Made by a program: the position numbers and the translations under genes
NCBI RefSeq assembly: GCF_030063145.1
Contig: NZ_JASISM010000001.1
Location: 558,001-622,000 of the forward strand
Source of the DNA: Cryobacterium sp. PH31-L1
GTDB lineage: Bacteria; Actinomycetota; Actinomycetes; Actinomycetales; Microbacteriaceae
Reading direction: 5' to 3'
Length of the DNA stretch: 64,000 nt
Shown: positions 1-64,000 of the stretch, one piece after another
Numbering within the stretch: the first letter of the stretch is position 1
Layout of the letters: each line of letters opens with the position of its first letter
The notes under the pieces: generated by a model
What the model was told of the DNA's origin: nothing
Seen by the model: only the letters and a program-made list of their open reading frames with translations
The model's database searches: none

Positions 1-171
1 AGCTGTTGGTACCTGTTTCTCACCTCGATGCTGTCGATTCCGCAGTATTACCTCGAGCGTCATTACGGCCGCGGCAACGCCCGCACCCTGCCACCGACGC
101 CGCTCGCCCGGGTATGGGCGGCCCTGCGTCCAACGCAACGCCCCACCACCAACAGAGCGGATGCCCCGTGA
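1..171 (+). CDS. Amino-acid ABC transporter permease, C-terminal end (partial)
   Basis: Frame 1 is open from the first base and ends at TGA 169-171. It encodes the last 56 residues of a polar amino-acid ABC permease: a final membrane segment (WYLFLTSMLSIPQYYLERHY) followed by a basic, proline-rich cytoplasmic tail. The same segment occurs in the complete permease at 54765-55727, which has WYLFITTVLNGVQFFIERHY near its end. The 5' part lies outside the window. The stop overlaps the GTG start of the ATPase gene in a GTGA junction, so the two are translationally coupled parts of one importer operon. Confidence 0.8.
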   Translation, partial: SCWYLFLTSMLSIPQYYLERHYGRGNARTLPPTPLARVWAALRPTQRPTTNRADAP

Positions 172-971
172 CCGACACAACGCGCGAACCGGACCCGACG
201 GCATCCGCTCCTAAACCGCTGCTGAGCGCCCGCAAGGTGCGCAAGAGCTTCGGCGGTGTCGAGGTGCTCAAAGGCATCTCCCTCGACGTTGCGGCCGGCC
301 AGGTGATGTGTCTGCTCGGGCCGTCCGGCTCGGGCAAGAGCACGTTTCTGCGCTGCATCAACCACCTGGAACGCATCGACGGCGGTCGCATCTCGGTCGA
401 CGGCGAACTGGTCGGCTACGCCGCCAGGCACGGACGCATCTTTGAGATGAACCGGCGCGAGGTTGCTCGGCAGCGCGGCGGGATCGGAATGGTGTTTCAG
501 CGCTTCAACCTGTTTCCGCACATGACCGCCCTCGAGAATATCACGGCGGCGCCGATCGGCGTACGAGGAGTGCCGAAACCGGCTGCCCTGTCGCGAGGCC
601 GCGCGCTTCTCGACCGGGTCGGCCTGGCCGACCTCGCGCAGTCCTACCCGGCTCAGCTCTCCGGCGGGCAGCAACAGCGCGTCGCGATCGCACGTGCACT
701 CGCGATGGATCCCAAGCTGCTCCTGTTCGACGAGCCGACCAGCGCGCTCGACCCGGAGCTGGTTGGAGACGTGCTCGACGTCATGCGGGCGCTGGCGGCA
801 GACGGCATGACGATGGTCGTGGTCACCCATGAGATCGGCTTCGCCCGGGGCGCGGCCGATGAGGTTGTTTTCATGGACGCCGGGGTAGTGGTGGAGAGCG
901 GGCCGCCGGCGAGCGTGCTGGACAATCCGCAGAACCCGCGCACGAAGGCCTTTCTCGACAGCGTCATGTGA
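168..971 (+). CDS. Amino-acid ABC transporter ATP-binding protein
   Basis: Cytoplasmic ATPase of a polar amino-acid importer (GlnQ/HisP type), 267 aa from GTG 168. I prefer this start to the longer open frame because it overlaps the permease stop as GTGA and because the conserved fold begins at about residue 18. Walker A is GPSGSGKST (51-59), the signature is LSGGQQQR (164-171), Walker B is LLLFDEP (184-190), and the switch histidine is in [10 protein letters not shown]. The insert between Walker A and the Q-loop ([15 protein letters not shown]) is typical of the family. Substrate cannot be told from sequence. The second ATPase at 53998-54768 is a paralogue of the same family. Confidence 0.93.
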
Positions 972-1026
972 CACCGAGCGGTATTCCCGGGGCCTACTCT
1001 GGAAGCAACGCAACCCTGGAGGAACA

Positions 1027-1494
1027 ATGACCGTGTTGACCGCCGATTTGTACGACGAGCGTGGCGACGAGCTGCAATCCGTACCACTGCAGTTTCAGAC
1101 GATCGGCGGGCGAGCCCAGTTCGGCGGCCCGATTCGCACGGTCACCTGCTTCGAAGACAACGCCCTGCTCAAGTCGATCCTGTCCACGCCCGGCGACGGC
1201 GCCGTGCTCGTCATCGACGGCGGCGGCTCTCTCAACTCGGCGCTGATGGGCGATATGATCGCCGACCTCGCCGTCGCGAACGGCTGGTCCGGCGCCATCA
1301 TCAACGGTGCCGTGCGTGACCGGGTCGCCATCGGCGCCCTCGACCTCGGCGTGAAAGCTCTCGGCAGCAATCCGCGCAAGAGTTCCAAGACCGGTTCCGG
1401 CACAGCGGATGCCGTGGTCGAGTTCGCCGGCGTGACCTTCACGCCCGGGCGCACCGTCTATTGCGACGAAGACGGCATTCTCGTCGAACGCTAA
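1027..1494 (+). CDS. rraA: RraA family protein
   Basis: 155 aa, the full length for the RraA family. Members are either trimeric inhibitors of RNase E or metal-dependent 4-hydroxy-4-methyl-2-oxoglutarate/oxaloacetate aldolases. Family signatures are visible: the N-terminal [45 protein letters not shown] and a C-terminal [17 protein letters not shown] 1027 follows a good ribosome site (GGAGGA, about 1018-1023). It lies 55 bp after the ABC ATPase gene and could be read from the same transcript, but no functional link is evident. Which activity applies cannot be decided here; in actinobacteria an aldolase role is at least as likely as RNase regulation. Confidence 0.85.
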
Positions 1495-1514
1495 CCCTTG
1501 CTCGAGTGTGGCTG

Positions 1515-1628
1515 TTACTGCTGAACGTCGTCGATGCGCACGACGACAAAGTTGGCGTCGAGCTCTACGTCGCGGTCGCTTCCGTTGTCGAGGGTGACCT
1601 CAACCTCGTAAACGTGGTCCGGGGGCTG
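1515..1628 (-). pseudogene. PepSY-like domain remnant (C-terminal end only)
   Basis: On the minus strand, 37 codons between an in-frame TAG (1629-1631) and TAA (1515-1517) encode a peptide containing VYEVEVTLDNGSDRDVELD followed by ANFVVVRIDD. This pattern of two alternating beta strands ending in a D-x-NF-V motif is the end of a PepSY domain. No start codon or N-terminal half is present, and the next gene on the same strand stops 26 bp before the TAG. I read it as the tail of a deleted PepSY protein. A composition accident cannot be excluded. Confidence 0.45.
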
Positions 1629-1656
1629 CTACCGCGGCGCTCGCGCGACCGATCGG

Positions 1657-2535
1657 TCAGAGGTGATTCAACGCATCCGTTGCGGCGAACTGTTCGAGCA
1701 CCGCCCGCACCTGGATCGACGCCTCGGTGCGCCCCGATCGTACGTCGGGAATGCGCAGAGCCGGCAGCTCGCTCGGCGTCGGAAAATTCGTGTAGGCGTC
1801 GCGCATGAATTGGTCGAGGCGCTCGCCCACCTTTGGATCCTCCGTCCATAACCGCGGCAGCCGAGCCGGCTCGGTGAGTGGATCGAACCCGAGCAGGGCG
1901 ACCCGGTTTGCGGATCCCGCTGCTAGGTCGGAGTCGTCCGTGGGTAGTGGGCGAGCCATTCGTGCTCCGGCGAAGACCACTCCGGCACCGAGCAGTAGCC
2001 AGGCGACGGGCAGGATAGCCTGCATGCTGATTTCGCCGCCGGTGAGCAGAACGAAGAAGTAGGCGAAGACCCAGACCACGGGCGACAGCAGCATGAGGGC
2101 GATGCCGCCTCGACGAATGGATCGTGACCGCTTCGACCGGAGCGTGGTTGTGCCGGCCTGGCTGGCGGCGAAGGCCTCCTGCTCTGCCGGCGAGATAACT
2201 TGGCTGGCATCAAATCGCCAGGCGGCCAAGATGGCTTCGTGGCGAGCTGCGATCGCCTGGCTCAACAGGGACGCCCTCGGGGCCCAATCGCAGTATCGCT
2301 GACCGTCTGGTGATTGCACCCACAACCGATAGTTGATGTGGCGTTGCTCACTGACACCTTGCCAGGTGGCATAGGACGTTGCCGAAGCAGCTGCGGTCGC
2401 CCGAGCGGTCGTTGTGAACGACGTTTGGAGCCCCTCCGGCTGTTCCGGGGAGGTGCTGGCATTGAATGCGGCGACGGCGGCCGTCGCCGCGGACTGGGTA
2501 TTTGTGACCGCGCGCGACAGATCATTGTCGATCAT
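1657..2535 (-). CDS. Hypothetical protein with two membrane segments
   Basis: 292 aa from ATG 2535, chosen because GGGGGAAG lies just upstream; an upstream in-frame extension lacks such a site. Residues 1-60 are Ala/Thr/Ser-rich. The middle holds a soluble stretch (HINYRLWVQSPDGQRYCDWA, then a helix ending in a basic KRSRSIRRGG). Two adjacent hydrophobic segments follow (GIALMLLSPVVWVFAYFFVL and ILPVAWLLLGAGVVFAG), then a C-terminal soluble domain of about 100 residues. I recognise no family. It is divergent from the NERD gene at 2801, with 265 bp between them. The reading frame and ribosome site make it a real gene. Confidence 0.7.
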   Translation of the reverse strand: MIDNDLSRAVTNTQSAATAAVAAFNASTSPEQPEGLQTSFTTTARATAAASATSYATWQGVSEQRHINYRLWVQSPDGQRYCDWAPRASLLSQAIAARHEAILAAWRFDASQVISPAEQEAFAASQAGTTTLRSKRSRSIRRGGIALMLLSPVVWVFAYFFVLLTGGEISMQAILPVAWLLLGAGVVFAGARMARPLPTDDSDLAAGSANRVALLGFDPLTEPARLPRLWTEDPKVGERLDQFMRDAYTNFPTPSELPALRIPDVRSGRTEASIQVRAVLEQFAATDALNHL

Positions 2536-2800
2536 GAACTTCCCCCGGACATTTCTACGACGAACGGCAATATGCCGGGCTGGTCGTGCCGTGGGGTTGC
2601 TGTCGAACAACCGGGCAATGTCATCGTGGCACAACTCATTCGGTAAAAGTCCAGTCGAGCCGGTGCCGCCCCCGTACTGGGGTGGACAAAGCCCGGCCAG
2701 TGCGATAAATCAGGCATTTGACCCGCGCGCAAGCTCCCGATCGGGGGCTGCTGGAGCCGGCCGTTCGACGGCTAAGTTCAAACCCCCGAAGAGGAGAACC

Positions 2801-3601
2801 GTGACCATCGACGCTCCCATAATGCGACAGCGTTGCCCTGCGCAGTCGATCATAGAAGTGCTCCTGCTGGAGCAACGCCTGGTTGCGCCCCGCAGCCCGG
2901 TGCAACGCCTGGTCGGTCGGTCGCCGCTCGGCGCGGACAGCGCGCGCTGCTTTGACGCCGCGCGCGCTGAAATCGCCGTGGGGCTGGCTCTGGCCGAGCT
3001 GCCGCGGGAATGGATCGTCTTCCACTCCCTGCCGGTGGGCGAACGCGGCACCGACGTCGATCACCTCGTGATCGGACCGGGCGGGGTATTTGCCCTGCAC
3101 TCCGACCGTCAGGCGCGCAAGTCGGTACTGGTCGCCGGGCGCAGCGTGCTGGTCGGTGCCCGCAAGATTCCCTATATCAGGGAGGCCGAATTCGAAGCGG
3201 TCAGCCTCACCACTCTGCTGTCGGAGCGGATGCCGCACGCCGCGTCGGTGCACGGAGTGGTCGTCCTCGTCGATACCAAGAGCGTGACGGTGAAGGCCCA
3301 GCCGTCCCGGGTGAAAGTGATCGAGGCCGTAGATCTGTGTGCCTGGCTGCAGGGGCTCCCTCCGGTGCTTGCCCCTCTCGACCGGTTGGAAATTGCCGGG
3401 TTCGTAGAGAATCCCGCGCTCTGGCAGGCCCTCGTGGCTCTGGAACCGGCTGAGATTCTGCTGCGCTTCGACGAGCTCGAGTCAGAAGTGGCGCGGGCGC
3501 GTCGTACTCGGCTGTTGTGGTGGCCGCTCGGAATGCTTCTCACGACACTCGGTGCCCTGGAAATGCTGCTGACGCTGCCGCAGCTCGTCAGCGCGCTCTA
3601 A
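2801..3601 (+). CDS. NERD-domain protein, paralogue 1 (active site altered)
   Basis: 266 aa from GTG 2801, placed by GAGGAG at 2791-2796. NERD (nuclease-related) domains have a PD-(D/E)xK-like fold. This copy keeps the core VDHLVIGPGGVFALH (residues 86-100), including Asp87, but where paralogues 3 and 4 have N-[ST]-K it reads HSDRQ, so the expected lysine is absent. Residues 1-25 carry the family start QSIIEVLLLEQ. A C-terminal hydrophobic segment (LLWWPLGMLLTTLGALEMLL) suggests membrane anchoring. It is the first of four paralogues in the window (also 7845, 9527, 37803). Role unknown; probably non-catalytic, which is inference. Confidence 0.8.
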   Translation: MTIDAPIMRQRCPAQSIIEVLLLEQRLVAPRSPVQRLVGRSPLGADSARCFDAARAEIAVGLALAELPREWIVFHSLPVGERGTDVDHLVIGPGGVFALHSDRQARKSVLVAGRSVLVGARKIPYIREAEFEAVSLTTLLSERMPHAASVHGVVVLVDTKSVTVKAQPSRVKVIEAVDLCAWLQGLPPVLAPLDRLEIAGFVENPALWQALVALEPAEILLRFDELESEVARARRTRLLWWPLGMLLTTLGALEMLLTLPQLVSAL

Positions 3602-3622
3602 CCCGCTCGGCGCTACACGGCA

Positions 3623-3666
3623 GAAGCCGCTCGGCGCGCGCGAATCGCACGTCACCAAGCGGCTTC
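3623..3666. terminator. Inverted repeat between convergent genes, probable bidirectional terminator
   Basis: A perfect 9-bp inverted repeat, GAAGCCGCT (3623-3631) and AGCGGCTTC (3658-3666), fills the short gap between the NERD gene ending at 3601 and the convergent gene ending at 3679. No T-run follows, as is usual in high-GC actinobacteria. The 26-nt loop is longer than ideal, so confidence is moderate. Confidence 0.5.
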
Positions 3667-3678
3667 CGCTCGCGCCGG

Positions 3679-4362
3679 TTAGGAGGTGGGGTCGTCGGGA
3701 GTGTCCGTCGGCGCGACGGGGGCGTCGGTCGGCGCGGTCGGGGCATCCGTCGGCGGCGTCGGGGCGACGGGCGCGGTGCCGTCATCCGTTCCCCGCGGGC
3801 CACCCTGGCCCGGACCGTTGTGGGGACCGTTGTCGCCACCGGGGCGACCTGCCCCGGGCTCCGTGGCCCCGTCGCCATCAGCTTCGGCGCCGGGACCGTT
3901 GGAGATGCTGGAGTTATTCGAGGCCAATTCGGCGTTCGAACCCACGCCGGTGCCAAGACCGAAACCGATCCCGGCGCCTACGAGGAGCAGCGCCGCCGCG
4001 GCAACGCTTCCGATGAGAACGGGCTTGCGGTACCAGGAGCCTCCCGTCTTCTTCTTCGGTGCGGCTGGGTCGTACGGCGCGTTCGGCGTGGCGTAGCCGT
4101 TCGCGGCGGCCGCGAACGGAACGGTCGCGTTCGCATCGCTGGCCAGCGGCTGCTCGGCGTTCGGCACATCGTAAAGCGGAACCGTCGCGTTCGAATCAAA
4201 TGGCAGGGTGGCCTGCGCGTCAAAGGGCAGGCTCGACTGCGAGTCGAAGACTTCGGTCGCGGCCGTTTCTTCTTCTTTTTTTGCCGCTGCGGCCTCAGAG
4301 GCGCTGGACGCAGTGGTCTCGTCGGTCGGGTCCGTGGGCTGGGAATCGTTGGTGCGGGTCAT
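3679..4362 (-). CDS. Repeat-rich single-pass membrane protein
   Basis: 227 aa from ATG 4362, preceded by GTAGGAGAC. The N-terminal 110 residues are cytoplasmic in style, acidic and Ala/Thr-rich, and carry loose repeats of the form LPFD-x-x-AT-x-PF. A basic patch (KKKTGGSWYRK) precedes one membrane helix (PVLIGSVAAAALLLVGAGIG). The remainder is an extracytoplasmic low-complexity tail rich in Gly/Asn and then in APTDAP-type repeats. No enzyme domain is visible. The gene is divergent from the two-component system starting at 4519, 156 bp away, so the two may share regulation; the sensor could monitor the envelope this protein spans. Function unknown. Confidence 0.75.
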   Translation of the reverse strand: MTRTNDSQPTDPTDETTASSASEAAAAKKEEETAATEVFDSQSSLPFDAQATLPFDSNATVPLYDVPNAEQPLASDANATVPFAAAANGYATPNAPYDPAAPKKKTGGSWYRKPVLIGSVAAAALLLVGAGIGFGLGTGVGSNAELASNNSSISNGPGAEADGDGATEPGAGRPGGDNGPHNGPGQGGPRGTDDGTAPVAPTPPTDAPTAPTDAPVAPTDTPDDPTS

Positions 4363-4463
4363 AATGTCTCCTACGCGTGAGCTAGTGGGTGCCCACTTGG
4401 GGCTTCTCTTTTTTCAGCCTTGGGTGCGAATCTGAAGACGAACTGAATCCTGCCGGAGGCCGC

Positions 4464-4497
4464 TAAACGGTCAGCGGGCGTATAGTAAACGCTCAGC
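4464..4497 (+). promoter_or_regulatory. Direct repeats upstream of the response-regulator gene
   Basis: TAAACGGTCAGC (4464-4475) and TAAACGCTCAGC (4486-4497) are 11/12 identical and start exactly 22 bp apart, two helical turns. A -10-like TATAGT (4481-4486) abuts the second copy, and a third partial TAAAC occurs at 4513. OmpR-family regulators bind tandem direct repeats, so this is a good candidate autoregulatory site for the regulator encoded 22 bp downstream. It lies between divergent genes and could also control the gene ending at 3679. Confidence 0.5.
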
Positions 4498-4518
4498 TTC
4501 GCCCCGCACTGTTAAACC

Positions 4519-5193
4519 GTGCCCACCGAACCTGCCCGCGTTCTCGTCGTCGAAGACGAGGAGTCGCTGCGCAGCGCGATCGGCCAGGCACTCGTTCAGG
4601 CCGGTTTCGTCGTCGACACCGCACCCGACGGCGAGAACTTCGCCGAGCGCATCGCCAGATTCAGGCCCGATGCCGCGGTCCTCGACATTATGCTGCCCGG
4701 CGAAAACGGTCTGCATCTGGCCCAGCGGCTGCGGGCCGCCGGCAACACTCCCGTGCTCTTCGTCACCGCGCGGGACGCTGTCGACGATCGGCTCGCCGCG
4801 TTCCAGGCCGGTGCCGACGACTACATCATGAAGCCCTTCGTACTGGCCGAGCTTGTGGCACGGGTCACCGCCGTGCTCCGCCGCACCGGACGCCTGGTCT
4901 CGCCCACCATGCAGATCGGCGACCTCGTCATCGATGAAGAGGCCGCGACCGCCACCCGGGCGGGGGTTCTGGTCGACCTGACCGCCACGGAGCGCCGCCT
5001 GCTCACCTATCTCGCCCACAACCGCGGACGCACCCTCTCCAAAACCCAGATCCTCACTCAGGTGTGGGGTTACGACGACTACGATCCCAACCTGGTCGAG
5101 GCCTACGTGAGCACGCTGCGTCGAAAACTCGACGCCAACGGTGCGCGACTCATCCACACCGTGCGGGGGATCGGGTACCGCCTCACCGCCTGA
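4519..5193 (+). CDS. OmpR-family two-component response regulator
   Basis: 224 aa. The receiver domain (1-120) has the acidic pair in VVEDEE, phospho-acceptor Asp56 in AAVLDIMLPG, Thr83 and Lys105 (YIMKPF). The C-terminal winged helix reads LTATERRLLTYLAHN through the recognition helix to VRGIGYRLTA. The GTG start at 4519 has no clear Shine-Dalgarno sequence; with TATAGT only about 33 bp upstream the leader is short. The histidine kinase gene follows 76 bp later in the same direction, with a hairpin between them. Signal and target genes are not evident apart from possible autoregulation through the direct repeats upstream. Confidence 0.93.
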   Translation: MPTEPARVLVVEDEESLRSAIGQALVQAGFVVDTAPDGENFAERIARFRPDAAVLDIMLPGENGLHLAQRLRAAGNTPVLFVTARDAVDDRLAAFQAGADDYIMKPFVLAELVARVTAVLRRTGRLVSPTMQIGDLVIDEEAATATRAGVLVDLTATERRLLTYLAHNRGRTLSKTQILTQVWGYDDYDPNLVEAYVSTLRRKLDANGARLIHTVRGIGYRLTA

Positions 5194-5209
5194 CCGGCAC
5201 CGATACCAG

Positions 5210-5244
5210 CGGATGCCGCCCGCCCGCCGCGCACGCGGCATCCG
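5210..5244 (+). other. Intercistronic hairpin between response regulator and kinase
   Basis: CGGATGCCGC (5210-5219) and GCGGCATCCG (5235-5244) form a perfect 10-bp GC-rich stem with a 15-nt loop, between the regulator stop (5193) and the kinase start (5270). It may act as an attenuator or RNA stabiliser giving more regulator than kinase. Both arms contain the CGGATGC word that is over-represented across the window. Confidence 0.5.
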
Positions 5245-5269
5245 TTTCCCTTCTACGAAAGTACGCCCC

Positions 5270-6715
5270 ATGCGCACCACCTCACTGCGACTGCGAGTCG
5301 TCGCCGCCGTTCTGGCGATGCTCACGATTGTGCTGGTGGCGGTCGGTATTCTGATCAACCTCGTTCTCGGCGGGCAGCTGCGCGCCGACCTGCAGCAGCG
5401 GCTGATCGACCGGGCCGGCTACGCACAGATTCTGGCGGAGCAGGGCCTTCCGGCGCAGAGCCTGGCGAACCGGCTCACCGGCGACGACGTCACCGTGACC
5501 TACTCGGTCGGCGGCGACACGGTTTATGGCAGGGCCGACCCCAATCCCGGCGCAGACCGCGGGCCTGGCGCGCCGCCACACGCCGAATCGGTGCCGGGCG
5601 CTGTCGTCACGCAGAGCGGCGACCGCCTATCGGTCACCCAGACCGTCGCGGGCGGAACCCTCACCCTCAGCTCGAGTGAGGCCGGCATCGATTCGACTCT
5701 GGCCCAGCTGCGCACTATCGAGGTCGTGGCCGGTCTGCTCACCATCGTGGTGACCGGGCTGCTGCTAACCGGTGTGGTCGGAGTCGCCCTGCGTCCACTC
5801 ACCCGCATGACCGCGCTCGCGCTGGCCATCACCCAGGGTGGCCGCGGCGGGAGGCTGCGCCCGAGCAACCCGCGCACCGAAATCGGGCGCACCGCCGGGG
5901 CCATCGACGACATGCTGCAGGCACTCGAAACTGCCGAGAATACGTCGCGTGAGGCCGCGGCCGATGCACAGGCCGCCGAGGCAACGGCCCGCGAGGCCGC
6001 GCAGGTTGCGGCCGCCGCCGAGGAGCGGATGCGCCAGCTTCTCGCCGACGTCTCGCACGAACTGCGCACCCCCGTCGCCGGTCTGCAGGCCAGCGCGGAG
6101 ACCCTGCTGCGAGACAACCCGCCTCGCGCTGAACGGGAAAGCCTCACGGTCGGCATGATCCAGCAGACCCAACGAGCTGCCCGACTGGTCGACGACCTGC
6201 TGCTCATGACCCGGCTCGACCAGGGCGACCAGGGAACGGCATTCGAACCGGTCGACCTGTCCGCACTCATGCGCGGCGTCCTGGCCGAGCAGCGGATGCT
6301 GGGGGCCAGCCGCGAGTTCACGCTAACCATCGAGCCCGACGTCTGGGTGAGCGGTGACGCGCAGCGATTGGCCCAGATTGCGACCAATCTGCTCGGGAAC
6401 GCGCGGAACGCGACCGAGCTGGGCGGCAGCATCCGCACCGATCTGGCCGTTGTGGACGGCGCGGCGCAGCTGACGGTGAGTGACTCTGGAGCCGGTGTGC
6501 CCGAGGCCGACCGCGAGCGCATCTTCGAACGTTTCGTGCGCCTCGACCCCTCGCGGGCGAGCAACCGCGGCGGTTCCGGCCTCGGCCTGTCGATCGCCCG
6601 AGCTCTCGCCAGGGCGCACGGCGGAACCCTGGCGTGCCTGGGACCGATCGCCCGCCCTGGCGCGCTGCCCGGTGCGCGCTTTGCGCTGACGCTGCCCCTG
6701 GCGTCCGCTGAATAA
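5270..6715 (+). CDS. Sensor histidine kinase (HAMP, HisKA, HATPase)
   Basis: 481 aa from ATG 5270; the longer upstream frame overlaps the regulator gene and lacks a membrane start. Domains in order: membrane helix 1 (about 8-34), extracytoplasmic sensor of about 115 residues, membrane helix 2 (about 150-176), HAMP, an Ala/Glu-rich coiled coil (about 220-255), HisKA with phospho-acceptor His263 (LLADVSHELRTPVAG), then the HATPase with N box QIATNLLGNARNAT, G1 VSDSGAGVPEADRERIFERF and G2 GGSGLGLSIARAL. It pairs with the regulator at 4519. The sensor domain has no recognised fold, so the signal is unknown. Confidence 0.92.
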   Translation: MRTTSLRLRVVAAVLAMLTIVLVAVGILINLVLGGQLRADLQQRLIDRAGYAQILAEQGLPAQSLANRLTGDDVTVTYSVGGDTVYGRADPNPGADRGPGAPPHAESVPGAVVTQSGDRLSVTQTVAGGTLTLSSSEAGIDSTLAQLRTIEVVAGLLTIVVTGLLLTGVVGVALRPLTRMTALALAITQGGRGGRLRPSNPRTEIGRTAGAIDDMLQALETAENTSREAAADAQAAEATAREAAQVAAAAEERMRQLLADVSHELRTPVAGLQASAETLLRDNPPRAERESLTVGMIQQTQRAARLVDDLLLMTRLDQGDQGTAFEPVDLSALMRGVLAEQRMLGASREFTLTIEPDVWVSGDAQRLAQIATNLLGNARNATELGGSIRTDLAVVDGAAQLTVSDSGAGVPEADRERIFERFVRLDPSRASNRGGSGLGLSIARALARAHGGTLACLGPIARPGALPGARFALTLPLASAE

Positions 6716-6730
6716 ACTCTGCGCGCCGAT

Positions 6731-7684
<954 letters not shown>

Positions 7685-7844
7685 GGGGCTCCTTATGGCC
7701 GCGCGGCACGACCATTCGAATATACGTGGTCCGACCCGGGCGTCTCGAAACTCGCCGGCATTCGCTTGGTGAAAAGTCACCCATTCTGGGGGTCTTGCGG
7801 CGGGGGCGGCACTGGCAAGATATAGAACCCGGCGAGGAGCACTG

Positions 7845-8564
7845 ATGACTCACATACTCTCCACGCGGCGGCGTCTGTCGACGCCCCCGGTACTACCCGA
7901 ATCGACCCGCACCGGAGCGCCCCGATTATCACCCGGCTCAGCCTGGCTGCTCGGCCGTACGCCTCGCCCCGCCGCGACGCCGACCGACCTGGCACTGGCT
8001 CGCGCGGGGAGTGAATCCGCCGTCGACACGCTGCTCGCGACGCTGCCCGAACACTGGGCCGCCTTCACGTTGCCGACACTCGGCGGTGATGGCCCGAGGT
8101 CGATGCGCCTGCTGGTCGGCCCCGGCGGGGTTCTCGCCCTGCACGCGCAGCTCTGCGACGGCCAGATCGCCTGGGTGCATCGCCAGAGCGTGCTCGTCGT
8201 CGGGCAGCGGTCGCCGGATCTCGCGGTCGCCGCCGCCGGCGCGAATCGGCTCACCACACTGATTCGCGGGCGGCTGCCGCTACGCACCGCGGTGCAGCCG
8301 GCGCTCGTGCTGCTGGGCGCTCGCGCGCTGTGGGTCACCGGCCGCTCGAGCCGGCTGTCGGGCAGAACGCCCGTGCCGGTGCTCGGGGCGGCGACGCTCG
8401 GCGACTGGCTGGCCGCGCGCCCGCAGGTATTGCGCCCGATCGAACGCATGGAACTGGCCGCAGTGATCGACAACCCGCTCACCTGGGGTAGTCGCCCGAC
8501 AATCCTGCCCCGGCCCGGTAACGTGGGGGACCAGCCACCCGGCGACCGAGGTGGTAGGCAATGA
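7845..8564 (+). CDS. NERD-like protein, paralogue 2 (degenerate, no membrane tail)
   Basis: 239 aa from ATG 7845, with GAGGAG about 6 bp upstream. It aligns with the other three NERD proteins through LLVGPGGVLALHAQ (residues 89-102) and the C-terminal pattern GDWLAARPQVLRPIERMELA-x-x-IDNP-x-TW. The DH pair before this core is replaced (RSMRLLV), and the expected lysine after it is missing, so both recognisable active-site positions are lost. It also lacks the C-terminal membrane helix of the others and ends in a short Gly/Pro/Arg tail. Probably a non-catalytic paralogue. It is followed 21 bp later by the heme-degrading-type gene. Confidence 0.7.
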   Translation: MTHILSTRRRLSTPPVLPESTRTGAPRLSPGSAWLLGRTPRPAATPTDLALARAGSESAVDTLLATLPEHWAAFTLPTLGGDGPRSMRLLVGPGGVLALHAQLCDGQIAWVHRQSVLVVGQRSPDLAVAAAGANRLTTLIRGRLPLRTAVQPALVLLGARALWVTGRSSRLSGRTPVPVLGAATLGDWLAARPQVLRPIERMELAAVIDNPLTWGSRPTILPRPGNVGDQPPGDRGGRQ

Positions 8565-8585
8565 CCCCCCCGGATAGGACCCTCG

Positions 8586-9056
8586 ATGCACACCGACGAC
8601 CTCGCCCAGCTGCAGATTCTGCTCGACCAGGAACGCGCCCTGCAGTTCGACGCGTTCAGTCACGACGATGCGTGGGCGCTCGGTACCCGCCTCCGCACGA
8701 TCGCCGCAGCTAGGGCGTTGCCGGTAGCGATCTCGATCGTGCTGGGTGACCAGCGGGTGTTCCATGCCGGCCTGGCGGGAGCATCCGCTGATAATGACGG
8801 TTGGCTGGAGCGCAAGTTCGCCGTCGTGCGGCGTTACGGGCACTCATCGCTCGCCGTCGGCGTGGAATTTCGCAGCCGCGGCGTCGACTTCGACGTTGAT
8901 GCGCGACTCGACCCCACACGCTTCGCGGCGCACGGGGGAGCGTTTCCGCTGATCGTGCGCGGGTCGATGGTGGGCGTGGTCGGCGTCTCCGGGCTGCCGC
9001 AGCTCGACGATCATGCCCTCGTCGTCGAGGCGCTGCTGGCGCAGTTGGCCGCTTAA
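8586..9056 (+). CDS. UPF0303 / heme-degrading domain protein
   Basis: 156 aa, the usual length for the UPF0303 group (DUF336/HbpS-like fold), some members of which bind or degrade heme while others act as small cytosolic chaperones. Visible family features are the N-terminal LQILLDQERALQFDAF, a central ALPVAISIVLGDQRVFHAGL, WLERKFAVVRRYGHSSL, and the C-terminal GGAFPLIVRGSMVGVVGVSG ending in DHALVVEAL. ATG 8586 has a weak AGGA site. It sits 21 bp after the degenerate NERD gene and may share its transcript. Its last codons overlap the convergent small membrane gene by 4 bp. Confidence 0.8.
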   Translation: MHTDDLAQLQILLDQERALQFDAFSHDDAWALGTRLRTIAAARALPVAISIVLGDQRVFHAGLAGASADNDGWLERKFAVVRRYGHSSLAVGVEFRSRGVDFDVDARLDPTRFAAHGGAFPLIVRGSMVGVVGVSGLPQLDDHALVVEALLAQLAA

Positions 9057-9262
9057 CGCTTGGCTGGCCGGTGACCCTTGGCTGAGAGCAGTCGGGCGCC
9101 CACCGAGAACGCACCGCCGATCACGAGCGACACCACGGCCGCCGGCAGAATGACGTCGACGAACTGATTGCCCGAGAGCAGGTTGGCCAGCAGCAGCAGA
9201 ACGGCCAGGCCGCTGAAAGCGAGCCCTGAGATCGCACAAACGTTGAACGTCAGGTGTTTCAC
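9053..9262 (-). CDS. Small two-helix membrane protein
   Basis: 69 aa from GTG 9262. Two hydrophobic helices are separated by a short loop (ISGLAFSGLAVLLLLANLLS and VILPAAVVSLVIGGAFSVGA), with a basic C-terminal tail (KGHRPAKR). No family recognised. It overlaps the 3' end of the UPF0303 gene tail to tail by 4 bp. GGA about 10 bp upstream is the only ribosome-site candidate. Coding potential is supported by the clean alternation of charge and hydrophobicity. Confidence 0.55.
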   Translation of the reverse strand: MKHLTFNVCAISGLAFSGLAVLLLLANLLSGNQFVDVILPAAVVSLVIGGAFSVGARLLSAKGHRPAKR

Positions 9263-9526
9263 GTACTATTCCAATCGGTGGGGTGGCTTTCAGGCTAGCC
9301 GACCTTGCCCTACCTAGTGGGGGAGGCACCGGCGCGACTCGCCCGCCTAGGGTTACAGCGGATGCTCCGCGCCAGCCTCGCACGTCGCCTCCTCAGCACG
9401 AATGAGCAATACTTATTTGTTGCTAACCAATGTTGCGACCCGGCCGATTGTTAACGCGGAATCGGCAGATGTCGGTGGCACGATAGTACGGGGCGCGAAC
9501 CCGTGGTGAGGCAAGTGAACGTGGCT

Positions 9527-10405
9527 ATGACAACTCTTAGGCCTGGAATGCGGGCGCGTGATCACGAGTCCGTGGCCTCCGTGACGCCAATCACACCTCT
9601 GGTCCCCACTGCTCCCGGTCGGTTTGCCGGTCAGTCCGTCGTCGAAGAACTGCTTCGCCAGCACGCCGATCGGCCGGCACGTTCCCGGCTCGCGCGCACC
9701 CTGGGAGCCCCGCCGCTTGACGCGAACGAACTCAGCTGGTTGCGCGCCGCGCAGGCCGAGATGATCGTCGGCGATATTCTCGGTCGGCTCCCTGAGGGCT
9801 ACAGCGTTTACCATTCCCTGCCCATTCGCAATACAGCGTTCTGGGTCGACCACCTCGTCGTGGGGCCCGGTGGAATCTTCTCGATCAATTCCAAGACGCA
9901 CTGGGATCGCGACCTGACCGGGTCGCTGCGCTCGATTCCGATCAACGATCACGCCATGCCGTACCTGCGCGATGCCCCGTTTGAATCGGCCCAGATCACC
10001 GCGCTGCTGGCGCAGGTATTGCCGGCCACCACCGTGGTTCAACCCGTAATTGTGCTGGTCAACCCGCACAAGATTCTGTTGGCCCGCAAACCGGATGCCG
10101 TAACGGTCATCGACTCCCCGCGCCTGCGCCGGTGGCTCGTGGCCCGCCCGCCGGTATTCAGCCCCGAGCAGCAGGCCGCGCTCACCGCGGCCATTGACGA
10201 CCCGGCGACCTGGCGCGCAGCGGCCCAGCCGCTCGCACCGGCCCACCTGCACGCACGGTTCACCGCACTCGAACAGCAGGTCGCCGCAGCCGGCACCCGG
10301 CGCACCACGTTCACGGTGCTCGCCGGTGCAGCTGCTGCGACGGTGCTGGCTGTCGCCACCTCACCCCTGATCGTCGCTGCCGTCGAGTATCTCGCAGTGC
10401 GCTGA
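9527..10405 (+). CDS. NERD-domain protein, paralogue 3 (motifs intact)
   Basis: 292 aa. The frame opens at GTG 9503, but the start is best set at ATG 9527 because the resulting MTTLRPGMRA matches MTTQQPGMRD at the start of paralogue 4 (37803). The NERD core is complete: AQAEMIVGDIL with a candidate catalytic Glu, WVDHLVVGPGGIFSINSKTH with Asp108 and Lys123. A C-terminal helix (VLAGAAAATVLAVATSPLIV) probably anchors it, with the nuclease-like domain inside the cell. The NERD fold is related to PD-(D/E)xK nucleases and is often attached to helicases or kinases; here it stands alone. Substrate unknown. Confidence 0.85.
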   Translation: MTTLRPGMRARDHESVASVTPITPLVPTAPGRFAGQSVVEELLRQHADRPARSRLARTLGAPPLDANELSWLRAAQAEMIVGDILGRLPEGYSVYHSLPIRNTAFWVDHLVVGPGGIFSINSKTHWDRDLTGSLRSIPINDHAMPYLRDAPFESAQITALLAQVLPATTVVQPVIVLVNPHKILLARKPDAVTVIDSPRLRRWLVARPPVFSPEQQAALTAAIDDPATWRAAAQPLAPAHLHARFTALEQQVAAAGTRRTTFTVLAGAAAATVLAVATSPLIVAAVEYLAVR

Positions 10406-10470
10406 CCCTCCCTGTCAGGGCGGGCTGATGGGGCCGAAGCTGGCTGTTCGCGCGTCCACGAGCCACGACG

Positions 10471-11172
10471 TCAGGCGAGGCGCTCGAGAACCGTGCCCTC
10501 GCGCATCCGCTCGACGCGAACGACGTGGTCGCGCAGGTCGCGCACTCCGCGCGGGATGGCCAGTTCGGCCACGTCCTGCCCCTTGGTCACCGCGTGCGAC
10601 CGGGTCGGGTGCTTGTAGTCCTCGATGGATTGAAAGGTGTCCCGACCGCGCGGTTCCTTGCTGTGCCGCTGGGCGAAGCCGGAGTTGATCGCGCTCAGCT
10701 CGATCTCGTCCTCGTGCGCTGCGACCAGGCTCTTGGTACTCAGGGTGATCACGGTCTGGGCGTCGTCGCGGTAGGTGCGGGCGTTCAGTAGATCGCGCAG
10801 CATGCGCGGCTGCAGGTGAAAGAACACCCGGTCGTTCAGGGCTGCGCACCATTCAGCGAGCGTCATGTCGTCGAGGGCGTCCTCGAGCGACGGTTCGTGA
10901 AGGGCCTTCTGATGACGGATGACCGCGAGACCGAATTCCGAATGCTCCAGCACGCGTGACTCGCCTCGCCGTTTGCCGAGAATGGCGGCCTGGGGTGCGC
11001 CCTGTTTGACGCCCCAGCGGGTCACGAGCGCGCTCGGACTGAGCAGCCCGTGCCGCTCGATGGCGGGCCAGCTGCCGTCGGCGGCCACGTGGTAAAGCTC
11101 CGGGTACAGACGAATCAGATCGCGGGACAGCACGTTTCGAGCGTACTCTTCGGCACAGCAGGCCCGAGCCAC
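10471..11172 (-). CDS. DUF7002-like protein, possible ADP-ribosyltransferase fold
   Basis: 233 aa from GTG 11172, which lies 3 bp after the stop of the 2H phosphoesterase gene; a GTG at 11133 is an alternative. The N-terminal pattern LYHVAADGSWPAIERHGLLS and the central DRVFFHLQPRMLRDLLNA match what I recall of DUF7002. They also resemble the H...G and FYF-x-PR-x-M motifs of DarT-like ADP-ribosyltransferases, with a candidate late acidic site near RGRDTFQSIEDYK. The fold assignment is inference. Tight coupling to a 2H phosphoesterase suggests both act on a nucleotide- or RNA-derived product. Confidence 0.6.
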   Translation of the reverse strand: MARACCAEEYARNVLSRDLIRLYPELYHVAADGSWPAIERHGLLSPSALVTRWGVKQGAPQAAILGKRRGESRVLEHSEFGLAVIRHQKALHEPSLEDALDDMTLAEWCAALNDRVFFHLQPRMLRDLLNARTYRDDAQTVITLSTKSLVAAHEDEIELSAINSGFAQRHSKEPRGRDTFQSIEDYKHPTRSHAVTKGQDVAELAIPRGVRDLRDHVVRVERMREGTVLERLA

Positions 11173-11175
11173 GCC

Positions 11176-11664
11176 CTAGTCACTGGTCGAAGCGAGCTCG
11201 AACGTCACAAGCACTGTGCGACCGCTCGCCGCCGCAGGCGGCACCATGTCCACGAGCGCAACCTGGGTCAACCGCAGTTCGTCGCCCGCATGCACGCGCC
11301 CCTGCAGTTTCATGGTGACGTGAGCCCGAAACTCCGGCCGGGCGAACGCCGACTCGGTCGGAGAGTTGGCCAGCGGCCGCAGTACAGCAACGATCAGGTC
11401 GTGCAGCCGTGTCAACGCGGCGTTCTCGTCGATCAGCGTCACGGAAATGTCATGGTGTCGGCCAAACAGCTCGTCCTGCCCGGCGACCACGGTCAGCGCA
11501 CCGAACCCGGCCAGCGCGGCGGCGCTGACGCGCGCGATCTCGTCGGGTGCGGCATCCGTTTCGAACGGGGCAAGCACGGTGATGTGCAGCGGCCAGGCTT
11601 CAACCGCGAAGCTCGCGCCGGCTTCGAGCGGAGTGAGCGGCAGAACGACAACGAGGCGGGGCAT
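11176..11664 (-). CDS. 2H phosphoesterase (2'-5' RNA ligase/CPDase superfamily)
   Basis: 162 aa. The two H-x-T motifs that define the superfamily are present: LHITVL (His27) and RAHVTM (His115). They are separated by about 88 residues, as usual, with the fold strands VVVLPL and LTVVAGQDELF between. Enzymes of this group open 2',3'-cyclic or 1'',2''-cyclic phosphodiesters of RNA ends and ADP-ribose derivatives. It is the first gene of a two-gene minus-strand operon; the DUF7002-like gene begins 3 bp after its stop codon. ATG 11664. The precise substrate cannot be read from sequence. Confidence 0.8.
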   Translation of the reverse strand: MPRLVVVLPLTPLEAGASFAVEAWPLHITVLAPFETDAAPDEIARVSAAALAGFGALTVVAGQDELFGRHHDISVTLIDENAALTRLHDLIVAVLRPLANSPTESAFARPEFRAHVTMKLQGRVHAGDELRLTQVALVDMVPPAAASGRTVLVTFELASTSD

Positions 11665-11772
11665 GCGCCGAGTCTAAACGGGCCGATCTGCGTGACCGGT
11701 CGGCTTCGTCAAGCGGCACGGCAAATAGAACGGGGTGTAGCCGTGCCCCCGTCGAAGCGGTACAACTGACGC

Positions 11773-13437
11773 ATGACCAGTTCGCCGCTCCTTCTCGGCC
11801 CCATGATGCGGTACGTCGACGACGTGTCCGCGAGCATCTGGTTCGAGACGCGGGATGCTGGAGAAGTCGTGGTGACGGCCGCTGGGCGCTCTTGGGAGGC
11901 GCGCACCTTTGCCGTGCACGGACACCACTACGCGCTGGTGCACGTAGACGGCCTGCCACCCGACGCTGCACTGCCGTACACGGTTCAGATCGACGGGACC
12001 CCGGTCTGGCCCGATCCGGAGTCGTCGCTGCCGGCGTCCGTCATCCCGACGCTCGGCAGCGGGCATCCGTTGCGGCTGTCATTCGGCTCCTGCCGCACCA
12101 GCGTTCCCCACGATGCCGAGGGAAATCGCACCCACGGCGTCGATGCCTTGCGGGCGTGTGCCCTGCGGCTCGCTTCGCCCGATAACAATGTGCCGCGCCC
12201 GGATCTGATTCTTTTTCTCGGCGACCAAGTTTACGCCGACCTGACCACGGAGAAGATGCAGCAATTCATTCGCGCCCGACGTGACATGAGCCAGCCGCCC
12301 GGCAAGGAACTGGCCGACTTCGAGGAGTACGCGCACCTCTACAGCCTGGCCTGGTCAGACGAAGCGAACCGGTGGCTGCTTGCGACCGTGCCGACGGCCA
12401 TGATCTTCGATGACCACGACATTCGCGACGACTGGAACACGTCCCTGGCCTGGAAGCGCGACATGGAGGCGACGCAATGGTGGCACGGCCGCATCGTGGC
12501 GGGGCTGGCCTCCTACTGGGTATACCAGCATCTCGGCAACATGTCGCCGGTGGAACGCGCCGCCGACGAGATCTGGCGGGAGATCGCGGCCCACACCGGT
12601 GAGACCGAACTCGATCTCACCGCCCGGCTCGACGCATTCGCCGACCGGTGCGATCAGGAGCCCGCCAGCTACCGGTGGAGCTACTGCCGCGATATCAACG
12701 ACGTGCGGCTGATCGTGGTCGACTCCCGCGCCGCCCGCGAGCTCGAACCAGCACGGCGGGCTCTGCTAGACGACGACGAAACCGCTTGGCTCGACGAGCG
12801 GATGCGCGGCGGCTTTCGGCACCTGCTGGTCGGCACCTCACTGCCCTTTCTCCTGCCGCCCGGCCTTCACCACCTCGAATCGTGGGATGAAGCGGTCTCC
12901 CAAGGAGCGTGGGGCAGGCCCGCGGCCCGTGTGGGCGAGCGCCTGCGCCGGCTCGTCGATCTGGAGCATTGGGCCGCGTTTGAGCGCAGTTTTCGTCAGC
13001 TGGCACGCATGGCCACAGAGGTGGCCGACGGCCGCCGCGGCCCGGCTCCGCAGACCGTGACATTCCTGTCAGGCGACGTGCACTACTCAACGGTCTCCGA
13101 GGTGCAGCGCGCGACGGGGAGTCGCATCGTGCAGGCCGTCTGCTCGCCGATCCGCAATCCGCTGCCCATCATCATGCGCTCGTTCTCCGCGGTGCTGGCC
13201 TACACCATTGCCACCCGGCTGGCGGCGCTGCTGGCCCGATCCGCCGGGGTCAAGTCGCCGCCGTTTCACTGGGCGGGAGTCAAGGGCCCGTGGTTCGATA
13301 ATTGCCTGGCGAATCTCGAAGACACCCCAGCCGGACTCGTTCTGAAGTGGGAGAAGGGCGTTGTGTCGAACGGCGACCACGGGCATCCGTTGGTGGAAAC
13401 CGTGGCAACAGTGACAGTCTCTCCTCGACCGCGATGA
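11773..13437 (+). CDS. PhoD-like metallophosphatase
   Basis: 554 aa from ATG 11773. An N-terminal beta domain (about 1-100) precedes a calcineurin-like phosphoesterase domain with the PhoD motifs FGSCRTSVPH, ILFLGDQVYADLT, IFDDHDIRDDWN and FLSGDVHYSTVSE, which supply the metal-binding Asp, Asn and His residues. No signal peptide or Tat twin-arginine motif is seen, so unlike classical PhoD it is predicted to be cytoplasmic. Such proteins hydrolyse phosphodiesters or phosphomonoesters; the substrate is unknown. It is transcribed alone, divergent from the 2H gene with about 108 bp between. Confidence 0.87.
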   Translation: MTSSPLLLGPMMRYVDDVSASIWFETRDAGEVVVTAAGRSWEARTFAVHGHHYALVHVDGLPPDAALPYTVQIDGTPVWPDPESSLPASVIPTLGSGHPLRLSFGSCRTSVPHDAEGNRTHGVDALRACALRLASPDNNVPRPDLILFLGDQVYADLTTEKMQQFIRARRDMSQPPGKELADFEEYAHLYSLAWSDEANRWLLATVPTAMIFDDHDIRDDWNTSLAWKRDMEATQWWHGRIVAGLASYWVYQHLGNMSPVERAADEIWREIAAHTGETELDLTARLDAFADRCDQEPASYRWSYCRDINDVRLIVVDSRAARELEPARRALLDDDETAWLDERMRGGFRHLLVGTSLPFLLPPGLHHLESWDEAVSQGAWGRPAARVGERLRRLVDLEHWAAFERSFRQLARMATEVADGRRGPAPQTVTFLSGDVHYSTVSEVQRATGSRIVQAVCSPIRNPLPIIMRSFSAVLAYTIATRLAALLARSAGVKSPPFHWAGVKGPWFDNCLANLEDTPAGLVLKWEKGVVSNGDHGHPLVETVATVTVSPRPR

Positions 13438-13578
13438 GTGGCTGAACGAGGCCGAAGTCCGCAGCTCTGCAGCACACTGCGGAGGCGCAGATGCTCATTC
13501 TCTGTTGGAGCCCTGTTCGGCCCGCTTCCTGCCTATGCTTGATGTGAGCGAACTGGCTCAGTGACGGTGCGCGCACGC

Positions 13579-13595
13579 GAACCGTTAACCGGTTC
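13579..13595. promoter_or_regulatory. Inverted repeat upstream of the diguanylate cyclase gene
   Basis: GAACCG-TTAAC-CGGTTC is a 6-bp inverted repeat with a 5-bp centre, 33 bp before the ATG of the GGDEF gene. Position and symmetry fit a dimeric regulator operator, but no partner is identifiable. Confidence 0.35.
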
Positions 13596-13627
13596 CTACT
13601 GAGCCGCAGACTTCTGGGGGCTGCATC

Positions 13628-15289
13628 ATGATTCCTGTTGACACCGATGTAGCAGTGCCACGTCATACGAGCGTTGGCGACCTTCTCGCGAGCAGCAAAC
13701 GAGCAAGCTCGCAGGGTGATCATCGTCGCGGTGCAGATCAGGCCGAAGAGGCGCTAGCCCGTAGCGAAGCGACTGCCGAGCAGCAAGCCGGTGCTCATGA
13801 GCTCCTGATGTTGCACCGGCTCCGGTTGGGGGACTACCAGTCGTCAGTCAAGCATGGCCTTCTGGCTTTGGAGTATTTCACGGCCAATGGAAACCTGCTC
13901 GCCACGTCCAACGTGCACTGCACGCTCGCGTTGGCATTTTCCGACACGGCGCTGAATGAAACAGCGCTGCATCATGTACTCGGAGCCGTCGAGACCGCCA
14001 GAGCCTGTGCCAACCCGACGGCCGAATTCTGGGCACTGAGCCGCTCATCGCTGGTGCACGGGGCCATGGGGGATGCGGAGCGCGCGGTGGATTTGGGCAA
14101 GCAGGCCCTGGCCCTCGCCGAAACCCTGCACGACCCCGACACGAGTTTCACGGCGTTGAACAACCTGGGCGACACCTATCTCACCATCGCTCGCACCATG
14201 CTGTCGCGTCAGGAAGTTGCGTCGCAGCCCTTCGCTGAAGGATTGATCCTCATGCGTGAGGCCGTCGGCTTGGCGCAAGAACAACAGAACCCATTTCGTG
14301 AAGCGATAGCGCGGACCAACCTGGTTAGCCTCCTGATCGGACTTGGGCAGCTCGACGAAGCTCGCGAGCAAGGACGCCAGGGCAAGGCTCTGAGTAAATT
14401 GCACGGCTATCGCAGCCTCGAGATCGACATCGACGCCCAGCTTGCTGAGTTGGTGCGGGCGTCGGGCTGCTTCGAGGAGGCCACGGCCATGATGGAAGCG
14501 CAGCTCGCCAATCCCGACGTCGACGACGAGCCGGCTTTGCTCGCAAAGCTGCATCGGTCGCTCTACGAGATGCACAAGGCGGGCGGGCGGTTCGCCCAGG
14601 CGCTGGCCCACCACGAACGGTTGTATGCCGTGACCTTGCTCACGACAGTTCAGACCGCCGGGCTGCAGGCGCAGATGCTCATAAACACCATTGAAATCGA
14701 GCACGCTCGCCACGAGGTGGAGAGATTTCAACTGGAAGTGCGAGTGGAACGCTCCCGTGCCGAGGAACTCGACGACCAAGCAAATACCGATCCGCTCACG
14801 GGCTTGCTGAATCGTCGCGCACTCGACCGTGAATTGCCGTGGATGACAGGGCGCGCCGAGAACGACAGGCGCCCGCTCTGCGCCGCCATGATCGACTTCG
14901 ATCATTTCAAACAGGTGAACGATGCCCACGGCCACGCGATGGGCGACCAGGTGCTCACGGTCATGGCCTCGATGTTGCGCACAATAACTCGCGGAACTGA
15001 CCTCGCGGTGCGAGTCGGCGGCGAGGAATTTCTGCTCGTCCTAGCCGATACCAGCTTGGCCGAAGCTTCGGCAGTCTGCGATCGGCTCATGACTTCTGTG
15101 CGAGCATATGACTGGAACGCACTGGCACTGGGACTGGCCTGCAGGGTCAGTGTGGGCCTCGCGGCATTCGGTTCGCACGAATCCGCCTCGGGATGGTTAG
15201 CTCGAGCAGACGCCGCTCTCTACGAAGCGAAGAGCACCGGGCGCGATCGCGTTCACGTGGACGAACGCGACGCCGAGACCATTCCTTGA
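13628..15289 (+). CDS. TPR-containing diguanylate cyclase (GGDEF)
   Basis: 553 aa, soluble. Residues about 20-370 are helical repeats of TPR type (for example FTALNNLGDTYLTIARTML). A short coiled linker leads to the GGDEF domain, which starts at NTDPLTGLLNRRALD and has its active loop GGEEF near residues 464-468. IDFDHFKQVNDAHGHAMGD supplies the metal-binding Asp and the nucleotide-binding region. RGTD, five residues before GGEEF, is a canonical RxxD inhibitory site, so product inhibition is expected. It makes cyclic di-GMP from GTP, probably gated by ligand or protein binding to the TPR part. ATG 13628 follows GGGGG. Confidence 0.92.
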   Translation: MIPVDTDVAVPRHTSVGDLLASSKRASSQGDHRRGADQAEEALARSEATAEQQAGAHELLMLHRLRLGDYQSSVKHGLLALEYFTANGNLLATSNVHCTLALAFSDTALNETALHHVLGAVETARACANPTAEFWALSRSSLVHGAMGDAERAVDLGKQALALAETLHDPDTSFTALNNLGDTYLTIARTMLSRQEVASQPFAEGLILMREAVGLAQEQQNPFREAIARTNLVSLLIGLGQLDEAREQGRQGKALSKLHGYRSLEIDIDAQLAELVRASGCFEEATAMMEAQLANPDVDDEPALLAKLHRSLYEMHKAGGRFAQALAHHERLYAVTLLTTVQTAGLQAQMLINTIEIEHARHEVERFQLEVRVERSRAEELDDQANTDPLTGLLNRRALDRELPWMTGRAENDRRPLCAAMIDFDHFKQVNDAHGHAMGDQVLTVMASMLRTITRGTDLAVRVGGEEFLLVLADTSLAEASAVCDRLMTSVRAYDWNALALGLACRVSVGLAAFGSHESASGWLARADAALYEAKSTGRDRVHVDERDAETIP

Positions 15290-15367
15290 AGGGGGTATTC
15301 TCTCGACGCACGCTGCATTTCGGAGGGCCTGCGAGACCTCGCCCGCCTCGACCAGATCGTGACGCTG

Positions 15368-17416
15368 CTACAAACGGATGTCGAGCGTGCGCCGCGCCGC
15401 CGCAACCACGTGCTCCACGGTCACACCGGTAAGCGTCATGATTTCGGCGCCGCTGCCCGATTCGCCGAAATCGTCGATGCCGACGACCTCGCCGTGAAGC
15501 CCGACCCAGCGCCACCAGCCGTCACCGCGCCCAGCCTCCACGGCCACCCGGGCGTGCAGGTTCGGCGGTAGTACCTTGTCGCGGTAGGCCGGGGATGCGT
15601 CGGCGAACCACTCCACGCACGGCATCGATACCACGCGCACCGCGAGGTCGTCAGCACTGAGCTGTTCGGCCGCCGCGATGGCCACGGAGACCTCGCTGCC
15701 GGTCGCGATCAGCGCCAGGTCGAGGCCGGTTCCGCTCTGCCAGGCCACATAGCCGCCGGCGGCAACGCCGGCATCGAGGCCGTCGCGAAGGCCGAGGACC
15801 GGCACGTCCTGCCGGGAGAGTACGAGTGCCGCCGGCCCGTCGGGGCGGGCGACGAGGCGACGCCAGGCGGCTACGGTTTCGGCGGCATCCGCTGGGCGAA
15901 TGACGGCCAGGCGCGGTACCGTGCGCAGCGAGGCGATCTGCTCAACGGGCTGGTGGGTGGGGCCATCCTCGCCGACCGCGACCGAATCGTGGGTGAAGAC
16001 GTAGAGCACCGGCAGGCGCATGAGCGCCGCCAGGCGCATCGCCGGGCGCAGGTAATCGCTGAACACGAGGTAGGTCGAGCCGAACGGCCGCCACGGACCG
16101 GCCAGGGCGATGCCGTTCAGAATGGCGGCCATGGCGTGCTCGCGAATGCCGAAGTGAATGAAATCCCCGCCGGGGTTGGTCGCCGAAACGGCAGTGCCTG
16201 GCACGGTCACGTTGGTAGAGCCGCTGAGGTCGGCCGATCCGCCCCAGAGCGCCAGCGCGGGCGTGAGCGCCTGGATGACTTTTCCGTTGGTCTTGCGGGT
16301 AGCGACCAGAGTGCCCGGTGCGGGCACCTCTACGGCATCGAGCGCCGCGGTGGCCGCCTGCTGGTCGGTGCCGGAGTGAAAAGCGAGCCAGGACTGCGCC
16401 GCTTCCGGGTGTGAGCCGGCCCAGGCAGCGAAGCCCTCGCCCCATCCCGCCTCCAGATCGAGCCCGCGCTGCACGGCACGGCGGCAGAAGGCGAGCGCCT
16501 CGGGCGAAACGAGCTGCGCGAGCGTGGCGTGCGCCTCGAACCCGAGGGAGACTTTCACCGCGGCGATTTCTTCGGCCCCGAATCCGCCGGAGTGCGCGGC
16601 CGGCTGTCCGCCGAACACGGTCGATGGGGCGCCGATAGTGGTGGACACGGCCACGAGGGTGGGGCGACCGGTGCGGGTGGCGGCGAGGCGCAGCATCCGT
16701 TCGATGCCGTCGAGGTCGGTGGCGTCGGAGATCTCCAGCACACGCCAGCCGTAGGCGCGGTAGCGGGCGCGCACGTCTTCGGCGAAGGCATCCGTGGTCG
16801 GCCCGTCAATGGTCACGCCGTTGTCGTCCCAGATCAGCACGAGATTCTCGAGACCGAGTGTGCCGGCCACGCTCGACGCCTCGGCCGAGACGCCCTCCTG
16901 CAGGCAGCCGTCGCCGGCCACTGCCCAGACGGTGTGGTCGAGCAAAGCCGAGCCCGGCGTGAAGGTGGCGGCCTCCTTGCGGGCGGCGATCGCCATTCCC
17001 ACAGCGGATGCCACCCCCTGCCCGAGCGGGCCGGTACTCATTTCGACACCCACGGTATGACCGTGTTCCGGATGCCCGGGAGTACGCGAACCGAGCGTGC
17101 GGCTGGCCGCAATATCGTCGAGGGTCAGGCCGTAGCCGGTGAGAAAGAGCTGCACGTACAGCAGCAGGCTCGCGTGCCCGGCGCTGAGCACAAACCGGTC
17201 GCGGGCCACCCAGTGCGGGTTGCTCGGGCTGTGCCGCATCACGCGGGAGAACAGCACGTGCGAGAGTGGGGCCATGGCCATCGCGGTGCCGCCATGGCCA
17301 TGGCCCTTCGACTGTACCACGTGGGCAGGAATGGCAATGGCAGCGGCAACCGCCCGAGCTTCAGCGGAGCGATCAACATCGGCATCGATGATGACAGAAC
17401 GAGAATTCACAGTCAT
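15368..17416 (-). CDS. tkt: Transketolase
   Basis: Thiamine-diphosphate enzyme of the pentose phosphate pathway, 682 aa from ATG 17416 (an in-frame GTG at 17425 is an alternative). It shows the thiamine site [20 protein letters not shown] through [12 protein letters not shown], the pyrimidine-domain motif [17 protein letters not shown], and substrate loops HFGIREHAM and SKGHGHGG. It is divergent from the ROK regulator gene with only 51 bp between starts, and a 14-bp palindrome lies in that gap. It is therefore probably a dedicated copy co-regulated with the PTS rather than the housekeeping transketolase, which normally sits beside transaldolase. That role is inference. Confidence 0.92.
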
Positions 17417-17429
17417 ACTGCACACATTG

Positions 17430-17443
17430 GTATATAAATATAC
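17430..17443. promoter_or_regulatory. AT-rich palindrome between transketolase and ROK genes
   Basis: GTATAT-AA-ATATAC: perfect 6-bp arms around AA in the 51-bp divergent gap. AT-rich palindromes are typical operators of ROK repressors (NagC/Mlc type), and this one would overlap the promoters of both genes. An AGTCAA (TTGACT on the minus strand) follows at 17447-17452 and could serve as a -35 for transketolase. Confidence 0.6.
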
Positions 17444-17467
17444 TTAAGTCAATCAGAGGAGCTCCGA

Positions 17468-18628
17468 GTGGCCCACGCCATGTCGACCGGGTCGGGTGTC
17501 GTGCTCGACCTCATTCGCGCGGGCACCGCGACTACTCGCCCGGCACTGATCGACGAGCTCGGCTGGTCGCGCATCACCCTCGCCCGCCGGCTCGACGAAC
17601 TGCTCGCGGCCGACATCATCATTGTCTCCGGACAGAGTGATTCCCGCGGCGGTCGTCCGGCCGAGAGTTTCGCGATCAACAGGGACGCCGGCCTGCTGCT
17701 CAGCGTCGACATCGGCGGCTCGCACACCCGCGTCGCCGTGACCGACCTGGTCTCGACCATTCTCATCGAAGACCAGGCCGACATCGGTCTCTGGGAAGGC
17801 CCGGACACCGTGTTCACCTGGGCCAACCAGGTATTTGACTACCTGTTGCGCCAGCTCGGCAAGACCCACGCCGACGTGCGGGGGATCGGCGTGGGCGTTC
17901 CCGGTCCAGTGGATGCCGCGACCGGCCGGCTCGCCGCCCCCCAGATCGACGCGCAGTGGAATGACGTGCTCGTGCAGAACTATTTTCCGGCCGACTACAC
18001 CGCCATTTTCGCCGTCGACCGTGACGTGAACATCATGGCGGTCGCGGAATCGCGGCTCGGCTGGCCGGAACACCGGGACCTCACCGTGCTCAAGGTTGGC
18101 CTCGGCATCGGCTGCGCGCTCGTGCTCGACGGCCGGGTCTACCGCGGTGCCCGCGGCGGTGCCGGCGACTTCTCCCACATCTTTCGCTACGGTGACGAGT
18201 TGTGCAGTTGCGGGCAGCGCGGCTGCCTCGAGGCCGTTGCGAGCGGTTATGCCATTCGCCGCGAGCTCAACGCCCTCGGCTACCGAATTCGCACCACCGG
18301 CGACATCGTGTCGCTCTCCCGCATGGGCTCACCGGACGCCGTGCGGATGCTCGCTGCCGCCGGCGCCGAGATCGGCCACGCCCTCGTCGACGTTGCCGGG
18401 CTGTTGAACCCCGCAATGATCGTCATCGGTGGCCAGCTCGCCGAGGCCGGCGACCCCTACCTATCGTCGTTGCGGGAGGCCCTGCTCGCGCACGTGCGCG
18501 CCTTCTCCGGTACCGGCCTCACCGTGGAGCCGAGCCGGCTCGGCAACAAGGCCGGCGTTCTCGGGGCCTCGCTCATCGCGCAGGACGCCCTGTTCGAGGC
18601 CGACCGCATCAGTCACCTCACGCGCTGA
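17468..18628 (+). CDS. ROK-family transcriptional regulator
   Basis: 386 aa from GTG 17468 with GAGGAG at 17455-17460. The N-terminal winged helix (about 1-65) contains TTRPALIDELGWSRITLARR. The sugar-kinase-like ROK domain follows, with the phosphate-binding loop VDIGGSHTRVAVTD, GVGVPGPVDAATG, GARGGAGDFSHI, and the zinc motif CSCGQRGCLEA. ROK regulators sense sugars or sugar phosphates. Its position between transketolase and the PTS genes, with palindromes on both sides, makes it the likely local repressor. The zinc motif is intact; ATP-binding residues are less clear, consistent with a regulator rather than a kinase. Confidence 0.9.
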   Translation: MAHAMSTGSGVVLDLIRAGTATTRPALIDELGWSRITLARRLDELLAADIIIVSGQSDSRGGRPAESFAINRDAGLLLSVDIGGSHTRVAVTDLVSTILIEDQADIGLWEGPDTVFTWANQVFDYLLRQLGKTHADVRGIGVGVPGPVDAATGRLAAPQIDAQWNDVLVQNYFPADYTAIFAVDRDVNIMAVAESRLGWPEHRDLTVLKVGLGIGCALVLDGRVYRGARGGAGDFSHIFRYGDELCSCGQRGCLEAVASGYAIRRELNALGYRIRTTGDIVSLSRMGSPDAVRMLAAAGAEIGHALVDVAGLLNPAMIVIGGQLAEAGDPYLSSLREALLAHVRAFSGTGLTVEPSRLGNKAGVLGASLIAQDALFEADRISHLTR

Positions 18629-18697
18629 GTACTTTCGTCCCGACTTCGGATCACTTGTAGACAAAAGTTCCGATTTCACATTAGGCTCGGAGACACG

Positions 18698-18715
18698 GCA
18701 CCAAATATTTGGGGC
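18698..18715. promoter_or_regulatory. Palindrome upstream of the PTS operon
   Basis: A perfect 12-bp palindrome CCAAATATTTGG (18701-18712) extends to 16/18 symmetry over 18698-18715. It lies 48 bp before the EIIA start, downstream of a TTGTAG -35-like element near 18656. Its AT-rich core resembles that of the palindrome before the ROK gene, and it is the best operator candidate for the PTS promoter. Confidence 0.6.
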
Positions 18716-18762
18716 AGACGACGTGGTCTTGCAGTTTGAGGGCCCGAACCAAGGAGTCAGGC

Positions 18763-19242
18763 ATGGCAGTCAATCTCGCCGACGAACTCGACCAGGCATC
18801 CATTCGCACCCACGTCGTCGCCGCCGATTGGCAGGCCGCGATCACCCTGGCCGGCGATGCGCTCGTGGCCGGTGGCGTCACGACCGACGACTACACCGCC
18901 GAGATGATTGCTGCGGTGGACAAGCTCGGCCCCTACATCGTCATCGCGCCCGGCCTGGCCATCGCCCACTCCCGCCCATCTCCCGCCGTGCTGCGCGCCG
19001 GCCTCAGCTGGGTCACCCTCGACGAGCCGGTGGAGTTCGGCCACAAGAAGAACGACCCGGTCTCGCTCGTTATCGGCCTGGCCGCCCCCGACCACGACGG
19101 CCACCTCGAGATGATGCAGGCCCTCGCCGGGGTGCTGATGAACGCCGACCTGCTCGCCGCGCTCAAGGCGTCCGATTCGCCGGCCGAGGTTCTCGCGCTC
19201 ATGTCCAACCCCGAACTGCTCACAGAAAAGGCACACTCATGA
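18763..19242 (+). CDS. ulaC: PTS EIIA component (ascorbate/fructose-mannitol type)
   Basis: 159 aa from ATG 18763, set by AAGGAG eight bases upstream. The domain is the fructose/mannitol EIIA fold. The phospho-accepting histidine is His69 in IAPGLAIAHSRPS, and LSWVTLDEPVEFGHKKNDPV is characteristic of ascorbate-class EIIA (UlaC/SgaA). It passes phosphate from HPr to EIIB. The gene opens a three-gene operon and overlaps the EIIB gene by 4 bp (ATGA). The symbol follows the closest family; the substrate need not be ascorbate. Confidence 0.87.
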   Translation: MAVNLADELDQASIRTHVVAADWQAAITLAGDALVAGGVTTDDYTAEMIAAVDKLGPYIVIAPGLAIAHSRPSPAVLRAGLSWVTLDEPVEFGHKKNDPVSLVIGLAAPDHDGHLEMMQALAGVLMNADLLAALKASDSPAEVLALMSNPELLTEKAHS

Positions 19243-19511
19243 AGATCATTGCGGTCTGCGGAATGGGGATCGGTACATCCGTTCTCTTGAAAATGAACAC
19301 CGAGAAGGTGCTGCGCACACTCGGCATCGACGCCGACGTTGAGGCCGCCGACATTGGCGTGGCTCGCGGCATGGCGCGCGACGCGGAGATCGTACTGACG
19401 AGCGAAGAGCTCGCCGAGGAGATCGGCGATGTCGAGGCCCAGGTCATCGTCATCGACAACTTCTTCGACCTTGAAGAAATCACCCAGAAACTCACCGACG
19501 CACTCGAATAA
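19239..19511 (+). CDS. ulaB: PTS EIIB component (lactose/ascorbate type)
   Basis: 90 aa. A small P-loop-like EIIB domain begins IIAVCGMGIGTSVLL, with the phospho-cysteine at Cys7. The rest has the alternating helix/strand pattern of UlaB (DVEAADIGVARGMA, AQVIVIDNFFDLEEI). It accepts phosphate from EIIA and gives it to the sugar during transport. The start ATG overlaps the EIIA stop. 48 bp separate it from the EIIC gene. Confidence 0.88.
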   Translation: MKIIAVCGMGIGTSVLLKMNTEKVLRTLGIDADVEAADIGVARGMARDAEIVLTSEELAEEIGDVEAQVIVIDNFFDLEEITQKLTDALE

Positions 19512-19559
19512 TCCTGTTTTATCAACCGCACGTCTGAGTAAGAAAGGGAGCACCCCGAC

Positions 19560-21110
19560 ATGGAGTGGTTCTTAGTCATTCTGGATTTCATCGGCCAGCA
19601 GATTTTGAATGTGCCGGCCTACCTGGTGGGCATCATCACGGCCGTCGGGCTCATCGCCCTGCGCCGCCCGGTCGGAACCATCATCGGCGGCAGCCTCAAG
19701 GCAGCCCTCGGCTTTCTCATTCTCGGCGCCGGTGCCGGTGTGGTTGTCGCCTCACTCACCCCGCTCGGCGACCTGATTCTCAAGGTCACCGGCGCGCAGG
19801 GCGTGATTCCGACCAACGAGGTCATCACGGCCCTCGCCGCCGAGGAATTCGGAGCGACCAGCGCCTACGTGCTCGTCGTCGGATTCATCGTCATGCTGCT
19901 TCTGGCACGATTCACCCCACTCAAGTACGTGTTCCTCACCGGGCACCACATGGTCTTCATGGCCATGATGCTCGCGGTCGTGCTCTCGGTCGGCTTCGGA
20001 TCCGAGCTCAGCTGGCTCGTTGTCGTCATCGGCGGTGGCCTGCTCGGCGTGATCATGGTGGTCATGCCGGCCTTCGCCCAGCCGTGGACCAAGCGCATCA
20101 CCGGTGATGACACGATCGCCATCGGCCACTTCGGCACCCTCGGCTACATCGCTGCCGGCGCCGTCGGTCAGGCAGTCGGCAAGCGTAGCAAGAGCACCGA
20201 GCACATCAACTTTCCGCAGAACCTGCGCTTTCTGCGCGACTCCATGGTGGCTACCTCTGTTTCGATGGTCGCCATCTACATGGTCTTCGCCGTCTGGGGC
20301 CTCATCGCCCTTCCTCGAGCGGATGCCCTCGCTATCTTCGGTTCCGTCGACGGCGGCGCGTTCATCATGGCCGCCTTCGCCCAGGCCCTGCAGTTCGGCG
20401 TGGGTGTGGCCATCATCCTCTACGGTGTGCGCACCATCCTCGGCGAGCTCGTACCCGCGTTCCAGGGCATCGCCGAAAAGGTCGTTCCCGGAGCCCGCCC
20501 CGCGCTCGACATTCCGATCGTCTTCCCGTTCGCGGCCAACGCCGTACTCATCGGTTTTCTGGCGTCCTTCGCCGGCGGCCTGATCAGCCTCGGTGTGCTG
20601 GCCATCTGGCTCGGCCCCGTGTTCGGTCTCGCGCTGATTCTGCCCGGCATGGTGCCGCACTTCTTCACTGGCGGTGGTGCCGGTGTCTACGGCAACGCCA
20701 CCGGTGGTCGCATCGGTGCCATGGTCGGTGGTTTCGTCAACGGAATCCTCATCACCATCCTGCCGGCTATTCTGCTGCTGGTGCTCGGCAGCTTCGGCTT
20801 CGCCAACAGCACCTTCGGCGACGCGGACTTCGGCTGGTTTGGCACGCTCATCGGCGTGAGCCTGCTCGGCGACAACACCGCCATCGGCGTGATGCTCACC
20901 GTGCTCATCGGCGTGGTGTTGGTCGTCGCTGCGATCATCTTCCAGGTCAAGGTCACCAACACGGGCTGGATGCCCGGCGCCAAGCACACCGCTTTCGTCG
21001 ACGCTATCGAAGCCGACGTCAAGGCAGCCGCTGCGGCAGCCAAGGCCGAGGCCAAGGCATCACGCCTGGCCGCCGCCGAGACCGCAGTGTCGGCCGACAA
21101 GCCCGCGTAG
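19560..21110 (+). CDS. ulaA: PTS EIIC component, UlaA/SgaT family
   Basis: 516 aa integral membrane permease of the ascorbate PTS class, with about 10-11 hydrophobic segments. Family landmarks are LNVPAYLVGIITAVGLIALR, FLILGAGAGVVVASLTPLGD, MVPHFFTGGGAGVYGNATGG and the near-terminal LLGDNTAIGVMLTVLIGVVL. A cytoplasmic Ala/Lys-rich tail ends the protein. AAAGGGAG lies about 10 bp before ATG 19560. No ascorbate-catabolism genes (UlaD/E/F/G types) are nearby; the only sugar enzyme is the divergent transketolase. The transported sugar is therefore open, and a pentose or pentitol-like compound is plausible. Confidence 0.9.
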   Translation: MEWFLVILDFIGQQILNVPAYLVGIITAVGLIALRRPVGTIIGGSLKAALGFLILGAGAGVVVASLTPLGDLILKVTGAQGVIPTNEVITALAAEEFGATSAYVLVVGFIVMLLLARFTPLKYVFLTGHHMVFMAMMLAVVLSVGFGSELSWLVVVIGGGLLGVIMVVMPAFAQPWTKRITGDDTIAIGHFGTLGYIAAGAVGQAVGKRSKSTEHINFPQNLRFLRDSMVATSVSMVAIYMVFAVWGLIALPRADALAIFGSVDGGAFIMAAFAQALQFGVGVAIILYGVRTILGELVPAFQGIAEKVVPGARPALDIPIVFPFAANAVLIGFLASFAGGLISLGVLAIWLGPVFGLALILPGMVPHFFTGGGAGVYGNATGGRIGAMVGGFVNGILITILPAILLLVLGSFGFANSTFGDADFGWFGTLIGVSLLGDNTAIGVMLTVLIGVVLVVAAIIFQVKVTNTGWMPGAKHTAFVDAIEADVKAAAAAAKAEAKASRLAAAETAVSADKPA

Positions 21111-21125
21111 CTATTTACTCGAAAA

Positions 21126-21151
21126 GGGGTCGCACCGATCGGTGCGGCCCC
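21126..21151. terminator. Strong hairpin between convergent PTS and oxidoreductase genes
   Basis: The 16-bp perfect palindrome CGCACCGATCGGTGCG (21131-21146) is extended by GGGG and CCCC arms to a 26-nt near-perfect stem-loop. It lies 16 bp after the EIIC stop and 14 bp from the convergent gene's stop, so it can end both transcripts. There is no long T-run. Confidence 0.8.
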
Positions 21152-21164
21152 GCTTCTGCGCCGG

Positions 21165-22142
21165 TCAGGGCACGAGCACGATTTTGCCGACGTGAGCGGA
21201 TGATTCCAGCCGGCTCTGCGCATCCGCTGCGTTCGCGAATGAGAATCGGCCGTCGACCACCGGTCGAAAGTCGCCCGACGCGATCCAGGGCCAGACCGCC
21301 GACTCGAGCGATCGCACGACGGCAATTCGTTCGGCCAGCGAACGGGCACGCAGCGTGGTTGCCCAGTATCGGGCACGCTTCTGCATGAGGCGCATCGGTT
21401 CGAACGTGGCTGGCTCGTTGCTCTGGTTGGCGATCACCATGATGGTGCCGTTCACCGCAACCGCCTCGATGTTGCGTGCCGCGTAGCCGCCGCCCATGAT
21501 GTCGAGGATAACATCGGCGCCGCGCCCGTCGGTGGCGGCCTTGACTTCGGCGACGAAATCCTGCTCGCGATAGTTGATCAGGGTTTCGGCCCCGAGCCTC
21601 TCACACACGGCGAGCTTTTCTGCGGAGCCGGCCGTCACAGCCACGCGGGCCTCCATCAGGCGAGCGAGCTGAATTGCGGTGGTGCCGATTCCGCTGCCGC
21701 CACCGTGCACGAGCAGCGTCTGGCCCGGGGCGAGTTCGGCGCTCATGAACACGTTCGACCACACCGTAGCCAGGGCTTCGGGCAGGGCAGCAGCGTCGAC
21801 GAGGTCCATCGACAGCGGCACGAGCAGTGCGAGGCCTTGGTTCACCACGACCTCGGTGGCATAACCGCCGCCGGGCAGTAGTGCGCAGACCCGGTCGCCG
21901 ACGCCGAACCGGGTCACGTCATCGCCGACCTCGGTGACCACACCCGAGACCTCGAGCCCGGGCCATTCCGGTGAGCCGGGAGGCGAGGGGTAGTGGCCCT
22001 CGCGCTGCATGATGTCAGCGCGGTTCACACCCGCGGCGGCCACCTTGATTCGAATGTCGTCGGGCCCCATCTCGAGGTCGGGCACGGTTGAAAGGGTGAG
22101 GGCTTCTGGCCCGCCGGGGGAGTTGACGATGATTGCGCGCAT
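21165..22142 (-). CDS. NAD(P)H:quinone oxidoreductase, zinc-independent MDR family
   Basis: 325 aa medium-chain reductase of the quinone-oxidoreductase/PIG3 type. The N-terminal GroES-like part carries AAAGVNRADIMQREGHYP and WPGLEVSGVVTEVG. The Rossmann part has LLVHGGGSGIGTTAIQLAR and the later DVILDIMGGGYAARNIEAV. The structural and catalytic zinc ligands of alcohol dehydrogenases are absent, as expected for this branch. It would reduce quinones or enones with NADPH in the cytoplasm. ATG 22142 is divergent from the Acg-like gene, 117 bp apart, so the two redox enzymes may share control. Confidence 0.87.
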   Translation of the reverse strand: MRAIIVNSPGGPEALTLSTVPDLEMGPDDIRIKVAAAGVNRADIMQREGHYPSPPGSPEWPGLEVSGVVTEVGDDVTRFGVGDRVCALLPGGGYATEVVVNQGLALLVPLSMDLVDAAALPEALATVWSNVFMSAELAPGQTLLVHGGGSGIGTTAIQLARLMEARVAVTAGSAEKLAVCERLGAETLINYREQDFVAEVKAATDGRGADVILDIMGGGYAARNIEAVAVNGTIMVIANQSNEPATFEPMRLMQKRARYWATTLRARSLAERIAVVRSLESAVWPWIASGDFRPVVDGRFSFANAADAQSRLESSAHVGKIVLVP

Positions 22143-22184
22143 GCCCGCAGCCTACGCGTGCCGTGTGACACGGGGCCCTCAAAC

Positions 22185-22199
22185 GGGACCTTCGGCACT
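22185..22199 (+). promoter_or_regulatory. DosR-like box upstream of the Acg-family gene
   Basis: GGGACCTTCGGCACT differs at two of fifteen positions from GGGACTTTCGGCCCT, a common form of the mycobacterial DosR binding site. It ends 61 bp before the Acg-type gene start, a usual distance. No DosR/DosS genes are in the window. Confidence 0.45.
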
Positions 22200-22259
22200 A
22201 CACCCACGGCCCCGGCCGGAGTTGACTGGAACTGTTCCTGTTCCCCACCGAAGGCAAAA

Positions 22260-23468
22260 ATGCTCCGCACCAGCAGACCACACCGGGCCCGACGAGTCAT
22301 CCTCATCACGATCGGGTCGGTCGTTGGAGTCGTCGCCCTCGCCCTCGGCGCTGTGCTCACGGTCGGTGGAATCTTCGTGCCGGCGACCTACCTGCAGCCC
22401 TGGGCGACTTCGTATGCCGACCAGTTTCCTGACCCGCGCGTGAAGGTGGTCTCCCAGGCTCTGCTCGCGCCGAGCGGGCACAACATGCAGCCCTGGACCA
22501 TCACCCTCGACGAGTCCAACCCCGATGTGCTCTACCTGTATGCCGACCCGACCAGGCTGTCGCCCGCCGTCGACCCGCTCGCTCGCCAGGTCATGGTCTC
22601 GCAGGGGACATTTCTAGAGTACCTGCACGTTTCTGCCGCCGAGCTCGGTTACGCCACGGCGTTTGATCTCTTCCCCGACGGCGATTATGACGAAACCGAT
22701 CTCGAAGCATCAATGAGCGCGCTGCCCGTTGCCCGCATCACCCTTGCCGCCGATGCCCAGGCCGCTGCGCCCGATTATGCGTCGCTGTTCCGGTCGGACA
22801 CGAACCGGGCGCCGTACGCCGACGCAGCGCTAACGGCCGATCAGCTCACTGAGCTCGCTGCGATCAGCGAGACCGGCGCGACGCTGCAACTGCTCACCGA
22901 CGACGCAGACCAGACAACTTTCGCGGCCTATGGTGTCGAGGGAACCCTGATCGAGACCGAATACGCCGCGGCCACGGCCGAGAGCGCCGCCGTCTTCCAC
23001 TCCACGGAAGGTGACAAGAACGACGCCCGTTCCGGGTTCGCCGTTGAGGGCCAGGGCACGAACGGATTCATGAAGTACCTGTTGCAGGGCCTCATCACCA
23101 TCATTCCCTCGCTCAACGGTGACGCAGCCGGCGCCAAGAATGCCATCGCCATGACCCAAGCCGCCGTCGACCACACCGCCGCCTACGGGCTCGTTAGCAC
23201 CGGCGGCAATACCCGCACGGAGCAGGTACAAGCGGGCGTGCTCTTCGCGCATTTCTCCCTGAAAGCCCGCACCCTCGGGCTCGTCATGCAGCCGCTCAGC
23301 CAGGTGCTGCAGGAATACCCGACCATGGCGGTTCCCTACAAAGCCATTCACGAGCAGTACGCGTCGGGCGGCGAAACCATCCAGATGCTCGTGCGCGTCG
23401 GAACCCCCACGATCGAATACCCCACCTCGATGCGCCGAGACGCGAAAGCGCTCGTGCACGCTCCCTAA
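22260..23468 (+). CDS. Acg-family nitroreductase-like protein, membrane anchored
   Basis: 402 aa from ATG 22260 (GAAGGC upstream). An N-terminal membrane helix (VILITIGSVVGVVALALGAV) is followed by a nitroreductase-fold domain with the signature LLAPSGHNMQPWTI (about 69-82) and RLSPAVDPLARQ, then VRVGTPTIEYPTSMRR at the end. Acg proteins are duplicated nitroreductase folds that bind flavin weakly and are induced by hypoxia or nitric oxide in mycobacteria through DosR. The external orientation implied by the anchor is inference. A DosR-like box sits in its promoter region. Confidence 0.82.
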   Translation: MLRTSRPHRARRVILITIGSVVGVVALALGAVLTVGGIFVPATYLQPWATSYADQFPDPRVKVVSQALLAPSGHNMQPWTITLDESNPDVLYLYADPTRLSPAVDPLARQVMVSQGTFLEYLHVSAAELGYATAFDLFPDGDYDETDLEASMSALPVARITLAADAQAAAPDYASLFRSDTNRAPYADAALTADQLTELAAISETGATLQLLTDDADQTTFAAYGVEGTLIETEYAAATAESAAVFHSTEGDKNDARSGFAVEGQGTNGFMKYLLQGLITIIPSLNGDAAGAKNAIAMTQAAVDHTAAYGLVSTGGNTRTEQVQAGVLFAHFSLKARTLGLVMQPLSQVLQEYPTMAVPYKAIHEQYASGGETIQMLVRVGTPTIEYPTSMRRDAKALVHAP

Positions 23469-23500
23469 AGCGGATGCCTCCGGGCCGACGGCGAGACGGC

Positions 23501-25240
23501 TCAGGCGCCCTGCACCGGCAGCTGCAGATAGGAGGCGTGCTCGCCGCCGGTGTGAATGATGTGCTGCCCGGCGTTGGCGCCGACATACTCGGCAATGCCG
23601 GGCATCATCGTTCCGAGCAGGTTGCGGGCGCTGATGACAAAGCGCAGCTGTTCGCCGGGGTGAAAGGCCAGCCCGATCGGCAACAGGTCGATCTGCAGCT
23701 CCACGATCTCGCCGGGAGTGAGCTTCTCAGTGCGGTCGAAGCTGTGCGCGGGCACGTCATCCGTTGCCAGCGTCGCGTCTAGATGGCGAGCGGATGCCCG
23801 CAACCGACCGTCGGAACCCTTGTACCGAAGAATCGTGGCGCCGTGGTCGGTGAGATCGTGGGCCATGGCGCTCTGGTTGGGCACGGTGAATGCCTGCAGC
23901 GGCGTGCCGAAGGCGTCGAGTTTCTGCACGAGCACGAACAGGTCCATGTCGTCGGAGCCCTGGGCTTCGACCCAGAGGTGCACCTTCGGATAACCCACCA
24001 GCACGGTCTCTTCAGCGAATCGGGTGATGAACGACACTGCGTTGGCGGTGGCGGCAACGTTGTAGGTCGCCGACGCTTGATCGAGGGGCGCTTCGGTGGT
24101 CAGGGCGCGCGAACGGCCGTTGAGGTAGTACCTGGTCAAGGTGACGTCGGCGGGAGGGAAAGTGTCGGCGGTCAGGTTGACTCGGTCACCGCCCTCGAGG
24201 TCTAGTACGGAATAGCGCACGCGCGGCGTCAGTTCCCACCCGTTGTTTTCCTCCTTGAGAAAGTGGCCGAAGAAGCGGCGCAGATCTTCCCGGTTCGCCT
24301 CGTCGTAGTAGTCGGGCCATTCCTGGCTGTTGTGCACGCGCATCCACTTGTCGGTTGAGGCCATGCGGCGCCAGGCCCGAAACGTGCCAGCAGTGTGTAG
24401 CGTGTTGGAGTAGCTGGCCACGACGTAGGCCGGCACGGTGATCTTGGCGAAGTCGGGAATCTTGTTCTCCCAGAGCTCGGTCATGAGCGGGTAGCGCTCG
24501 GCCTCGGCCAGGATGTCCTCCTTCTGGTTCTTGCCGAAGAAGCTGCCGTTCTGCAGCATGCCGGCAAAGCCGGTGTCGGGCATGCCGCCGCGCAGCACGA
24601 GGTCGCGGTAGACGTCGCTCACGCCCTCCCAGGGGTTGATCGCGGCCAAGTGCGGCGGCTGTTCGGCCGCGGTGAACCACTGCGCCACGGCGAGGTAGGA
24701 GGTACCGCTCATGCCGACCTTGCCGCTGCACCACGCCTGCTCGGCCAGCCACTCGATCAGGTCGTAGCAGTCGCGGCCTTCCTGGCGATCCCACACCACG
24801 CTGTTGCCGTCCGAGTCGACGACGCCGCGGATGTCGGGATTGCAGATCGCGTAGCCCTGCGCGCACCAGTAGGCCGGGTCCGGCCCTTCGAACTTCTCCA
24901 GGCCCGAGACGATTCCATTGGAGAGCCCGACCAATCCGAACACGCCCATCACGCTCATCGACGTGCCCTGACCCTTGCCGTAGGGGCTCCAGGCCACGAT
25001 AACCGGCACTTTCTCCGCGCCGGCCGGGCGAAAAATGTCGACGTGAATCGTGACGCCGTCGCGCAGCTGCACCGCGACATCCTTTTCGAGAACGATGTCC
25101 ACGGGAATGGCGGCGAACTGTGGCGCGATCTGAAAGCCCGCCTTCAGCGTTCGCGTGCCGGCATCGAAGCTGGTGAGCGCACCCGTTCGGCCAGGCGGCA
25201 GCGGGTGGGACGGTACAAAAATATTCTGGTCGTCGCTCAT
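23501..25240 (-). CDS. CocE/NonD-family serine hydrolase (X-Pro dipeptidyl-peptidase class)
   Basis: 579 aa from ATG 25240, chosen for AAGGAG upstream. The alpha/beta hydrolase domain shows RDGVTIHVDIFRPAG, the nucleophile region VGMSGTSYLAVAQW (Ser near residue 178), and a C-terminal jelly-roll domain typical of CocE and X-Pro dipeptidyl-peptidases (ending in PGEQLRFVISARN). No signal peptide, so cytoplasmic. The family cleaves esters such as cocaine, glutaryl-cephalosporins, or proline peptides; the substrate is unknown. A TetR gene is divergent, with a palindrome in the 122-bp gap, and probably represses it. Confidence 0.87.
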   Translation of the reverse strand: MSDDQNIFVPSHPLPPGRTGALTSFDAGTRTLKAGFQIAPQFAAIPVDIVLEKDVAVQLRDGVTIHVDIFRPAGAEKVPVIVAWSPYGKGQGTSMSVMGVFGLVGLSNGIVSGLEKFEGPDPAYWCAQGYAICNPDIRGVVDSDGNSVVWDRQEGRDCYDLIEWLAEQAWCSGKVGMSGTSYLAVAQWFTAAEQPPHLAAINPWEGVSDVYRDLVLRGGMPDTGFAGMLQNGSFFGKNQKEDILAEAERYPLMTELWENKIPDFAKITVPAYVVASYSNTLHTAGTFRAWRRMASTDKWMRVHNSQEWPDYYDEANREDLRRFFGHFLKEENNGWELTPRVRYSVLDLEGGDRVNLTADTFPPADVTLTRYYLNGRSRALTTEAPLDQASATYNVAATANAVSFITRFAEETVLVGYPKVHLWVEAQGSDDMDLFVLVQKLDAFGTPLQAFTVPNQSAMAHDLTDHGATILRYKGSDGRLRASARHLDATLATDDVPAHSFDRTEKLTPGEIVELQIDLLPIGLAFHPGEQLRFVISARNLLGTMMPGIAEYVGANAGQHIIHTGGEHASYLQLPVQGA

Positions 25241-25317
25241 GGTGAACTCCTTCGTGGGCTTCGCGGGGCGAGCTCGTGCCTGCCTGACTGAGAGCGTACG
25301 TGCGCCGGGCCTTAAAC

Positions 25318-25331
25318 TCAACAGGCGTTGA
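25318..25331. promoter_or_regulatory. Palindrome between CocE hydrolase and TetR genes
   Basis: TCAAC-AGGC-GTTGA, perfect 5-bp arms, lies in the 122-bp divergent gap, 32 bp before the TetR start. TTAGAT (25350-25355) could be the TetR -10. Likely operator of the adjacent TetR regulator. Confidence 0.5.
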
Positions 25332-25362
25332 TATATTTCTTGCCACGAGTTAGATTAGAGAC

Positions 25363-25965
25363 ATGAAGCAGACAGTTCGCCGCGGCCGTCGACCCGGCGT
25401 GAGCAGCACCCGCCAGGCCATACTCGACGCAGCCCGCGCCCGGTTCGCCAGCGACGGTTTCACGGCAACCACCATTCGAGTCGTCGCAACGGATGCCGAC
25501 GTCGACGCGTCGCAGGTCATGCAGTTCTTCCGCTCGAAAGATGAACTGTTCGCGGCCGTCATGGCCATTCCGCCGACCGCCCTCGAGCTGTTCAACACCG
25601 CGTTCCAGGGGCCCGACGAACACCTCGGCGAGCGGGTGGTGCGCGCCTACCTCAGCGCTTGGGAGGGCGCGCCCGAGCAGTCCGAACCTCTCATGGCCAT
25701 GCTGCGCGGTGCGATCGTGAACGAGCAGGCCAGTGAACGCCTGCGCGGTTTCATCGAATCTCGACTGGAGAGCGGCACTCGGGCCAGCGCCGGGCCCGAG
25801 GCGGCCCTGAGAGCCGGCCTGGCCTCCTCCATGCTCGTGGGCATCGTTACGAGCCGGCGCATCATCGGGGTGCCCCTGCTCGCCTCTGCCGACACCGACA
25901 CGCTCGTGGGCATCGTCGCGCCCGCGATCCAACAGATTCTGGTGCCGCAGGAGCTCAAGGCATAA
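25363..25965 (+). CDS. TetR-family transcriptional regulator
   Basis: 200 aa. The N-terminal helix-turn-helix domain runs about 12-58: TRQAILDAARARFASDGFTA, TTIRVVATDADVDASQVMQF and FFRSKDELFAAV. The C-terminal ligand domain ends with a TetR_C-like ALRAGLASSMLVGIVTSRRI. It is divergent from the CocE hydrolase and probably represses it until a substrate-like ligand appears. The 3' end overlaps the convergent AlkD-like gene by 11 bp. The ATG at 25363 has only a weak AGAG site. Confidence 0.88.
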   Translation: MKQTVRRGRRPGVSSTRQAILDAARARFASDGFTATTIRVVATDADVDASQVMQFFRSKDELFAAVMAIPPTALELFNTAFQGPDEHLGERVVRAYLSAWEGAPEQSEPLMAMLRGAIVNEQASERLRGFIESRLESGTRASAGPEAALRAGLASSMLVGIVTSRRIIGVPLLASADTDTLVGIVAPAIQQILVPQELKA

Positions 25966-26494
25966 CCTTCCACGCAGCGGATGCTGCGGGCCCTGACCGC
26001 TGCTCGCTCACGATCCGCGCGCTCACGCCGCGTGCAGCACGGAGCAGCCAGGGGTCGCCGTCTCGCGCCCACCGGGCCAGCGCTGCATCCGCTCTTGATC
26101 GATTGGGTCCGGTCAGGTGCAGCACCAACGGGAACACGACGTCGAACGTGAGCGGATCCGCAAGTTCGGGCACAGCAGCACCGCGCAGAAATCCCTCTAT
26201 GCGCGTGAGATCGGTGTTGTCGAGCCGGGTCACGTTCGACTGCAGCAGTACGATCGCGGCGAGGCGTCGTTCGAAGACCGGCATGTTCCACAATTCGGAA
26301 CTCAGCGCGGTCACCTCGTCGTGGGTCATGTTCCTGTGGCGGCGGGCCAGGTCGCGAATGGTTCCACGCACGGCGCCCACGGAGGCGCCGTAGACGTCGA
26401 GCTCGGTACCCAGCTGCGCCTGCCACTCGGCAGCCCGTTCCCAGGTGGATTCGTACTGCAGCGTGCGGTCTACAAAGTCGCCGGCGTCAGTCAT
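25955..26494 (-). CDS. DNA alkylation repair protein, AlkD-like (short)
   Basis: 179 aa. The HEAT-repeat pattern of AlkD-type glycosylases is visible: YGASVGAVRGTIRDLARRHR, LSSELWNMPVFERRLAAIVL, DTFDV-like helices, and DGDPWLLRAARG at the usual site of the catalytic region (W-x-x-D-x-D-x-W-x-R-R-A). AlkD enzymes excise positively charged alkylated bases. At 179 residues it is shorter than typical members (about 220-230), lacking the last repeats, so activity is uncertain. The start ATG 26494 lies just after the membrane gene ending at 26499, so the two form an operon with a 4-bp gap. Confidence 0.7.
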   Translation of the reverse strand: MTDAGDFVDRTLQYESTWERAAEWQAQLGTELDVYGASVGAVRGTIRDLARRHRNMTHDEVTALSSELWNMPVFERRLAAIVLLQSNVTRLDNTDLTRIEGFLRGAAVPELADPLTFDVVFPLVLHLTGPNRSRADAALARWARDGDPWLLRAARGVSARIVSEQRSGPAASAAWKVMP

Positions 26495-26498
26495 CCGT

Positions 26499-27014
26499 CT
26501 ATTCTGCGCGAATCGCGGCCAAATCGGCCGCAGCGCGAGCGGACCGAATGATGACCACGATCAGGGCCAGCAGGGCAGCCGCACTCACCAGGTACAAGAC
26601 CATGCCCCACGGGGTGTGATCCCCGCCCGAAATCATGAACGTGTCGGCCAGCGACATGCCGGGGCCGAACGAGACAAAGAAATGCCCCGGCGCGGCGAAC
26701 ACCAGCAGCACCAGATAGGCCGCCACGACCGGCCACACCCGACTGGTGCGGCGCATGGTCGCGACCAGCAGGATCGCCCCGGCCAGCAGCAGCCCGAGGC
26801 CAGCCCAGGTGACGACTCCGTTTGCGCTGAGGCTCTCACCGGCGAGGGCCATGTCGGCGCGGATCTGCCCGAGCGTCGCGTCCGGCACCGCCGCGAGCGG
26901 ATTCCACACCAGAATCTGCAGCGCCCCGGTAATTGCATACACCGCAACGACCGCGAAGCCCACGATCCCCGCTAGTACCGCCAGACGCGGTGGTCGTGTT
27001 TCGGTGGTACTCAT
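26499..27014 (-). CDS. Four-helix membrane protein, unknown function
   Basis: 171 aa from ATG 27014 (a TTG precedes it). Four hydrophobic segments are seen: VLAGIVGFAVVAVYAITGAL, GLGLLLAGAILLVATMRR, VVAAYLVLLVFAAPGHFF and GMVLYLVSAAALLALIVVII. The N- and C-termini are predicted inside. No family recognised. It is transcribed just upstream of the AlkD-like gene with 4 bp between, and 47 bp downstream of the LysE gene, so all three may be one minus-strand unit. Confidence 0.7.
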   Translation of the reverse strand: MSTTETRPPRLAVLAGIVGFAVVAVYAITGALQILVWNPLAAVPDATLGQIRADMALAGESLSANGVVTWAGLGLLLAGAILLVATMRRTSRVWPVVAAYLVLLVFAAPGHFFVSFGPGMSLADTFMISGGDHTPWGMVLYLVSAAALLALIVVIIRSARAAADLAAIRAE

Positions 27015-27061
27015 CAAGTAAGCGTACCGATCATCCGCTTAGAGGAGCTGCTGCCGGCATT

Positions 27062-27685
27062 TCAATGCACCAGCGCCAGCAGCAGCGCGACGGCCACGAA
27101 CAGCACGCCGAACGTGCGGTTGAGAATCAGCTGCCCGCGAGCGGTGTTCGTGAAGCGCTGAAACGTCTTCGCCGCCACCGCGAAGAACAGCCACATCACG
27201 ATCACGTCGATCAGCACCACCGTGACCGTGAGCACGAGGTACTGGGGGAGCAGCGGCTGCTCGGGCCGAATGAACTGCGGCATGAACGCGAGAAAGAACA
27301 CGAGCGCCTTGGGGTTCAGCAGGTTGACCCACAGGCCGCGGCGAAACATCGACCCGGCCGGTTCGCGTGTGCGCGGTGCAGCCAGGTCCCGCGTTGGGTC
27401 GGGCTTCTGCACCAATAAACGGATGCCCAGAAACACCAGGTAAGCTGCCCCGGCATACCGAATCACATTGAACAGCACGGGAGAATTGGCCACGAGCACG
27501 CCCACGCCGAGCGCCACCACAGCCACGTGCACTACGAGTGCCGCCTGCTGCCCGAGGATTCCCCAGATCGAGCGACGAAACCCGCTGGTCAGCGAGTTGT
27601 TCATAGTGTTGATCGCGCCAGCGCCCGGGGTGAAGCTGATCAGCACGCCGGCGCCGACGAGGGCCAGCCAGAGGGAAAGTTGCAC
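27062..27685 (-). CDS. LysE/RhtB-family amino-acid exporter
   Basis: 207 aa from GTG 27685. Six membrane segments and the family motif near the N-terminus (LISFTPGAGAINTMNNSLTS, equivalent to the P-G-P loop) are present, with GAAYLVFLGIRLL and WVNLLNPKALVFFLAFMPQF further on. Members export lysine, threonine, homoserine lactones or similar solutes by proton exchange. No neighbouring LysG-type regulator. The substrate is unknown. Confidence 0.9.
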   Translation of the reverse strand: MQLSLWLALVGAGVLISFTPGAGAINTMNNSLTSGFRRSIWGILGQQAALVVHVAVVALGVGVLVANSPVLFNVIRYAGAAYLVFLGIRLLVQKPDPTRDLAAPRTREPAGSMFRRGLWVNLLNPKALVFFLAFMPQFIRPEQPLLPQYLVLTVTVVLIDVIVMWLFFAVAAKTFQRFTNTARGQLILNRTFGVLFVAVALLLALVH

Positions 27686-27817
27686 ACGTTAGCGTAGCGC
27701 GGGTGCCGCTGAGAAAGCGGATGCCCGAGCGGCGAAATCCCGTCATGTGTTCGTATGCAATTTCGTACAGAATTCCCGATATTTGTGAGAATCCCTCGAC
27801 TTCACGGGGTGTCCTTG

Positions 27818-27829
27818 GTACACTTGTTC
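27818..27829 (+). promoter_or_regulatory. SOS (LexA)-like box before the DUF222/HNH gene
   Basis: GTAC-ACTT-GTTC lies immediately before the ATG at 27831. The wider 16-mer (27816-27831) matches the actinobacterial LexA consensus, TCGAAC-N4-GTTCGA, at about 9 of its 12 fixed positions. A tandem 12-bp near-repeat beginning TTCGTA (27750-27773) lies further upstream. LexA control would fit the 13E12-type family downstream. Confidence 0.45.
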
Positions 27830-27830
27830 T

Positions 27831-29645
27831 ATGAGCCAGAGCGGCGACACCCCCCAGCACCAGGGAGTGATCGATCGTTTCGTGCAGGGTCTGCCCGATT
27901 CCGAATGGTTCATTTCTGCAAAAAACCGCGTCTGGGCTGAGGCGTTCCGGGCAGAGTGCGAAGCGGCCTGCCCGGCCGAGCCCGAAGCCGAAGCCGAAGC
28001 CGAAGCGGCCGCGCAGGCACGGGCTCCGCAGCTACCTGATGGCCCGCCGATCCCGGCCGGTCTCGACCTGACAGAGGTGTTCGCGGCGGTGCCGCCCGAG
28101 CACCTGTTCGACGAGAACCTCCGCGAAGAGGCCCTGTACGCCGATTACGTCGCTCATACCCTCTATGTCGACCATGCCCGGTTCGACCCATTCGGTCAGG
28201 CCTCCGACGATTGGGCCCCCGACGATTGGGCCCCTGACGATCCGGCCCACGCGGGCCCGGCCGACGAACGCCCGGCGGGGCCGAACCCGCTCGAGGGCCT
28301 GACTCCGTTTCAGCGGCATCAGGCGCAGTTAGTCGATCGGGTGCTGTTCCTCGAGAAAGTCATAGCGTGGGCGCAGGCCAGCAAAGCCGAGGTTCTCGCC
28401 GAAGCGTGGGACTACACCACCCAGACCGCCCAGACCGGGCGCGCGCATGCCGGTCCCGGGCACGAGCACGATTGGGACGACGCCTTTGCCGCGCAGCAGG
28501 GCCTGGTCGCGGAGATGGCGTGCGCGCTGCGCATCCCGAATGGCTCCGCGTCCGGCTTGTTCCGGGAGAGCCGCCAACTGGTGGTCGAGCGTCCCGACAC
28601 CCTCACCGCGCTCCGCACCGGCGATATCTCGCTCCGGCACGCCCGCCGACTACTGGACCAGCTCGACTCCGTGCCCGAATCCGCCCGCGACCAGCTGGAA
28701 ACGGTGCTGCTGCCCCACGCCCAACGTCTCACTCCCACGCAATTCGACGGCAAGGCCCGCAAACTCAGGGAACGTTTCCACCCCGACAGCATTACCGTGC
28801 GCCGCGCCCGATGCCTGTCCGATCGCAAAGTGCTGTTCTTTCCCGACAAAGATGGCATGGCCACGCTCTGGCTGCGCGGTGCCGGCGACGACCTGCAGGG
28901 CATCTACACCCGCGTCACCGACGCCGCGATCAGCCTGCAAGGCCCCGATGAACCCCGCACCCTCAGCGAACTCCGCGCCGATGTCGCCGTCGACCTGCTC
29001 CAGCAGGGCGTCACCAGCGCCGGCCTCGGCGCCGGCCTCACCGCCAACGTCAACATCACCGTTCCGGTGCTCACCCTGATGGGCAAGAGCGAGGAACCCG
29101 GCGACCTCGAAGGTTACGGCCCAATCGACCCGGAGACCGCCCGCAAGCTGGCCGGCACCGCAACCAGCTGGCTGCGAGTTCTCACGCACCCGCACACCGG
29201 TGTCGTGCTCGACGTCAGCAGTGAACCGTTCCGGGTGCCGGCCGCGTTGAAGAAATACCTCCGGCTCCGAGATGGAACCTGCCGGTTCCCCGGCTGCAAC
29301 CGCTCCGCCGGCCACAGCGACCTCGACCACACCATCGATAAACAATTCGGTGGCCCCACCACCGCGACGAACCTGCACTTTCTCTCGCCCGCCCACCACA
29401 ATCTGAAGCACTTCAGCGACTGGAAAACCGTCGCCGACCCCGACGGTACCCTTCACTGGACCAGCCCAGCCGGCAAACACTACGCCACCGACCCCGCCAC
29501 CCGCATAAGCTTTCCGCGACCACCAACCGCGCCACCGGCCGTCGCATCGTCACAGGCAGCAGCGCCACACCAGCCGGAATTCCCGCGCGACCCGTGGAAC
29601 CCCGCCACCTGGAATATCGACGACGCAGATCCAACCCCGTTCTAA
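27831..29645 (+). CDS. DUF222/13E12-family HNH endonuclease
   Basis: 604 aa. The long DUF222 region (about 125-430) contains AWAQASKAEVLAEAWDYT, GDISLRHARRLLDQLDSVPE and a Leu/Ala-rich core. The C-terminal HNH nuclease has RDGTCRFPGCNRSAGHSDLD, DHTIDKQFGGPTTATNLHFL and the final HHNLKHFSDW. The zinc-binding Cys pair and HNH residues are intact. The N-terminal 120 residues are acidic with short repeats (EAEAEAEA and DDWAPDDWAPDD). This family is expanded and mobile in actinobacteria; its role is undefined. ATG 27831 lies directly after an SOS-like box. A decayed relative is found at 45352-45512. Confidence 0.9.
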   Translation: MSQSGDTPQHQGVIDRFVQGLPDSEWFISAKNRVWAEAFRAECEAACPAEPEAEAEAEAAAQARAPQLPDGPPIPAGLDLTEVFAAVPPEHLFDENLREEALYADYVAHTLYVDHARFDPFGQASDDWAPDDWAPDDPAHAGPADERPAGPNPLEGLTPFQRHQAQLVDRVLFLEKVIAWAQASKAEVLAEAWDYTTQTAQTGRAHAGPGHEHDWDDAFAAQQGLVAEMACALRIPNGSASGLFRESRQLVVERPDTLTALRTGDISLRHARRLLDQLDSVPESARDQLETVLLPHAQRLTPTQFDGKARKLRERFHPDSITVRRARCLSDRKVLFFPDKDGMATLWLRGAGDDLQGIYTRVTDAAISLQGPDEPRTLSELRADVAVDLLQQGVTSAGLGAGLTANVNITVPVLTLMGKSEEPGDLEGYGPIDPETARKLAGTATSWLRVLTHPHTGVVLDVSSEPFRVPAALKKYLRLRDGTCRFPGCNRSAGHSDLDHTIDKQFGGPTTATNLHFLSPAHHNLKHFSDWKTVADPDGTLHWTSPAGKHYATDPATRISFPRPPTAPPAVASSQAAAPHQPEFPRDPWNPATWNIDDADPTPF

Positions 29646-29763
29646 CCCCGCGATCCCAGACTTGTCCAGGTCCGGCGATTCTCGCGCGACGGCCATTATG
29701 TCGACGCGTCGCCCGACGTGTAACGGCCTTGCCGCAGCTTGCCGACCTGCATAAGGTGCGAGC

Positions 29764-30728
29764 ATGAAAATCGGATACAAGCTGATCGCCGAGAGCTTCG
29801 GGCCGCAGGAACTCGTTCGCCAGGCCGTGCGTGCCGAACAAGCCGGATTCGACTTCGTGGAGATGAGCGATCATTTTCATCCCTGGGTCGAAGCCCAGGG
29901 GCACTCGCCATTCGTCTGGAATGTGCTGAGCGCTATCGCCGCGAAGACCACGACGCTGGAGATCGCCACAGGTGTCACCTGCCCGAGTGTGCGGTACCAC
30001 CCGGCGATCATCGCTCAAGCGGCCGCAACGCTCGCGCTGCTTTCCGACGGTCGCTTCACGCTCGGTGTCGGGTCGGTGAACGGCTCAACGAGCACATCGT
30101 CGGTCGCGGGTTCCCCGGCATCCACGAACGGCACGCCATGTTCGACGAGGCGCTCGACATCATCCGGCTGCTCTGGCAGGGCGGCTATCAGAACTACGAC
30201 GGCCGCTACCTTAAGCTCGAAGACGCCCGCATCTTCGACCTGCCCGACACACTGCCGACCTTGGCCGTGGCCGTCAGCGGCCCGAAATCCGTCGCACTGG
30301 CCGCCGAACACGGTGATGGCCTCTTCGCCGTGGAACCGAAGGGTGAGCTGGTCGACGGTTACCGCGACGCAGGCGGTACCGGGCCGCTCTACTGCGAAGC
30401 TCCACTCGCGTGGGCACCCACCGAAGAAGCCGCCGTGACGGCAGCTCACGCAACGAATGCGTGGTCGGTCACCGGCTGGAAGGTGATGGCTGAACTGCCC
30501 AACCCGCTGAATTTCGAGGCGGCGGCCGCAACGGTTCGCGAGCAAGACATCCGCGAGCAGTTTGCCTGCGGCCCCGACGTGGAGCGGCACCTCGAGGTGA
30601 TCGGCCAGTTCACCGATGCCGGCTTTGACCACGTCGCGCTCATGAACGCCGGGCCCGACCAAGACGGCTTCTTCGACTTCTTCGAAAGCACGCTGCGGCC
30701 CCGCCTGCTCTCCGCGGGTAGCCGATGA
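29764..30728 (+). pseudogene. F420-dependent LLM-class oxidoreductase, frameshifted
   Basis: The start ATG 29764 gives MKIGYKLIAESFGPQELVRQ, through HFHPWVEAQGHSPFVWNVLS to SDGRFTLGVGS. The frame then shifts near 30075. The continuation in the next frame, beginning GERLNEHIVGRGFPGIHERH and ending near 30728, completes a normal 321-residue luciferase-like F420-dependent reductase. Restoring one G in GGGTCGGTGAAC rejoins both halves. These enzymes transfer hydride from F420H2 to substrates, or oxidise sugar phosphates. Either the gene is recently inactivated or the read has an error. The downstream HAD gene overlaps its stop (ATGA), so the operon structure is intact. Confidence 0.85.
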
Positions 30729-31387
30729 CGCGCCGACGCGCTGTGCTGTTCGACATCGACGGAACCCTGGTCGACTCGAATTACCTGCACGTTGAGGCGT
30801 GGCACCGGGCGTTCCAAACGTTGGGCGTCGACGTTGAGGCGTGGCGCATTCACCGTTCCATCGGTCAGGATTCCGGCCAAATGCTCGACTCGCTGGTCGG
30901 CGACCGTGACACGCACTGGCTGACGGAGGCGAAAAGCCTGCATGCCCAAAGCTATGCAGCCCTGGCCCCGCAATTACGAGTGTTCGCGCAGGCCCGCGAG
31001 CTGCTGAGCGCGCTCGCCGAACAGGGCTACATCGTCGTGCTCGTTACCTCCGCACCGGAGGACGAACTGCAGATTCTGCTCGACCTGCTCGACTCAGCTG
31101 ACGCCATTCACGCCACCACGAACTCCGACGACGTGGAAGTGGCCAAAACCGAGCCCGACATTGTGCGGGTAGCGCTCGATCGCGCCGGCGTGGAGCCAGC
31201 GGAGGCGGTCTTCATCGGCGACTCGGTCTGGGACATGGTGGCGGCGTCCCGCGCCGGAGTGCAGCCGTTCGCCATGCTCTGCGGCGGCATCGCCGAGCAG
31301 ATGCTGATCGAAGCGGGTGCTGCCGCCATCTTCGAAAACCCGGCCGACCTTCTGGCGCGACTGCCCGACCTCGGGCTCGGTGGCTGA
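30725..31387 (+). CDS. HAD-superfamily hydrolase (phosphoglycolate phosphatase-like)
   Basis: 220 aa. Motif I is VLFDIDGTLVDSN with the DxD nucleophile pair, motif II VVLVTSAP, motif III K in VAKTEPD, and motif IV FIGDSVWDMVAA. A helical cap lies between motifs I and II, as in PGMB/Gph-type phosphatases of small phosphorylated metabolites. ATG 30725 overlaps the LLM gene stop by 4 bp, so it is translationally coupled to it; the frameshift upstream could reduce its expression. Substrate unknown. Confidence 0.88.
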   Translation: MTRRRAVLFDIDGTLVDSNYLHVEAWHRAFQTLGVDVEAWRIHRSIGQDSGQMLDSLVGDRDTHWLTEAKSLHAQSYAALAPQLRVFAQARELLSALAEQGYIVVLVTSAPEDELQILLDLLDSADAIHATTNSDDVEVAKTEPDIVRVALDRAGVEPAEAVFIGDSVWDMVAASRAGVQPFAMLCGGIAEQMLIEAGAAAIFENPADLLARLPDLGLGG

Positions 31388-31484
31388 ACGCGGCGCCAAC
31401 TCGACCTTCGACGCGGCGTCGGCTAGCGTAGTCAGGCACCCTCGGGGCGACTGATCTCGCTCCGTGACGAACATGGAGGTCTCG

Positions 31485-31805
31485 ATGTCCACCCAGCAGG
31501 CAACCCGCACCACGAACTCGCACAGCTCCGTGGCTCTCGGTATCGGCGTGGCCGCCATTGTCGTGTTTATCGTCGGATCGATCCTGCTGGCGCTGCTGCC
31601 CGGCAATCTCGTGGTGATCGGCGTCGTGACCGTGCTTTGCTACCTCCTGCCGGTTGTCGGCATCGTCGTCGGCCACAACGCGCGCCGCCGCGAGGGCCCG
31701 CAGAAGGCCTCGAAGTTCGGTCTGATCCTGTCGTACATTGCGTTCGGTCTCGTCGTCATTCCGCTCTTGTTCGACATCGTCGTGCGGATCACCCAGCTCG
31801 CCTGA
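31485..31805 (+). CDS. Small three-helix membrane protein
   Basis: 106 aa from ATG 31485, fixed by TGGAGGT at 31474-31480. Three hydrophobic segments are seen: ALGIGVAAIVVFIVGSILLA, VVIGVVTVLCYLLPVVGIVV and FGLILSYIAFGLVVIPLLFD, with a basic loop HNARRREGPQKASK between helices 2 and 3. It looks like a DUF4190-type small membrane protein, but the assignment is weak. Its last 33 codons and following bases recur as a truncated copy at 36980-37089, so part of this locus was duplicated. Confidence 0.75.
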   Translation: MSTQQATRTTNSHSSVALGIGVAAIVVFIVGSILLALLPGNLVVIGVVTVLCYLLPVVGIVVGHNARRREGPQKASKFGLILSYIAFGLVVIPLLFDIVVRITQLA

Positions 31806-31836
31806 TCGACGTCTCAGACGAGCGGATGCTGCTGCT

Positions 31837-32640
31837 CTACGTCAGAGCGGGGATGATCGCGCCGGAGAACACCTGCCAGGCCAGTGCGGTCTTGGCCACG
31901 AGGCTCAACGTGATGTAGACGCGCTCGCCCTGCAGGTAGTCACGCCAGGCACCGACCTGGCGGTACTGCAGCCACTGGTTCGCCGCGAAGGTGTTGAAGA
32001 ACAGGAACAGCGAAATGATGATCCCGTAGACGAAGGCAGGCGGTGACACGTTGCTGTTGGAGCCCGGCGCAACGACGTAGATCAGAATCACGATCCACGG
32101 CACCGAGCCCACCATCGACCCGAAGACGAATGGCAACATTTGTCGGCTACCCGGCGTCTCGTACTTCTCCTGCAGCGCCCCGAACAGAATCATCGCGGCA
32201 TTGGCCGCGAAAATCAAAAACAGCGCCGCAATGTCGGTTATGCCGGTGATCTGGGCGATCAACCAGATCATGATCGAGGAGCTCAGGGCGTACTCGACCC
32301 ATCGGAAGTAGTTATGGTTCTGCTTCAACCCCGCCGAATAACGGGGAAAGAACCCGGGTGAAGAGATGAGGAAGTGGAACAGGGCAGACAGTGCGAGAAA
32401 CGCCACGACGCCGATGCCCACATTGACATCGAACAGGGTGACGCGTTCGGGCGGCACCGGAGCGCCCGGGGCACCGCCCAGGTAATCGGCCGTGACGGCG
32501 AAAGTGACCTGCGTGCTCAGCAGTGTCAGCACATAAGCGAAGCCGACAGCCTGCAGCAGGTGCAGGGAACCGGCAACGATGTTGTACCGGCGTAGGCGGG
32601 AGATCTGCTGGTCAGTGCTGCGAACCTTGCGTGCCATCAT
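31837..32640 (-). CDS. Heliorhodopsin
   Basis: 267 aa, seven membrane helices. Recognised from SLHLLQAVGFAYVLTLLSTQ, NYFRWVEYALSSSIMIWLIA, ANAAMILFGALQEKYE, FVFGSMVGSVPWIVILIYVV and the last helix VYITLSLVAKTALAWQVFSG. Lys250 in that helix is the retinal-binding lysine, Glu116 the counter-ion equivalent, and His27 and His89 correspond to the conserved polar histidines. Heliorhodopsins are retinal photoreceptors with inverted topology; most do not pump ions, and their cellular role is unsettled. ATG 32640 or the adjacent 32637 is used. No retinal or carotenoid synthesis genes lie in the window. Confidence 0.93.
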   Translation of the reverse strand: MMARKVRSTDQQISRLRRYNIVAGSLHLLQAVGFAYVLTLLSTQVTFAVTADYLGGAPGAPVPPERVTLFDVNVGIGVVAFLALSALFHFLISSPGFFPRYSAGLKQNHNYFRWVEYALSSSIMIWLIAQITGITDIAALFLIFAANAAMILFGALQEKYETPGSRQMLPFVFGSMVGSVPWIVILIYVVAPGSNSNVSPPAFVYGIIISLFLFFNTFAANQWLQYRQVGAWRDYLQGERVYITLSLVAKTALAWQVFSGAIIPALT

Positions 32641-32781
32641 GCGTCTCTCATGCTGTTTGAGGGGAAGAGCGGCCAACGAATTACCCGTCGACGAGCATCG
32701 TGAGGTATGAAACCGTGCTACCACGAGTTTATGCGGCCTCGGGTGGTCTTCTCGTCGTCGGAAAGCCGAATATCGCTGCAC

Positions 32782-32799
32782 GTCGACGTCGACGTCGAC
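32782..32799. repeat. (GTCGAC)3 perfect palindrome between heliorhodopsin and NrtR genes
   Basis: Three tandem GTCGAC units form an 18-bp perfect palindrome, flanked by GCTG and CAGC that extend a possible stem. It lies 23 bp after the stop of the NrtR gene and about 140 bp upstream of the heliorhodopsin start, so it could be a terminator for the former or an operator for the latter. Confidence 0.5.
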
Positions 32800-32822
32800 T
32801 CAGCGACGGGCTTCGCGGAGCC

Positions 32823-33449
32823 TCAGAGCGCAGCGTGCCGAAACAGCTTCGCGGGCTTGCCCACGAGGCCGGGCTTGTACGCATCCGTTTCGCTGAGTTG
32901 GGGCAGCACGCGCCGACGGAAAGTGTCTTTGCCAAGTGGTTCACCCGCGATCGCGGAGTGCAGGCGCAGAAGTTCGAGCAGCGTGAACTCCAGGCCGAGC
33001 AGGAGCTCGGGGTCGGGCGAGGCCTGATAGGAGTTGCGCAGGGTGTCTACCGCCATCCGAAGTATTTCCCTGTGGTCGTAGACCAGGTCGCGAGCCTCAG
33101 ACACGGGCGTCAGTTCAATCTGCGAAACGGATGCCTCAGGTACCGCCACGAGATGCGCCACCGAGATCACCCAGCCCCGGTTATCCCGTTCTGGGGCATC
33201 GAAAACATGCAGCTGGCGCGGGCGCAGGCCAATAATATGGGCCTTGTCGCGCAGGGAGCGGAGCACAGCGTCGGCGAGGGTTTCGTGCTCGTGCAGGAAG
33301 GTTCCGGGCAGACGCCAGCCCTCTTTGTTCTGTACGAGGGCCACGCAGAGAGCGCCGTCTTTCACGGTGAGCACGGCCGTATCCACGGCCACGGAGGGGC
33401 GGGGGTAATCGGTGAGAAGTTTCTTGGCGCTGTCTCGATACTCGGTCAT
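32823..33449 (-). CDS. NrtR-like regulator (Nudix domain plus winged helix)
   Basis: 208 aa from ATG 33449. Residues about 15-140 are a Nudix fold (PRPSVAVDTAVLTVKDGALC, WRLPGTFLHEHETLADAVLR). The Nudix box lacks most catalytic glutamates (RSLRDK in place of REUxEE), as in NrtR proteins that bind ADP-ribose compounds rather than hydrolyse them. The C-terminal winged helix (FTLLELLRLHSAIAGEPLGK and DTFRRRVLPQ) is the NrtR DNA-binding domain. It is divergent from the ADP-ribosylglycohydrolase operon, 90 bp away, and is the likely regulator of that operon, sensing an NAD-derived metabolite. Confidence 0.87.
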   Translation of the reverse strand: MTEYRDSAKKLLTDYPRPSVAVDTAVLTVKDGALCVALVQNKEGWRLPGTFLHEHETLADAVLRSLRDKAHIIGLRPRQLHVFDAPERDNRGWVISVAHLVAVPEASVSQIELTPVSEARDLVYDHREILRMAVDTLRNSYQASPDPELLLGLEFTLLELLRLHSAIAGEPLGKDTFRRRVLPQLSETDAYKPGLVGKPAKLFRHAAL

Positions 33450-33467
33450 AGGTTGATTGAAGCAGAG

Positions 33468-33505
33468 TTGAGCCAATTATTCAAAAGTGTGCTACGTTGG
33501 CAATA
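33468..33505. promoter_or_regulatory. Divergent control region of NrtR and ADP-ribosylglycohydrolase genes
   Basis: The AT-rich gap holds TTGA-N9-TCAA (33468-33484). GCCAA at 33472-33476 and TTGGC at 33497-33501 form a second, wider inverted repeat. An extended -10-like TGTGCTACGTT follows. NrtR sites are about 20-bp AT-rich palindromes, so one of these is probably the operator; which one is not certain. Confidence 0.4.
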
Positions 33506-33539
33506 GATGAACTTTGATCTTATTACTTGGGGAGACCAC

Positions 33540-34991
33540 ATGACACAGAAAAAACTCACCGCCGCTCAGAAAGATCGCGCTGCCGGCGTGCTGCTCGGCT
33601 TGGCCAGCGGTGACGCGCTCGGCGCCGGCTACGAATTCGGCCCGCCCCTGCAGAGCAGCACCCCCGTGGTCATGAAGGGTGGCGGCGGCTTCAACTGGTC
33701 ACCGGGGGAGTGGACCGACGACACCTCCATGGCCGTTCCCATTGCCCAGGCCGCCGCCGCCGGCCTCGACCTCCGCGACGAGAGGGTGCTCGACGGCATC
33801 GTGGCCCAGTGGGTCAACTGGGCCAAGACCGCACCCGACGTGGGGATCCAGCTGCGGGCTATTCTGTCGCGAACCGAGCCCACGGCATCCGCTGTGCGTG
33901 CGGTGGCGAAGGCGCACCACGAACGCAATGGACGAAGCGGAGGCAATGGCTCGCTCATGCGCACGGCCCCGGTGGCGCTCGCCTACCTGCACGACCCGGC
34001 GGCGCTCGCTGAGGCGGCCCGCACCCTCAGCAGCCTCACTCACTACGAAGCGGATGCTGGCGACGCCTGCGTGCTCTGGTGCCTCGCGATTCGGCACGCG
34101 GTGCTGCACGGCGAATTCGACGTGCGCGTGGGGCTGGCCGCCCTTCCCGCCGACCGCCGGGAGCTCTGGGAAGGCCGCATCGCGGTTGCCGAAACCAGCG
34201 AGCCGAAAGACTTCGCGCACAACGGCTGGGTGGTCGAGGCCCTGCAGGGCGCCTGGTCGGCCATCAGCACGACCAGCCAACTGGATGCGACACACCTGCG
34301 TCTCGCACTCGAAGCCGCGGTGCGCGGTGGTCGCGACACCGACACCGTGGCGGCGATCGCCGGCGGGTTGCTGGGGGCGCGGTGGGGCGCATCCGCTGTG
34401 CCGGCAAAGTGGCGCCGCATCGTGCACGGCTGGCCGAAAGTCAACGGCGCGAGCCTGACCGGCGCCGATCTGGTGCGGCTCGGCGAACGAATCTGTGGCG
34501 ACGCGCAGAAGGAACGGTTCGACTACAGCTACCTCGGTGACGTCTCGACCCTGCTGCAGCACCCGCACGACGAAGGGGTCTGGATCGGCGCCGCGGGAGC
34601 CCTCGAAGCATTGCCGCCCGAGGTCGACGCGGTGGTCTCGCTCTGTCGAGTGGGCACAAAGCAGGTGCCCCCGCACATCCGTCACCACGTGGAGGTGCGC
34701 TTGATCGACAAAGACGACCCCGCAGAGAATCCCAATCTCGACTTCGTGCTCGTCGACACGGTGGATGCCATCGCCGCGCTGCGGGCCGAGGGGCACACGG
34801 TGCTGGTGCACTGCGCGCAGGCGCAGAGCCGCACGCCGTCGGTCGCGGCACTGTATGCAGCACTCCACCGCGGGGTAGCGATCGACTGGGCACTCAGGCA
34901 GGTGCTCGAGGTTCTGCCGCGCACCACGCCGAAGCGGTTTCTGCGAGACGCCATCACGCGCCTCGCCACCACCGAGGAGACGAGCAAATGA
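33540..34991 (+). CDS. ADP-ribosylglycohydrolase fused to dual-specificity phosphatase
   Basis: 483 aa from ATG 33540 with GGGGAG just upstream. Residues about 1-320 are an ADP-ribosyl-[dinitrogenase reductase] glycohydrolase-type domain: AAGVLLGLASGDALGAGYEF, WTDDTSMAVP (metal-binding), GNGSLMRTAPVALAYL and RGGRDTDTVAAIAGGLLGAR. The C-terminal part (about 335-480) is a protein-tyrosine/dual-specificity phosphatase fold with the P-loop VHCAQAQSRTPS (C-x5-R). It would cleave ADP-ribosyl linkages, and perhaps dephosphorylate the product, in the cytoplasm. It overlaps the next gene by 4 bp. The facing NrtR-type regulator fits NAD/ADP-ribose metabolism. Confidence 0.88.
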   Translation: MTQKKLTAAQKDRAAGVLLGLASGDALGAGYEFGPPLQSSTPVVMKGGGGFNWSPGEWTDDTSMAVPIAQAAAAGLDLRDERVLDGIVAQWVNWAKTAPDVGIQLRAILSRTEPTASAVRAVAKAHHERNGRSGGNGSLMRTAPVALAYLHDPAALAEAARTLSSLTHYEADAGDACVLWCLAIRHAVLHGEFDVRVGLAALPADRRELWEGRIAVAETSEPKDFAHNGWVVEALQGAWSAISTTSQLDATHLRLALEAAVRGGRDTDTVAAIAGGLLGARWGASAVPAKWRRIVHGWPKVNGASLTGADLVRLGERICGDAQKERFDYSYLGDVSTLLQHPHDEGVWIGAAGALEALPPEVDAVVSLCRVGTKQVPPHIRHHVEVRLIDKDDPAENPNLDFVLVDTVDAIAALRAEGHTVLVHCAQAQSRTPSVAALYAALHRGVAIDWALRQVLEVLPRTTPKRFLRDAITRLATTEETSK

Positions 34992-35767
34992 CCAACCCAG
35001 CATCCAATGATTCCGGAAACAACTCGTCCACCAACGGTGACGAAGATGGTGGCGACGGCTACGAGGAATACACTCCGCCGGCCGACCGATTTCTCACCGC
35101 GCAGATCTGGTGGCTCGCGAGCGAACTGGTGCGCCGGCACCCGCACCTGCGCGTGTCGGGCCACGAGGTCGAGGGCGAGGGCCGCCTGGTGATCGTGCAC
35201 GACGAGCAAGACAGCATGAGCATCCAGTGGGATCTCGTGGGCGGTTGCAAGTACCTCGTGAACGGCGCGGTCACCAGCATCAGCTGGATTGAGATGATGT
35301 CCGCGGTGAGCCCGCACGAAACCCTCAAACGCATCGAGGTGGGCACCGGGCTTGGCATTCCCAAGGCCGTGCCGGTCACCACACCACACTCGCTCACCTA
35401 CCGCGTCATGGCCAGCGCGCTCGCCACCGCGGTCGACGACCGCCACGAGTGGTACGCCGTGCCTGCGCCCATGCGTCCCTACGACGACCCCGACTGCCCC
35501 TACTTTGCCCCGTTCGCGTCGGCACGCAAGGCCCGCGACGACTACGCAGAAGCAGCGGATGCCCAGATTCTCGCGACCGGTCGCGACATCCACTTCTTTC
35601 AACCGTTCTGGGCGCTGCTGTGCAACCTCGAGCCGGTCGCCATCTTCGATTCGGCCGGGGTGATCCACACCGAATGGGGGCCGGTCGAGCTGATGCCCAC
35701 CTATGACCAGCTTGGGCGGCGGCTCGCTTTCACCACGGCCCGCGTGCTCGGCCTCAGCCTGCCCTGA
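34988..35767 (+). CDS. Hypothetical protein of the ADP-ribosylglycohydrolase operon
   Basis: 259 aa. A low-complexity Asn/Ser/Gly/Asp start (1-35) precedes a folded domain: FLTAQIWWLASELVRRHPHL, LVIVHDEQDSMSIQWDLVGG, ETLKRIEVGTGLGIPKAVPV, YRVMASALATAVDDRHEWYA and a last part with WALLCNLEPVAIFDSAGV and TTARVLGLSLP. Nothing in it matches an enzyme motif I know. The conserved-looking alternating strands resemble small substrate-binding or chaperone-like folds, but this is a guess. ATGA overlap with the phosphatase-fusion gene means obligate co-translation, so a partner role in the same pathway is likely. Confidence 0.8.
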   Translation: MTNPASNDSGNNSSTNGDEDGGDGYEEYTPPADRFLTAQIWWLASELVRRHPHLRVSGHEVEGEGRLVIVHDEQDSMSIQWDLVGGCKYLVNGAVTSISWIEMMSAVSPHETLKRIEVGTGLGIPKAVPVTTPHSLTYRVMASALATAVDDRHEWYAVPAPMRPYDDPDCPYFAPFASARKARDDYAEAADAQILATGRDIHFFQPFWALLCNLEPVAIFDSAGVIHTEWGPVELMPTYDQLGRRLAFTTARVLGLSLP

Positions 35768-35793
35768 CGACCACCGAACCAAGGAGCGCCACC

Positions 35794-36339
35794 GTGTCCA
35801 ACCCCGCCCCGAAGACGCCCCTAGCGAATACGTTGGTCGACGTGCAAGCATCGGTCGCTGATTACATGCTCGCGACGCCGCAAGCGTCGATGCTCGACGT
35901 CGCCGTCAACCTCGCCCGTTCGGCGCACGCCGGCCAGCGCGACAAGCTGGGCGTTTCGTATATCTGCCACCCGCTCGCCGTGATGCGCCGGGTCACCACC
36001 GACGACGAGAAGATCGTGGCCGCCCTGCACGACGTGGTCGAAGACACCGCCGTCACGCTCGACTACCTGCGCGCCCTCGGCTTCTCAGAACACATCGTGC
36101 GAGCAGTGGGTGCCATTACCAAGAAACAAGGAGAACCGCTCGCCGAGTCGATGGCCCGCGTTGCCGCCGACCCGCTCGCGCTCATCGTGAAGCGGGCCGA
36201 CATCTCGCACAACGCCGACCCTTTGCGGCAGGCCGGGCTGTCGGATGAGGCGCGGGCGCGGCTCACGGAGAAGTACGAGAGGTCGGCGGGGTATCTGGGC
36301 ACGACGCTGGAAGAGATCCTCGCCCAGCACGCGGTATAG
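35794..36339 (+). CDS. SpoT/MESH1-like HD-domain hydrolase
   Basis: 181 aa. HD-domain residues are clear: AHAGQRDKLGVSYICHPLAV, IVAALHDVVEDTAVTLDYLR (the HD pair plus ED) and KRADISHNADPLRQAG. This is the hydrolase half of RelA/SpoT proteins standing alone, as in MESH1, which removes pyrophosphate from (p)ppGpp or phosphate from NADPH. No synthetase or regulatory domain is present. It is third in the operon, 26 bp after the hypothetical gene, with AAGGAG before the GTG start. Given the NrtR and ADP-ribosylglycohydrolase context, a nucleotide or NADP(H)-related substrate is plausible. Confidence 0.82.
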   Translation: MSNPAPKTPLANTLVDVQASVADYMLATPQASMLDVAVNLARSAHAGQRDKLGVSYICHPLAVMRRVTTDDEKIVAALHDVVEDTAVTLDYLRALGFSEHIVRAVGAITKKQGEPLAESMARVAADPLALIVKRADISHNADPLRQAGLSDEARARLTEKYERSAGYLGTTLEEILAQHAV

Positions 36340-36358
36340 CCAGCGCAGGAATCGACGC

Positions 36359-36402
36359 TTTGGCTATAAAACGGCTAGAGAAATAGCCAAAATATCGGCT
36401 AA
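36359..36402. promoter_or_regulatory. Operator region of toxin-antitoxin module 1
   Basis: TTTGGCTAT (36359-36367) and ATAGCCAAA (36383-36391) are perfect 9-bp inverted arms. Additional GGCTA half-sites occur at 36374 and 36397. The array ends about 10 bp before the antitoxin ATG, as expected for Phd-type autorepression with several dimers. Confidence 0.7.
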
Positions 36403-36411
36403 AATTCCAGC

Positions 36412-36681
36412 ATGCGGACTATGTCAGTTAGTGAAGCGAAAGACAAACTTTCTGCCCTCGTTGAGAGCGTCGAGGCAACCCATGACGCGGTGGTCATCAC
36501 GCGACACGGTAAGCCAGCCGCTGTGATGATCTCCCCGGACGACCTTGAATCGCTGACCGAGACACTGCGGTGGCTCACCGATCCTCTCCATCATGCTGAA
36601 GTTGATGAAGCCAAGGCTGACCTCGCGGCCGGCCGCACGCTGAGCCTCGCAGAGGTGCGTGCACAGCTGGCGCGCCGGTAG
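36412..36681 (+). CDS. Phd/YefM-family antitoxin (module 1)
   Basis: 89 aa. The N-terminal Phd/YefM fold begins SVSEAKDKLSALVESVEATH, followed by DAVVITRHGKPAAVMISPDD. The C-terminal charged helix (HHAEVDEAKADLAAGRTLSL) is the toxin-neutralising arm. It binds the GGCTA-repeat operator upstream and represses its own operon. Its TAG overlaps the toxin GTG by one base. ATG 36412; a second ATG at 36421 is possible. Confidence 0.88.
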   Translation: MRTMSVSEAKDKLSALVESVEATHDAVVITRHGKPAAVMISPDDLESLTETLRWLTDPLHHAEVDEAKADLAAGRTLSLAEVRAQLARR

Positions 36682-36962
36682 TGACCGTCGGCGAACCATT
36701 TGAAGTGCGGCTGACCGGTCCCGCCGTTCTTGCCCTCGAGCGGATGCCGACCAAACTTGCCGACGCCGTCCTCCGCTTCTGCGAGGGTCCCCTCGCGGAG
36801 AACCCGCTGCGCGTCACCAAAGCGCTTGGTGCCGAACTCGCCGGTATGCGAAGTGGCTACGTTGGAATCGCCTACCGCGTTCTGGTCGAGGTCGATGAAG
36901 ACGCGCACGTCGTTTTCGTAATGCGCATCGCGCACCGCGCCGACGCGTACGGATCGCGCTGA
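36681..36962 (+). CDS. relE: RelE/ParE-family toxin (module 1)
   Basis: 93 aa from GTG 36681, overlapping the antitoxin stop. The fold pattern is FEVRLTGPAVLALERMPTKL, then PLRVTKALGAELAGMRSGYV, GIAYRVLVEVDEDAHVVFVM and RIAHRADAYG. The central R-x-G-x-YR/AYR and terminal HR-x-x-YG are typical of RelE mRNA interferases. It would cleave mRNA on the ribosome unless bound by the antitoxin. Immediately downstream lies a truncated duplicate of another gene, so the module sits at a rearrangement junction. Confidence 0.87.
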   Translation: MTVGEPFEVRLTGPAVLALERMPTKLADAVLRFCEGPLAENPLRVTKALGAELAGMRSGYVGIAYRVLVEVDEDAHVVFVMRIAHRADAYGSR

Positions 36963-36979
36963 ACGGCACGAGACCTCAC

Positions 36980-37089
36980 GGCCCGCAGGAGGCCTCGAGG
37001 TTCGGTCTGATCCTGTCGCACGTTGCCTTCGGACTCGTCGTGATTCCGCTTCTGGTCGACTTCCTCGTGCGGCTCACCCAACTCGCCTA
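36980..37089 (+). pseudogene. Truncated duplicate of the membrane gene at 31485
   Basis: From 36980 the sequence follows the 3' end of the 31485 gene (about 31694-31805) at roughly 80% nucleotide identity and in the same reading frame, encoding FGLILSHVAFGLVVIPLLVD and ending RLTQLA plus TAA. Similarity continues into the 3' flank (CGCATGCTGCTACTC versus CGGATGCTGCTGCTC). The first two thirds of the gene are gone and are replaced by the toxin gene ending at 36962. No start codon remains. Confidence 0.8.
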
Positions 37090-37143
37090 ATCAATCATCA
37101 AACAAGCGCATGCTGCTACTCGCGCGATTCCGCCGCAGCACTG

Positions 37144-37641
37144 CTAGCTGAACACGTCAACGAAGCTGAACAGGAAGAAGCCAAGTCCCAAGATTCCCAA
37201 GATAAGTCCGGCTATGGCGATGCCGCGGCCGGCAACTCGATACCCGAGGCCCTCTAAAGTGAATGATTTCGACAACCCGATGCTCGAAAAGATGACGCCG
37301 AGAATGCTGGGCAGTGCGAGCGGGTTGAAGATCATGCCGATGAGTGCGAGCACGATGCCCGTGTAGGCCATGGGGTTATTTCGGCGCAACTGCCGATCCT
37401 TCTCAATGCGCTTCATGCGGGAACTACTCCCGACCATCGGCTGCTGAGCCGCGGGTGGCAGGGGAGCCATCGGAACGTACCCTCCCGCTGCGGGTACATA
37501 GGTCGGAACAGCGGGCGTTTCGACGGGGGCGAATTCGCGCGGGGCCGGCTGCGGGGGTTCAGCCCACTCGGTGCCATTCCACCAGCGATTCTGCGGAGTC
37601 CCGCTGGGGTCTGGGTACCAACCGGGTCCTGGAGTGGTCAC
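37144..37641 (-). CDS. DUF2510 membrane protein
   Basis: 165 aa from GTG 37641 (GAGGA upstream); the frame is open further but begins best here. The first 30 residues are a DUF2510 module (PGPGWYPDPSGTPQNRWWNG and TEWAEP), common at the N-terminus of actinobacterial membrane proteins. A Pro/Ala/Val linker and a basic stretch (RMKRIEKDRQLRRNN) lead to two or three membrane helices (YTGIVLALIGMIFNPLALPS and GIAIAGLILGILGLGFFLFS). Function unknown. It is divergent from NERD paralogue 4. Confidence 0.82.
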   Translation of the reverse strand: MTTPGPGWYPDPSGTPQNRWWNGTEWAEPPQPAPREFAPVETPAVPTYVPAAGGYVPMAPLPPAAQQPMVGSSSRMKRIEKDRQLRRNNPMAYTGIVLALIGMIFNPLALPSILGVIFSSIGLSKSFTLEGLGYRVAGRGIAIAGLILGILGLGFFLFSFVDVFS

Positions 37642-37802
37642 GTCTACATCCTCGTTCTGACGGTGAGTGCGTCGTCCTCCCCAGAATAGGGATGAACCGC
37701 AGCCCGCTGCCGCCCCCAACACGGGGAATACGCCTACTCACCCTCGCTCGATTTAGTGGCGACACAATAAACGCTAGATTGGCTGTGATCAGCGGGGGAT
37801 GA

Positions 37803-38723
37803 ATGACAACACAGCAACCGGGCATGCGCGACCAGATCGCCGCCCAATCGGTCATCGAAGAGTTGCTCCGCCAGCAGCTGACGATGCCACCGCGCACGCG
37901 TTTCGCCCGGTTCTGGGGAATCAACCCGCTGGCCGCCGACAGCGTCGCCTGGTATCGCGGCGCCCAGGGCGAGATCGAGGTCGGCAAAATTCTCAGCCGG
38001 CTCCCGCCCGAGTGGCGAGTCTTCCACGCTCTCCCCATCGGCAAAGCCAGCGCCGACATCGACCACCTCGTAGTTGGTCCCGGCGGAATCTTCACCATCA
38101 ACACCAAGCACCACCGCGGCAAGAAGATCTGGATCGCCGAACGGTCCTTCCTGGTCAACGGCCAAAAGCAGCCGTACCTTCGAAACTCCACATTCGAGGC
38201 CACGCGCGTCACCAAAAAGCTTCACGGGCGGATGCCGCAGCTCCCGCCCGCGCAGGCCGTGATCGCGCTGGTCAACCCCGCGTCGATCACGATCAAGAAG
38301 AAGCCTGATGGCGTCAGTGTTCTGGATGCCACGGATTTGAGGCGCTGGCTCCTAAGACGGCCGGTGCAGCTCGACGAAGTCCAGCTGGTCGAGCTCGCTG
38401 CCATAATCGACGCGCCCGCATCTTGGTCTGCACCCGCGTCGCCAACGAGTTCCGACTTGATGGCGCAATTCGCTCTTATCGACGGTGAAGTCAAGACGGC
38501 GAGGGTACGACGCGTCACATGGACCCTGCTCAGCTTCGCGACGGTGGCCACGCTCGTAGTCTTCGTCGGTGTGCCGCTCTACGAAAAGTTTGCCCTGGGA
38601 TTCTCGGCGCCCTCTAGCGACCCATACTTGGCGCTAGATGTCGCGGTAGGTGTCGCCGTTCCTCGCACGCCGGTTTGGAAGAAGACCTGGACGGCACCTG
38701 AGACAGCAAAATTCACGGGATGA
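37803..38723 (+). CDS. NERD-domain protein, paralogue 4 (motifs intact)
   Basis: 306 aa. Complete NERD core: AQGEIEVGKILSRLPPEW (candidate Glu), DIDHLVVGPGGIFTINTKHH with Asp87 and Lys102, then QKQPYLRNSTFEATRVTKKL. A C-terminal membrane helix lies near residues 240-258 (WTLLSFATVATLVVFVGVPL) with a further tail that drifts in composition. It matches paralogue 3 over the whole length, including the N-terminus MTTQQPGMRD. GGGGG at about 37793-37797 serves ATG 37803. It is the last ordinary chromosomal gene before the low-GC restriction-modification island. Confidence 0.85.
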   Translation: MTTQQPGMRDQIAAQSVIEELLRQQLTMPPRTRFARFWGINPLAADSVAWYRGAQGEIEVGKILSRLPPEWRVFHALPIGKASADIDHLVVGPGGIFTINTKHHRGKKIWIAERSFLVNGQKQPYLRNSTFEATRVTKKLHGRMPQLPPAQAVIALVNPASITIKKKPDGVSVLDATDLRRWLLRRPVQLDEVQLVELAAIIDAPASWSAPASPTSSDLMAQFALIDGEVKTARVRRVTWTLLSFATVATLVVFVGVPLYEKFALGFSAPSSDPYLALDVAVGVAVPRTPVWKKTWTAPETAKFTG

Positions 38724-39209
38724 TGCACCGGTAAGCACACAGATCAAGCTATCTACACCACGGGGTGAAGCCGCTTCATGTGATGCTCGATCACCAACGC
38801 AAACTCGGGTCGACATCTCCCCCAGGCGCAAGGCTTGCTGACTCGATGGCGAGAGTCGCTTCCTTTGTCATCACACGCTGAGCACTTTTGGAAAAGCAAT
38901 CTCGGCAACGCCCAAACCCTTTGGCCCGACGACCCTTGCGGTTGCGTGGCACCTGGTGCGTTCAGGCCGTGGTTAGACAAGAGTGGAGCAGAGACTTCCC
39001 CATCGTCGACCGTGTGCCCAGCGAGGTGACCGCCCCAGAAGCAAATCCAACACCGCCCGGGCAATACGGCATAGTAGAGATTAGTGGTCACGAAGCGACT
39101 CCACCTCTGGGCGACGGGTCGATTTTATGGCGGCATCAAGTATCTTTCGTGCAATGGATGCGTAAAAAAAGTGGCGCGAGAGCGCTGTTATTGAATGTAG
39201 GGGGCAATC
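38724..39209. other. 486-bp stretch without a supported gene, left flank of the restriction island
   Basis: No reading frame here has convincing coding features. A minus-strand frame (39091-38753) contains a CWIC pair and later CSAC, faintly like a decayed HNH zinc finger, but has no ribosome site and a poor residue mix. GC content falls toward the right end. The stretch ends with AGGGGG, which serves the TTG start of the endonuclease gene. Confidence 0.5.
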
Positions 39210-40313
39210 TTGGTAGCAGGACTTTTTGGGCTCGGGAGTAGCAGTCGTGATTTTGCCCAGGCAAATTCTTGGGGAAAGAATGTTTTCACGAACAGCCTCC
39301 CAATCGCTCTTGCTCGATATATGGACAGCGAGGGTCTGGACCCTGTCTTGATCAGCGCGTACGAGACATCAGCTGGCCGGATCGCAACTCGCCAAACGCT
39401 GACTCCACTCAGCCAAATTCTAAATGTTGAACCAGACAAGGCCCGATTTCTTTTCGAAACAATTTACAGCCGACATATTCCATTCTCGAAAGATGCACCC
39501 GAGAAATCCGATGTTGTCATCGCAGCTACTGACGGCAGCCACAGGCGTGCTCTAGAAATAAAACTTACGACAGTCCCCGATAGCTCATCAGCCGAAAAAC
39601 CGCACGATCAACAATCTTGCGAAATAGTTTCGCGCCCGCTTATGATTGAACAGCTCGCCGTCACAATATGCGCCTCTTTTGGGCTGAAGCGGCGTCGTAT
39701 TCTAAATGAATTGTTAAATGAGTTCATTTCTCATCCTGCCCAAATGCCCTGGCCGGACGAGCCCAAGATGCTGGCACGACTGCCTGAAATTCTTAACGCC
39801 GTTGAACAAGTTATCCGGCGAGGACTCGAACTCCAGACTCCGATGGTTCTTCACCCGATATGGAGAACTGTGGGCAAAACGCCTGTGCTTGAGGACGATT
39901 GTTTTGATGTTTTCGTCTGGACTGACCTGGCGTGGAGCCAGCTGCTCCTTGACTCGTCTAGGACGATTCGAGACGAGATATCTCGGCCACAGCGCTCCAT
40001 TATTTGGCTAGTGAAAATGCTCTGGGACTATTCGACGCAGGGTTCATTTGATAGAGCAAATACCTTCGAGTCCATTACCTACAATAAGCAGACGGACAAG
40101 GCTGCCTCATTTGCAGGCAACAAGACCATTGTTCACCTTCGTGGACAATACCTATCCTCACCACGCATCCCCGCGTCAGCGCTATCGAATATTATTCTCG
40201 GTGACGGGGTGAAATTCCTCGCCCCAGAGCGTCGGCTTGATGCAGCGATTTTCATTCAGGTGATCCGTGACAGTGTCAAGCCATCGGCAGCGCTTGGCGG
40301 GCCAGTCGAATAG
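39210..40313 (+). CDS. Type II restriction endonuclease, HindVP family
   Basis: 367 aa from TTG 39210, supported by AGGGGG about 7 bp upstream. The start VAGLFGLGSSSRDFAQANSW followed by GKNVFTNSLPIALARYMD is the HindVP signature as I recall it. A PD-(D/E)xK-like site is seen at SDVVIAATDGSHRRALEIKL, around residues 100-118. Codon use is lower in GC than the neighbours, a sign of recent transfer. HindV recognises GRCGYC; this homologue probably does too, but that is inference. The partner methyltransferase starts 254 bp downstream on the same strand. Confidence 0.78.
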   Translation: MVAGLFGLGSSSRDFAQANSWGKNVFTNSLPIALARYMDSEGLDPVLISAYETSAGRIATRQTLTPLSQILNVEPDKARFLFETIYSRHIPFSKDAPEKSDVVIAATDGSHRRALEIKLTTVPDSSSAEKPHDQQSCEIVSRPLMIEQLAVTICASFGLKRRRILNELLNEFISHPAQMPWPDEPKMLARLPEILNAVEQVIRRGLELQTPMVLHPIWRTVGKTPVLEDDCFDVFVWTDLAWSQLLLDSSRTIRDEISRPQRSIIWLVKMLWDYSTQGSFDRANTFESITYNKQTDKAASFAGNKTIVHLRGQYLSSPRIPASALSNIILGDGVKFLAPERRLDAAIFIQVIRDSVKPSAALGGPVE

Positions 40314-40529
40314 CATGCGGAATACCTGTCCTCTAAACTGCCAACCGCGACTTCAGCGCATCCAAGGCAGTAAGAACCGGGCAATGGGATGTTTGGCACG
40401 TGTGCAAGTGGGCAAGGACGATGTTTGCGAGGTGACTCGATCTCTTCTGCACGCACGACGGGACGTGACCCGACGGGCCGGATCACGCACGCCAATACTC
40501 GAGCTCTACCGGCCCTGAGGCATGTAGAC
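40314..40529. other. Spacer between endonuclease and methyltransferase genes
   Basis: A 216-bp spacer. A plus-strand frame to 40518 has a very basic, unrecognised product and lacks a ribosome site. No controller (C) protein gene or Vsr nuclease gene is visible. The methyltransferase promoter elements follow at 40530. Confidence 0.5.
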
Positions 40530-40553
40530 TTGACGTCAAGTAGTTGACGTCAA
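40530..40553 (+). promoter_or_regulatory. Twin TTGACGTCAA palindromes before the methyltransferase gene
   Basis: Two perfect 10-bp palindromes, at 40530-40539 and 40544-40553, start 14 bp apart and end 14 bp before the ATG. Each contains TTGAC, a -35-like element, and GACGTC, which is a GRCGYC site. They could bind a regulator or make the promoter sensitive to the system's own methylation. Confidence 0.65.
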
Positions 40554-40567
40554 AGAATGTAGGAAAT

Positions 40568-41776
40568 ATGCGTGCTGTAGACCTTTTCGCCGGTTGTGGG
40601 GGGTTGTCGAGGGGATTTGCGGATGCGGGGGTGGATGTTGTCGCTGCATTCGAGAATTGGGATCCGGCGATCGCGACATATCGCCAGAACTTTGATCACC
40701 CAATTTTCAAGATGGATCTCTCAGATGTTGAAGGAGTGTCGTCCCTTCTCAAAAGTGATTTTGCTCCAGACATGATTATTGGCGGGCCCCCGTGTCAGGA
40801 CTTCTCGAGTGCCGGCAAGCGCATCGAGCAGGGCCGTGCAGACCTCACTGTGGCATTCTCTCAAATTGTTTCAAAGGTTCGACCGGCCTACTTCGTAATG
40901 GAGAACGTTGAACGAGCAAGAGGTAGCGCGGCATATCAAGACGCACGTGCGAACTTCAAAGAGGCCGGGTATGGTCTCATTGAGACAGTTCTGGATGCAA
41001 GCTTCTACGGGGCACCGCAGAAGCGCAAGCGATTCTTCTGTATTGGACGCCTTGGGGCAGAAGATTCATTTGTTAGCGTCCCGCCAGAAGCCTTGGCCTC
41101 TACGAAGCCAATGACGGTTCGCGACTACTTTGGAGAATCTTTTGGCGGTGACCATTATTATCGTCATCCTCGCAACTACAGCCGCAGAGCTGTGTTTTCG
41201 ATCGATGAGCCTGCCCCGACGATGCGGGGAGTGAATCGCCCTATCCCAGGCGGTTATCCGGGTCATTCCGGCGATAGTCATGAGTTGGATGGTTCGGTGA
41301 TGGCTATTACGACGGAGCAGAGAGCACGCATTCAGACGTTCCCGTCCAGTTTTATTTGGGAAGGACCAAAGACACATGTTGAGCAACTCATTGGCAATGC
41401 GGTTCCAGTTAAGCTTGCTGAATTTATTGGCCGATATGTGATGGACCATGCTCGATCCCAGCATGAGAATTCGTTGGATGAATTCCTTGTTTGGCTTGAA
41501 GCGCGATCAGCTGATGGTCATTCGCGGTCCTTGAACGACGTAGTGTCGCGAGTTCGCAGAGCCAATCAACTTCAGCCTTTTCCCGAATACCCAGATCTCC
41601 AATATTTAGTTGATTTAGCAGCCGGAGTTGGCTTCCAAGAATTGGTTCCGGCAGTCCGATCTCAACTTCGTCGAGCCGCAAAGTTGTATGTAGAGTTCAT
41701 GACTCCTATTCCTTCAGGTGGTGAAAGTAAGCTATCGCGTCCCGCGACCCCCGAATCTAAAAACGTGGTGGTCTAG
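40568..41776 (+). CDS. DNA (cytosine-5)-methyltransferase
   Basis: 402 aa from ATG 40568 (AGGAAAT upstream). All C5-methyltransferase landmarks are present: motif I VDLFAGCGGLSRGF, motif IV IIGGPPCQDFSSAGKR with the catalytic Cys near residue 76, motif VI YFVMENVERARG, motif VIII GAPQKRKRFFCIG and motif X LIGNAVPVKLAEFIG. A target-recognition region lies about 190-270. An extra C-terminal part of about 100 residues follows motif X. It would protect the host from the HindVP-type endonuclease. GC is lower than in the surrounding genome. The recognition sequence is inferred, not read. Confidence 0.93.
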   Translation: MRAVDLFAGCGGLSRGFADAGVDVVAAFENWDPAIATYRQNFDHPIFKMDLSDVEGVSSLLKSDFAPDMIIGGPPCQDFSSAGKRIEQGRADLTVAFSQIVSKVRPAYFVMENVERARGSAAYQDARANFKEAGYGLIETVLDASFYGAPQKRKRFFCIGRLGAEDSFVSVPPEALASTKPMTVRDYFGESFGGDHYYRHPRNYSRRAVFSIDEPAPTMRGVNRPIPGGYPGHSGDSHELDGSVMAITTEQRARIQTFPSSFIWEGPKTHVEQLIGNAVPVKLAEFIGRYVMDHARSQHENSLDEFLVWLEARSADGHSRSLNDVVSRVRRANQLQPFPEYPDLQYLVDLAAGVGFQELVPAVRSQLRRAAKLYVEFMTPIPSGGESKLSRPATPESKNVVV

Positions 41777-41921
41777 TTTCGTTTCGTCGTGGCATCGGTC
41801 GATATTTGACTGAGCTTCAGGTGTGCAGAAGTGATTTTGCAGGGCGCGCGAAGTTCAATCACCGCGTCAGGTAACTCGGTCGAAGTTGCGCACGATGGCC
41901 ATTGTGTGAAATGGGATCCGG

Positions 41922-42581
41922 ATGATGGTGTTGCAGCGGTTCGCGCGGCCGGATTTTGCGACCGAGCAGACGGCATCCGCTTTTCTGGAACGCATCAGCG
42001 TGCGACTGCCCGAGATCACCGGGCCGGCTGAACACCAGGATTACCTCGCTCTGCTCGATCGCTGCCTGCTCGACCGGCAGCTCTCGGCGCACGAAGCGCA
42101 GGCGCTCGTGCAACTCGCCGCGGAGCTCGGCCTGAGCCGGCACCGCTGCGAGCTGCTGCACGGCGAGTATTTCGCCGCGCTGGCCCGCATCGCCTGGGCC
42201 GACGGCGTACTCACAACGCATGAGATGGCCGACCTCGTCGACGTCGCCAACCTGCTCGACATTTCAGCGGATGCCTTGGACGCCGCGCTCGACCAGCCCG
42301 AGCCGACGGTGGTGGTGGTAACCAGCGCGCATTTCGAGCTGCACCTGGGCGACCTCGTAGTGCTGACCGGCGAGATGATGCGACCCCGTAGTGACTGGGA
42401 GTCGGAGCTGCTGGCCCGCGGCTTCGCCCCGAATAACGCCGTGACCAAGAAGGTCACGCTGCTCGTCGCCGCCGACCCGGACTCCCTCTCGGGCAAGGCC
42501 CGCAAGGCTCGCGATTACGGAATTCCGATCGTGGGGGAGGCCGCCCTGGCCCGGCTGGCCGGAGCGTTTCCGCTGCGCTGA
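41922..42581 (+). CDS. Exonuclease-BRCT family protein lacking the exonuclease domain
   Basis: 219 aa. The sequence corresponds to the C-terminal half of actinobacterial DEDDh exonuclease-TerB-BRCT proteins: linker FLERISVRLPEI, the TerB-like helices LLDRCLLDRQLSAHEAQALV and IAWADGVLTTHEMADLVDVA, then a BRCT domain with LVVLTGEMMRPRSDWE, VTKKVTLLVAADPDSLSGKA and YGIPIVGEAALARL. The roughly 200-residue exonuclease domain that should precede it is missing; upstream is the end of the restriction island. It is therefore a 5'-truncated remnant, possibly still expressed from ATG 41922. Host GC content resumes within this gene. Confidence 0.7.
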   Translation: MMVLQRFARPDFATEQTASAFLERISVRLPEITGPAEHQDYLALLDRCLLDRQLSAHEAQALVQLAAELGLSRHRCELLHGEYFAALARIAWADGVLTTHEMADLVDVANLLDISADALDAALDQPEPTVVVVTSAHFELHLGDLVVLTGEMMRPRSDWESELLARGFAPNNAVTKKVTLLVAADPDSLSGKARKARDYGIPIVGEAALARLAGAFPLR

Positions 42582-42660
42582 ATGCCGGGAACGTTTCGGC
42601 GTTTAACGACCGCAGCTGGCCGCGCGCCGCTCTGCGGTCAGCTGCATACCGGCCGGACAC

Positions 42661-42689
42661 ATGTACATCGCGATCACACGGATGTACAT
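42661..42689. promoter_or_regulatory. Twin ATGTACAT palindromes, operator of toxin-antitoxin module 2
   Basis: Perfect 8-bp palindromes at 42661-42668 and 42682-42689 start 21 bp apart, two helical turns, and end 7 bp before the antitoxin ATG. This spacing suits cooperative binding of Phd-type dimers. Confidence 0.7.
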
Positions 42690-42696
42690 TTGAGGA

Positions 42697-42945
42697 ATGT
42701 CGAAGTCAAGTGTCACCGACGCTAGGGCGCGCCTGCCCGAGTTGATCGCCCAGGCCGCCTCAGAGGCCGTCTTCTTGGAGCGTCGCGGAAAAGTCGCTGC
42801 TGTGCTGGTGAGCCCCGAGCACTACGCGCGCATGCAAGAAGCGCTTGAGGAGGCTGAGGATGTAGCGGCGTTTGACGTGGCGATGGCCGACGAGGGCGAC
42901 AACATTCCCTGGGAGCAGGTCAAAGCGGATCTCGGTTGGGTGTGA
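42697..42945 (+). CDS. Phd/YefM-family antitoxin (module 2)
   Basis: 82 aa. KSSVTDARARLPELIAQAAS, then EAVFLERRGKVAAVLVSPEH form the Phd/YefM DNA-binding part. The acidic C-terminal helix (EALEEAEDVAAFDVAMADEG) binds the toxin. Its TGA overlaps the toxin GTG (GTGA). GAGG lies very close to the ATG, so translation may be inefficient or leaderless. Confidence 0.87.
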   Translation: MSKSSVTDARARLPELIAQAASEAVFLERRGKVAAVLVSPEHYARMQEALEEAEDVAAFDVAMADEGDNIPWEQVKADLGWV

Positions 42946-43199
42946 GCAAGTACCGCATCGAATTGCGCCCGGCAGCGGTCAAAGCTTTACGTCGTATTGA
43001 TCTGCAGGACCGCGGTCGGGTACAAGGTGCCATCGCCCTGCTGGGCGAAGACCCTCGACCGCCCGGGGCGAGAGCGTTGCAAGGCCGGGACGGCTATCGG
43101 GTGCGGGTGGGCAGCTATCGCATTATCTACACCATTCGCAACGACGTCCTTGTGGTGGTCGTGGTCACCGTCGGTCATCGCCGGGACGTGTACGAGTAG
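42942..43199 (+). CDS. relE: RelE-family mRNA interferase toxin (module 2)
   Basis: 85 aa from GTG 42942. A classical RelE: SKYRIELRPAAVKALRRIDL, GEDPRPPGARALQGRDGYRV, RVGSYRIIYTIRNDVLVVVV and VTVGHRRDVYE. The R-x-G-x-YR-I-x-Y and GHR-x-x-VY motifs hold the residues used for ribosome-dependent mRNA cleavage. It overlaps the antitoxin by 4 bp. A broken EF-G-like fragment begins within 100 bp downstream. Confidence 0.92.
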   Translation: MSKYRIELRPAAVKALRRIDLQDRGRVQGAIALLGEDPRPPGARALQGRDGYRVRVGSYRIIYTIRNDVLVVVVVTVGHRRDVYE

Positions 43200-43202
43200 C
43201 GC

Positions 43203-43511
43203 GTGGTGCTGCTCGACGGCCGCGTTATCGTTGCCCACAGCGCCGCCTTCGACGTCACAGCAGGACGACCTCGTGCTGCTCGACGCCTCGAGAAGATTCG
43301 CAACGTGGCCCTGGTGGGCCGCTCGGACGCCGGGACTATGCTCGCGCAAGCGCTGCTCGTGGCCACCGGCGCCCTCACCCGCATGGGCTCCATTCTCGCC
43401 GGCAGCACCGTGAGCGACTCCGACCCAAGCGAGATCCACCAGCAACGCTCCGTGACGCTGTCGGTCCTGCCGCTGTCGCTCGGTGACATCAAAGTGAACC
43501 TGCTCTCACGC
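43203..43511 (+). pseudogene. Mosaic of gene fragments, mainly the N-terminus of an EF-G-like GTPase
   Basis: From 43290 the frame encodes EKIRNVALVGRSDAGTMLAQ, then ALLVATGALTRMGSI, STVSDSDPSEIHQQRSVTLS and IKVNLL. These are the first about 70 residues of an EF-G-like translation GTPase. The P-loop is destroyed (GRSDAGTM in place of G-x-SGAGKTT), and similarity ends at IKVNLL where DTPG should follow. Before it, 43203-43253 encodes LLDGRVIVAHSAAFD, which resembles exonuclease motif II, the domain missing from the gene at 41922. No intact gene is present. Confidence 0.7.
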
Positions 43512-43521
43512 GAGCTCAGTC

Positions 43522-44748
43522 TTAACGTTCTCCTGCCGCAAAAGCCCCGGACATCAGGTCGATCTCGCTCTCAGCAATGCCAAGCAGGCGCGCTTCGGCG
43601 GCCCAACCGGAGACCGCATCGGCAATCTGAGCGAGGACCACCCGGGGGTTGCGCACCCGAAAATAGGGCGCCACGTCTAGCAGCATGTCGGTGTTTGCCG
43701 TGTAGGTGTCGAAGTCGATGGCGGTCGACAGGTGTTTGGTCCCTGGTGTGGGATTGGGGTTGAGATCGAACGCCGGCGACAGATTCCAACTGCCTTCGGA
43801 GTCGGACCGTAGAAAGCCATGATTCCGAAGATGATCGTCGGTATTGGAGATCAGGATGGAAAATGCTATCCGCCGCCACAGCTCGTTGAGCTCACTCGTA
43901 GCCGACGACGATGACTGTTCGATGACCTCGGCGATTTCCAAATAGCTGCGCCGCTCACCGTCGACCGCTTCGAGCATGGTCATCGCGCTCGCGTATCCGA
44001 TTCGGTGTGACTCCTGCCGATCGAACCGATTGAGGAGGAGCACGTTTCGTCCGGCAACGTTCATCAACTCGTGACGCGGTGTGTTGATGCCGGCGCGGGA
44101 CGCGAGAGTGAGGGATAGGTGCTCCCAGGCCATGACATCCCATTCGTCACTGCCCACGCGTGGGAATTTCGCTATCAACAGTTCACCGCGACCGTTTACG
44201 ACGGCCGCCTTTGGACGTGCGCCTCCGATCGAGCTTCCGGCACCCAACAGCAAGCGCAAAGCTTCGTCATCCGGGTTTTCACTCTCCACCGATTCGACGG
44301 CACGGAGCAGTCGCGACAGGTCAACGAGGTGTGGCACACTCCCGGCCTCTTCGGCTTGCCAGGCAGCGGCGTCAGGCATGCGGAATCGAATGGCTCCTTG
44401 GCGCAGGTCATCCCTGACGCCGAGGGTGAAGTCGAGTTCGCCGAAACTGCGCTCAGTGACACCATTTCTGGAAGCGCGACGGCGTTCCGACCGTTCGAGG
44501 AGTCGCCGCCCCCACCTGTCAGGAGCGCAGTCGGTGAATGCGCCGAACAGGCTATGACCATCCGTTGTATTGAACGCGCCCGACGACATCGGAAGGGCAG
44601 GATCGAGAGAGTAGGCGCCCGGCTTTGCCAGATACTCAGGTGTGTAGGCGAAGGTGGCACTCTCGGATCCCCGTCGACGGTGTGAATAGACGGTTCCGGC
44701 CCGCACGTCGGAGCCGTTCAGTTGTACCCACACTTCGGCGTCAGTCAT
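43522..44748 (-). CDS. hipA: HipA-family serine/threonine kinase toxin
   Basis: 408 aa from ATG 44748. HipA features: N-terminal GAFNTTDGHSLFGAFTDCAP followed by DRWGRRLL, the ATP-site region GAGSSIGGARPKAAV, RNVLLLNRFDR, the catalytic-loop motif ILISNTDDHLRNHGFL and the metal-binding LSPAFDLNPNP. HipA kinases phosphorylate tRNA synthetases and induce dormancy. The start overlaps the end of the HipB gene by 8 bp. All kinase motifs look intact, so it is probably active. The gene's 3' end abuts the EF-G-like fragment. Confidence 0.9.
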   Translation of the reverse strand: MTDAEVWVQLNGSDVRAGTVYSHRRRGSESATFAYTPEYLAKPGAYSLDPALPMSSGAFNTTDGHSLFGAFTDCAPDRWGRRLLERSERRRASRNGVTERSFGELDFTLGVRDDLRQGAIRFRMPDAAAWQAEEAGSVPHLVDLSRLLRAVESVESENPDDEALRLLLGAGSSIGGARPKAAVVNGRGELLIAKFPRVGSDEWDVMAWEHLSLTLASRAGINTPRHELMNVAGRNVLLLNRFDRQESHRIGYASAMTMLEAVDGERRSYLEIAEVIEQSSSSATSELNELWRRIAFSILISNTDDHLRNHGFLRSDSEGSWNLSPAFDLNPNPTPGTKHLSTAIDFDTYTANTDMLLDVAPYFRVRNPRVVLAQIADAVSGWAAEARLLGIAESEIDLMSGAFAAGER

Positions 44749-45073
44749 GAGACACCCGTTTTGGCGTGCTTTGTCGCACCCGCTGCGGCAGAATCTCTTC
44801 GGATCGGAGCCGGCCCAGATCGCTGCGGTACGGGTCGGCACTCGAGACGATCGTGTCCATGATTCCGAGGGCTCGGAAGATGCGCAGCGTTGTTTCCAGG
44901 CTGACGCCGCCGTTGCCGGATTCCAGTTTGGCGAGGGTGCCCCGGCTGACGCCGGCCCTGTCGGCGACCTGCTCCATGGTCAAGCCAAGAAGCTTGCGCC
45001 AGGTTTGAGCGTCGGCTCCGAGTTCGCGGATGGCGCGACGAACGGGAATGGGTGTCCGTCGCTTCTCTGGCAC
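44741..45073 (-). CDS. hipB: HipB-like Xre-family antitoxin
   Basis: 110 aa from GTG 45073 with AAAGGAGG upstream. The Xre helix-turn-helix is WRKLLGLTMEQVADRAGVSR followed by GTLAKLESGNGGVSLETTLR. A C-terminal extension of about 35 residues (SADPYRSDLGRLRSEEILPQ) is longer than in E. coli HipB and may contact HipA. It represses the operon and neutralises HipA. A GTAAAC-N9-GTTTAC inverted repeat spans its ribosome site. Confidence 0.88.
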   Translation of the reverse strand: MPEKRRTPIPVRRAIRELGADAQTWRKLLGLTMEQVADRAGVSRGTLAKLESGNGGVSLETTLRIFRALGIMDTIVSSADPYRSDLGRLRSEEILPQRVRQSTPKRVSHD

Positions 45074-45077
45074 GGCG

Positions 45078-45098
45078 GTAAACCTCCTTTATGTTTAC
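45078..45098. promoter_or_regulatory. Operator at the hipBA ribosome site
   Basis: GTAAAC (45078-45083) and GTTTAC (45093-45098), perfect arms with a 9-bp spacer, enclose the AAAGGAGG ribosome site of hipB on the minus strand. Binding by HipB would block both transcription and access to the site. Confidence 0.6.
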
Positions 45099-45351
45099 TA
45101 GAATACACATTACAAATGATAATGCGCAGACAAACGAGCATTAAATACGAATGAAAATAACACCAACCAGACAGGGCGTGTAAAACTCCGCGACCCCCGG
45201 GCTGAGCCGATTTCATCGACCGTGGTCAGCGTCAATGTCATTGACGGCCAATCCGGTCGACCGTCCTGCGGCCCGTTGGGTTCTCCTCCACAGGCCTGAC
45301 TCTTTTCGTGTTGTGCACAGGAACACTTGATCACGGAGGGGCTAGGAACTC

Positions 45352-45512
45352 TCGGTTGCACCACGATCATCGTGCGGATGACCCTCGAATCGCTGCAGAG
45401 CCTGCCATCACAAGATCCATCGAGAAGGCTGGGACGTGGTTGTGACAGACAACGTTGTGTACTTTATTCCACCCGCCACCGTCGACCCAAGGAGAACTCC
45501 GCGCCGGTGCGG
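45352..45512 (+). pseudogene. Decayed C-terminus of an HNH (DUF222-type) endonuclease
   Basis: From 45403 one frame encodes CHHKIHREGWDVVVTDNVVY followed by FIPPATVDPRRTPRR, the usual end of actinobacterial HNH endonucleases (C-x-x-HH-x-x-H...GW...IPP...DP-x-R-x-PR). Just upstream, LHHDHRADDP appears in another frame, so the HNH core has lost frame. The rest of the gene is absent. It lies in the 528-bp gap between hipB and the TetR gene; 45110-45340 of that gap shows nothing recognisable. Confidence 0.65.
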
Positions 45513-45601
45513 ACTCCGAAGGGACACGACGGCCCGCATCTCAGGCGAGAGAGATGAACGCGGCCGGGTGCGTGCTCTCGCTCACGGCGGGAGTGCCGAT
45601 T

Positions 45602-46189
45602 CTAGAGGCTGGTCGGTCGGGGCCACCAGCCCGGCATGAGGTCAGCGATCGCCGCAGCGTAGGCGGCGGCATCCGTGCGGTTCGATGCCGACCAGTATTC
45701 GATCGATCCGACCAGGCCGCCGCTGATGAACGCAGCCGCGCTCTCGTTGTCGACGGCGGTCGCGATGCCCTGCTGGCTCCAGCTGTTCATCGCAGTGAGG
45801 GCGCGGTCACGCATGCGCTCGGTGAGGTGGACGCGAAAACCCGACCCGACCGGCGAGGTGAACAAGGCGCGGTAGACGGGGCGTCTCGTCGCCACGTGCT
45901 CGAGGAGCTGCCGCAGGGATGCGGCGTAGGCGGTGCTGATCGATTCAGGGGTGCCGGCTCTCGCCGGATCGATGTCGACGCGGGCGATCGAGTCAAGTTC
46001 ACCCACGAAAAGTGCCGCCGCGAAGCTCACCACGTCGGGGGAGTGGCCGTAGAAGGTGGTGCGGTGCACCCCCGCTTCCCGGCAGAGGCCGGCGACAGTG
46101 ATGCTGTTGAGGTTGGTGCTGTCGAGCAGTCGCAGCAGGGCTTCAGTCAGCGCTTGGCGGGTGCGCGCCATGCGTGGATCAATCTTCAT
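45602..46189 (-). CDS. TetR-family transcriptional regulator
   Basis: 195 aa from ATG 46189 (GGAGGAG upstream). Helix-turn-helix: TRQALTEALLRLLDSTNLNS, ITVAGLCREAGVHRTTFYGH. The C-terminal domain is of the TetR_C_33 kind (VYRALFTSPVGSGFRVHLTE). It follows the SDR gene in the same direction with 86 bp between, so the pair is likely an operon controlled by this protein through the palindrome at 47112. Confidence 0.87.
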   Translation of the reverse strand: MKIDPRMARTRQALTEALLRLLDSTNLNSITVAGLCREAGVHRTTFYGHSPDVVSFAAALFVGELDSIARVDIDPARAGTPESISTAYAASLRQLLEHVATRRPVYRALFTSPVGSGFRVHLTERMRDRALTAMNSWSQQGIATAVDNESAAAFISGGLVGSIEYWSASNRTDAAAYAAAIADLMPGWWPRPTSL

Positions 46190-46275
46190 GGCGGCTCCTC
46201 CGTTATTCGCTATCGGCTCAGTGCTCGGGGCCGAAGGGGGTGACCGATGCCGTGATGCGCCGGTCACCGTGCCGA

Positions 46276-47016
46276 TCAGCTTGTGTAGTGTGACAGTCCG
46301 GCGGTTTCTCCGCCATCCGCAATGAACTCAGCTCCGGTGGAGAAGCTGGACTCGTCGCTGGCGAGGAACAAAATGAGGTTGGAGATCTCTTGCGGCTCGC
46401 CCGCGCGGTGCAGAGCCACGTGGTTCTGAGACTGGTCGAGCCCCTCGGTCATCGGGGTCTTGATGACGCCGGGGTGCACCGAGTTGACCCGCACGTTGTA
46501 CTGGCCGAGGTCGAGCGCTACCGATTTGGTGAGGCCGCGCAGGCCGAACTTCGTGGCGGTGTAACCGGGCAGAGCCTCGTAACCTTGGATGCCTGCAGTC
46601 GAAGCGATGTTGATGATTGAGCCGGCCTTCGACTTGATGATCTCAGGAACGGCCGCCTTGATGCCGAGGAAGGGGCCGGTGAGGTTGATCGCCAGGATCG
46701 CGTTCCACGCGTCGATCGTGTAGTCGGCAATCGGGCCGAAGTTGGCGATGCCAGCGTTGTTGACCAATACGTCCAGTCCGCCGAAATCGGTGACAGCCAG
46801 TGCCACGGCGGCTTCCCAATCTTCGAACTTCGTTACGTCGAGGTGAATGAAGCGAGCGGAGTCCCCGATTTCTGCGACAAGGGCGGCGCCTTCCGCGTCG
46901 AGGATGTCGCCGATGACAACCTTCGCTCCCTCTTTCGCAAGCAGCCGAGCGTGCGAGGCGCCCATTCCGCGTGCTCCACCACTGATGAGTGCGACTTTTC
47001 CTGTGACACGAGCCAT
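46276..47016 (-). CDS. Short-chain dehydrogenase/reductase
   Basis: 246 aa from ATG 47016 (AGGAGG upstream). Classical SDR: cofactor loop ALISGGARGMGASHARLLAK, acidic VIGDILD favouring NAD(H), LDVLVNNAGIANFG, and the catalytic Ser-Tyr-Lys in NIASTAGIQGYEALPGYTAT with K in TATKFG. The sequence is close to 3-alpha/20-beta-hydroxysteroid dehydrogenases in pattern, but the substrate is not determined. Paired with a TetR regulator downstream. Confidence 0.9.
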   Translation of the reverse strand: MARVTGKVALISGGARGMGASHARLLAKEGAKVVIGDILDAEGAALVAEIGDSARFIHLDVTKFEDWEAAVALAVTDFGGLDVLVNNAGIANFGPIADYTIDAWNAILAINLTGPFLGIKAAVPEIIKSKAGSIINIASTAGIQGYEALPGYTATKFGLRGLTKSVALDLGQYNVRVNSVHPGVIKTPMTEGLDQSQNHVALHRAGEPQEISNLILFLASDESSFSTGAEFIADGGETAGLSHYTS

Positions 47017-47111
47017 GTGAATCCTCCTGTTGTCGATTGAAGACTGCGGGGCGGGCGTGGCATCGGCGGAATCTGATTCTGTAGGTCGAATCACGTTTCC
47101 CCGTCAGTATC

Positions 47112-47131
47112 TATTCTACTAGTGTCGAATA
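47112..47131. promoter_or_regulatory. Palindrome upstream of the SDR-TetR operon
   Basis: TATTC-x-AC-N4-GT-x-GAATA gives 14 of 20 symmetric positions, 96 bp before the SDR start. Size and symmetry fit a TetR operator. Confidence 0.4.
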
Positions 47132-47261
47132 AGTTTCTGGGAGATGCCGGTGTGTGATCCGCACGACTGTCTGCGCCGCGCGACGTTGACACCTTCGGTA
47201 CTGGGAGTCGCGGCGGTGCAGCGGTACTCGGTGGTTGACCTGCCTCAGAAGTCAGCGCGCG

Positions 47262-47636
47262 TTAGGGCGTGTCGACGATCTGCTTGCCGAGGGGCATGAG
47301 TGCGACCGGGATCAGCTTGAAGTTGGCGATGCCGAAGGGGATGCCGATAATCGTCACGCAGAGCGCGATGCCGGAGAGCAGGTGTTCGAGGGCGATCCAC
47401 CAGCCGGCCAGAATGACCCAGACGACATTGCCGAAAAGTGACGCGGCACCAGCACCCGGGGCGTCGACCACGGTCTTACCGAACGGCCAGAGCGCGTAGA
47501 CGCCGATGCGAGCCGCGGCGATTCCCCAGGGGATGGTCACGATGAGAATGCACATGATGGCGGCAGCGAGCATGTAACCGAGGAACAGCCAGAAGCCGGA
47601 AAGCACGAGCCAGATGATGTTGAGGAGGGTCTTCAT
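47262..47636 (-). CDS. yccF: YccF-domain inner-membrane protein
   Basis: 124 aa. Duplicated YccF/DUF307 domain: IIWLVLSGFWLFLGYMLAAA, IVTIPWGIAAARIGVYALWP and the second copy VVWVILAGWWIALEHLLSG, TIIGIPFGIANFKLIPVALM. The repeated (I/T)IP-(W/F)G-IA and WP/MPLGK-x-(V)VD motifs are characteristic. Multi-pass membrane protein of unknown role. ATG 47636; divergent from the DUF3253 gene. Confidence 0.9.
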   Translation of the reverse strand: MKTLLNIIWLVLSGFWLFLGYMLAAAIMCILIVTIPWGIAAARIGVYALWPFGKTVVDAPGAGAASLFGNVVWVILAGWWIALEHLLSGIALCVTIIGIPFGIANFKLIPVALMPLGKQIVDTP

Positions 47637-47708
47637 GGTGGCACTATTCTCTCAGGTGGCTGCCGCCGGGTACGGCACGATCCCCGTTCTGCGGGCAAGA
47701 TGGTCGTC

Positions 47709-48119
47709 ATGGCCCACCGTCAACGACACCCAGCCGAGGCTGACCCCGCAATGGACCGGGCGCAGAAGACCTGCGCATCGTGCGGGCGCCGCATTGAGTG
47801 GCGCGCCAAGTGGGCCCACAATTGGGATTCGGTGAAGTACTGCTCGGCAGCGTGCCGGTCACACGGGGTCAGCAAGACAGACCTGCAGCTCGAAGCGACC
47901 ATCGCGGCGCTGCTTCAGGCTCGCGCGCACGATGCCACGATCTGCCCGTCGGATGCGGCGCGGGCAATCGGCGGCGAGGAGTGGCGCGACCTGATGGAGC
48001 CCGCCCGCCGGGCCGCACGACGCATGGTCGCCCGCGGCGAATTACAGATCACCCAGGGCGGCGTGGTGGTCGACCCGTCAACCGCCAAGGGCGCGATTCG
48101 GTTGCGAACGCCGCGCTAA
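47709..48119 (+). CDS. DUF2256/DUF3253 protein with zinc-ribbon motif
   Basis: 136 aa from ATG 47709 (47751 is an alternative). The N-terminal part has CASCGRRIEWRAKWAHNWDS and KYCSAACRSHG, a four-cysteine zinc site of DUF2256 type. The C-terminal part (IAALLQARAHDATICPSDAA, RAIGGEEWRDLMEPARRAAR and GELQITQGGVVVDPSTAKG) is DUF3253, a winged-helix-like module. Function unknown. 27 bp before the next small gene. Confidence 0.82.
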   Translation: MAHRQRHPAEADPAMDRAQKTCASCGRRIEWRAKWAHNWDSVKYCSAACRSHGVSKTDLQLEATIAALLQARAHDATICPSDAARAIGGEEWRDLMEPARRAARRMVARGELQITQGGVVVDPSTAKGAIRLRTPR

Positions 48120-48146
48120 GCGTTACCACTAGGAGGAGCGATCGAC

Positions 48147-48422
48147 ATGACAGTGACCTGCGTCATGATGGTCTCGGAGGACGGCTACGCGGCGGGCGTG
48201 AATCAGAGCCTTCAGCATCCGCTTGGAGAAGGCGGCGACCGACTGGCCCGCTGGCGGTTTGAGCGGCCCGACGAGAACGCCGCTGAAATCGCCGCCATTG
48301 CGACCGCGGTGCTGCGCGCCGGCGAGCCGTTGTTGGCGGGACTGGACGACCTCAAGCTTGAGAAGCTCAGCTCAGTTGAGCGGCAACTGGTCACCCACGT
48401 GACTTATCGGGTGGCGCGCTGA
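48147..48422 (+). CDS. Truncated RibD/DHFR-like reductase N-terminus with foreign tail
   Basis: 91 aa from ATG 48147 (AGGAGG near 48131). Residues 1-42 match the start of RibD C-terminal/dihydrofolate-reductase-like enzymes (SEDGYAAGVNQSLQHPLGEG and DRLARWRF). The remaining 50 residues (NAAEIAAIATAVLRAGEPLL and LSSVERQLVTHVTYRVAR) do not resemble that family, which normally continues for another 140 residues. It is either a remnant fused to another sequence by deletion or a short chimeric gene still translated. I lean to remnant because several neighbours are also truncated. Confidence 0.45.
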   Translation: MTVTCVMMVSEDGYAAGVNQSLQHPLGEGGDRLARWRFERPDENAAEIAAIATAVLRAGEPLLAGLDDLKLEKLSSVERQLVTHVTYRVAR

Positions 48423-48435
48423 GCGGGCTGCGCTG

Positions 48436-48750
48436 CTAGTCCAGTTGCAGTGCGAGGCGCAGCGCATCGTCGATGCTTTCGAGTTCTTCCCGGCTGACGT
48501 GTCCCACGAGCACGCCGAGACGTTCCGGCGCGACAGCGGATGTCTGCTCGACGAGCACCTGTGTCAGTTCGCCACCGATCGAAATGGTGGGGCGAAAGCT
48601 TCTGGGCCGAGCGGAACGGGACGTCGGGGCCACCAGGACGGTCGACAGCATGAGATCGTCGGACTGCAGGATGACCGCGAAACGCTCATCAGTTTGTTCG
48701 TGGCCACGCGTGCCCCGTGCTGCGCGCAACCGGTGGATGTCACCACGCAC
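48436..48750 (-). CDS. mazF: MazF/PemK-family endoribonuclease toxin
   Basis: 104 aa from GTG 48750, overlapping the antitoxin end. MazF landmarks: RGDIHRLRAARGTRGHEQTD, RFAVILQSDDLMLSTVLVAP, FRPTISIGGELTQVLVEQTS and RLGVLVGHVSREELESIDDA. MazF toxins cut single-stranded RNA at short sites. Order is antitoxin then toxin, the usual arrangement. Confidence 0.87.
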   Translation of the reverse strand: MRGDIHRLRAARGTRGHEQTDERFAVILQSDDLMLSTVLVAPTSRSARPRSFRPTISIGGELTQVLVEQTSAVAPERLGVLVGHVSREELESIDDALRLALQLD

Positions 48751-48970
48751 GCAGGTCGTCCATGTCACTGAGCACGGCTCGGCTTTCTGCGAGGTCGGCA
48801 GCGTCAGTCAGCAGAGCGGTGGACTCACGCCGCATAAGGTCACGCCGTTTCTGGCGTGCAGCGTCGAGCAGGGCCTGACGAATCGCGGCAGAGACTGTTG
48901 CGCCGTCGGCCGTGAGCTCATCGAGAGCCTGTTGCGTGAGTTCGTCGGTGCGAAAGTTGACTATGGCCAT
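48740..48970 (-). CDS. mazE: MazE-like antitoxin
   Basis: 76 aa from ATG 48970. An N-terminal ribbon-helix-helix-like DNA-binding part (AIVNFRTDELTQQALDELTA, DGATVSAAIRQALLDAARQK) is followed by a C-terminal toxin-binding tail (TALLTDAADLAESRAVLSDM). It overlaps the MazF gene by 11 bp. The fourth toxin-antitoxin module within 13 kb. Confidence 0.82.
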   Translation of the reverse strand: MAIVNFRTDELTQQALDELTADGATVSAAIRQALLDAARQKRRDLMRRESTALLTDAADLAESRAVLSDMDDLRAW

Positions 48971-49057
48971 GAAACGAGCGTAGTACGACATGTAAGACAC
49001 CGCTAGAACTGGTCGTCATGCATCAACGCGCTCCCGCCATACGTGGGACCATGACGC

Positions 49058-49510
49058 ATGTCCAACTTCGGGAACGAGATCGTCTATCAGGCCGTGCAGC
49101 AGGACAACTGGTGGCTCAATGGCGGCGGTTGGCTCGTGTTGGCCCTGGTAAATGCGGGCCTGGCCGAACAGAAGAACCGTTCCCGCTGGAACTGGTTCGT
49201 GATCTCGCTGTTTCTCGGACCCGTTGCTACGTTCCTCATCGTGGTCTGGGCGCCGGTGACCCAGCCGCCACTCGAACTACGAAATCCGTTTGAGAAGGCC
49301 GACGGCCGCTATCTCACCCTGGCCCTGCTGTCCCTGCTGATCACGGCCGGTGCGCTGACCTTCCTCGTGGCCGGGCAAACCTGGTACACGTGGTGGATCA
49401 GCGGTGTCGGCGCTGTGGCCGTCGTCGTCTTCTTCCTGCTCTTCCTGCGTGCCCGTGCCAAGCGGATGGCTGCGCGAGCGCACGCCTACGCCGCCTCCGA
49501 CGAGCGTTAG
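49058..49510 (+). CDS. Membrane protein of unknown function
   Basis: 150 aa. Hydrophobic segments: GGGWLVLALVNAGLA, WFVISLFLGPVATFLIVVWA, LTLALLSLLITAGALTFLVA and WISGVGAVAVVVFFLLFL, then a basic tail (RARAKRMAARAHAYA). Predicted three to four passes. No family recognised. The start ATG 49058 has no strong ribosome site. Divergent from the MazEF pair. Confidence 0.65.
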   Translation: MSNFGNEIVYQAVQQDNWWLNGGGWLVLALVNAGLAEQKNRSRWNWFVISLFLGPVATFLIVVWAPVTQPPLELRNPFEKADGRYLTLALLSLLITAGALTFLVAGQTWYTWWISGVGAVAVVVFFLLFLRARAKRMAARAHAYAASDER

Positions 49511-49597
49511 GGCGCACCGGACGAAACGCCACACCGACCGCGACGCGGTGTCTGGGAGCTCGCCCTGAGCATCCGTTTGGATAGGTCGCTCGCGGGC

Positions 49598-49627
49598 ATC
49601 GTTCGGTATCGTTGAGTATCGTTCGCA
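49598..49627 (+). promoter_or_regulatory. Three tandem 10-bp repeats before the PadR gene
   Basis: ATCGTTCGGT, ATCGTTGAGT and ATCGTTCGCA follow each other without gaps; ATCGTT recurs every 10 bp, one helical turn. They end 21 bp before the PadR ATG and include -10-like GTATCGTT elements. Likely a binding array for the PadR regulator itself. Confidence 0.55.
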
Positions 49628-49648
49628 CTTCATAACAAGGAGGCAATC

Positions 49649-50197
49649 ATGGGCAATTCATACCCAACCGGCGGATTCAACGCCAGCAACATGGACGGCA
49701 TCTGGCAGGCGATGGAGCAGTTCCGCTCCCGCTTCGAGAAGCAATCGAGCACCGGTACCCGCGCCGGTCGCGGCGAGGTGCGCACCGCGGTGCTCGCGCT
49801 GCTCGCTGAGCAGCCGATGCACGGCTACCAGATCATCCACGAGATCGAGGAGCGCAGCGGCGGCAGCTGGAAGCCCAGCGCAGGCTCGGTCTATCCCACG
49901 CTGCAACTGCTTGCTGACGAGGGCCTGATCAGCGCCGAAGAGAGTAACGGTCGCAAGATCTACTCGCTCACCGATGCCGGACGTGAGGCTGTCGCTGACA
50001 CCGACACCAGCGCGCCGTGGGAAGCTTCCGCGTCGACCGGTGGCCGCAGCCACGCTGCACTGCCCAAGGCCGGCATCGAGCTTGCACAGGCTGCCGCCCA
50101 GGTAGGGCGCACCGGTTCGCCCGAGCAAGTCACAGAGGCCGTGGCCGTTCTCGACGAGGCGCGTCGCAAGCTCTACTCGATCCTCGCCCAGGACTGA
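49649..50197 (+). CDS. PadR-family transcriptional regulator
   Basis: 182 aa from ATG 49649 with AAGGAGG upstream. A Gly/Asn-rich 45-residue start precedes the PadR winged helix: GEVRTAVLALLAEQPMHGYQ, IIHEIEERSGGSWKPSAGSV, YPTLQLLADEGLISAEESNG and RKIYSLTDAGREAV. The C-terminal dimerisation part (LPKAGIELAQAAAQVGRTGS) is followed by a helix. It probably represses its own operon, which includes the AarF kinase gene 4 bp downstream. Confidence 0.9.
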   Translation: MGNSYPTGGFNASNMDGIWQAMEQFRSRFEKQSSTGTRAGRGEVRTAVLALLAEQPMHGYQIIHEIEERSGGSWKPSAGSVYPTLQLLADEGLISAEESNGRKIYSLTDAGREAVADTDTSAPWEASASTGGRSHAALPKAGIELAQAAAQVGRTGSPEQVTEAVAVLDEARRKLYSILAQD

Positions 50198-50201
50198 CCG
50201 G

Positions 50202-51905
50202 GTGCCACTGGCTCGACGAGGTAGCTACGATTCGAATTCGGGCGCGGGCAATATGCGCGCCCGGTACCGCCGCATTCTGCGATTTGCCAGTTGGTATCTC
50301 GCGATCACGTGGTGGTTCGAATTGTTCCTGCCTCGCATCGGGCTGATCAAGATTGCCGAACGCACCCGCTCCAAGCGCATGCAGCGTTTCGCCAAGGGAT
50401 TTCACGTGCTCGCGGCTGACCTCGGCGGCCTCATGATCAAGGTCGGGCAGTTCATGTCATCGCGCCTCGACGTGCTGCCGCCCGAGATCACCAAGGAGCT
50501 CGAGGGGCTGCAAGACGAAGTCGCCCCGGTTCCGTTCCCGGCGATCCGCGCTGCTGTCGAGGCGGAGCTGGGCATGCCGCTCGAGCGGGCCTTCACATCG
50601 GTCGACGAGACGCCGGTGGCGGCGGCATCGCTCGGGCAGGCGCACCGAGCTCGGTTAACCGCCCTCGATGCCGCTGACACCGGGCTCGACGGGGTCATCA
50701 TCAAGGTGCAGCGACCGGGCATCGACCAGATCATCGACGTCGACCTCGCCGCCCTGCGCAAGGTAGGCGGCTGGCTCAGCCATGTGCGACTGGTCTACAA
50801 CCGGGTCGACATGCCGGCCCTGGTCGAGGAATTCGCGGCGACGAGCCTCGAAGAGATCGACTACCTGCACGAGGCAGCCAGCTCGGAGCGCTTCGCGGCG
50901 GCTTTTCCCGATGACGACCGGGTGAGCGTGCCCAGCATTGTCTGGGAGCGCACCACTCGCAAGGTGCTCACCCTCGAAGACGTGACGGCTATCAAGATCA
51001 CCGACGTCGATGGTCTGCGAGCGGCCGGCATCGCCCCGGCCGACGTGGCTCCCGTCTTCGCCGAGGTCATGTTCGACCAGATGTTCACCATGGGTTTCTT
51101 CCACGCCGATCCGCATCCGGGCAACATCTTCGTCACCCCCGACGCCGACACCGAGCGCGGCTGGAAGCTGACCTTCATCGACTTCGGCATGATGGGCGAG
51201 GTGCCCACCAGCACGCGCACCGGACTGCGAAAGATGCTCATCGCGGCCGCTTCGCGCGATGGACGCGGGCTGGTCAACGCCATGAACGACGTGGGCGTGC
51301 TTCTGGCCTCGGCCGAGACCACCGAGCTTGAACGGGCGATGACGCAGTTGTTCGCCCGTTTCGGCGGCATGGGTTTCGCCGAGCTGCGCGAGGTCGATCC
51401 GCGGGAATTCCGCGACTTCGCGGTGCAGTTCGGCGACGTCGTGCGCTCGCTGCCGTTCCAGTTGCCCGAGAACTTTCTGTTGATCATTCGGGCGATGTCC
51501 CTCACCTCCGGGGTGTCGAGCGCGCTCAACCCGGCGTTCAACCTCTGGGATTCGGTCGAGCCCTACGCCGCGCAGCTGCTGCGTGACGAGAGTGGCAACC
51601 TCGTGCAGGACTTCGCGAAGCAGGCGATGGAGACCGTCGGCATTGCCGTTCGTCTGCCGAAGCGACTCGACGAGCTCATCACCCGATTCGAAGACGGCAC
51701 GGTGGCGGTCACCAGTCCCGCCCTCGAGAAGCGCATCGCGCGCCTCGAGCGCACCGCACGCCAGGTGGTGTCGGCGTTGTTGTTCGGCGCCCTGCTCATC
51801 GCGGGAGTATTACTGCGAGCGGATGATGCGGTGCTGGGCACCGTACTAATTGTTGCGTCGGTCGCGCCCCTGTTGCACGCGCTGTTCGCGGGCCGTCGCG
51901 TCTGA
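50202..51905 (+). CDS. AarF/UbiB (ABC1) family atypical kinase
   Basis: 567 aa from GTG 50202, preferred because AGGA lies 10 bp upstream inside the PadR end; ATG 50253 is an alternative. ABC1 signatures: LGGLMIKVGQFMSSRLDVLP (KxGQ), AAASLGQAHRA (A-rich loop), VIIKVQRPG, LEEIDYLHEAASSERF, FFHADPHPGNIF and LTFIDFGMMGEV. The C-terminus has two membrane helices (VVSALLFGALLIAGVLL and VLGTVLIVASVAPLLHALFA). Relatives support quinone synthesis or lipid homeostasis using ATPase activity. No quinone genes adjoin; co-transcription with PadR suggests stress-controlled expression. Confidence 0.88.
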   Translation: MPLARRGSYDSNSGAGNMRARYRRILRFASWYLAITWWFELFLPRIGLIKIAERTRSKRMQRFAKGFHVLAADLGGLMIKVGQFMSSRLDVLPPEITKELEGLQDEVAPVPFPAIRAAVEAELGMPLERAFTSVDETPVAAASLGQAHRARLTALDAADTGLDGVIIKVQRPGIDQIIDVDLAALRKVGGWLSHVRLVYNRVDMPALVEEFAATSLEEIDYLHEAASSERFAAAFPDDDRVSVPSIVWERTTRKVLTLEDVTAIKITDVDGLRAAGIAPADVAPVFAEVMFDQMFTMGFFHADPHPGNIFVTPDADTERGWKLTFIDFGMMGEVPTSTRTGLRKMLIAAASRDGRGLVNAMNDVGVLLASAETTELERAMTQLFARFGGMGFAELREVDPREFRDFAVQFGDVVRSLPFQLPENFLLIIRAMSLTSGVSSALNPAFNLWDSVEPYAAQLLRDESGNLVQDFAKQAMETVGIAVRLPKRLDELITRFEDGTVAVTSPALEKRIARLERTARQVVSALLFGALLIAGVLLRADDAVLGTVLIVASVAPLLHALFAGRRV

Positions 51906-51911
51906 CTGCTA

Positions 51912-52460
51912 TCAGGCGGGCAGCTGCTCGAGCCAGGTACGCATCCTGGCGATGTCGTCGACCGTGATACCCACCTCGGAGTGCGGCGGAATGAGCAGCG
52001 ACGGCGTCTCCTGCGTTGCCGTGAGAACCTTGTCGCCGTGAAGTTGCACATCGGCGTCGTCGATCCAGATGAACGGTGCCGGCACGCTTTGATCTTCTTC
52101 GATGCGCTGCGACTTCCAGAGTCCCGTCTCGCCATCCGTCTGGCCGGGGTTTTTCGGCGGAGTCGTCACGTCGAGCATCCGTCCGCCGGACAGGCCGTGC
52201 AGTTCCGGTACAAGCAGTTGCCGGGTGGCATCCAGCTCGTTCCAGGAGGTGAGCCAGACCAGCTCGACGCCGTATTGCATCAGCAGGGAGTCGAGTGCCG
52301 TGATCAGGCGGGGCGCCCAGTGCACATCCCGAGTGGATGCGTGACCGTCGCCGTGTTCGACACTGATCGAGGCTTTCGCCACATCACCCCAGGCGGGGTC
52401 GGGTTCCGAACGGGGGCAGAGGCATCCGTTGACAGAGAGGTAGAGGCGTGGAACGCTCAT
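51912..52460 (-). CDS. HAD-fold protein without catalytic aspartates
   Basis: 182 aa from ATG 52460 (GGAGAGAC upstream). The layout is that of HAD domains of the RNA-repair-associated group: an N-terminal strand, ELVWLTSWNELDATRQLLVP (motif II), KSQRIEEDQ (motif III) and FIWIDDADVQ (motif IV). The first motif, which should read LDVDG, is LYLSVNGCL, so both the nucleophile and the acid/base aspartate are replaced by Ser and Asn. Phosphatase activity is unlikely; a binding role or decay is more probable. Convergent with the AarF gene, 6 bp apart. Confidence 0.72.
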   Translation of the reverse strand: MSVPRLYLSVNGCLCPRSEPDPAWGDVAKASISVEHGDGHASTRDVHWAPRLITALDSLLMQYGVELVWLTSWNELDATRQLLVPELHGLSGGRMLDVTTPPKNPGQTDGETGLWKSQRIEEDQSVPAPFIWIDDADVQLHGDKVLTATQETPSLLIPPHSEVGITVDDIARMRTWLEQLPA

Positions 52461-52707
52461 TTTGTCTCTCCGTCGTGACAAGTGGAGTAGCCCGCAACGA
52501 CGATGAGCCGTTGCTGTGCAAAATCGGCCATCGTGCTATCGCTGTTCATCGTGAGGTTGTAGATTCTCTTGCTCCCAAAATTTGCTTCTGGCTCCAGCTA
52601 AGCACTCCCCGCCAACATGCGCCTCCCCGCGAACTGGGTGAACTTTGGTGCCGTGTCGTGCCGCTGATCCGTGGCAGTTGTGCAGCAGCGGGCTAGGGGT
52701 GGCGGCC

Positions 52708-53922
52708 TCAGCCGCACAACTCAGCCATCCGCGACAGCGCCAGCTGCGTGTACAGGGCGGTGCCGTCGGCCAACACGTCGTCGTCGAAGGTCGCCCTGGG
52801 GGAGTGGTTGAACGCGGCGGCCTGGGCATCCGCCTGTCGCGGCACCGCCGAGAGAAACACGAAGGTCCCGGGCACCTGCTGCAACACGCGCGAGAAATCT
52901 TCGGAGCCGCCCAGCGGGTTGACCATGCGCGTGAAACGCTCGCCGCCGAAGAGCTCGCCCACCACACGCTCGGCCCGGCTGGTTTCGCCGGCGTCGGTGA
53001 CGGTCGGCGGATATTCGGTGACATAGTCCACCGTCACCTCCACGCCGTGCGCGGCCGCGATGCCTTGCAGCAGTCGCGGTACGACGCGCGCGAGCTTGGC
53101 TCGCGACTCGGGCGTGTAGGAACGCACGGTCGCCTCCAGCCGCGCCGAATCGGGAATGATATTGCGTTTGGTACCGGCCTGCAGCACCCCGACCGAGAGC
53201 ACCACCGGGTCGAACATGTCGAACTGGCGGGTGACCATTGTCTGTAAGGCTGTGACCATTTCGGCGATCACCGTCACCGGATCCTGCGCCTGATGCGGCG
53301 CCGAACCGTGCCCGCCGGCTCCGTGTACCGTCACCGTGAGGCCATCGCTGGCCGACATCAGGGTGCCCGCGCGACTGAGGAATTGCCCATTGGGCGCGCC
53401 GGCCGACATGACGTGCAGACCGTAGGCGGCGTCAGCGCGGCGCCCGGCAGCGTCGAGGATGCCCTCGTGAATCATCACACCCGCGCCGTCGTAGCCCTCT
53501 TCGCCCGGCTGGAACATGAGCACCACGTCACCGGCCAGCTGATCTCGATGGTGCGCGAGCAGCGTCGCCGCGCCCACCAGCATGGCGGTGTGCAGGTCGT
53601 GTCCGCAGGCGTGCATGGCACCGTCAATGCGCGAGCTGAAGTCCAGCCCGGTGCGTTCCTGCACCGGCAGCGCGTCCATATCGCCGCGCAGCAGTACAAC
53701 GGGCCGTGAAGCGGATGCCCCGGCGCCAGTTCCGCGCAGCACCGCCGTCACCGAGGTGGTGTCGGTACCGAGACTGATCTCATAGGGCAGGCCGCTGAGC
53801 GCCTCGAGCACCTTCTCCTGCGTGCGTGGCAGGTCGAGCCCGATCTCCGGTTCCCGGTGTAGCCGGTGGCGCAGGTCGGTGATGTCTCCGGCAAGTTCAC
53901 GGGCGTCGGCGAGTACGGTCAC
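52708..53922 (-). CDS. M20-family amidohydrolase (hippurate/IAA-amino acid hydrolase type)
   Basis: 404 aa from GTG 53922. M20D signature sites: DLRHRLHREPEIGLDLPRTQ, VLLRGDMDALPVQERTGLDF, MHACGHDLHTAMLVGAATLL (metal ligands), MFQPGEEGYDGAGVMI (catalytic Glu pair) and the C-terminal GGSEDFSRVLQQVPGTFVFL. These enzymes split N-acyl or N-aroyl amino acids into acid and amino acid in the cytoplasm. It follows the ABC importer genes in the same direction with a 75-bp gap, so it probably processes the imported compound. Confidence 0.9.
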   Translation of the reverse strand: MTVLADARELAGDITDLRHRLHREPEIGLDLPRTQEKVLEALSGLPYEISLGTDTTSVTAVLRGTGAGASASRPVVLLRGDMDALPVQERTGLDFSSRIDGAMHACGHDLHTAMLVGAATLLAHHRDQLAGDVVLMFQPGEEGYDGAGVMIHEGILDAAGRRADAAYGLHVMSAGAPNGQFLSRAGTLMSASDGLTVTVHGAGGHGSAPHQAQDPVTVIAEMVTALQTMVTRQFDMFDPVVLSVGVLQAGTKRNIIPDSARLEATVRSYTPESRAKLARVVPRLLQGIAAAHGVEVTVDYVTEYPPTVTDAGETSRAERVVGELFGGERFTRMVNPLGGSEDFSRVLQQVPGTFVFLSAVPRQADAQAAAFNHSPRATFDDDVLADGTALYTQLALSRMAELCG

Positions 53923-53997
53923 GGTTTCTCCTTTGAATGCGACTGAATGCGACTGACTGGTGGTTCTAGTGTGAGCCGCCGCGGGAGACTTGTCGAA

Positions 53998-54768
53998 TCA
54001 GACCAGGGTCTTGCGCATGAACTCCCGAGTGCGCGCTTGCTGCGAGTTGTCGAACACCTCGGTCGGCGTTCCCTGCTCCAGAATGACGCCCCCGTCCATG
54101 AAGACAACCCGATCGGCGGCGGCCCGAGCGAAGCCGAGCTCGTGGGTCACCACGAGCATGGTGGCGCCGCTGGCCGCCAGAGCGGCCATGACGTCGGTGA
54201 CTTCGCCGACGTTCTCCGGGTCGAGGGCCGAGGTCGGTTCGTCGAACAGGAGTACGGCCGGTTCCAGGGCCAAGGCCCGAGCGATGGCGACCCGCTGCTG
54301 CTGCCCTCCGGACAGCTGACGCGGATAGGCATGAGCGCGGTCGGCCAGGCCGACCCGGGTCAGCAGCGTCATGCTGCGTTCGATGGCCTCGGCCTTGCTC
54401 AGTTTGAGAATTGAGCGGGGTCCGTCGGCAATGTTCTGCAAAACGGTCCAGTGTGGAAACAGGTTGAAGTTCTGAAAAACCATTCCCACTTTGCGACGCT
54501 GCACGGCGATCTGACTTTCGGTGAGTCGACGCACGGCCCCGCCGGACTCCTGCCGGTAGCCCATCAGCTCGTCGCCGAGCCAGATCGACCCGCCGCTGGG
54601 AACCTCGAGGCAGTTCACGCAGCGCAGCAGCGTGGATTTGCCCGACCCCGACGAGCCGAGAATCGCGACGGTCTCGCCGACCCGCACCTTGAGATCGATG
54701 CCCTTCAGCACCTCGACCCCGGAGAATTGCTTGCGTAATCCGCTGATGCGCAGAATGGGCTGCGTCAT
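53998..54768 (-). CDS. Polar amino-acid ABC transporter ATP-binding protein
   Basis: 256 aa from ATG 54768. Walker A LGSSGSGKSTLLRCVN, signature [15 protein letters not shown], Walker [17 protein letters not shown], switch LVVTHELGFARAAA. The Q-loop VGMVFQNFNLFPHWT and preceding insert (GYRQESGGAVRRLTESQIA) place it in the polar amino-acid family. It overlaps the permease end by 4 bp and is the third gene of a SBP-permease-ATPase operon. Confidence 0.93.
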   Translation of the reverse strand: MTQPILRISGLRKQFSGVEVLKGIDLKVRVGETVAILGSSGSGKSTLLRCVNCLEVPSGGSIWLGDELMGYRQESGGAVRRLTESQIAVQRRKVGMVFQNFNLFPHWTVLQNIADGPRSILKLSKAEAIERSMTLLTRVGLADRAHAYPRQLSGGQQQRVAIARALALEPAVLLFDEPTSALDPENVGEVTDVMAALAASGATMLVVTHELGFARAAADRVVFMDGGVILEQGTPTEVFDNSQQARTREFMRKTLV

Positions 54769-55727
54769 GATTCCATCCCTCGATTCAGATTGCGTTCGGC
54801 TGCCCGTCGATCGAGAAAACGCACGACGGGGGAGGAGCTGCCATTGCGGCTGGAACCCCGGCCGTAGTGACGCTCAATGAAGAATTGCACGCCGTTGAGC
54901 ACCGTCGTGATGAACAGATACCAGATGCTCGCGACGATCAGCAGCGGCACCGTCTGGTAAGTCTGGCTATAGATCTCCTTGACCGAGAACAACAACTCGG
55001 CACCCCCGATCACACTGACCAGGGACGTGCCCTTGACCAGCGCGATGATGGAGTTGAAGGTGGGCGGAACGATGAATCTCATGGCCTGCGGCAGCTGGAT
55101 TCGAAAGAACACCCGCACCGGCTTCATGCCCAGGGCCTTGGCGGCCTCGAGCTGCCCCTCGTCCACCGAAATCAGCCCGGCGCGATAGATCTCCGCCTGG
55201 TACGCGGCATCGTGCAGACCCAAACCCACGATAGCCGCCAACAATGGTGTCACCAGGGAGTTGGACTCGATCGAGGCGAAGGTCGGACCGAACGGTATGC
55301 CGATGCTCAGGACCGGCACGAGTAAGCCGATGTTGAACCAGAAAATCAGCTGCACGAGCTGCGGTGTACCCCGAAAGAACCAGATGTACGCCGAGGCGAG
55401 CGCGCGCAGGAGGGCGTTGTCCGACAAGCGGCACACCGCCAGAATGCCGCCGAGAACCAGACCGATTGTCATCGCCGTCACCGTAAGAAAGAGAGTCATG
55501 ACGACGCCCTGAAGTACGGTTTCGCTGTTGAGATACTGTGCGACAACGTCCCATTCAAAGTTGGGGTTCGTCAGGAACAGGTGCACGAGTTGTACGGCGA
55601 CGACCACGGTGATGACGGAGAGTACCCAGGTGGCCGGGCGGCGTGGTGACAGCGCCCGGGCTACGTCCACGGGTTGATGCGTGACCGGGAGCTCGACGTC
55701 GGTCTGGTTACTCGGCAGAGTTGCCAT
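54765..55727 (-). CDS. Polar amino-acid ABC transporter permease
   Basis: 320 aa from ATG 55727, 2 bp after the binding-protein stop. A cytoplasmic N-terminal 30 residues precede a membrane helix, then the conserved permease core: TLFLTVTAMTIGLVLGGILA, AYIWFFRGTPQLVQLIFWFN, the EAA-like loop QLEAAKALGMKPVRVFFRIQ and NSIIALVKGTSLVSVIGGAE. One permease gene serves as a probable homodimer. The C-terminal cytoplasmic tail is basic. Confidence 0.92.
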   Translation of the reverse strand: MATLPSNQTDVELPVTHQPVDVARALSPRRPATWVLSVITVVVAVQLVHLFLTNPNFEWDVVAQYLNSETVLQGVVMTLFLTVTAMTIGLVLGGILAVCRLSDNALLRALASAYIWFFRGTPQLVQLIFWFNIGLLVPVLSIGIPFGPTFASIESNSLVTPLLAAIVGLGLHDAAYQAEIYRAGLISVDEGQLEAAKALGMKPVRVFFRIQLPQAMRFIVPPTFNSIIALVKGTSLVSVIGGAELLFSVKEIYSQTYQTVPLLIVASIWYLFITTVLNGVQFFIERHYGRGSSRNGSSSPVVRFLDRRAAERNLNRGMES

Positions 55728-55729
55728 GA

Positions 55730-56662
55730 CTATTGCGGGTTCTCGACGAGCCAGTCGGCGTACAGGTTGATGCCGGGCTGGTCGATGAGTTCGCGGTCGA
55801 GGCCGTACTTGGTCATGATTTTCTCGTAGTCACCGTTGTCGAAGAGTACTTGAAAGCTCGCCAGTAGGGGAGCGGAGAGTTCGGAGCCCTTGGGGAGCAA
55901 AGCACCCATGAACTGACCGGCGAACCCGTTCGAGAACTCGTCTCCCACGACTTCCAACTCGCCGTTCGATTCCTTGGCCGCGTAGAACAACGAGGCCCCG
56001 CCGGTGAAGAAGGCATCCGTTCGGCCCGATCGCAGCGCTAGCACGCCGTCGGGAACGCTCGCGACGCTCAGCACCGTGAGGTCTTTGCCCTGCTCCTGGC
56101 ACTTCACGGCCTGAGCCTCGGCAACCCTATAGGTTGCGGCATTAGCAAGCGCGGCAACGGTGACGTCACACAGCTCGTCCATGTTGGTGACGTTCTTGGG
56201 GTTGCCCTTTTCGACCAGAAAAGGAACGACCTCCTGCAGAACGTCCACGAATTCGGCACCCGGGCGTTCCTTGGGACCACCGACCGAGTCGGCGTAGGGA
56301 AAGAAGCCGAAGGCGTAACGTTCGGCGCTGATCGCGGCGAACGCTCCGGAAATGTCCGGCACGGTTGCAATCTTGACCTCGACGCCCATCACTTCGGCGA
56401 CAGCATCCATCAGCTCGGCGCCGGCACCGGTGTACTCACCGGTTTTACCGGGCGTGGTGACCCACCACGGCGGGTTTGCGCCACTCGTGACGACCGTGAG
56501 TTCGCCGGCGTCCTGAATGACCTGCGGTAGGGCATCGTGGATGGCTTGGTCCATCAGAGTGGATGCTGCCGGTTTCTCCGGTTCGACGGCTGCACTGCAG
56601 CCGGCTAAGAGCGAGACTGATAGGGCTAGGCAGAGGGTTTTCGCGACCTGGATACGGTTCAT
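55730..56662 (-). CDS. Amino-acid ABC transporter substrate-binding lipoprotein
   Basis: 310 aa from ATG 56662. The signal peptide has a lipobox LLAGC (Cys22), so the mature protein is lipid-anchored outside the membrane. The type-3 solute-binding fold shows LTVVTSGANPPWWVTT, GAELMDAVAEVMGVEVKIAT, AISAERYAFGFFPYADS and ALRSGRTDAFFTGGASLFYA. The two lobes are complete. It opens the importer operon, downstream of an IclR-operator candidate at 56797-56815. Confidence 0.9.
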   Translation of the reverse strand: MNRIQVAKTLCLALSVSLLAGCSAAVEPEKPAASTLMDQAIHDALPQVIQDAGELTVVTSGANPPWWVTTPGKTGEYTGAGAELMDAVAEVMGVEVKIATVPDISGAFAAISAERYAFGFFPYADSVGGPKERPGAEFVDVLQEVVPFLVEKGNPKNVTNMDELCDVTVAALANAATYRVAEAQAVKCQEQGKDLTVLSVASVPDGVLALRSGRTDAFFTGGASLFYAAKESNGELEVVGDEFSNGFAGQFMGALLPKGSELSAPLLASFQVLFDNGDYEKIMTKYGLDRELIDQPGINLYADWLVENPQ

Positions 56663-56796
56663 TGTCGGTGCTCCATTGCTGTAGTTGATTGGGCTGAACT
56701 CAACGCGCCTGCTGGAAATGTGGTTTCTTATGCTGCCCGGCCCACTCTCGTTTCAAACAAGTTGGGGCTGAGCGTATCATGGGAGTGAATCACTGT

Positions 56797-56815
56797 ATAG
56801 ACATTTGGTATATCT
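56797..56815 (-). promoter_or_regulatory. Candidate IclR operator upstream of the transporter operon
   Basis: On the minus strand the 19-mer AGATATACCAAATGTCTAT matches the element at 60654-60672 at 14 of 19 positions. It lies 135 bp before the binding-protein start and 111 bp after the IclR stop, in the only gap of this otherwise tightly packed strand. Confidence 0.55.
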
Positions 56816-56925
56816 GTTGATTGCTTTGGCGAGCGTACGGGCCTGACGATTAATCGGGGTCGCTGAAGCCACCGCATCGAAGCTGCGGCACGGCGACCCG
56901 CTCTGGTTCTCTGGCAGAAGCGTCG

Positions 56926-57756
56926 CTAGGGTCGGTGGAAGCCCAGCCTCGTCGAAATTCGGTGGGCAGCACCGACGACCAAATCTTTCCAAGCACCCTC
57001 AAGATTGCCTGCCACCCGCGACATCGCCCCCCCTATGACCAGAGCGGCGATCATTTCGCCCGAATAGTCGTAAACGGGCGCGGCGACGGCACCGGCCCCG
57101 GCGTCGACTTCACCGAGACTGAGACTGTAACCGCGGCGGCCAATCTCCTGTAGTTCTTGGCGCAACTCGGCCTCGCCGGTGATGGTGTGTTCGGTGAACG
57201 CCGGCCCGCGGTGGCTGAGCACCTGGCTCAGGCGTTGCTCGTCCTGGCCTGAGAGCAGCATTTTCTGTCCGGCCCCCGAATCCAGCGGTCGTTTGTTTCC
57301 AACGTCGACCGAGATGCGCAGCGAGTGTGTGCTCTCCAAGCGGGAAATGCAGATCGCCTCGGTACCGACCGGAGCCAGCAGGTAGATCGTTTCATTGGTC
57401 TCTGCCTGCAGCGCCTCCAGCTCGGGCTGCGCGGCGGCACGCAACGCTTCGATCGGCTGAGCTGCAACTTCGCCGAGTGTTAGCAATCGACTGCCCACCC
57501 GGTAGTGGTCGCCGGAGCGCTGCAGAAAGCCGCGCGATTCGAGGGTTTTGATGAGACGAAACGCCTTGTTGCGGGTCACTCCAACTCGGCGGGCGATGTC
57601 CGCGACGCGCAGCTCCTGTTGTCCGTTCTCGAACTCGAGCATGATATCCAGGGCCGCAGCGACCGGCCCGATCATGTAATCGGTGGTGGGGCCGGCTGGT
57701 GCAAGTGCGGTTGGGACGGCGGGGGTCTCCGAGCCGTCCGTGGCGTGCGTTGTCAT
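56926..57756 (-). CDS. IclR-family transcriptional regulator
   Basis: 276 aa from ATG 57756. The N-terminal winged helix runs about 30-95: AALDIMLEFENGQQELRVAD, IARRVGVTRNKAFRLIKTLE and SRGFLQRSGDHYRVG. The IclR effector domain follows: TNETIYLLAPVGTEAICISR, GAGQKMLLSGQDEQRLSQVL, GYSLSLGEVDAGAGAVAAPV and AALVIGGAMSRV. Effectors are usually small aromatic or carboxylic acids. It overlaps the amidohydrolase gene by 4 bp, in an operon with amidohydrolase and CoA ligase, and probably regulates the whole 53-63.7 kb cluster. Confidence 0.92.
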   Translation of the reverse strand: MTTHATDGSETPAVPTALAPAGPTTDYMIGPVAAALDIMLEFENGQQELRVADIARRVGVTRNKAFRLIKTLESRGFLQRSGDHYRVGSRLLTLGEVAAQPIEALRAAAQPELEALQAETNETIYLLAPVGTEAICISRLESTHSLRISVDVGNKRPLDSGAGQKMLLSGQDEQRLSQVLSHRGPAFTEHTITGEAELRQELQEIGRRGYSLSLGEVDAGAGAVAAPVYDYSGEMIAALVIGGAMSRVAGNLEGAWKDLVVGAAHRISTRLGFHRP

Positions 57757-59030
57757 GCCGTGACCGCCATTGTTTGCCGACTGTGGGCATCCGCTATAGA
57801 GAGGAGTGAACCGCTCATAAATTGGCCGCCTTTCAACACGGCGGTGCGCCGTTTCGCATCCTGTAACAAGCGGATGTCCCGGTGCGGGTCGCCGTCGACA
57901 ATGAGCAGGTCGGCGAATTTACCCGCGGCCACCGTGCCAACGTCTGCTGAAACGCCCATGCACTGGCTGGACTGGTCGGTGGCGACTCGGATCGCTTCGG
58001 CTGAGGTCATACCGGCCTCGACCAGCAGTTCCAGTTCCATGCCGGTGCGGCCGAAACCGTGGAACGGGTTGGTGTCGGTTCCGGCAGCGATGCGTACGCC
58101 GAGTCGAACGGCCAGGGCCAGGCTTTCGCGATGACGCGCCGGCATGTCAACGGTGTGGGCTCGCACACTTTCCTGGGACAGGGTGCTGTGCCAGTTTGAG
58201 ATGCACATTGTTGGAACATACCATGTGCCCCGATCAGCCATTTCGCGTGCGCACTCCTCGGTCAGGTAGGTTCCGTGCTCGATCGTGTCGACGCCGGCAC
58301 GCACAGCGAGGATCGCGCCTGGATCGCCGTGGGCGTGCGCGCACACCGGGATTCCCTCCAGATGGGCCTCGTCCACGATGGCAGCGAGCTCTTCCGGCGT
58401 GAACAGCGGGCGGTGCGGGCGGCGTGCCGCGAAAGTCATGCTGCCGGTCATCGCCACCTTGATGACGTCGGCACCCATGCGAATGACCTCCCGTACTTTG
58501 GCCCGCGCGGCGACCGGACCGTCGCACCAGGGTTCGGGGAGGCCGGGCAGAATCTCGTATCGTCCGCGGGACGTGATCGCACCGCCCGACACCGGGTGGG
58601 CGTCCATCAGGGAGTTGGTCGGCGACACGATGATCAGCGAGGTCTGCAAACGCGGACCGGGAATCACGCCGCGGTCCACGGCCAGAACGAAGCCTCGTTC
58701 CAGACCGCCGAGGTCCCGCGCCGTCGTGATTCCCGCCTCCACGGTCGTCTTCAGGGCCGCCACCGTCTGGGACATCAGCAGCCCCAGCGGTTCCGGATGG
58801 GTGACAAGACTCTGCGCCCAGGCAGCATGGTGGGTGTGGCAGTCGATGAGGCCGGGCATCAGGGTGGCGCCGCCCAGGTCGACGACCTCAACCGGGACGG
58901 GAAGAGGGCGGTCGTCGGTCACCTCGACGATCCGTTCGCCATCGATGATCACGGTCGACCGCTCGCGGGCCGGGGCACCGGTGCCGTCGATGAGCCGGGC
59001 ATTGACCAAGGCGCGTAGCTGGGTGGTCAT
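57753..59030 (-). CDS. Metal-dependent amidohydrolase (imidazolonepropionase/prolidase-like)
   Basis: 425 aa from ATG 59030, overlapping the CoA-ligase stop (ATGA). A small beta-sandwich domain at both ends flanks a TIM barrel. Metal ligands are seen in MPGLIDCHTHHAAWAQ (HxH), in VCAHAHGDPGAILAVRAGVD with TIEHG, and in RIAAGTDTNPFHG (Asp). A possible carboxylated lysine is in ADVIKVAMTG. This sub-group includes Xaa-Pro/Xaa-Arg dipeptidases and N-acyl or cyclic amide hydrolases. Within this operon it probably opens an amide or cyclic amide of the imported compound. Confidence 0.88.
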   Translation of the reverse strand: MTTQLRALVNARLIDGTGAPARERSTVIIDGERIVEVTDDRPLPVPVEVVDLGGATLMPGLIDCHTHHAAWAQSLVTHPEPLGLLMSQTVAALKTTVEAGITTARDLGGLERGFVLAVDRGVIPGPRLQTSLIIVSPTNSLMDAHPVSGGAITSRGRYEILPGLPEPWCDGPVAARAKVREVIRMGADVIKVAMTGSMTFAARRPHRPLFTPEELAAIVDEAHLEGIPVCAHAHGDPGAILAVRAGVDTIEHGTYLTEECAREMADRGTWYVPTMCISNWHSTLSQESVRAHTVDMPARHRESLALAVRLGVRIAAGTDTNPFHGFGRTGMELELLVEAGMTSAEAIRVATDQSSQCMGVSADVGTVAAGKFADLLIVDGDPHRDIRLLQDAKRRTAVLKGGQFMSGSLLSIADAHSRQTMAVTA

Positions 59031-60577
59031 GAGAGATCGTCTCCGGAGGTCGTAACCAGAACGGATGCCTGGCGCTGGTTGCGATCGCTCGCCAGCGCCG
59101 ATCGGCGCATCTTGCCCGAGTCGTCGCGGAAGCTCGTGCTGACGAACTCGAAAGTTTTCGGCACCTTGTAGGGCACGAGGCGTTCCCGGCAGAATGCCCG
59201 AACCTCGTCGACGTCGGGCGGCGCGCCCGGGTCGGTGGGCAGCAGGATGGCGTAGACCTGTTTGCCCCACTCGTCGTCGTCGACGCCGATCACCACGGCG
59301 TCTGCGATTCCGGGGTGTTCCGAGAGCACCCCTTCGACTTCGGCGGGGTATACATTGGCGCCGCCGGTGATGATCAGGTCGACCCGTCGATCAGCCAGAA
59401 AGAGGTAGCCGTCCTCGTCGAGCCAGCCGAGATCTCCCAGCGTGACCAGTCCGTCGGCCGTGGATGCCGGTGGTTCGGCGCCGAGATACCGGAACGTCAT
59501 GGGGGCGCCCTCGGGCCCGGTGAAGATCTCCCCGATCTCGCCGGCCGGCAGCGGAGCCCCGGCGCTGTCCCGGATGCTCAGTCGCGTGTCAATCGGCCGG
59601 CCCAGGCTACTCTCGCGGAGCATCCACTCGTCGCCGCGAATAGCGACCACTCCGGTGCCCTCCGCGCCGCCATAACAGTCGTATTGTTTCGCCGGTTCGA
59701 CCAGCTTCAACCAGACGCGTTTAACCCACACCGGGCAGACCGCGCCGCTGTGATAGAAAGCGTCGATGCTGGAGAAGTCGCGGGTGAGCACATCGGGCAG
59801 TCGCGCGATGCGCTGCATGATGATGGGCACCATGGCGAGAAAAGTGACCCGGTGCCGCTCGATGATGTACACGGTGAGGGCGGCATCAAACTTCTCCAGC
59901 AGAATCACCGTGTGGCCCTCGAAGAGACCGTTGTGCGTGAGGCTGAAGGAGATGTTGTGATAAAGCCGGCCGGTGATCAGCTGGGTCTGGTCGGCGCGCA
60001 GGCCGAACCGGTGCAGGGAGCTACCCTGGCCGGGGATCTTCTGCCACGGTCGGTCGTCGAGAATGATTTTGGGCCGGCCCGTGGAGCCTCCGGAGCAGAT
60101 CGCCTTTCCCGGCCACGCGGTGATGGCTGGAAGCGCTGACCCGTCAACGGTGTCGAGTGCCGAAAGCTCGTCGAGTCCGATATCGCCGGGATACCGCCCC
60201 TCGTGTTCCACGAGCATGACGGTGGTGCGCCACGATTCAGTCACCGTGAGAATTTCGCGACGTTCCCGCTCCGGCATCTGCGGCGACACCGGGAGCGTGC
60301 AGGCGCCGAGTCGCCAGGCGGCGATTGCGGCGACAATGTGTTCGGCGCGGGTGGGCAGGCAGATTGCGAGCAGGGTCGTCGGGCCAACGCCGTGGCCCGC
60401 CAGCAGGCGTGCCATCTGATTGGCGCGCGTATCGAGCTCAGCCCAGCTGAGGGAACTCTCGCTGCCGTCGGGGGCGACGAAAATGAGCGCGGTGCGCTCA
60501 CCGCGTACGGCGGCGAGGTCAGCAATGCGCTGCGCGTAGGAGACCGGCGAGGTGATGGAAGGTGAGTCTGCGGTCAT
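59027..60577 (-). CDS. Acyl-CoA synthetase / AMP-dependent ligase
   Basis: 516 aa from ATG 60577 (ACGGAAAG upstream). Adenylate-forming enzyme: P-loop ICSGGSTGRPKIILDD, YDCYGGAEGTGV, GDLGWLDEDGYLFLADRRVD and LIITGGANVYPAEVEGVLSE. The C-terminal lysine region reads VPYKVPKTFEFVSTSFRDDS with SGKMRRS. It activates a carboxylic acid to its CoA thioester. Together with the divergent thiolase it would feed an acid released by the amidohydrolases into CoA-dependent degradation. The exact acid is unknown. Confidence 0.9.
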   Translation of the reverse strand: MTADSPSITSPVSYAQRIADLAAVRGERTALIFVAPDGSESSLSWAELDTRANQMARLLAGHGVGPTTLLAICLPTRAEHIVAAIAAWRLGACTLPVSPQMPERERREILTVTESWRTTVMLVEHEGRYPGDIGLDELSALDTVDGSALPAITAWPGKAICSGGSTGRPKIILDDRPWQKIPGQGSSLHRFGLRADQTQLITGRLYHNISFSLTHNGLFEGHTVILLEKFDAALTVYIIERHRVTFLAMVPIIMQRIARLPDVLTRDFSSIDAFYHSGAVCPVWVKRVWLKLVEPAKQYDCYGGAEGTGVVAIRGDEWMLRESSLGRPIDTRLSIRDSAGAPLPAGEIGEIFTGPEGAPMTFRYLGAEPPASTADGLVTLGDLGWLDEDGYLFLADRRVDLIITGGANVYPAEVEGVLSEHPGIADAVVIGVDDDEWGKQVYAILLPTDPGAPPDVDEVRAFCRERLVPYKVPKTFEFVSTSFRDDSGKMRRSALASDRNQRQASVLVTTSGDDLS

Positions 60578-60653
60578 GGTGTCGCTTTCCGTGTCGCCTG
60601 GTTCGGGTGAGTCGGTGTTTCGTGCGTCCTGGAATTTCTCAAACTGTATCCCT

Positions 60654-60672
60654 GGATAGATGACATGTCTAT
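60654..60672 (+). promoter_or_regulatory. Candidate IclR operator between CoA-ligase and thiolase genes
   Basis: GGATAGATGACATGTCTAT contains the inverted arms ATAGA and TCTAT, and matches the element upstream of the transporter operon at 14 of 19 positions. It is 77 bp before the ligase start and 46 bp before the thiolase start. A -10-like TATGAT (60672-60677) follows on the plus strand. Confidence 0.6.
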
Positions 60673-60717
60673 ATGATGAACAGAAATGGCAGTCGATGCT
60701 CGCCGAGGGGTTATGCA

Positions 60718-61872
60718 ATGTTGATTACAGGACCTGACCGTGAGGTATTTATCTCGGGGGTAGCCGAAGCGCCATTGGGTGAGGTGCGCGACCATTCCGA
60801 GCTGTCGATGATTGCGCTCGCTGCGCGGGAGGCGCTCGCCGATGCGGGTCTGACCCTGCGTGATGTTGACGGGTTGTTCGTGAACTACCTCGGCGAGGAG
60901 GGCACGGTGCAGGTGGGCGAGTATCTCGGAATCCAGCCGAGTTACTCCGACTCCAGCGATCTCGGCGGAGCCGCCTTCGTGGCTTTTCTCGGCCATGCCT
61001 CGGCCGCCCTGCAGACCGGACGCTGCCGGGTCGCCCTGATCGTGTACGCGTCCCGGCAGCGCACCCGAGCCACCCGCAAGCTCAATCACTGGAATGAGAA
61101 AGCAACGTCGCCTCAGTTTGAACAGCCGTACGGTCTGCCGGCCCCGATGGGTCAGTTCGGGCTGCTCGCGGCCCGCCATATGTACGAGTATGGAACCACA
61201 CCCGAACAGCTGGCATCCGTGGCCGTGACCGCACGACAGTGGGCGGGCCTGAACCCCAAGGCCTGGAAGCGTGATCCGCTCACCATCGACGATGTGCTCG
61301 AGTCGCGCCTGATCTGTGCTCCGCTTCACCGCCTGGACTGCTGCCTGGTCACCGACGGCGGCGGGGCCATCGTGTTGACGATCGGGGACCGTGCCCGGGA
61401 TTCGGCGAATACGCCGATTCGAGTGGCTGGCACCGGGGAGAGTGCGAGGCAATGGCATATTCCGCAGCTGCCGAGTCTCGAGGCGTCGCCGGGGGTCGCG
61501 GCCGCTCGTGCCGCGCTGCAGATGGCGGAGGTCGGGCACGCCGATATCGACGTCTTCGAGCCCTACGATGCGTCGACGATCAGCGTGCTGCTCGCGCTCG
61601 AAGACGTCGGGTTCTGCGCGCGCGGCGACGCTGGCGCGTTTGTGCAGGAGGGCAATCTGACCGCCACCGGCAGCCTCCCCTCGATCACCTCGGGGGGAGG
61701 GTTGTCCTATTGCCATCCGGGGGCGCTGGGCATCCTCTTGGTTATCGAAGCGGTGCGGCAGCTCCGTGGCCAGGCCGGAGCGCGGCAGGTGCCCGGTGCG
61801 ACGGTCGGACTGGTGCATGGCATTGGTGGACTCTTCTCCACGGCAGCGACGGCGGTTTTGGTTCGTGGTTGA
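60718..61872 (+). CDS. Thiolase-like enzyme (SCP-x/acetyl-CoA acetyltransferase type)
   Basis: 384 aa from ATG 60718 (GAGGGG upstream). The non-decarboxylating thiolase fold of the SCP2/lipid-transfer type: SMIALAAREALADAGLTLRD, DLGGAAFVAFLGHASAALQT (the loop that in classical thiolases holds the nucleophilic Cys carries no Cys here), DCCLVTDGGGAIVLT, FEPYDASTISVLLALEDVGF and LSYCHPGALGILLVIEAVRQ plus VHGIGG. Such enzymes usually pair with a DUF35 OB-fold protein, as here. It could act as a thiolase or retro-aldolase on a CoA-bound side chain. Confidence 0.85.
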   Translation: MLITGPDREVFISGVAEAPLGEVRDHSELSMIALAAREALADAGLTLRDVDGLFVNYLGEEGTVQVGEYLGIQPSYSDSSDLGGAAFVAFLGHASAALQTGRCRVALIVYASRQRTRATRKLNHWNEKATSPQFEQPYGLPAPMGQFGLLAARHMYEYGTTPEQLASVAVTARQWAGLNPKAWKRDPLTIDDVLESRLICAPLHRLDCCLVTDGGGAIVLTIGDRARDSANTPIRVAGTGESARQWHIPQLPSLEASPGVAAARAALQMAEVGHADIDVFEPYDASTISVLLALEDVGFCARGDAGAFVQEGNLTATGSLPSITSGGGLSYCHPGALGILLVIEAVRQLRGQAGARQVPGATVGLVHGIGGLFSTAATAVLVRG

Positions 61873-62263
61873 GTCAGTGTTCGACTGGGCTGACCCCACG
61901 ACCGCCCATCTCTGGGAGGCCGCCAGCAAGGAACAGCTCGTGATCCAGCAATGCGGAGCCTGCCGGCAGTATCAGTTCTATCCGCGTCCCTTCTGCCTCG
62001 CCTGCGACAGCGATGACATCGGATGGGTCGCGGCGAGCGGCCAGGGAACGGTCTATTCGCAGACCACCGTACATCTGAAGGCCGCGCCGGAACTCGGGTT
62101 GGTGACCCCGTACGTTGTGGCGGTCGTACAGCTCGAGGAGGGGCCGCGCTTGCTGACCAACCTCACCGGGGAAGCCTGCCGAATCGGCAGCCCGGTGCAG
62201 GTCAGCTGGCGATCACGGCCGGGGCAGGCGCCGGTGCCAGTCTTCGGGCTGGCGACACCGTGA
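61865..62263 (+). CDS. DUF35 OB-fold/zinc-ribbon protein
   Basis: 132 aa from GTG 61865, overlapping the thiolase gene by 8 bp (GTG 61877 is also possible). The rubredoxin-like zinc ribbon is CGACRQYQFYPRPFCLAC. The OB-fold is GWVAASGQGTVYSQTTVHLK and PYVVAVVQLEEGPRLLTNLT. DUF35 proteins bind acyl-CoA and form complexes with thiolase-type enzymes, for example in steroid side-chain cleavage. The overlap supports a complex with the upstream protein. Confidence 0.9.
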   Translation: MVESVFDWADPTTAHLWEAASKEQLVIQQCGACRQYQFYPRPFCLACDSDDIGWVAASGQGTVYSQTTVHLKAAPELGLVTPYVVAVVQLEEGPRLLTNLTGEACRIGSPVQVSWRSRPGQAPVPVFGLATP

Positions 62264-63666
62264 GCATTGACGACGTCTACGCCCACATCGATGCCGGATT
62301 CGAGGCAGCGCTCGAAGAACTCGCCTACCTCGTTGGCATCGCCGGCGTCAGCGCTTCGCCGACGGACGACCTGGCCCTGTGCGCCCAGGCAGTGCAGCAC
62401 AGCGTGTGCGGGAGTGGCCTGCGCACGCACCTGATCGAGGGCTTTGGGCCGCCGGCGGTGTACGGCGAATGCATCGTCGACCCCGGGGGGCCGACGGTGC
62501 TCATTTACGGGCATTACGACGTGCAGCCGGCCGAAACCAGCGCGCACTGGCAGGGTGACCCGTTCGAGCCGACCATTCGCGACGGTCGCATGTACGGGCG
62601 CGGCACCAGTGACAACAAAGGCCAGCATCTCGCGCAGCTCTGGGCTCTCCGGGCAACGCTGGCTGCACACGGCGAGCTGCCGGTGAACGTCAAGGTGCTC
62701 ATCGAGGGAGAAGAAGAGATCGGCAGCCCGCACCTGGCCGAACTTGTTCGAGAAAATCGCCATCTCCTGGCCGCTGATCTGGCCATAACCTCGGATGGTC
62801 CCGTGCATCGCAGCGGCACGCCCCAGCTCGTGCTGGGCACTCGCGGGCAGCTCGGCGTCGAGCTACGCACGCGCGGGGCGAATCGAGATGCCCACTCGGG
62901 CAGCCTTGGCGGTCTGCTGCCCGACGCCGCGCAGCAGCTCACTCAGGCACTGGCCACGCTGTGGAAACCGAGTGGCGAGATTGCCGTGGCGGGCTTCTTC
63001 GATGGCGTGCGACCGCCAACGCCCGCTGAAAGTGCGAATCTTGCCGGGCTGCCCCTCGATCTGAACGACCACTTCAACGACTACGACATCACGGAGCTAC
63101 CTTCGCCGGAGGGGCACGACTACTACGAACGATTGATGCTGCGACCGACGATGACAATCACCGGCCTGACCAGCGGTTACACCGGCCCGGGCATGAAAAC
63201 TGTCATCTCCAACAGCGCTAGAGCCCACCTCGACATGCGACTCGTGCCCGGCCAGCATCCGGACGAGATCTTTCGTCTGCTACAGGTGCACCTGGCGCAG
63301 CATGCCCCGATGGTGGGGCTGACGCGACTCAGCTCGATTCCGCCCTCGCGCACAGCCCTCGACAATCCTTACGTTGCGATTCTGGCCGGCGCCGTGGAGC
63401 AGGCGACCGGGGTGATTCCCTTCGTCGTGCCCAGCCTCGGCAGCTCCCTGCCGAACTACGTCTTCACCGACATTCTCGGCATTCCCTCAATTCTGGTGCC
63501 CTACGCCAACCCCGACCAGAACAATCACGCCCCCAACGAGAATTTCGAGCTGTCGCGGTTCAAGGACGGCATGAGAATTTGCGCGACCATCCTCGATCAT
63601 GTCGGCCATCACACCGTTGAGCGCTGGGAGGGACCTGTGCGCTCGGAGCAGGAGCGCGTCGAGTGA
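62260..63666 (+). CDS. M20-family dipeptidase
   Basis: 468 aa from GTG 62260, overlapping the DUF35 stop (GTGA). M20 dinuclear zinc sites: VLIYGHYDVQPAETSAHWQG, GRGTSDNKGQHLAQLWALRA, IEGEEEIGSPHLAELVREN and the dimerisation-domain His in RDAHSGSLGG. The final metal site is near NNHAPNENFELSRFKDGMR. The family splits dipeptides and similar amides (CNDP/DapE-like). It ends the divergent operon and suggests that the pathway's substrate contains a peptide-type bond. Confidence 0.9.
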   Translation: MSIDDVYAHIDAGFEAALEELAYLVGIAGVSASPTDDLALCAQAVQHSVCGSGLRTHLIEGFGPPAVYGECIVDPGGPTVLIYGHYDVQPAETSAHWQGDPFEPTIRDGRMYGRGTSDNKGQHLAQLWALRATLAAHGELPVNVKVLIEGEEEIGSPHLAELVRENRHLLAADLAITSDGPVHRSGTPQLVLGTRGQLGVELRTRGANRDAHSGSLGGLLPDAAQQLTQALATLWKPSGEIAVAGFFDGVRPPTPAESANLAGLPLDLNDHFNDYDITELPSPEGHDYYERLMLRPTMTITGLTSGYTGPGMKTVISNSARAHLDMRLVPGQHPDEIFRLLQVHLAQHAPMVGLTRLSSIPPSRTALDNPYVAILAGAVEQATGVIPFVVPSLGSSLPNYVFTDILGIPSILVPYANPDQNNHAPNENFELSRFKDGMRICATILDHVGHHTVERWEGPVRSEQERVE

Positions 63667-64000
63667 AATCACGCGCTGGGTCGCCTGCTCGCTCTCGCGG
63701 CAAAAGATTAAATCTGACATGTTGTGGGCTGCAAGGCCCCGCCGATCGAATCGCGTCCCACTGAATAATGCGACTGTGATCAGCATAATCACCTGACATC
63801 TGTTGTGCACCTGCCCGCGGGAAATCGCAAAGTATGCCATGGCACGGCGTGTGTGACCGAAAATCAGGGGTTTCGGAGAAAATCGTGAGGTTTCATTCAA
63901 ACAGGCCGGGCATGCTGGCCAACTCGCCCGCGCCACCCCGAAGTGCACGGGCTCGACACCCAGCGAACGGGCGTACCTAGCGTCCATCATTCGCGCCAGA
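63667..64000. other. Window end, no supported gene
   Basis: 334 bp of mixed composition. A minus-strand frame (63990-63487) is open but runs antisense into the dipeptidase gene and has an unconvincing product. AT-richer DNA around 63740-63890 may be a promoter region for a gene beyond the window. Nothing can be assigned. Confidence 0.4.

Follow-up and report, generated by a model that had tools for sequence, protein, structure and literature searches.

Several described systems are close to the one analyzed here. Structures of the heliorhodopsin (HeR) 48C12 have been solved (PDB 6su3/6su4, 6uh3). Among published HeRs, the partner that is bound and regulated is glutamine synthetase, a photolyase or an ABC transporter (PMC9529153, PMC9769723, PMC11109279). 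Opsin-bearing genomes that do not encode the retinal-forming dioxygenase Blh are already known in the family Microbacteriaceae, in Aurantimicrobium and in Rhodoluna/Aquiluna. Aurantimicrobium minutum KNC has a rhodopsin, crtYe/Yf and crtEb, has neither blh nor diox1, and contains endogenous retinal (PMC7734400). Rhodoluna lacicola, which has crtYe/Yf and crtEb, needed retinal to be supplied, as PMC7734400 cites from Keffer 2015. Among the Rhodoluna/Aquiluna genomes that encode HeR or actinorhodopsin, most are without blh, and exogenous retinal has been proposed for these Luna-1 organisms (PMC12422013). The cold-adapted Cryobacterium sp. PH31-L1 adds another member to this group; the new parts of our analysis are the comparison of the crtY-blh cassette and a survey of the genus. 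A literature text search found no description of a Cryobacterium HeR.

The window, which is the whole 64,000-nt stretch of PH31-L1 DNA that was analyzed, contains the following gene and putative functional codons.

31837..32640, minus strand: heliorhodopsin gene heR, 267 aa (ORF, profile matches, alignment to solved HeRs, dN/dS)
31891..31893, minus strand: codon of Lys250, the predicted retinal Schiff-base lysine (48C12 Lys241; alignment to 6su3)
32293..32295, minus strand: codon of Glu116, the predicted counter-ion (48C12 Glu107; alignment to 6su3)

An earlier note, made from the letters of this DNA, had called the ORF a heliorhodopsin of a family that occurs in actinobacteria and has an unsettled function, and both statements were supported. 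The protein scored far above the two curated cut-offs, with 322.9 bits against Pfam PF18761 (cut-off 26.7; E=1.5e-96) and 339 bits against the NCBIfam HeR equivalog NF038020 (cut-off 100), and the matches spanned about residues 16-262. The solved heliorhodopsin 6su3 was a sequence match with E=3.8e-87, and identity to 48C12 HeR was 58.7% over 254 positions. The four residues singled out in the earlier note were named correctly, as His27, His89, Glu116 and Lys250 aligned with His23, His80, Glu107 and Lys241 of 48C12. Across 131 aligned HeRs from the fetched loci both histidines were invariant, Lys250 was kept in 130 (the sole exception being a frameshifted copy, L152) and Glu116 in 129 (the exceptions being the same frameshifted copy and L182, which has Asp). 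Retinal binding by the PH31-L1 protein is predicted. With the loops set by eye, 13 Lys/Arg residues fell on the N-terminus and the even-numbered loops as compared to 1 in the four outer segments. By the positive-inside rule this count favours the inverted, N-in topology expected of HeRs, which the PH31-L1 protein would probably share with 48C12. It differs from 48C12 in being a few residues longer between helix A and helix B and in its host and locus. The nearest HeRs to this copy were from Cryobacterium and Arthrobacter. Judged from its sequence, the gene is a full-length canonical actinobacterial heliorhodopsin and an ordinary member of the known family.

The earlier note had seen no retinal synthesis gene near heR, had concluded that the cell must either take retinal up or make it with genes beyond the window, and had proposed a search of the rest of the genome for a lycopene cyclase and a Blh/Brp-type dioxygenase. 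No retinal gene lay near heR, and we widened the search to the whole PH31-L1 genome (label G000; 3.66 Mb, 99.99% complete). No Blh/Brp dioxygenase was found in the whole genome with Pfam PF15461; the same search, repeated over the family and the genus as a positive control, gave matches in 41 of 400 and 17 of 57 genomes. A genus-tuned profile of 14 congener Blh proteins found nothing in the PH31-L1 genome at E<=1, which ruled out a Blh overlooked by Pfam, and the same 14-row profile recovered G438 (2e-167), G401 (1.6e-99) and a broken copy in G424 (2.7e-63). RPE65-type (Diox1) oxygenase was absent from the whole PH31-L1 genome, while two control genomes were positive. PH31-L1 is an opsin-bearing genome without the known retinal-cleavage enzymes (Blh/Brp and RPE65-type). 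The part of the earlier claim that placed synthesis outside the window therefore failed for these enzymes, and the part that invoked uptake stood, alongside an enzyme of a kind yet to be discovered.

The order crtE-crtB-crtI-crtYe-crtYf-crtEb is the arrangement used for C50 carotenoids, and contig C29 of PH31-L1 carries the carotenoid cluster idi-crtE-crtB-crtI-crtYe-crtYf-crtEb. The sole lycopene-cyclase match, in a genome search that left out the FAD-type CrtY family PF05834, was of the CrtYe/Yf type and lay inside this C50 cluster. CrtYe/Yf was described by Nakajima et al. as a C50 carotenoid epsilon cyclase (PMC7734400).

PH31-L1 also encodes one type-1 rhodopsin with a DTE motif (RYVDWLLTVPLLLLE) and the helix 7 lysine, which we read as an ordinary proton-pump type. 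It was considered as a CryoRhodopsin and this was ruled out, as the position of the diagnostic arginine holds Ala and the motif is DTE in a bacteriorhodopsin alignment made by eye. Where congeners carry blh, it overlaps or directly adjoins crtY, which encodes a FAD-type lycopene cyclase (PF05834, E about 1e-46 to 1e-50). G407 and G413 have the genes as ABC-F, blh, crtY, rhodopsin, LON, and G422 has ABC-F, blh, crtY, LON, with the rhodopsin located elsewhere. At the orthologous PH31-L1 locus, ABC-F is followed after 193 nt by the rhodopsin and LON; the crtY-blh cassette is missing, and FAD-type CrtY is absent at this locus. Within the ABC-F/rhodopsin gap, similarity to the congeners is confined to the roughly 90 nt that precede the rhodopsin, the remainder is unrelated, and no blh remnant was seen there. 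The cassette appears to have been lost from PH31-L1 or never to have been present. Loss is likely, since in the rhodopsin tree the PH31-L1 copy is sister to a six-genome clade with Blh in five of the six; the copy is not nested within this cassette-bearing clade, which would also fit a cassette that was never present.

Other congeners showed further states of the cassette. Both blh and crtY are broken in G424 (L243, G424:C81) while its HeR and rhodopsin are intact, and by these gene remains G424 is an apparent case of recent loss of retinal synthesis. Blh is present with no opsin match in the genus tables in G427 (L166) and G430 (L245). The contig of G430 ends just past the start of a rhodopsin adjoining the crtY-blh cassette, so the opsin absence in this genome is an assembly artefact.

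We then compared opsins with Blh across genomes. Among the 57 genomes of the genus, canonical HeR was present in 31, Blh in 17 and both in 13 (one Blh broken), and the association was weak (p=0.04, relatedness ignored). Canonical HeR was thus found without Blh in 18 of the 31 genomes, three of which (G411, G423 and G441) have no type-1 opsin either. In the family, Blh occurred in 7 of 53 genomes with canonical but no divergent HeR and in 34 of 347 others (p=0.46, relatedness ignored), and in 19 of 28 genomes with divergent HeR and 22 of 372 others (p=7e-15, relatedness ignored). The dN/dS of the PH31-L1 HeR against its nearest relatives was 0.089-0.142, that of HeR between the Blh-less genomes G403, G411 and G412 was 0.02-0.04, and that of the PH31-L1 type-1 rhodopsin against its closest relatives was 0.05-0.07. 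HeR and the type-1 rhodopsin are both under purifying selection, and hence both opsins are kept, often in genomes that have no Blh gene. These data show that selection maintains canonical actinobacterial HeR even where Blh is missing, and that in the family it is the divergent HeRs that co-occur with Blh.

In L153 (G401, 1354-3214) and L152 (G406), a divergent HeR is convergent with and directly adjoins blh; these two have 44-46% identity to the PH31-L1 HeR, and the G406 copy is frameshifted. Another, in L182 (G415:C36), has 39% identity and Asp for the Glu counter-ion, and adjoins a type-1 rhodopsin gene. A single clade of Cryobacterium HeRs was rejected (p-AU 5e-45), as was a single clade of Micrococcaceae HeRs (p-AU 7e-6). 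Since neither group is monophyletic, heR has moved between lineages. Plasmid-borne spread of heR was ruled out, as just two distant HeRs were on plasmids.

On balance, the HeR chromophore in PH31-L1 is most likely scavenged, a reading to which we give somewhat better than even weight because the crtY-blh cassette of several congeners was lost or never present here. HeR would be a seven-helix membrane protein with its N-terminus in the cytoplasm and all-trans retinal bound at Lys250. Absorption of green light would start a slow photocycle, and its outcome would be signalling to a partner protein in place of ion pumping. This Cryobacterium would scavenge retinal from its surroundings, and a single scavenged pool would serve both HeR and the type-1 proton pump. 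We infer the binding of retinal in the cell, its external source and the sensory output; the role as a retinal-binding light sensor is assigned by family membership. PH31-L1 resembles the Luna-1 Rhodoluna/Aquiluna in having HeR and a proton pump with no retinal-forming gene (PMC12422013). The Luna-1 genomes are from freshwater or saltwater and streamlined, whereas PH31-L1 is a Cryobacterium of 3.66 Mb whose orthologous rhodopsin locus has no cassette. Against scavenging, no retinal importer was identified, and A. minutum, another member of the family that shares this gene constellation, has endogenous retinal (PMC7734400).

Because A. minutum contains retinal with the same gene set, an endogenous route is a real alternative, and we regard it as possible, though clearly the less probable of the two. 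Retinal would then be made in the cell by an undiscovered enzyme, for example through asymmetric cleavage of a cyclic C50 carotenoid, as proposed for A. minutum. The constellation in PH31-L1 (a member of the Microbacteriaceae with an opsin, crtYe/Yf and crtEb, and no blh or diox1) matches that of A. minutum KNC, where retinal was measured (PMC7734400), and both opsins are under purifying selection despite the absent Blh. The two systems differ in that the functional opsin of A. minutum is a xanthorhodopsin-like pump whereas HeR is the focus here, and in that the genus Cryobacterium also has species with the crtY-blh cassette. The need of Rhodoluna lacicola for added retinal (cited in PMC7734400) speaks against such an enzyme. 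Moreover, blh is kept in 17 of the 57 genus genomes, in several with crtY adjoining, and a general endogenous route would leave it without a purpose. The PH31-L1 genome yielded no candidate enzyme.

Further readings turn on the DNA around heR, in which we noted the following features.

32641..32822, minus strand: 182-nt region upstream of heR, without the promoter/leader block of relatives
32823..33476, minus strand: NrtR-like regulator (NUDIX and NrtR winged helix; NrtR_WHD E=3.1e-10), upstream of heR on the same strand
31464..31805, plus strand: small membrane protein gene, convergent with heR, with a weak DUF4190 match below the cut-off
31695..31807, plus strand: direct repeat copy 1 (113 nt, 87% identity with copy 2), formed by the 3' end of the membrane protein gene above
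36980..37092, plus strand: direct repeat copy 2, a displaced 3'-end fragment, 113 nt
27712..32822, no strand: variable segment with heR, lying between lysE and nrtR (comparison with congener G315)

Most heR genes of Cryobacterium and Arthrobacter are preceded by a conserved promoter/leader block, CCTGCTAGTnTCnGCCTCA followed by GAAGGAGT. Most relatives have in common this promoter-like block and a ribosome-binding site directly before heR, and the DNA farther out differs. The block is absent before the PH31-L1 heR, where the best site scored -4.1 bits as compared to 15-33 bits for the training sites, below the median of random 250-nt stretches. Expression of heR is therefore not assured. This absence, together with the missing known retinal pathway and the broken heR copies in some relatives (an in-frame TAA in G425, split copies in G401 and G406), would fit a HeR that acts without retinal, either as an apoprotein or bound to a different ligand, or that stays unexpressed. 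We consider this unlikely, as Lys250 is present in every intact aligned HeR, strong purifying selection acts on HeR between Blh-less genomes, and the second retinal protein, its lysine included, is also kept.

The neighbours of heR were as the earlier note had claimed, an NrtR-like protein and a small membrane protein, and the end of the latter is indeed duplicated elsewhere, with its last 42 codons recurring at 36962-37087. The two 113-nt repeat copies are 5285 nt apart, and between them lie heR, nrtR, genes for an ADP-ribosylglycohydrolase, TY-Chap2 and an HD protein, and a Phd/YefM-ParE toxin-antitoxin pair. The direct repeat pair resembles a scar left by an island or by a duplication. Elsewhere in the window, the stretch 38500-41500 is low in GC (52-53% vs ~65%) and contains a HindVP-type restriction endonuclease at 39210-40313; it is probably an acquired restriction-modification system.

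Across 80 relatives, the genes that flank heR in PH31-L1 were not conserved next to HeR, and the sole exceptions were distant homologues (NERD in 2, LysE in 2). NrtR orthologues or remnants, with 66-81% identity, were found in more than ten congeners, and in the DNA examined heR adjoins nrtR in none of them; the NrtR neighbour is therefore incidental. The nrtR-ADP-ribosylglycohydrolase-TY-Chap2-HD module is present, whole or in part, in many HeR-less congener loci. In the HeR-less congener G315, the lysE-nrtR interval is ~2.3 kb and has a GmrSD-type gene in place of heR. A functional link of HeR to NrtR or the ADP-ribosylglycohydrolase was rejected on the basis of these orthologous nrtR loci without heR. 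The NrtR-like regulator is broken or truncated, by an in-frame TAG or as partial copies, in L191, L194, L195 and L201-L204, which indicates that the gene is decaying in the genus.

The PH31-L1 protein belongs to the same family as the HeR operon groups (glutamine synthetase, photolyase, ABC transporter, NAD+ synthetase and others), for which a regulatory role was proposed (PMC11109279, PMC9529153), but none of those partners adjoins its gene, which falls in the larger stand-alone group. Membership in a co-transcribed group would call for a conserved same-strand neighbour within a few nt; here the nearest gene on the same strand is nrtR, 182 nt upstream, and this adjacency was conserved neither in 80 HeR loci nor at the nrtR orthologues and remnants of congeners. 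The PH31-L1 heR is an orphan gene with no conserved operon partner. That heR is cotranscribed with nrtR in an NrtR/ADP-ribose-controlled operon and signals in NAD metabolism is very improbable, since the same strand, the 182-nt gap in which no intrinsic terminator was found, the missing usual promoter and the presence of NAD+ synthetase among ten known heR operon partners (PMC11109279) are set against the lack of adjoining heR at the congener nrtR loci, a DNA similarity to those loci that ends at the nrtR stop codon, and the occurrence of nrtR near heR in 0 of 80 HeR relatives.

The case bears on how opsins are charged in Blh-less bacteria, where one relative needs added retinal and another has retinal by an unknown route. 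There is perhaps a one-in-three prospect at best that Blh-less Cryobacterium species obtain retinal from an undiscovered enzyme acting on C50 carotenoids, which would be findable by comparative genomics of Blh-plus and Blh-minus species. Cryobacterium is culturable and, among the genomes surveyed, includes 13 species with canonical HeR and Blh (one broken) and 18 with canonical HeR and no Blh, HeR being the sole opsin in 3 of the 18. Retinal supply is therefore testable by pigment assay on available strains, and the value of the case lies in having Blh-plus and Blh-minus species within one genus for such a test.

Follow-up and report, generated by a model that had tools for sequence, protein, structure and literature searches.

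A probable HindVP-type restriction-modification island

The window analysed here (64,000 nucleotides of the genome of Cryobacterium sp. PH31-L1, contig NZ_JASISM010000001.1) contains a restriction-modification (R-M) block of 2.6 kb, in which the genes for the endonuclease (R) and the methyltransferase (M) are arranged in tandem, R first and then M, with 254 bp between them (Table 1). A Pfam search bore out the initial annotation of the two products as a HindVP-family endonuclease and a C5 DNA methyltransferase, with RE_HindVP aligning over 326 of 332 positions with the endonuclease. The endonuclease sequence contains the motifs EIK and APERRLD; ExK and SPERRFD-type motifs (the E-x-K and PERR residues) are reported in the BsaHI study to be required for the activity of that enzyme (PMC2413257). 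The target-recognition region was conserved among the aligned HindVP-family methyltransferases, and the system is of the HindVP type and probably GRCGYC-specific. The low G+C content of the block (approximately 51–53%, compared with 64.5% for the window) and the finding that, among 60 genomes (its own and those of close relatives), the endonuclease was present solely in the window's own genome suggest that the block is probably an acquired island. Because no close relative has the HindVP endonuclease, a near-neighbour comparison was impossible. No open reading frame for an Xre-type controller was found between or beside R and M in the window.

The window also encodes a NERD-domain (nuclease-related) protein immediately upstream of the island (37803–38723), a Phd/YefM antitoxin and ParE-type toxin pair adjoining it downstream (42697–43199) and, on the minus strand (43522–45073), a possible HipA-like protein whose gene is preceded by an Xre-type HTH gene, the one of the two that the domain search covered.

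Table 1. Features of the R-M block (positions in the window; R is A or G, Y is C or T).
Feature	Position	Strand	Basis or remark
HindVP-family restriction endonuclease gene (TTG start)	39210..40313	+	Pfam RE_HindVP (PF09519), 1e-94
Possible −35 TTGACG in left palindrome	40530..40535	+	Best −10 lies 17 bp downstream; consensus match only
Operator GACGTCAAGTAGTTGACGTC, 20 bp, consensus GRCGTCAA-N4-TTGACGYC	40532..40551	.	Motif and spacing shared by nine other locus types, LlaJI among them
Left GRCGYC site (GACGTC)	40532..40537	.	
Right GRCGYC site (GACGTC)	40546..40551	.	14 bp from left site
Possible −10 AAGAAT (4/6)	40553..40558	+	Weak; 17 bp from left half
C5 DNA methyltransferase gene (402 aa, ATG at 40568)	40568..41776	+	Pfam DNA_methylase, 3e-59, residues 1–289
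Candidate operator-binding-type domain, C-terminal, approximately residues 302–380 of the methyltransferase	41471..41707	+	HMM

The twin sites form one conserved 20-bp element

Two copies of the palindrome TTGACGTCAA are located at 40530–40539 and 40544–40553, exactly 14 bp apart from start to start, and the second ends 14 bp ahead of the M start codon. The twin and its spacing agree with the initial annotation, as does the identification of GACGTC as a GRCGYC site in both copies. No other copy is present in the window (two seen, 0.09 expected from shuffled sequences, none of which reached two), and GRCGYC itself is not enriched there (202 seen, 206 expected). Together, the two palindromes make up one larger inverted repeat, GRCGTCAA-N4-TTGACGYC.

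The twin is a single conserved regulatory element built from the probable recognition sites of the system. For the comparison, an endonuclease scan of about 85,000 species yielded 80 loci, to which enterobacterial plasmids and viral contigs were added. In the first locus set, all GRCGYC pairs within 40 bp upstream of R or M were spaced by 14 bp; such pairs were found in plasmids of E. coli, Morganella and Citrobacter, in a spirochaete (where the twin reads GGCGTC...GACGCC), in a Geobacter MAG and in the window, and two viral-contig loci contributed two further twins. The search of homologous HindVP loci suggested in the initial annotation recovered the same twin at the same spacing. GRCGTC-N8-GACGYC occurred nine times in the non-redundant loci (a count that predates the addition of the held-out genome G1190, see below), every time at an R-M promoter, and with any other gap between 0 and 24 bp the GRCGTC/GACGYC arms occurred three times in total. 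Among the 20 GRCGTC half-sites of ten operators, only position 2 varied, between A and G only, and AA followed in nearly all of them. This variation agrees with GRCGYC, but the conserved motif also reaches past the recognition site. Most of the HindVP-family loci found were adjacent R-M pairs with neither an extension on the methyltransferase nor the operator upstream, and in phage records neither the endonuclease nor the domain described below was found.

TTGACG is also a −35 consensus, as would be expected if the twin had nothing to do with the R-M system and were a binding site of a host transcription factor or a −35 pair that arose by chance. We regard this already disfavoured reading as very improbable, since the 20-bp motif goes with the R-M system in different phyla and on plasmids. 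Moreover, the genome of the window contains only four copies of TTGACGTCAA, the twin and two others inside long open frames, and the inner motif GTCAA-N4-TTGAC is not over-represented in it (three occurrences versus nine for the reversed control), and a host regulon of TTGACGTCAA was rejected on these two grounds.

The element overlaps the methyltransferase promoter in relatives

Eight relatives were examined first. In all of them the half-site nearer the methyltransferase gene supplies the −35 TTGACG, and a −10-like hexamer (four to five of six matches) follows at 17 bp (seven relatives) or 18 bp (one). The summed −10 matches at exactly 17 bp amounted to 32, compared with a shuffle mean of 16.7, and none of 20,000 shuffles reached this value. 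In the window both operator halves read TTGACG, and the −10 is weak either way: AAGAAT, which might give a nearly leaderless mRNA, or alternatively TATGCG, which overlaps the ATG. Since the −10 matches are weak both here and in G1190 (three of six at 17 bp), the promoter arrangement is not uniform.

A C-terminal domain of the methyltransferase is strictly associated with the twin

The window methyltransferase exceeds most of its relatives in length by an unannotated C-terminal domain of approximately 80 amino acids, and the enzymes of the enterobacterial plasmids and the spirochaete likewise carry about 80 extra residues past the last catalytic motif. The tail of the window enzyme resembles those of four other methyltransferases from loci with the twin, as well as free-standing small genes beside further methyltransferases (leave-one-out HMM on the window domain, 3.9e-15; domain HMM match in its own genome, 2.4e-25). 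The Geobacter MAG encodes the domain in a small gene of its own, which overlaps the stop of the methyltransferase gene; in the viral contigs, too, it has its own gene, located downstream of M. Among the 89 loci with both R and M, ten carried the domain and the twin (three of them near-identical E. coli plasmids), three the domain only, none the twin only and 76 neither (Fisher test, 5.6e-11, with related loci treated as independent). The endonuclease tree requires at least three separate placements of the domain/twin trait.

The three domain-only loci, two from Nostoc (L035 and L075) and L037, have a detached domain gene and no twin sites. The Nostoc genes (L035, 3872–4168; L075, 6348–6645, split across two frames) lie about 250–280 bp after the methyltransferase gene and are possibly a decaying controller. 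The gene of L037 (6020–6352) is more divergent, lies on the opposite strand after the methyltransferase gene and has a single GGCGTCAAG half-site upstream. The domain was absent from 295 genomes of the order of locus L017.

As a held-out test, 297 genomes were searched with the protein domain alone, blind to the DNA. One new genome, G1190, was obtained. Its HindVP locus is divergent and includes a small, free-standing domain gene that overlaps the stop of the methyltransferase gene, and GGCGTCAAGAGGTTGACGTC lies in the divergent promoter region between the genes. In G1043, a 30-residue domain match was set aside, as neither a twin nor a HindVP locus lies beside it. We also noted by eye a Vsr mismatch endonuclease-like frame after the HindVP endonuclease gene of G1190 (L118, 6940–7452).

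These associations bear on the switch favoured in the initial annotation, in which, as in CfrBI, methylation of the −35 region would by itself lower transcription of M, with no protein dedicated to the operator. CfrBI is a real precedent for a methylation switch (PMC3978073), the GRCGYC sites overlap the −35 in the relatives, the R position of the operator varies only within GRCGYC, and the central cytosine of this sequence is reported to be methylated by M.BsaHI, a relative (PMC2413257). A switch of this kind, however, does not predict that the spacing would stay at 14 bp in different phyla, that AA/TT would be conserved outside the recognition site or that an extra domain would be associated, and the twin was found in none of the 76 domain-less loci; we therefore consider it improbable. 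It is less probable still that the catalytic domain or the endonuclease binds both sites cooperatively as ordinary recognition sites and that the tail only promotes dimerisation. This would fit probable cognate sites at a fixed spacing, but the conserved bases reach beyond GRCGYC, and four twin-bearing loci (L033, L098, L099 and G1190) encode the domain as a protein of its own with no change in the operator.

Predicted fold of the domain

Searches of Pfam, NCBIfam, PHROGs and PDB sequences returned no informative family for the domain except for one marginal FliZ HMM match (0.00098) of a single family member, and the fused domain matched no HTH family. Structure models of the free-standing L099 protein (pLDDT 93) and of the window domain (pLDDT 71, moderate) were all-helical, and the modelled four-helical domain weakly resembles the core-binding (SAM-like) domains of tyrosine recombinases. 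Tyrosine recombinases were prominent among the Foldseek matches, with XerA second (probability 0.80, TM 0.64–0.68) and integron and lambda integrases at TM 0.51–0.60, all with non-significant E-values; the likeness concerns the helical fold of the model, and unlike the recombinases the window domain comes without their catalytic domain. FliZ is a regulator related to recombinases, and MrpR of SPbeta has a recombinase fold. MrpR has been termed a master repressor (PMC10516654).

Proposed autoregulation by the methyltransferase

The small domain protein also matched the N-terminus of M1.LlaJI, encoded in the LlaJI operon of plasmid pNP40 (leave-one-out HMM, 8.4e-19), and the pNP40 sequence before M1.LlaJI holds GGCGTCAAATTCTTGACGCC, in which two LlaJI sites (GCGTC/GACGC) occupy the 20-bp frame seen in the window. 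The primers printed in PMC1459862 agree by eye with this stretch; the paper reports GACGC/GCGTC as the LlaJI specificity and a promoter probe that carried two LlaJI sites. M1.LlaJI has been reported to be a repressor of its own gene (PMC3695355). As module and switch are the same as in LlaJI, the methyltransferase itself most likely carries the 'missing' controller as a fused part. The initial annotation saw no controller gene, which is probably wrong given the controller-like domain at the methyltransferase C-terminus and its separate gene in four twin loci. Its idea of the twin as a promoter switch holds insofar as a conserved regulatory element overlaps the methyltransferase promoter, but not as a switch without a controller.

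R-M systems entering a new cell must make the protecting enzyme ahead of the cutting enzyme. In our judgement, the twin is probably the operator of an autoregulated HindVP-type R-M system and is probably bound by the C-terminal domain of the methyltransferase, with autorepression similar to that of LlaJI; DNA binding by the domain, repression and an effect of methylation on the operator are what we infer from the sequences. As the methyltransferase accumulates, two C-terminal domains would bind the 20-bp inverted repeat as a symmetric pair over the core promoter and deny RNA polymerase access to the methyltransferase gene, so that modification would be strong upon entry into a new cell and kept low later. 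Since both halves of the operator are target sites of the enzyme itself, methylation of the operator would be a likely second input, probably altering binding or promoter strength.

A single operator and a single small domain, the latter free-standing or attached to either end of the methyltransferase, are found again and again, in three HindVP lineages as well as in LlaJI. Should the domain bind the operator by itself, it would be a portable controller, and the repressor activity of M1.LlaJI would be placed in its N-terminal domain. More tentatively, and as a possibility that we would not yet call probable, the domain may represent a new class of mobile R-M controller, possibly with a core-binding rather than an Xre fold, fused at either methyltransferase end or free-standing, whose operator of own target sites would read the methylation state of the cell directly. 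Made up of target sites of the enzyme itself, the operator offers a clean test of direct methylation sensing by such controllers.

Comparison with known systems

The window system shares with the HindVP/BsaHI (GRCGYC) family the endonuclease family and a C5 methyltransferase with a conserved target-recognition region (PMC2413257); the results of the BsaHI paper do not describe an operator or domain of this type. In SsoII, Ecl18kI and EcoRII a methyltransferase also doubles as a repressor, acting through an additional domain on an inverted-repeat operator (PMC3695355), but there the domain is N-terminal with a predicted helix-turn-helix, and regulation and methylation use different sites; the window enzyme has no N-terminal HTH domain of this type, its DNA_methylase domain beginning at residue 1. 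CfrBI, the analogue chosen in the initial annotation, is alike in that the recognition sequence overlaps the methyltransferase −35, and unlike in its divergent overlapping promoters, an arrangement absent from the tandem genes of the window, its single site, methylation as the sole signal and the lack of a dedicated domain (PMC3978073, PMC12707154). As the controller-like domain, fused or separate, is the N-terminal domain of M1.LlaJI, LlaJI is the closer analogue. In the LlaJI system of Lactococcus pNP40, a C5 methyltransferase carries a homologous domain of approximately 80 amino acids. The promoter there contains the 20-bp inverted repeat found here, its two cognate sites equally spaced, and a −35 TTGACG that is separated by 17 bp from a −10-like hexamer. 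LlaJI differs in the N-terminal position of the domain, its two methyltransferases and its McrBC-like endonuclease, compared with a C-terminal domain, one methyltransferase and a HindVP endonuclease in the window, which by analogy would work like LlaJI, yet is not a LlaJI system. The regulatory logic is known from LlaJI; to our knowledge, its presence in HindVP systems, the mobility of the domain (N-terminus, C-terminus or separate gene) and the operator consensus are new.
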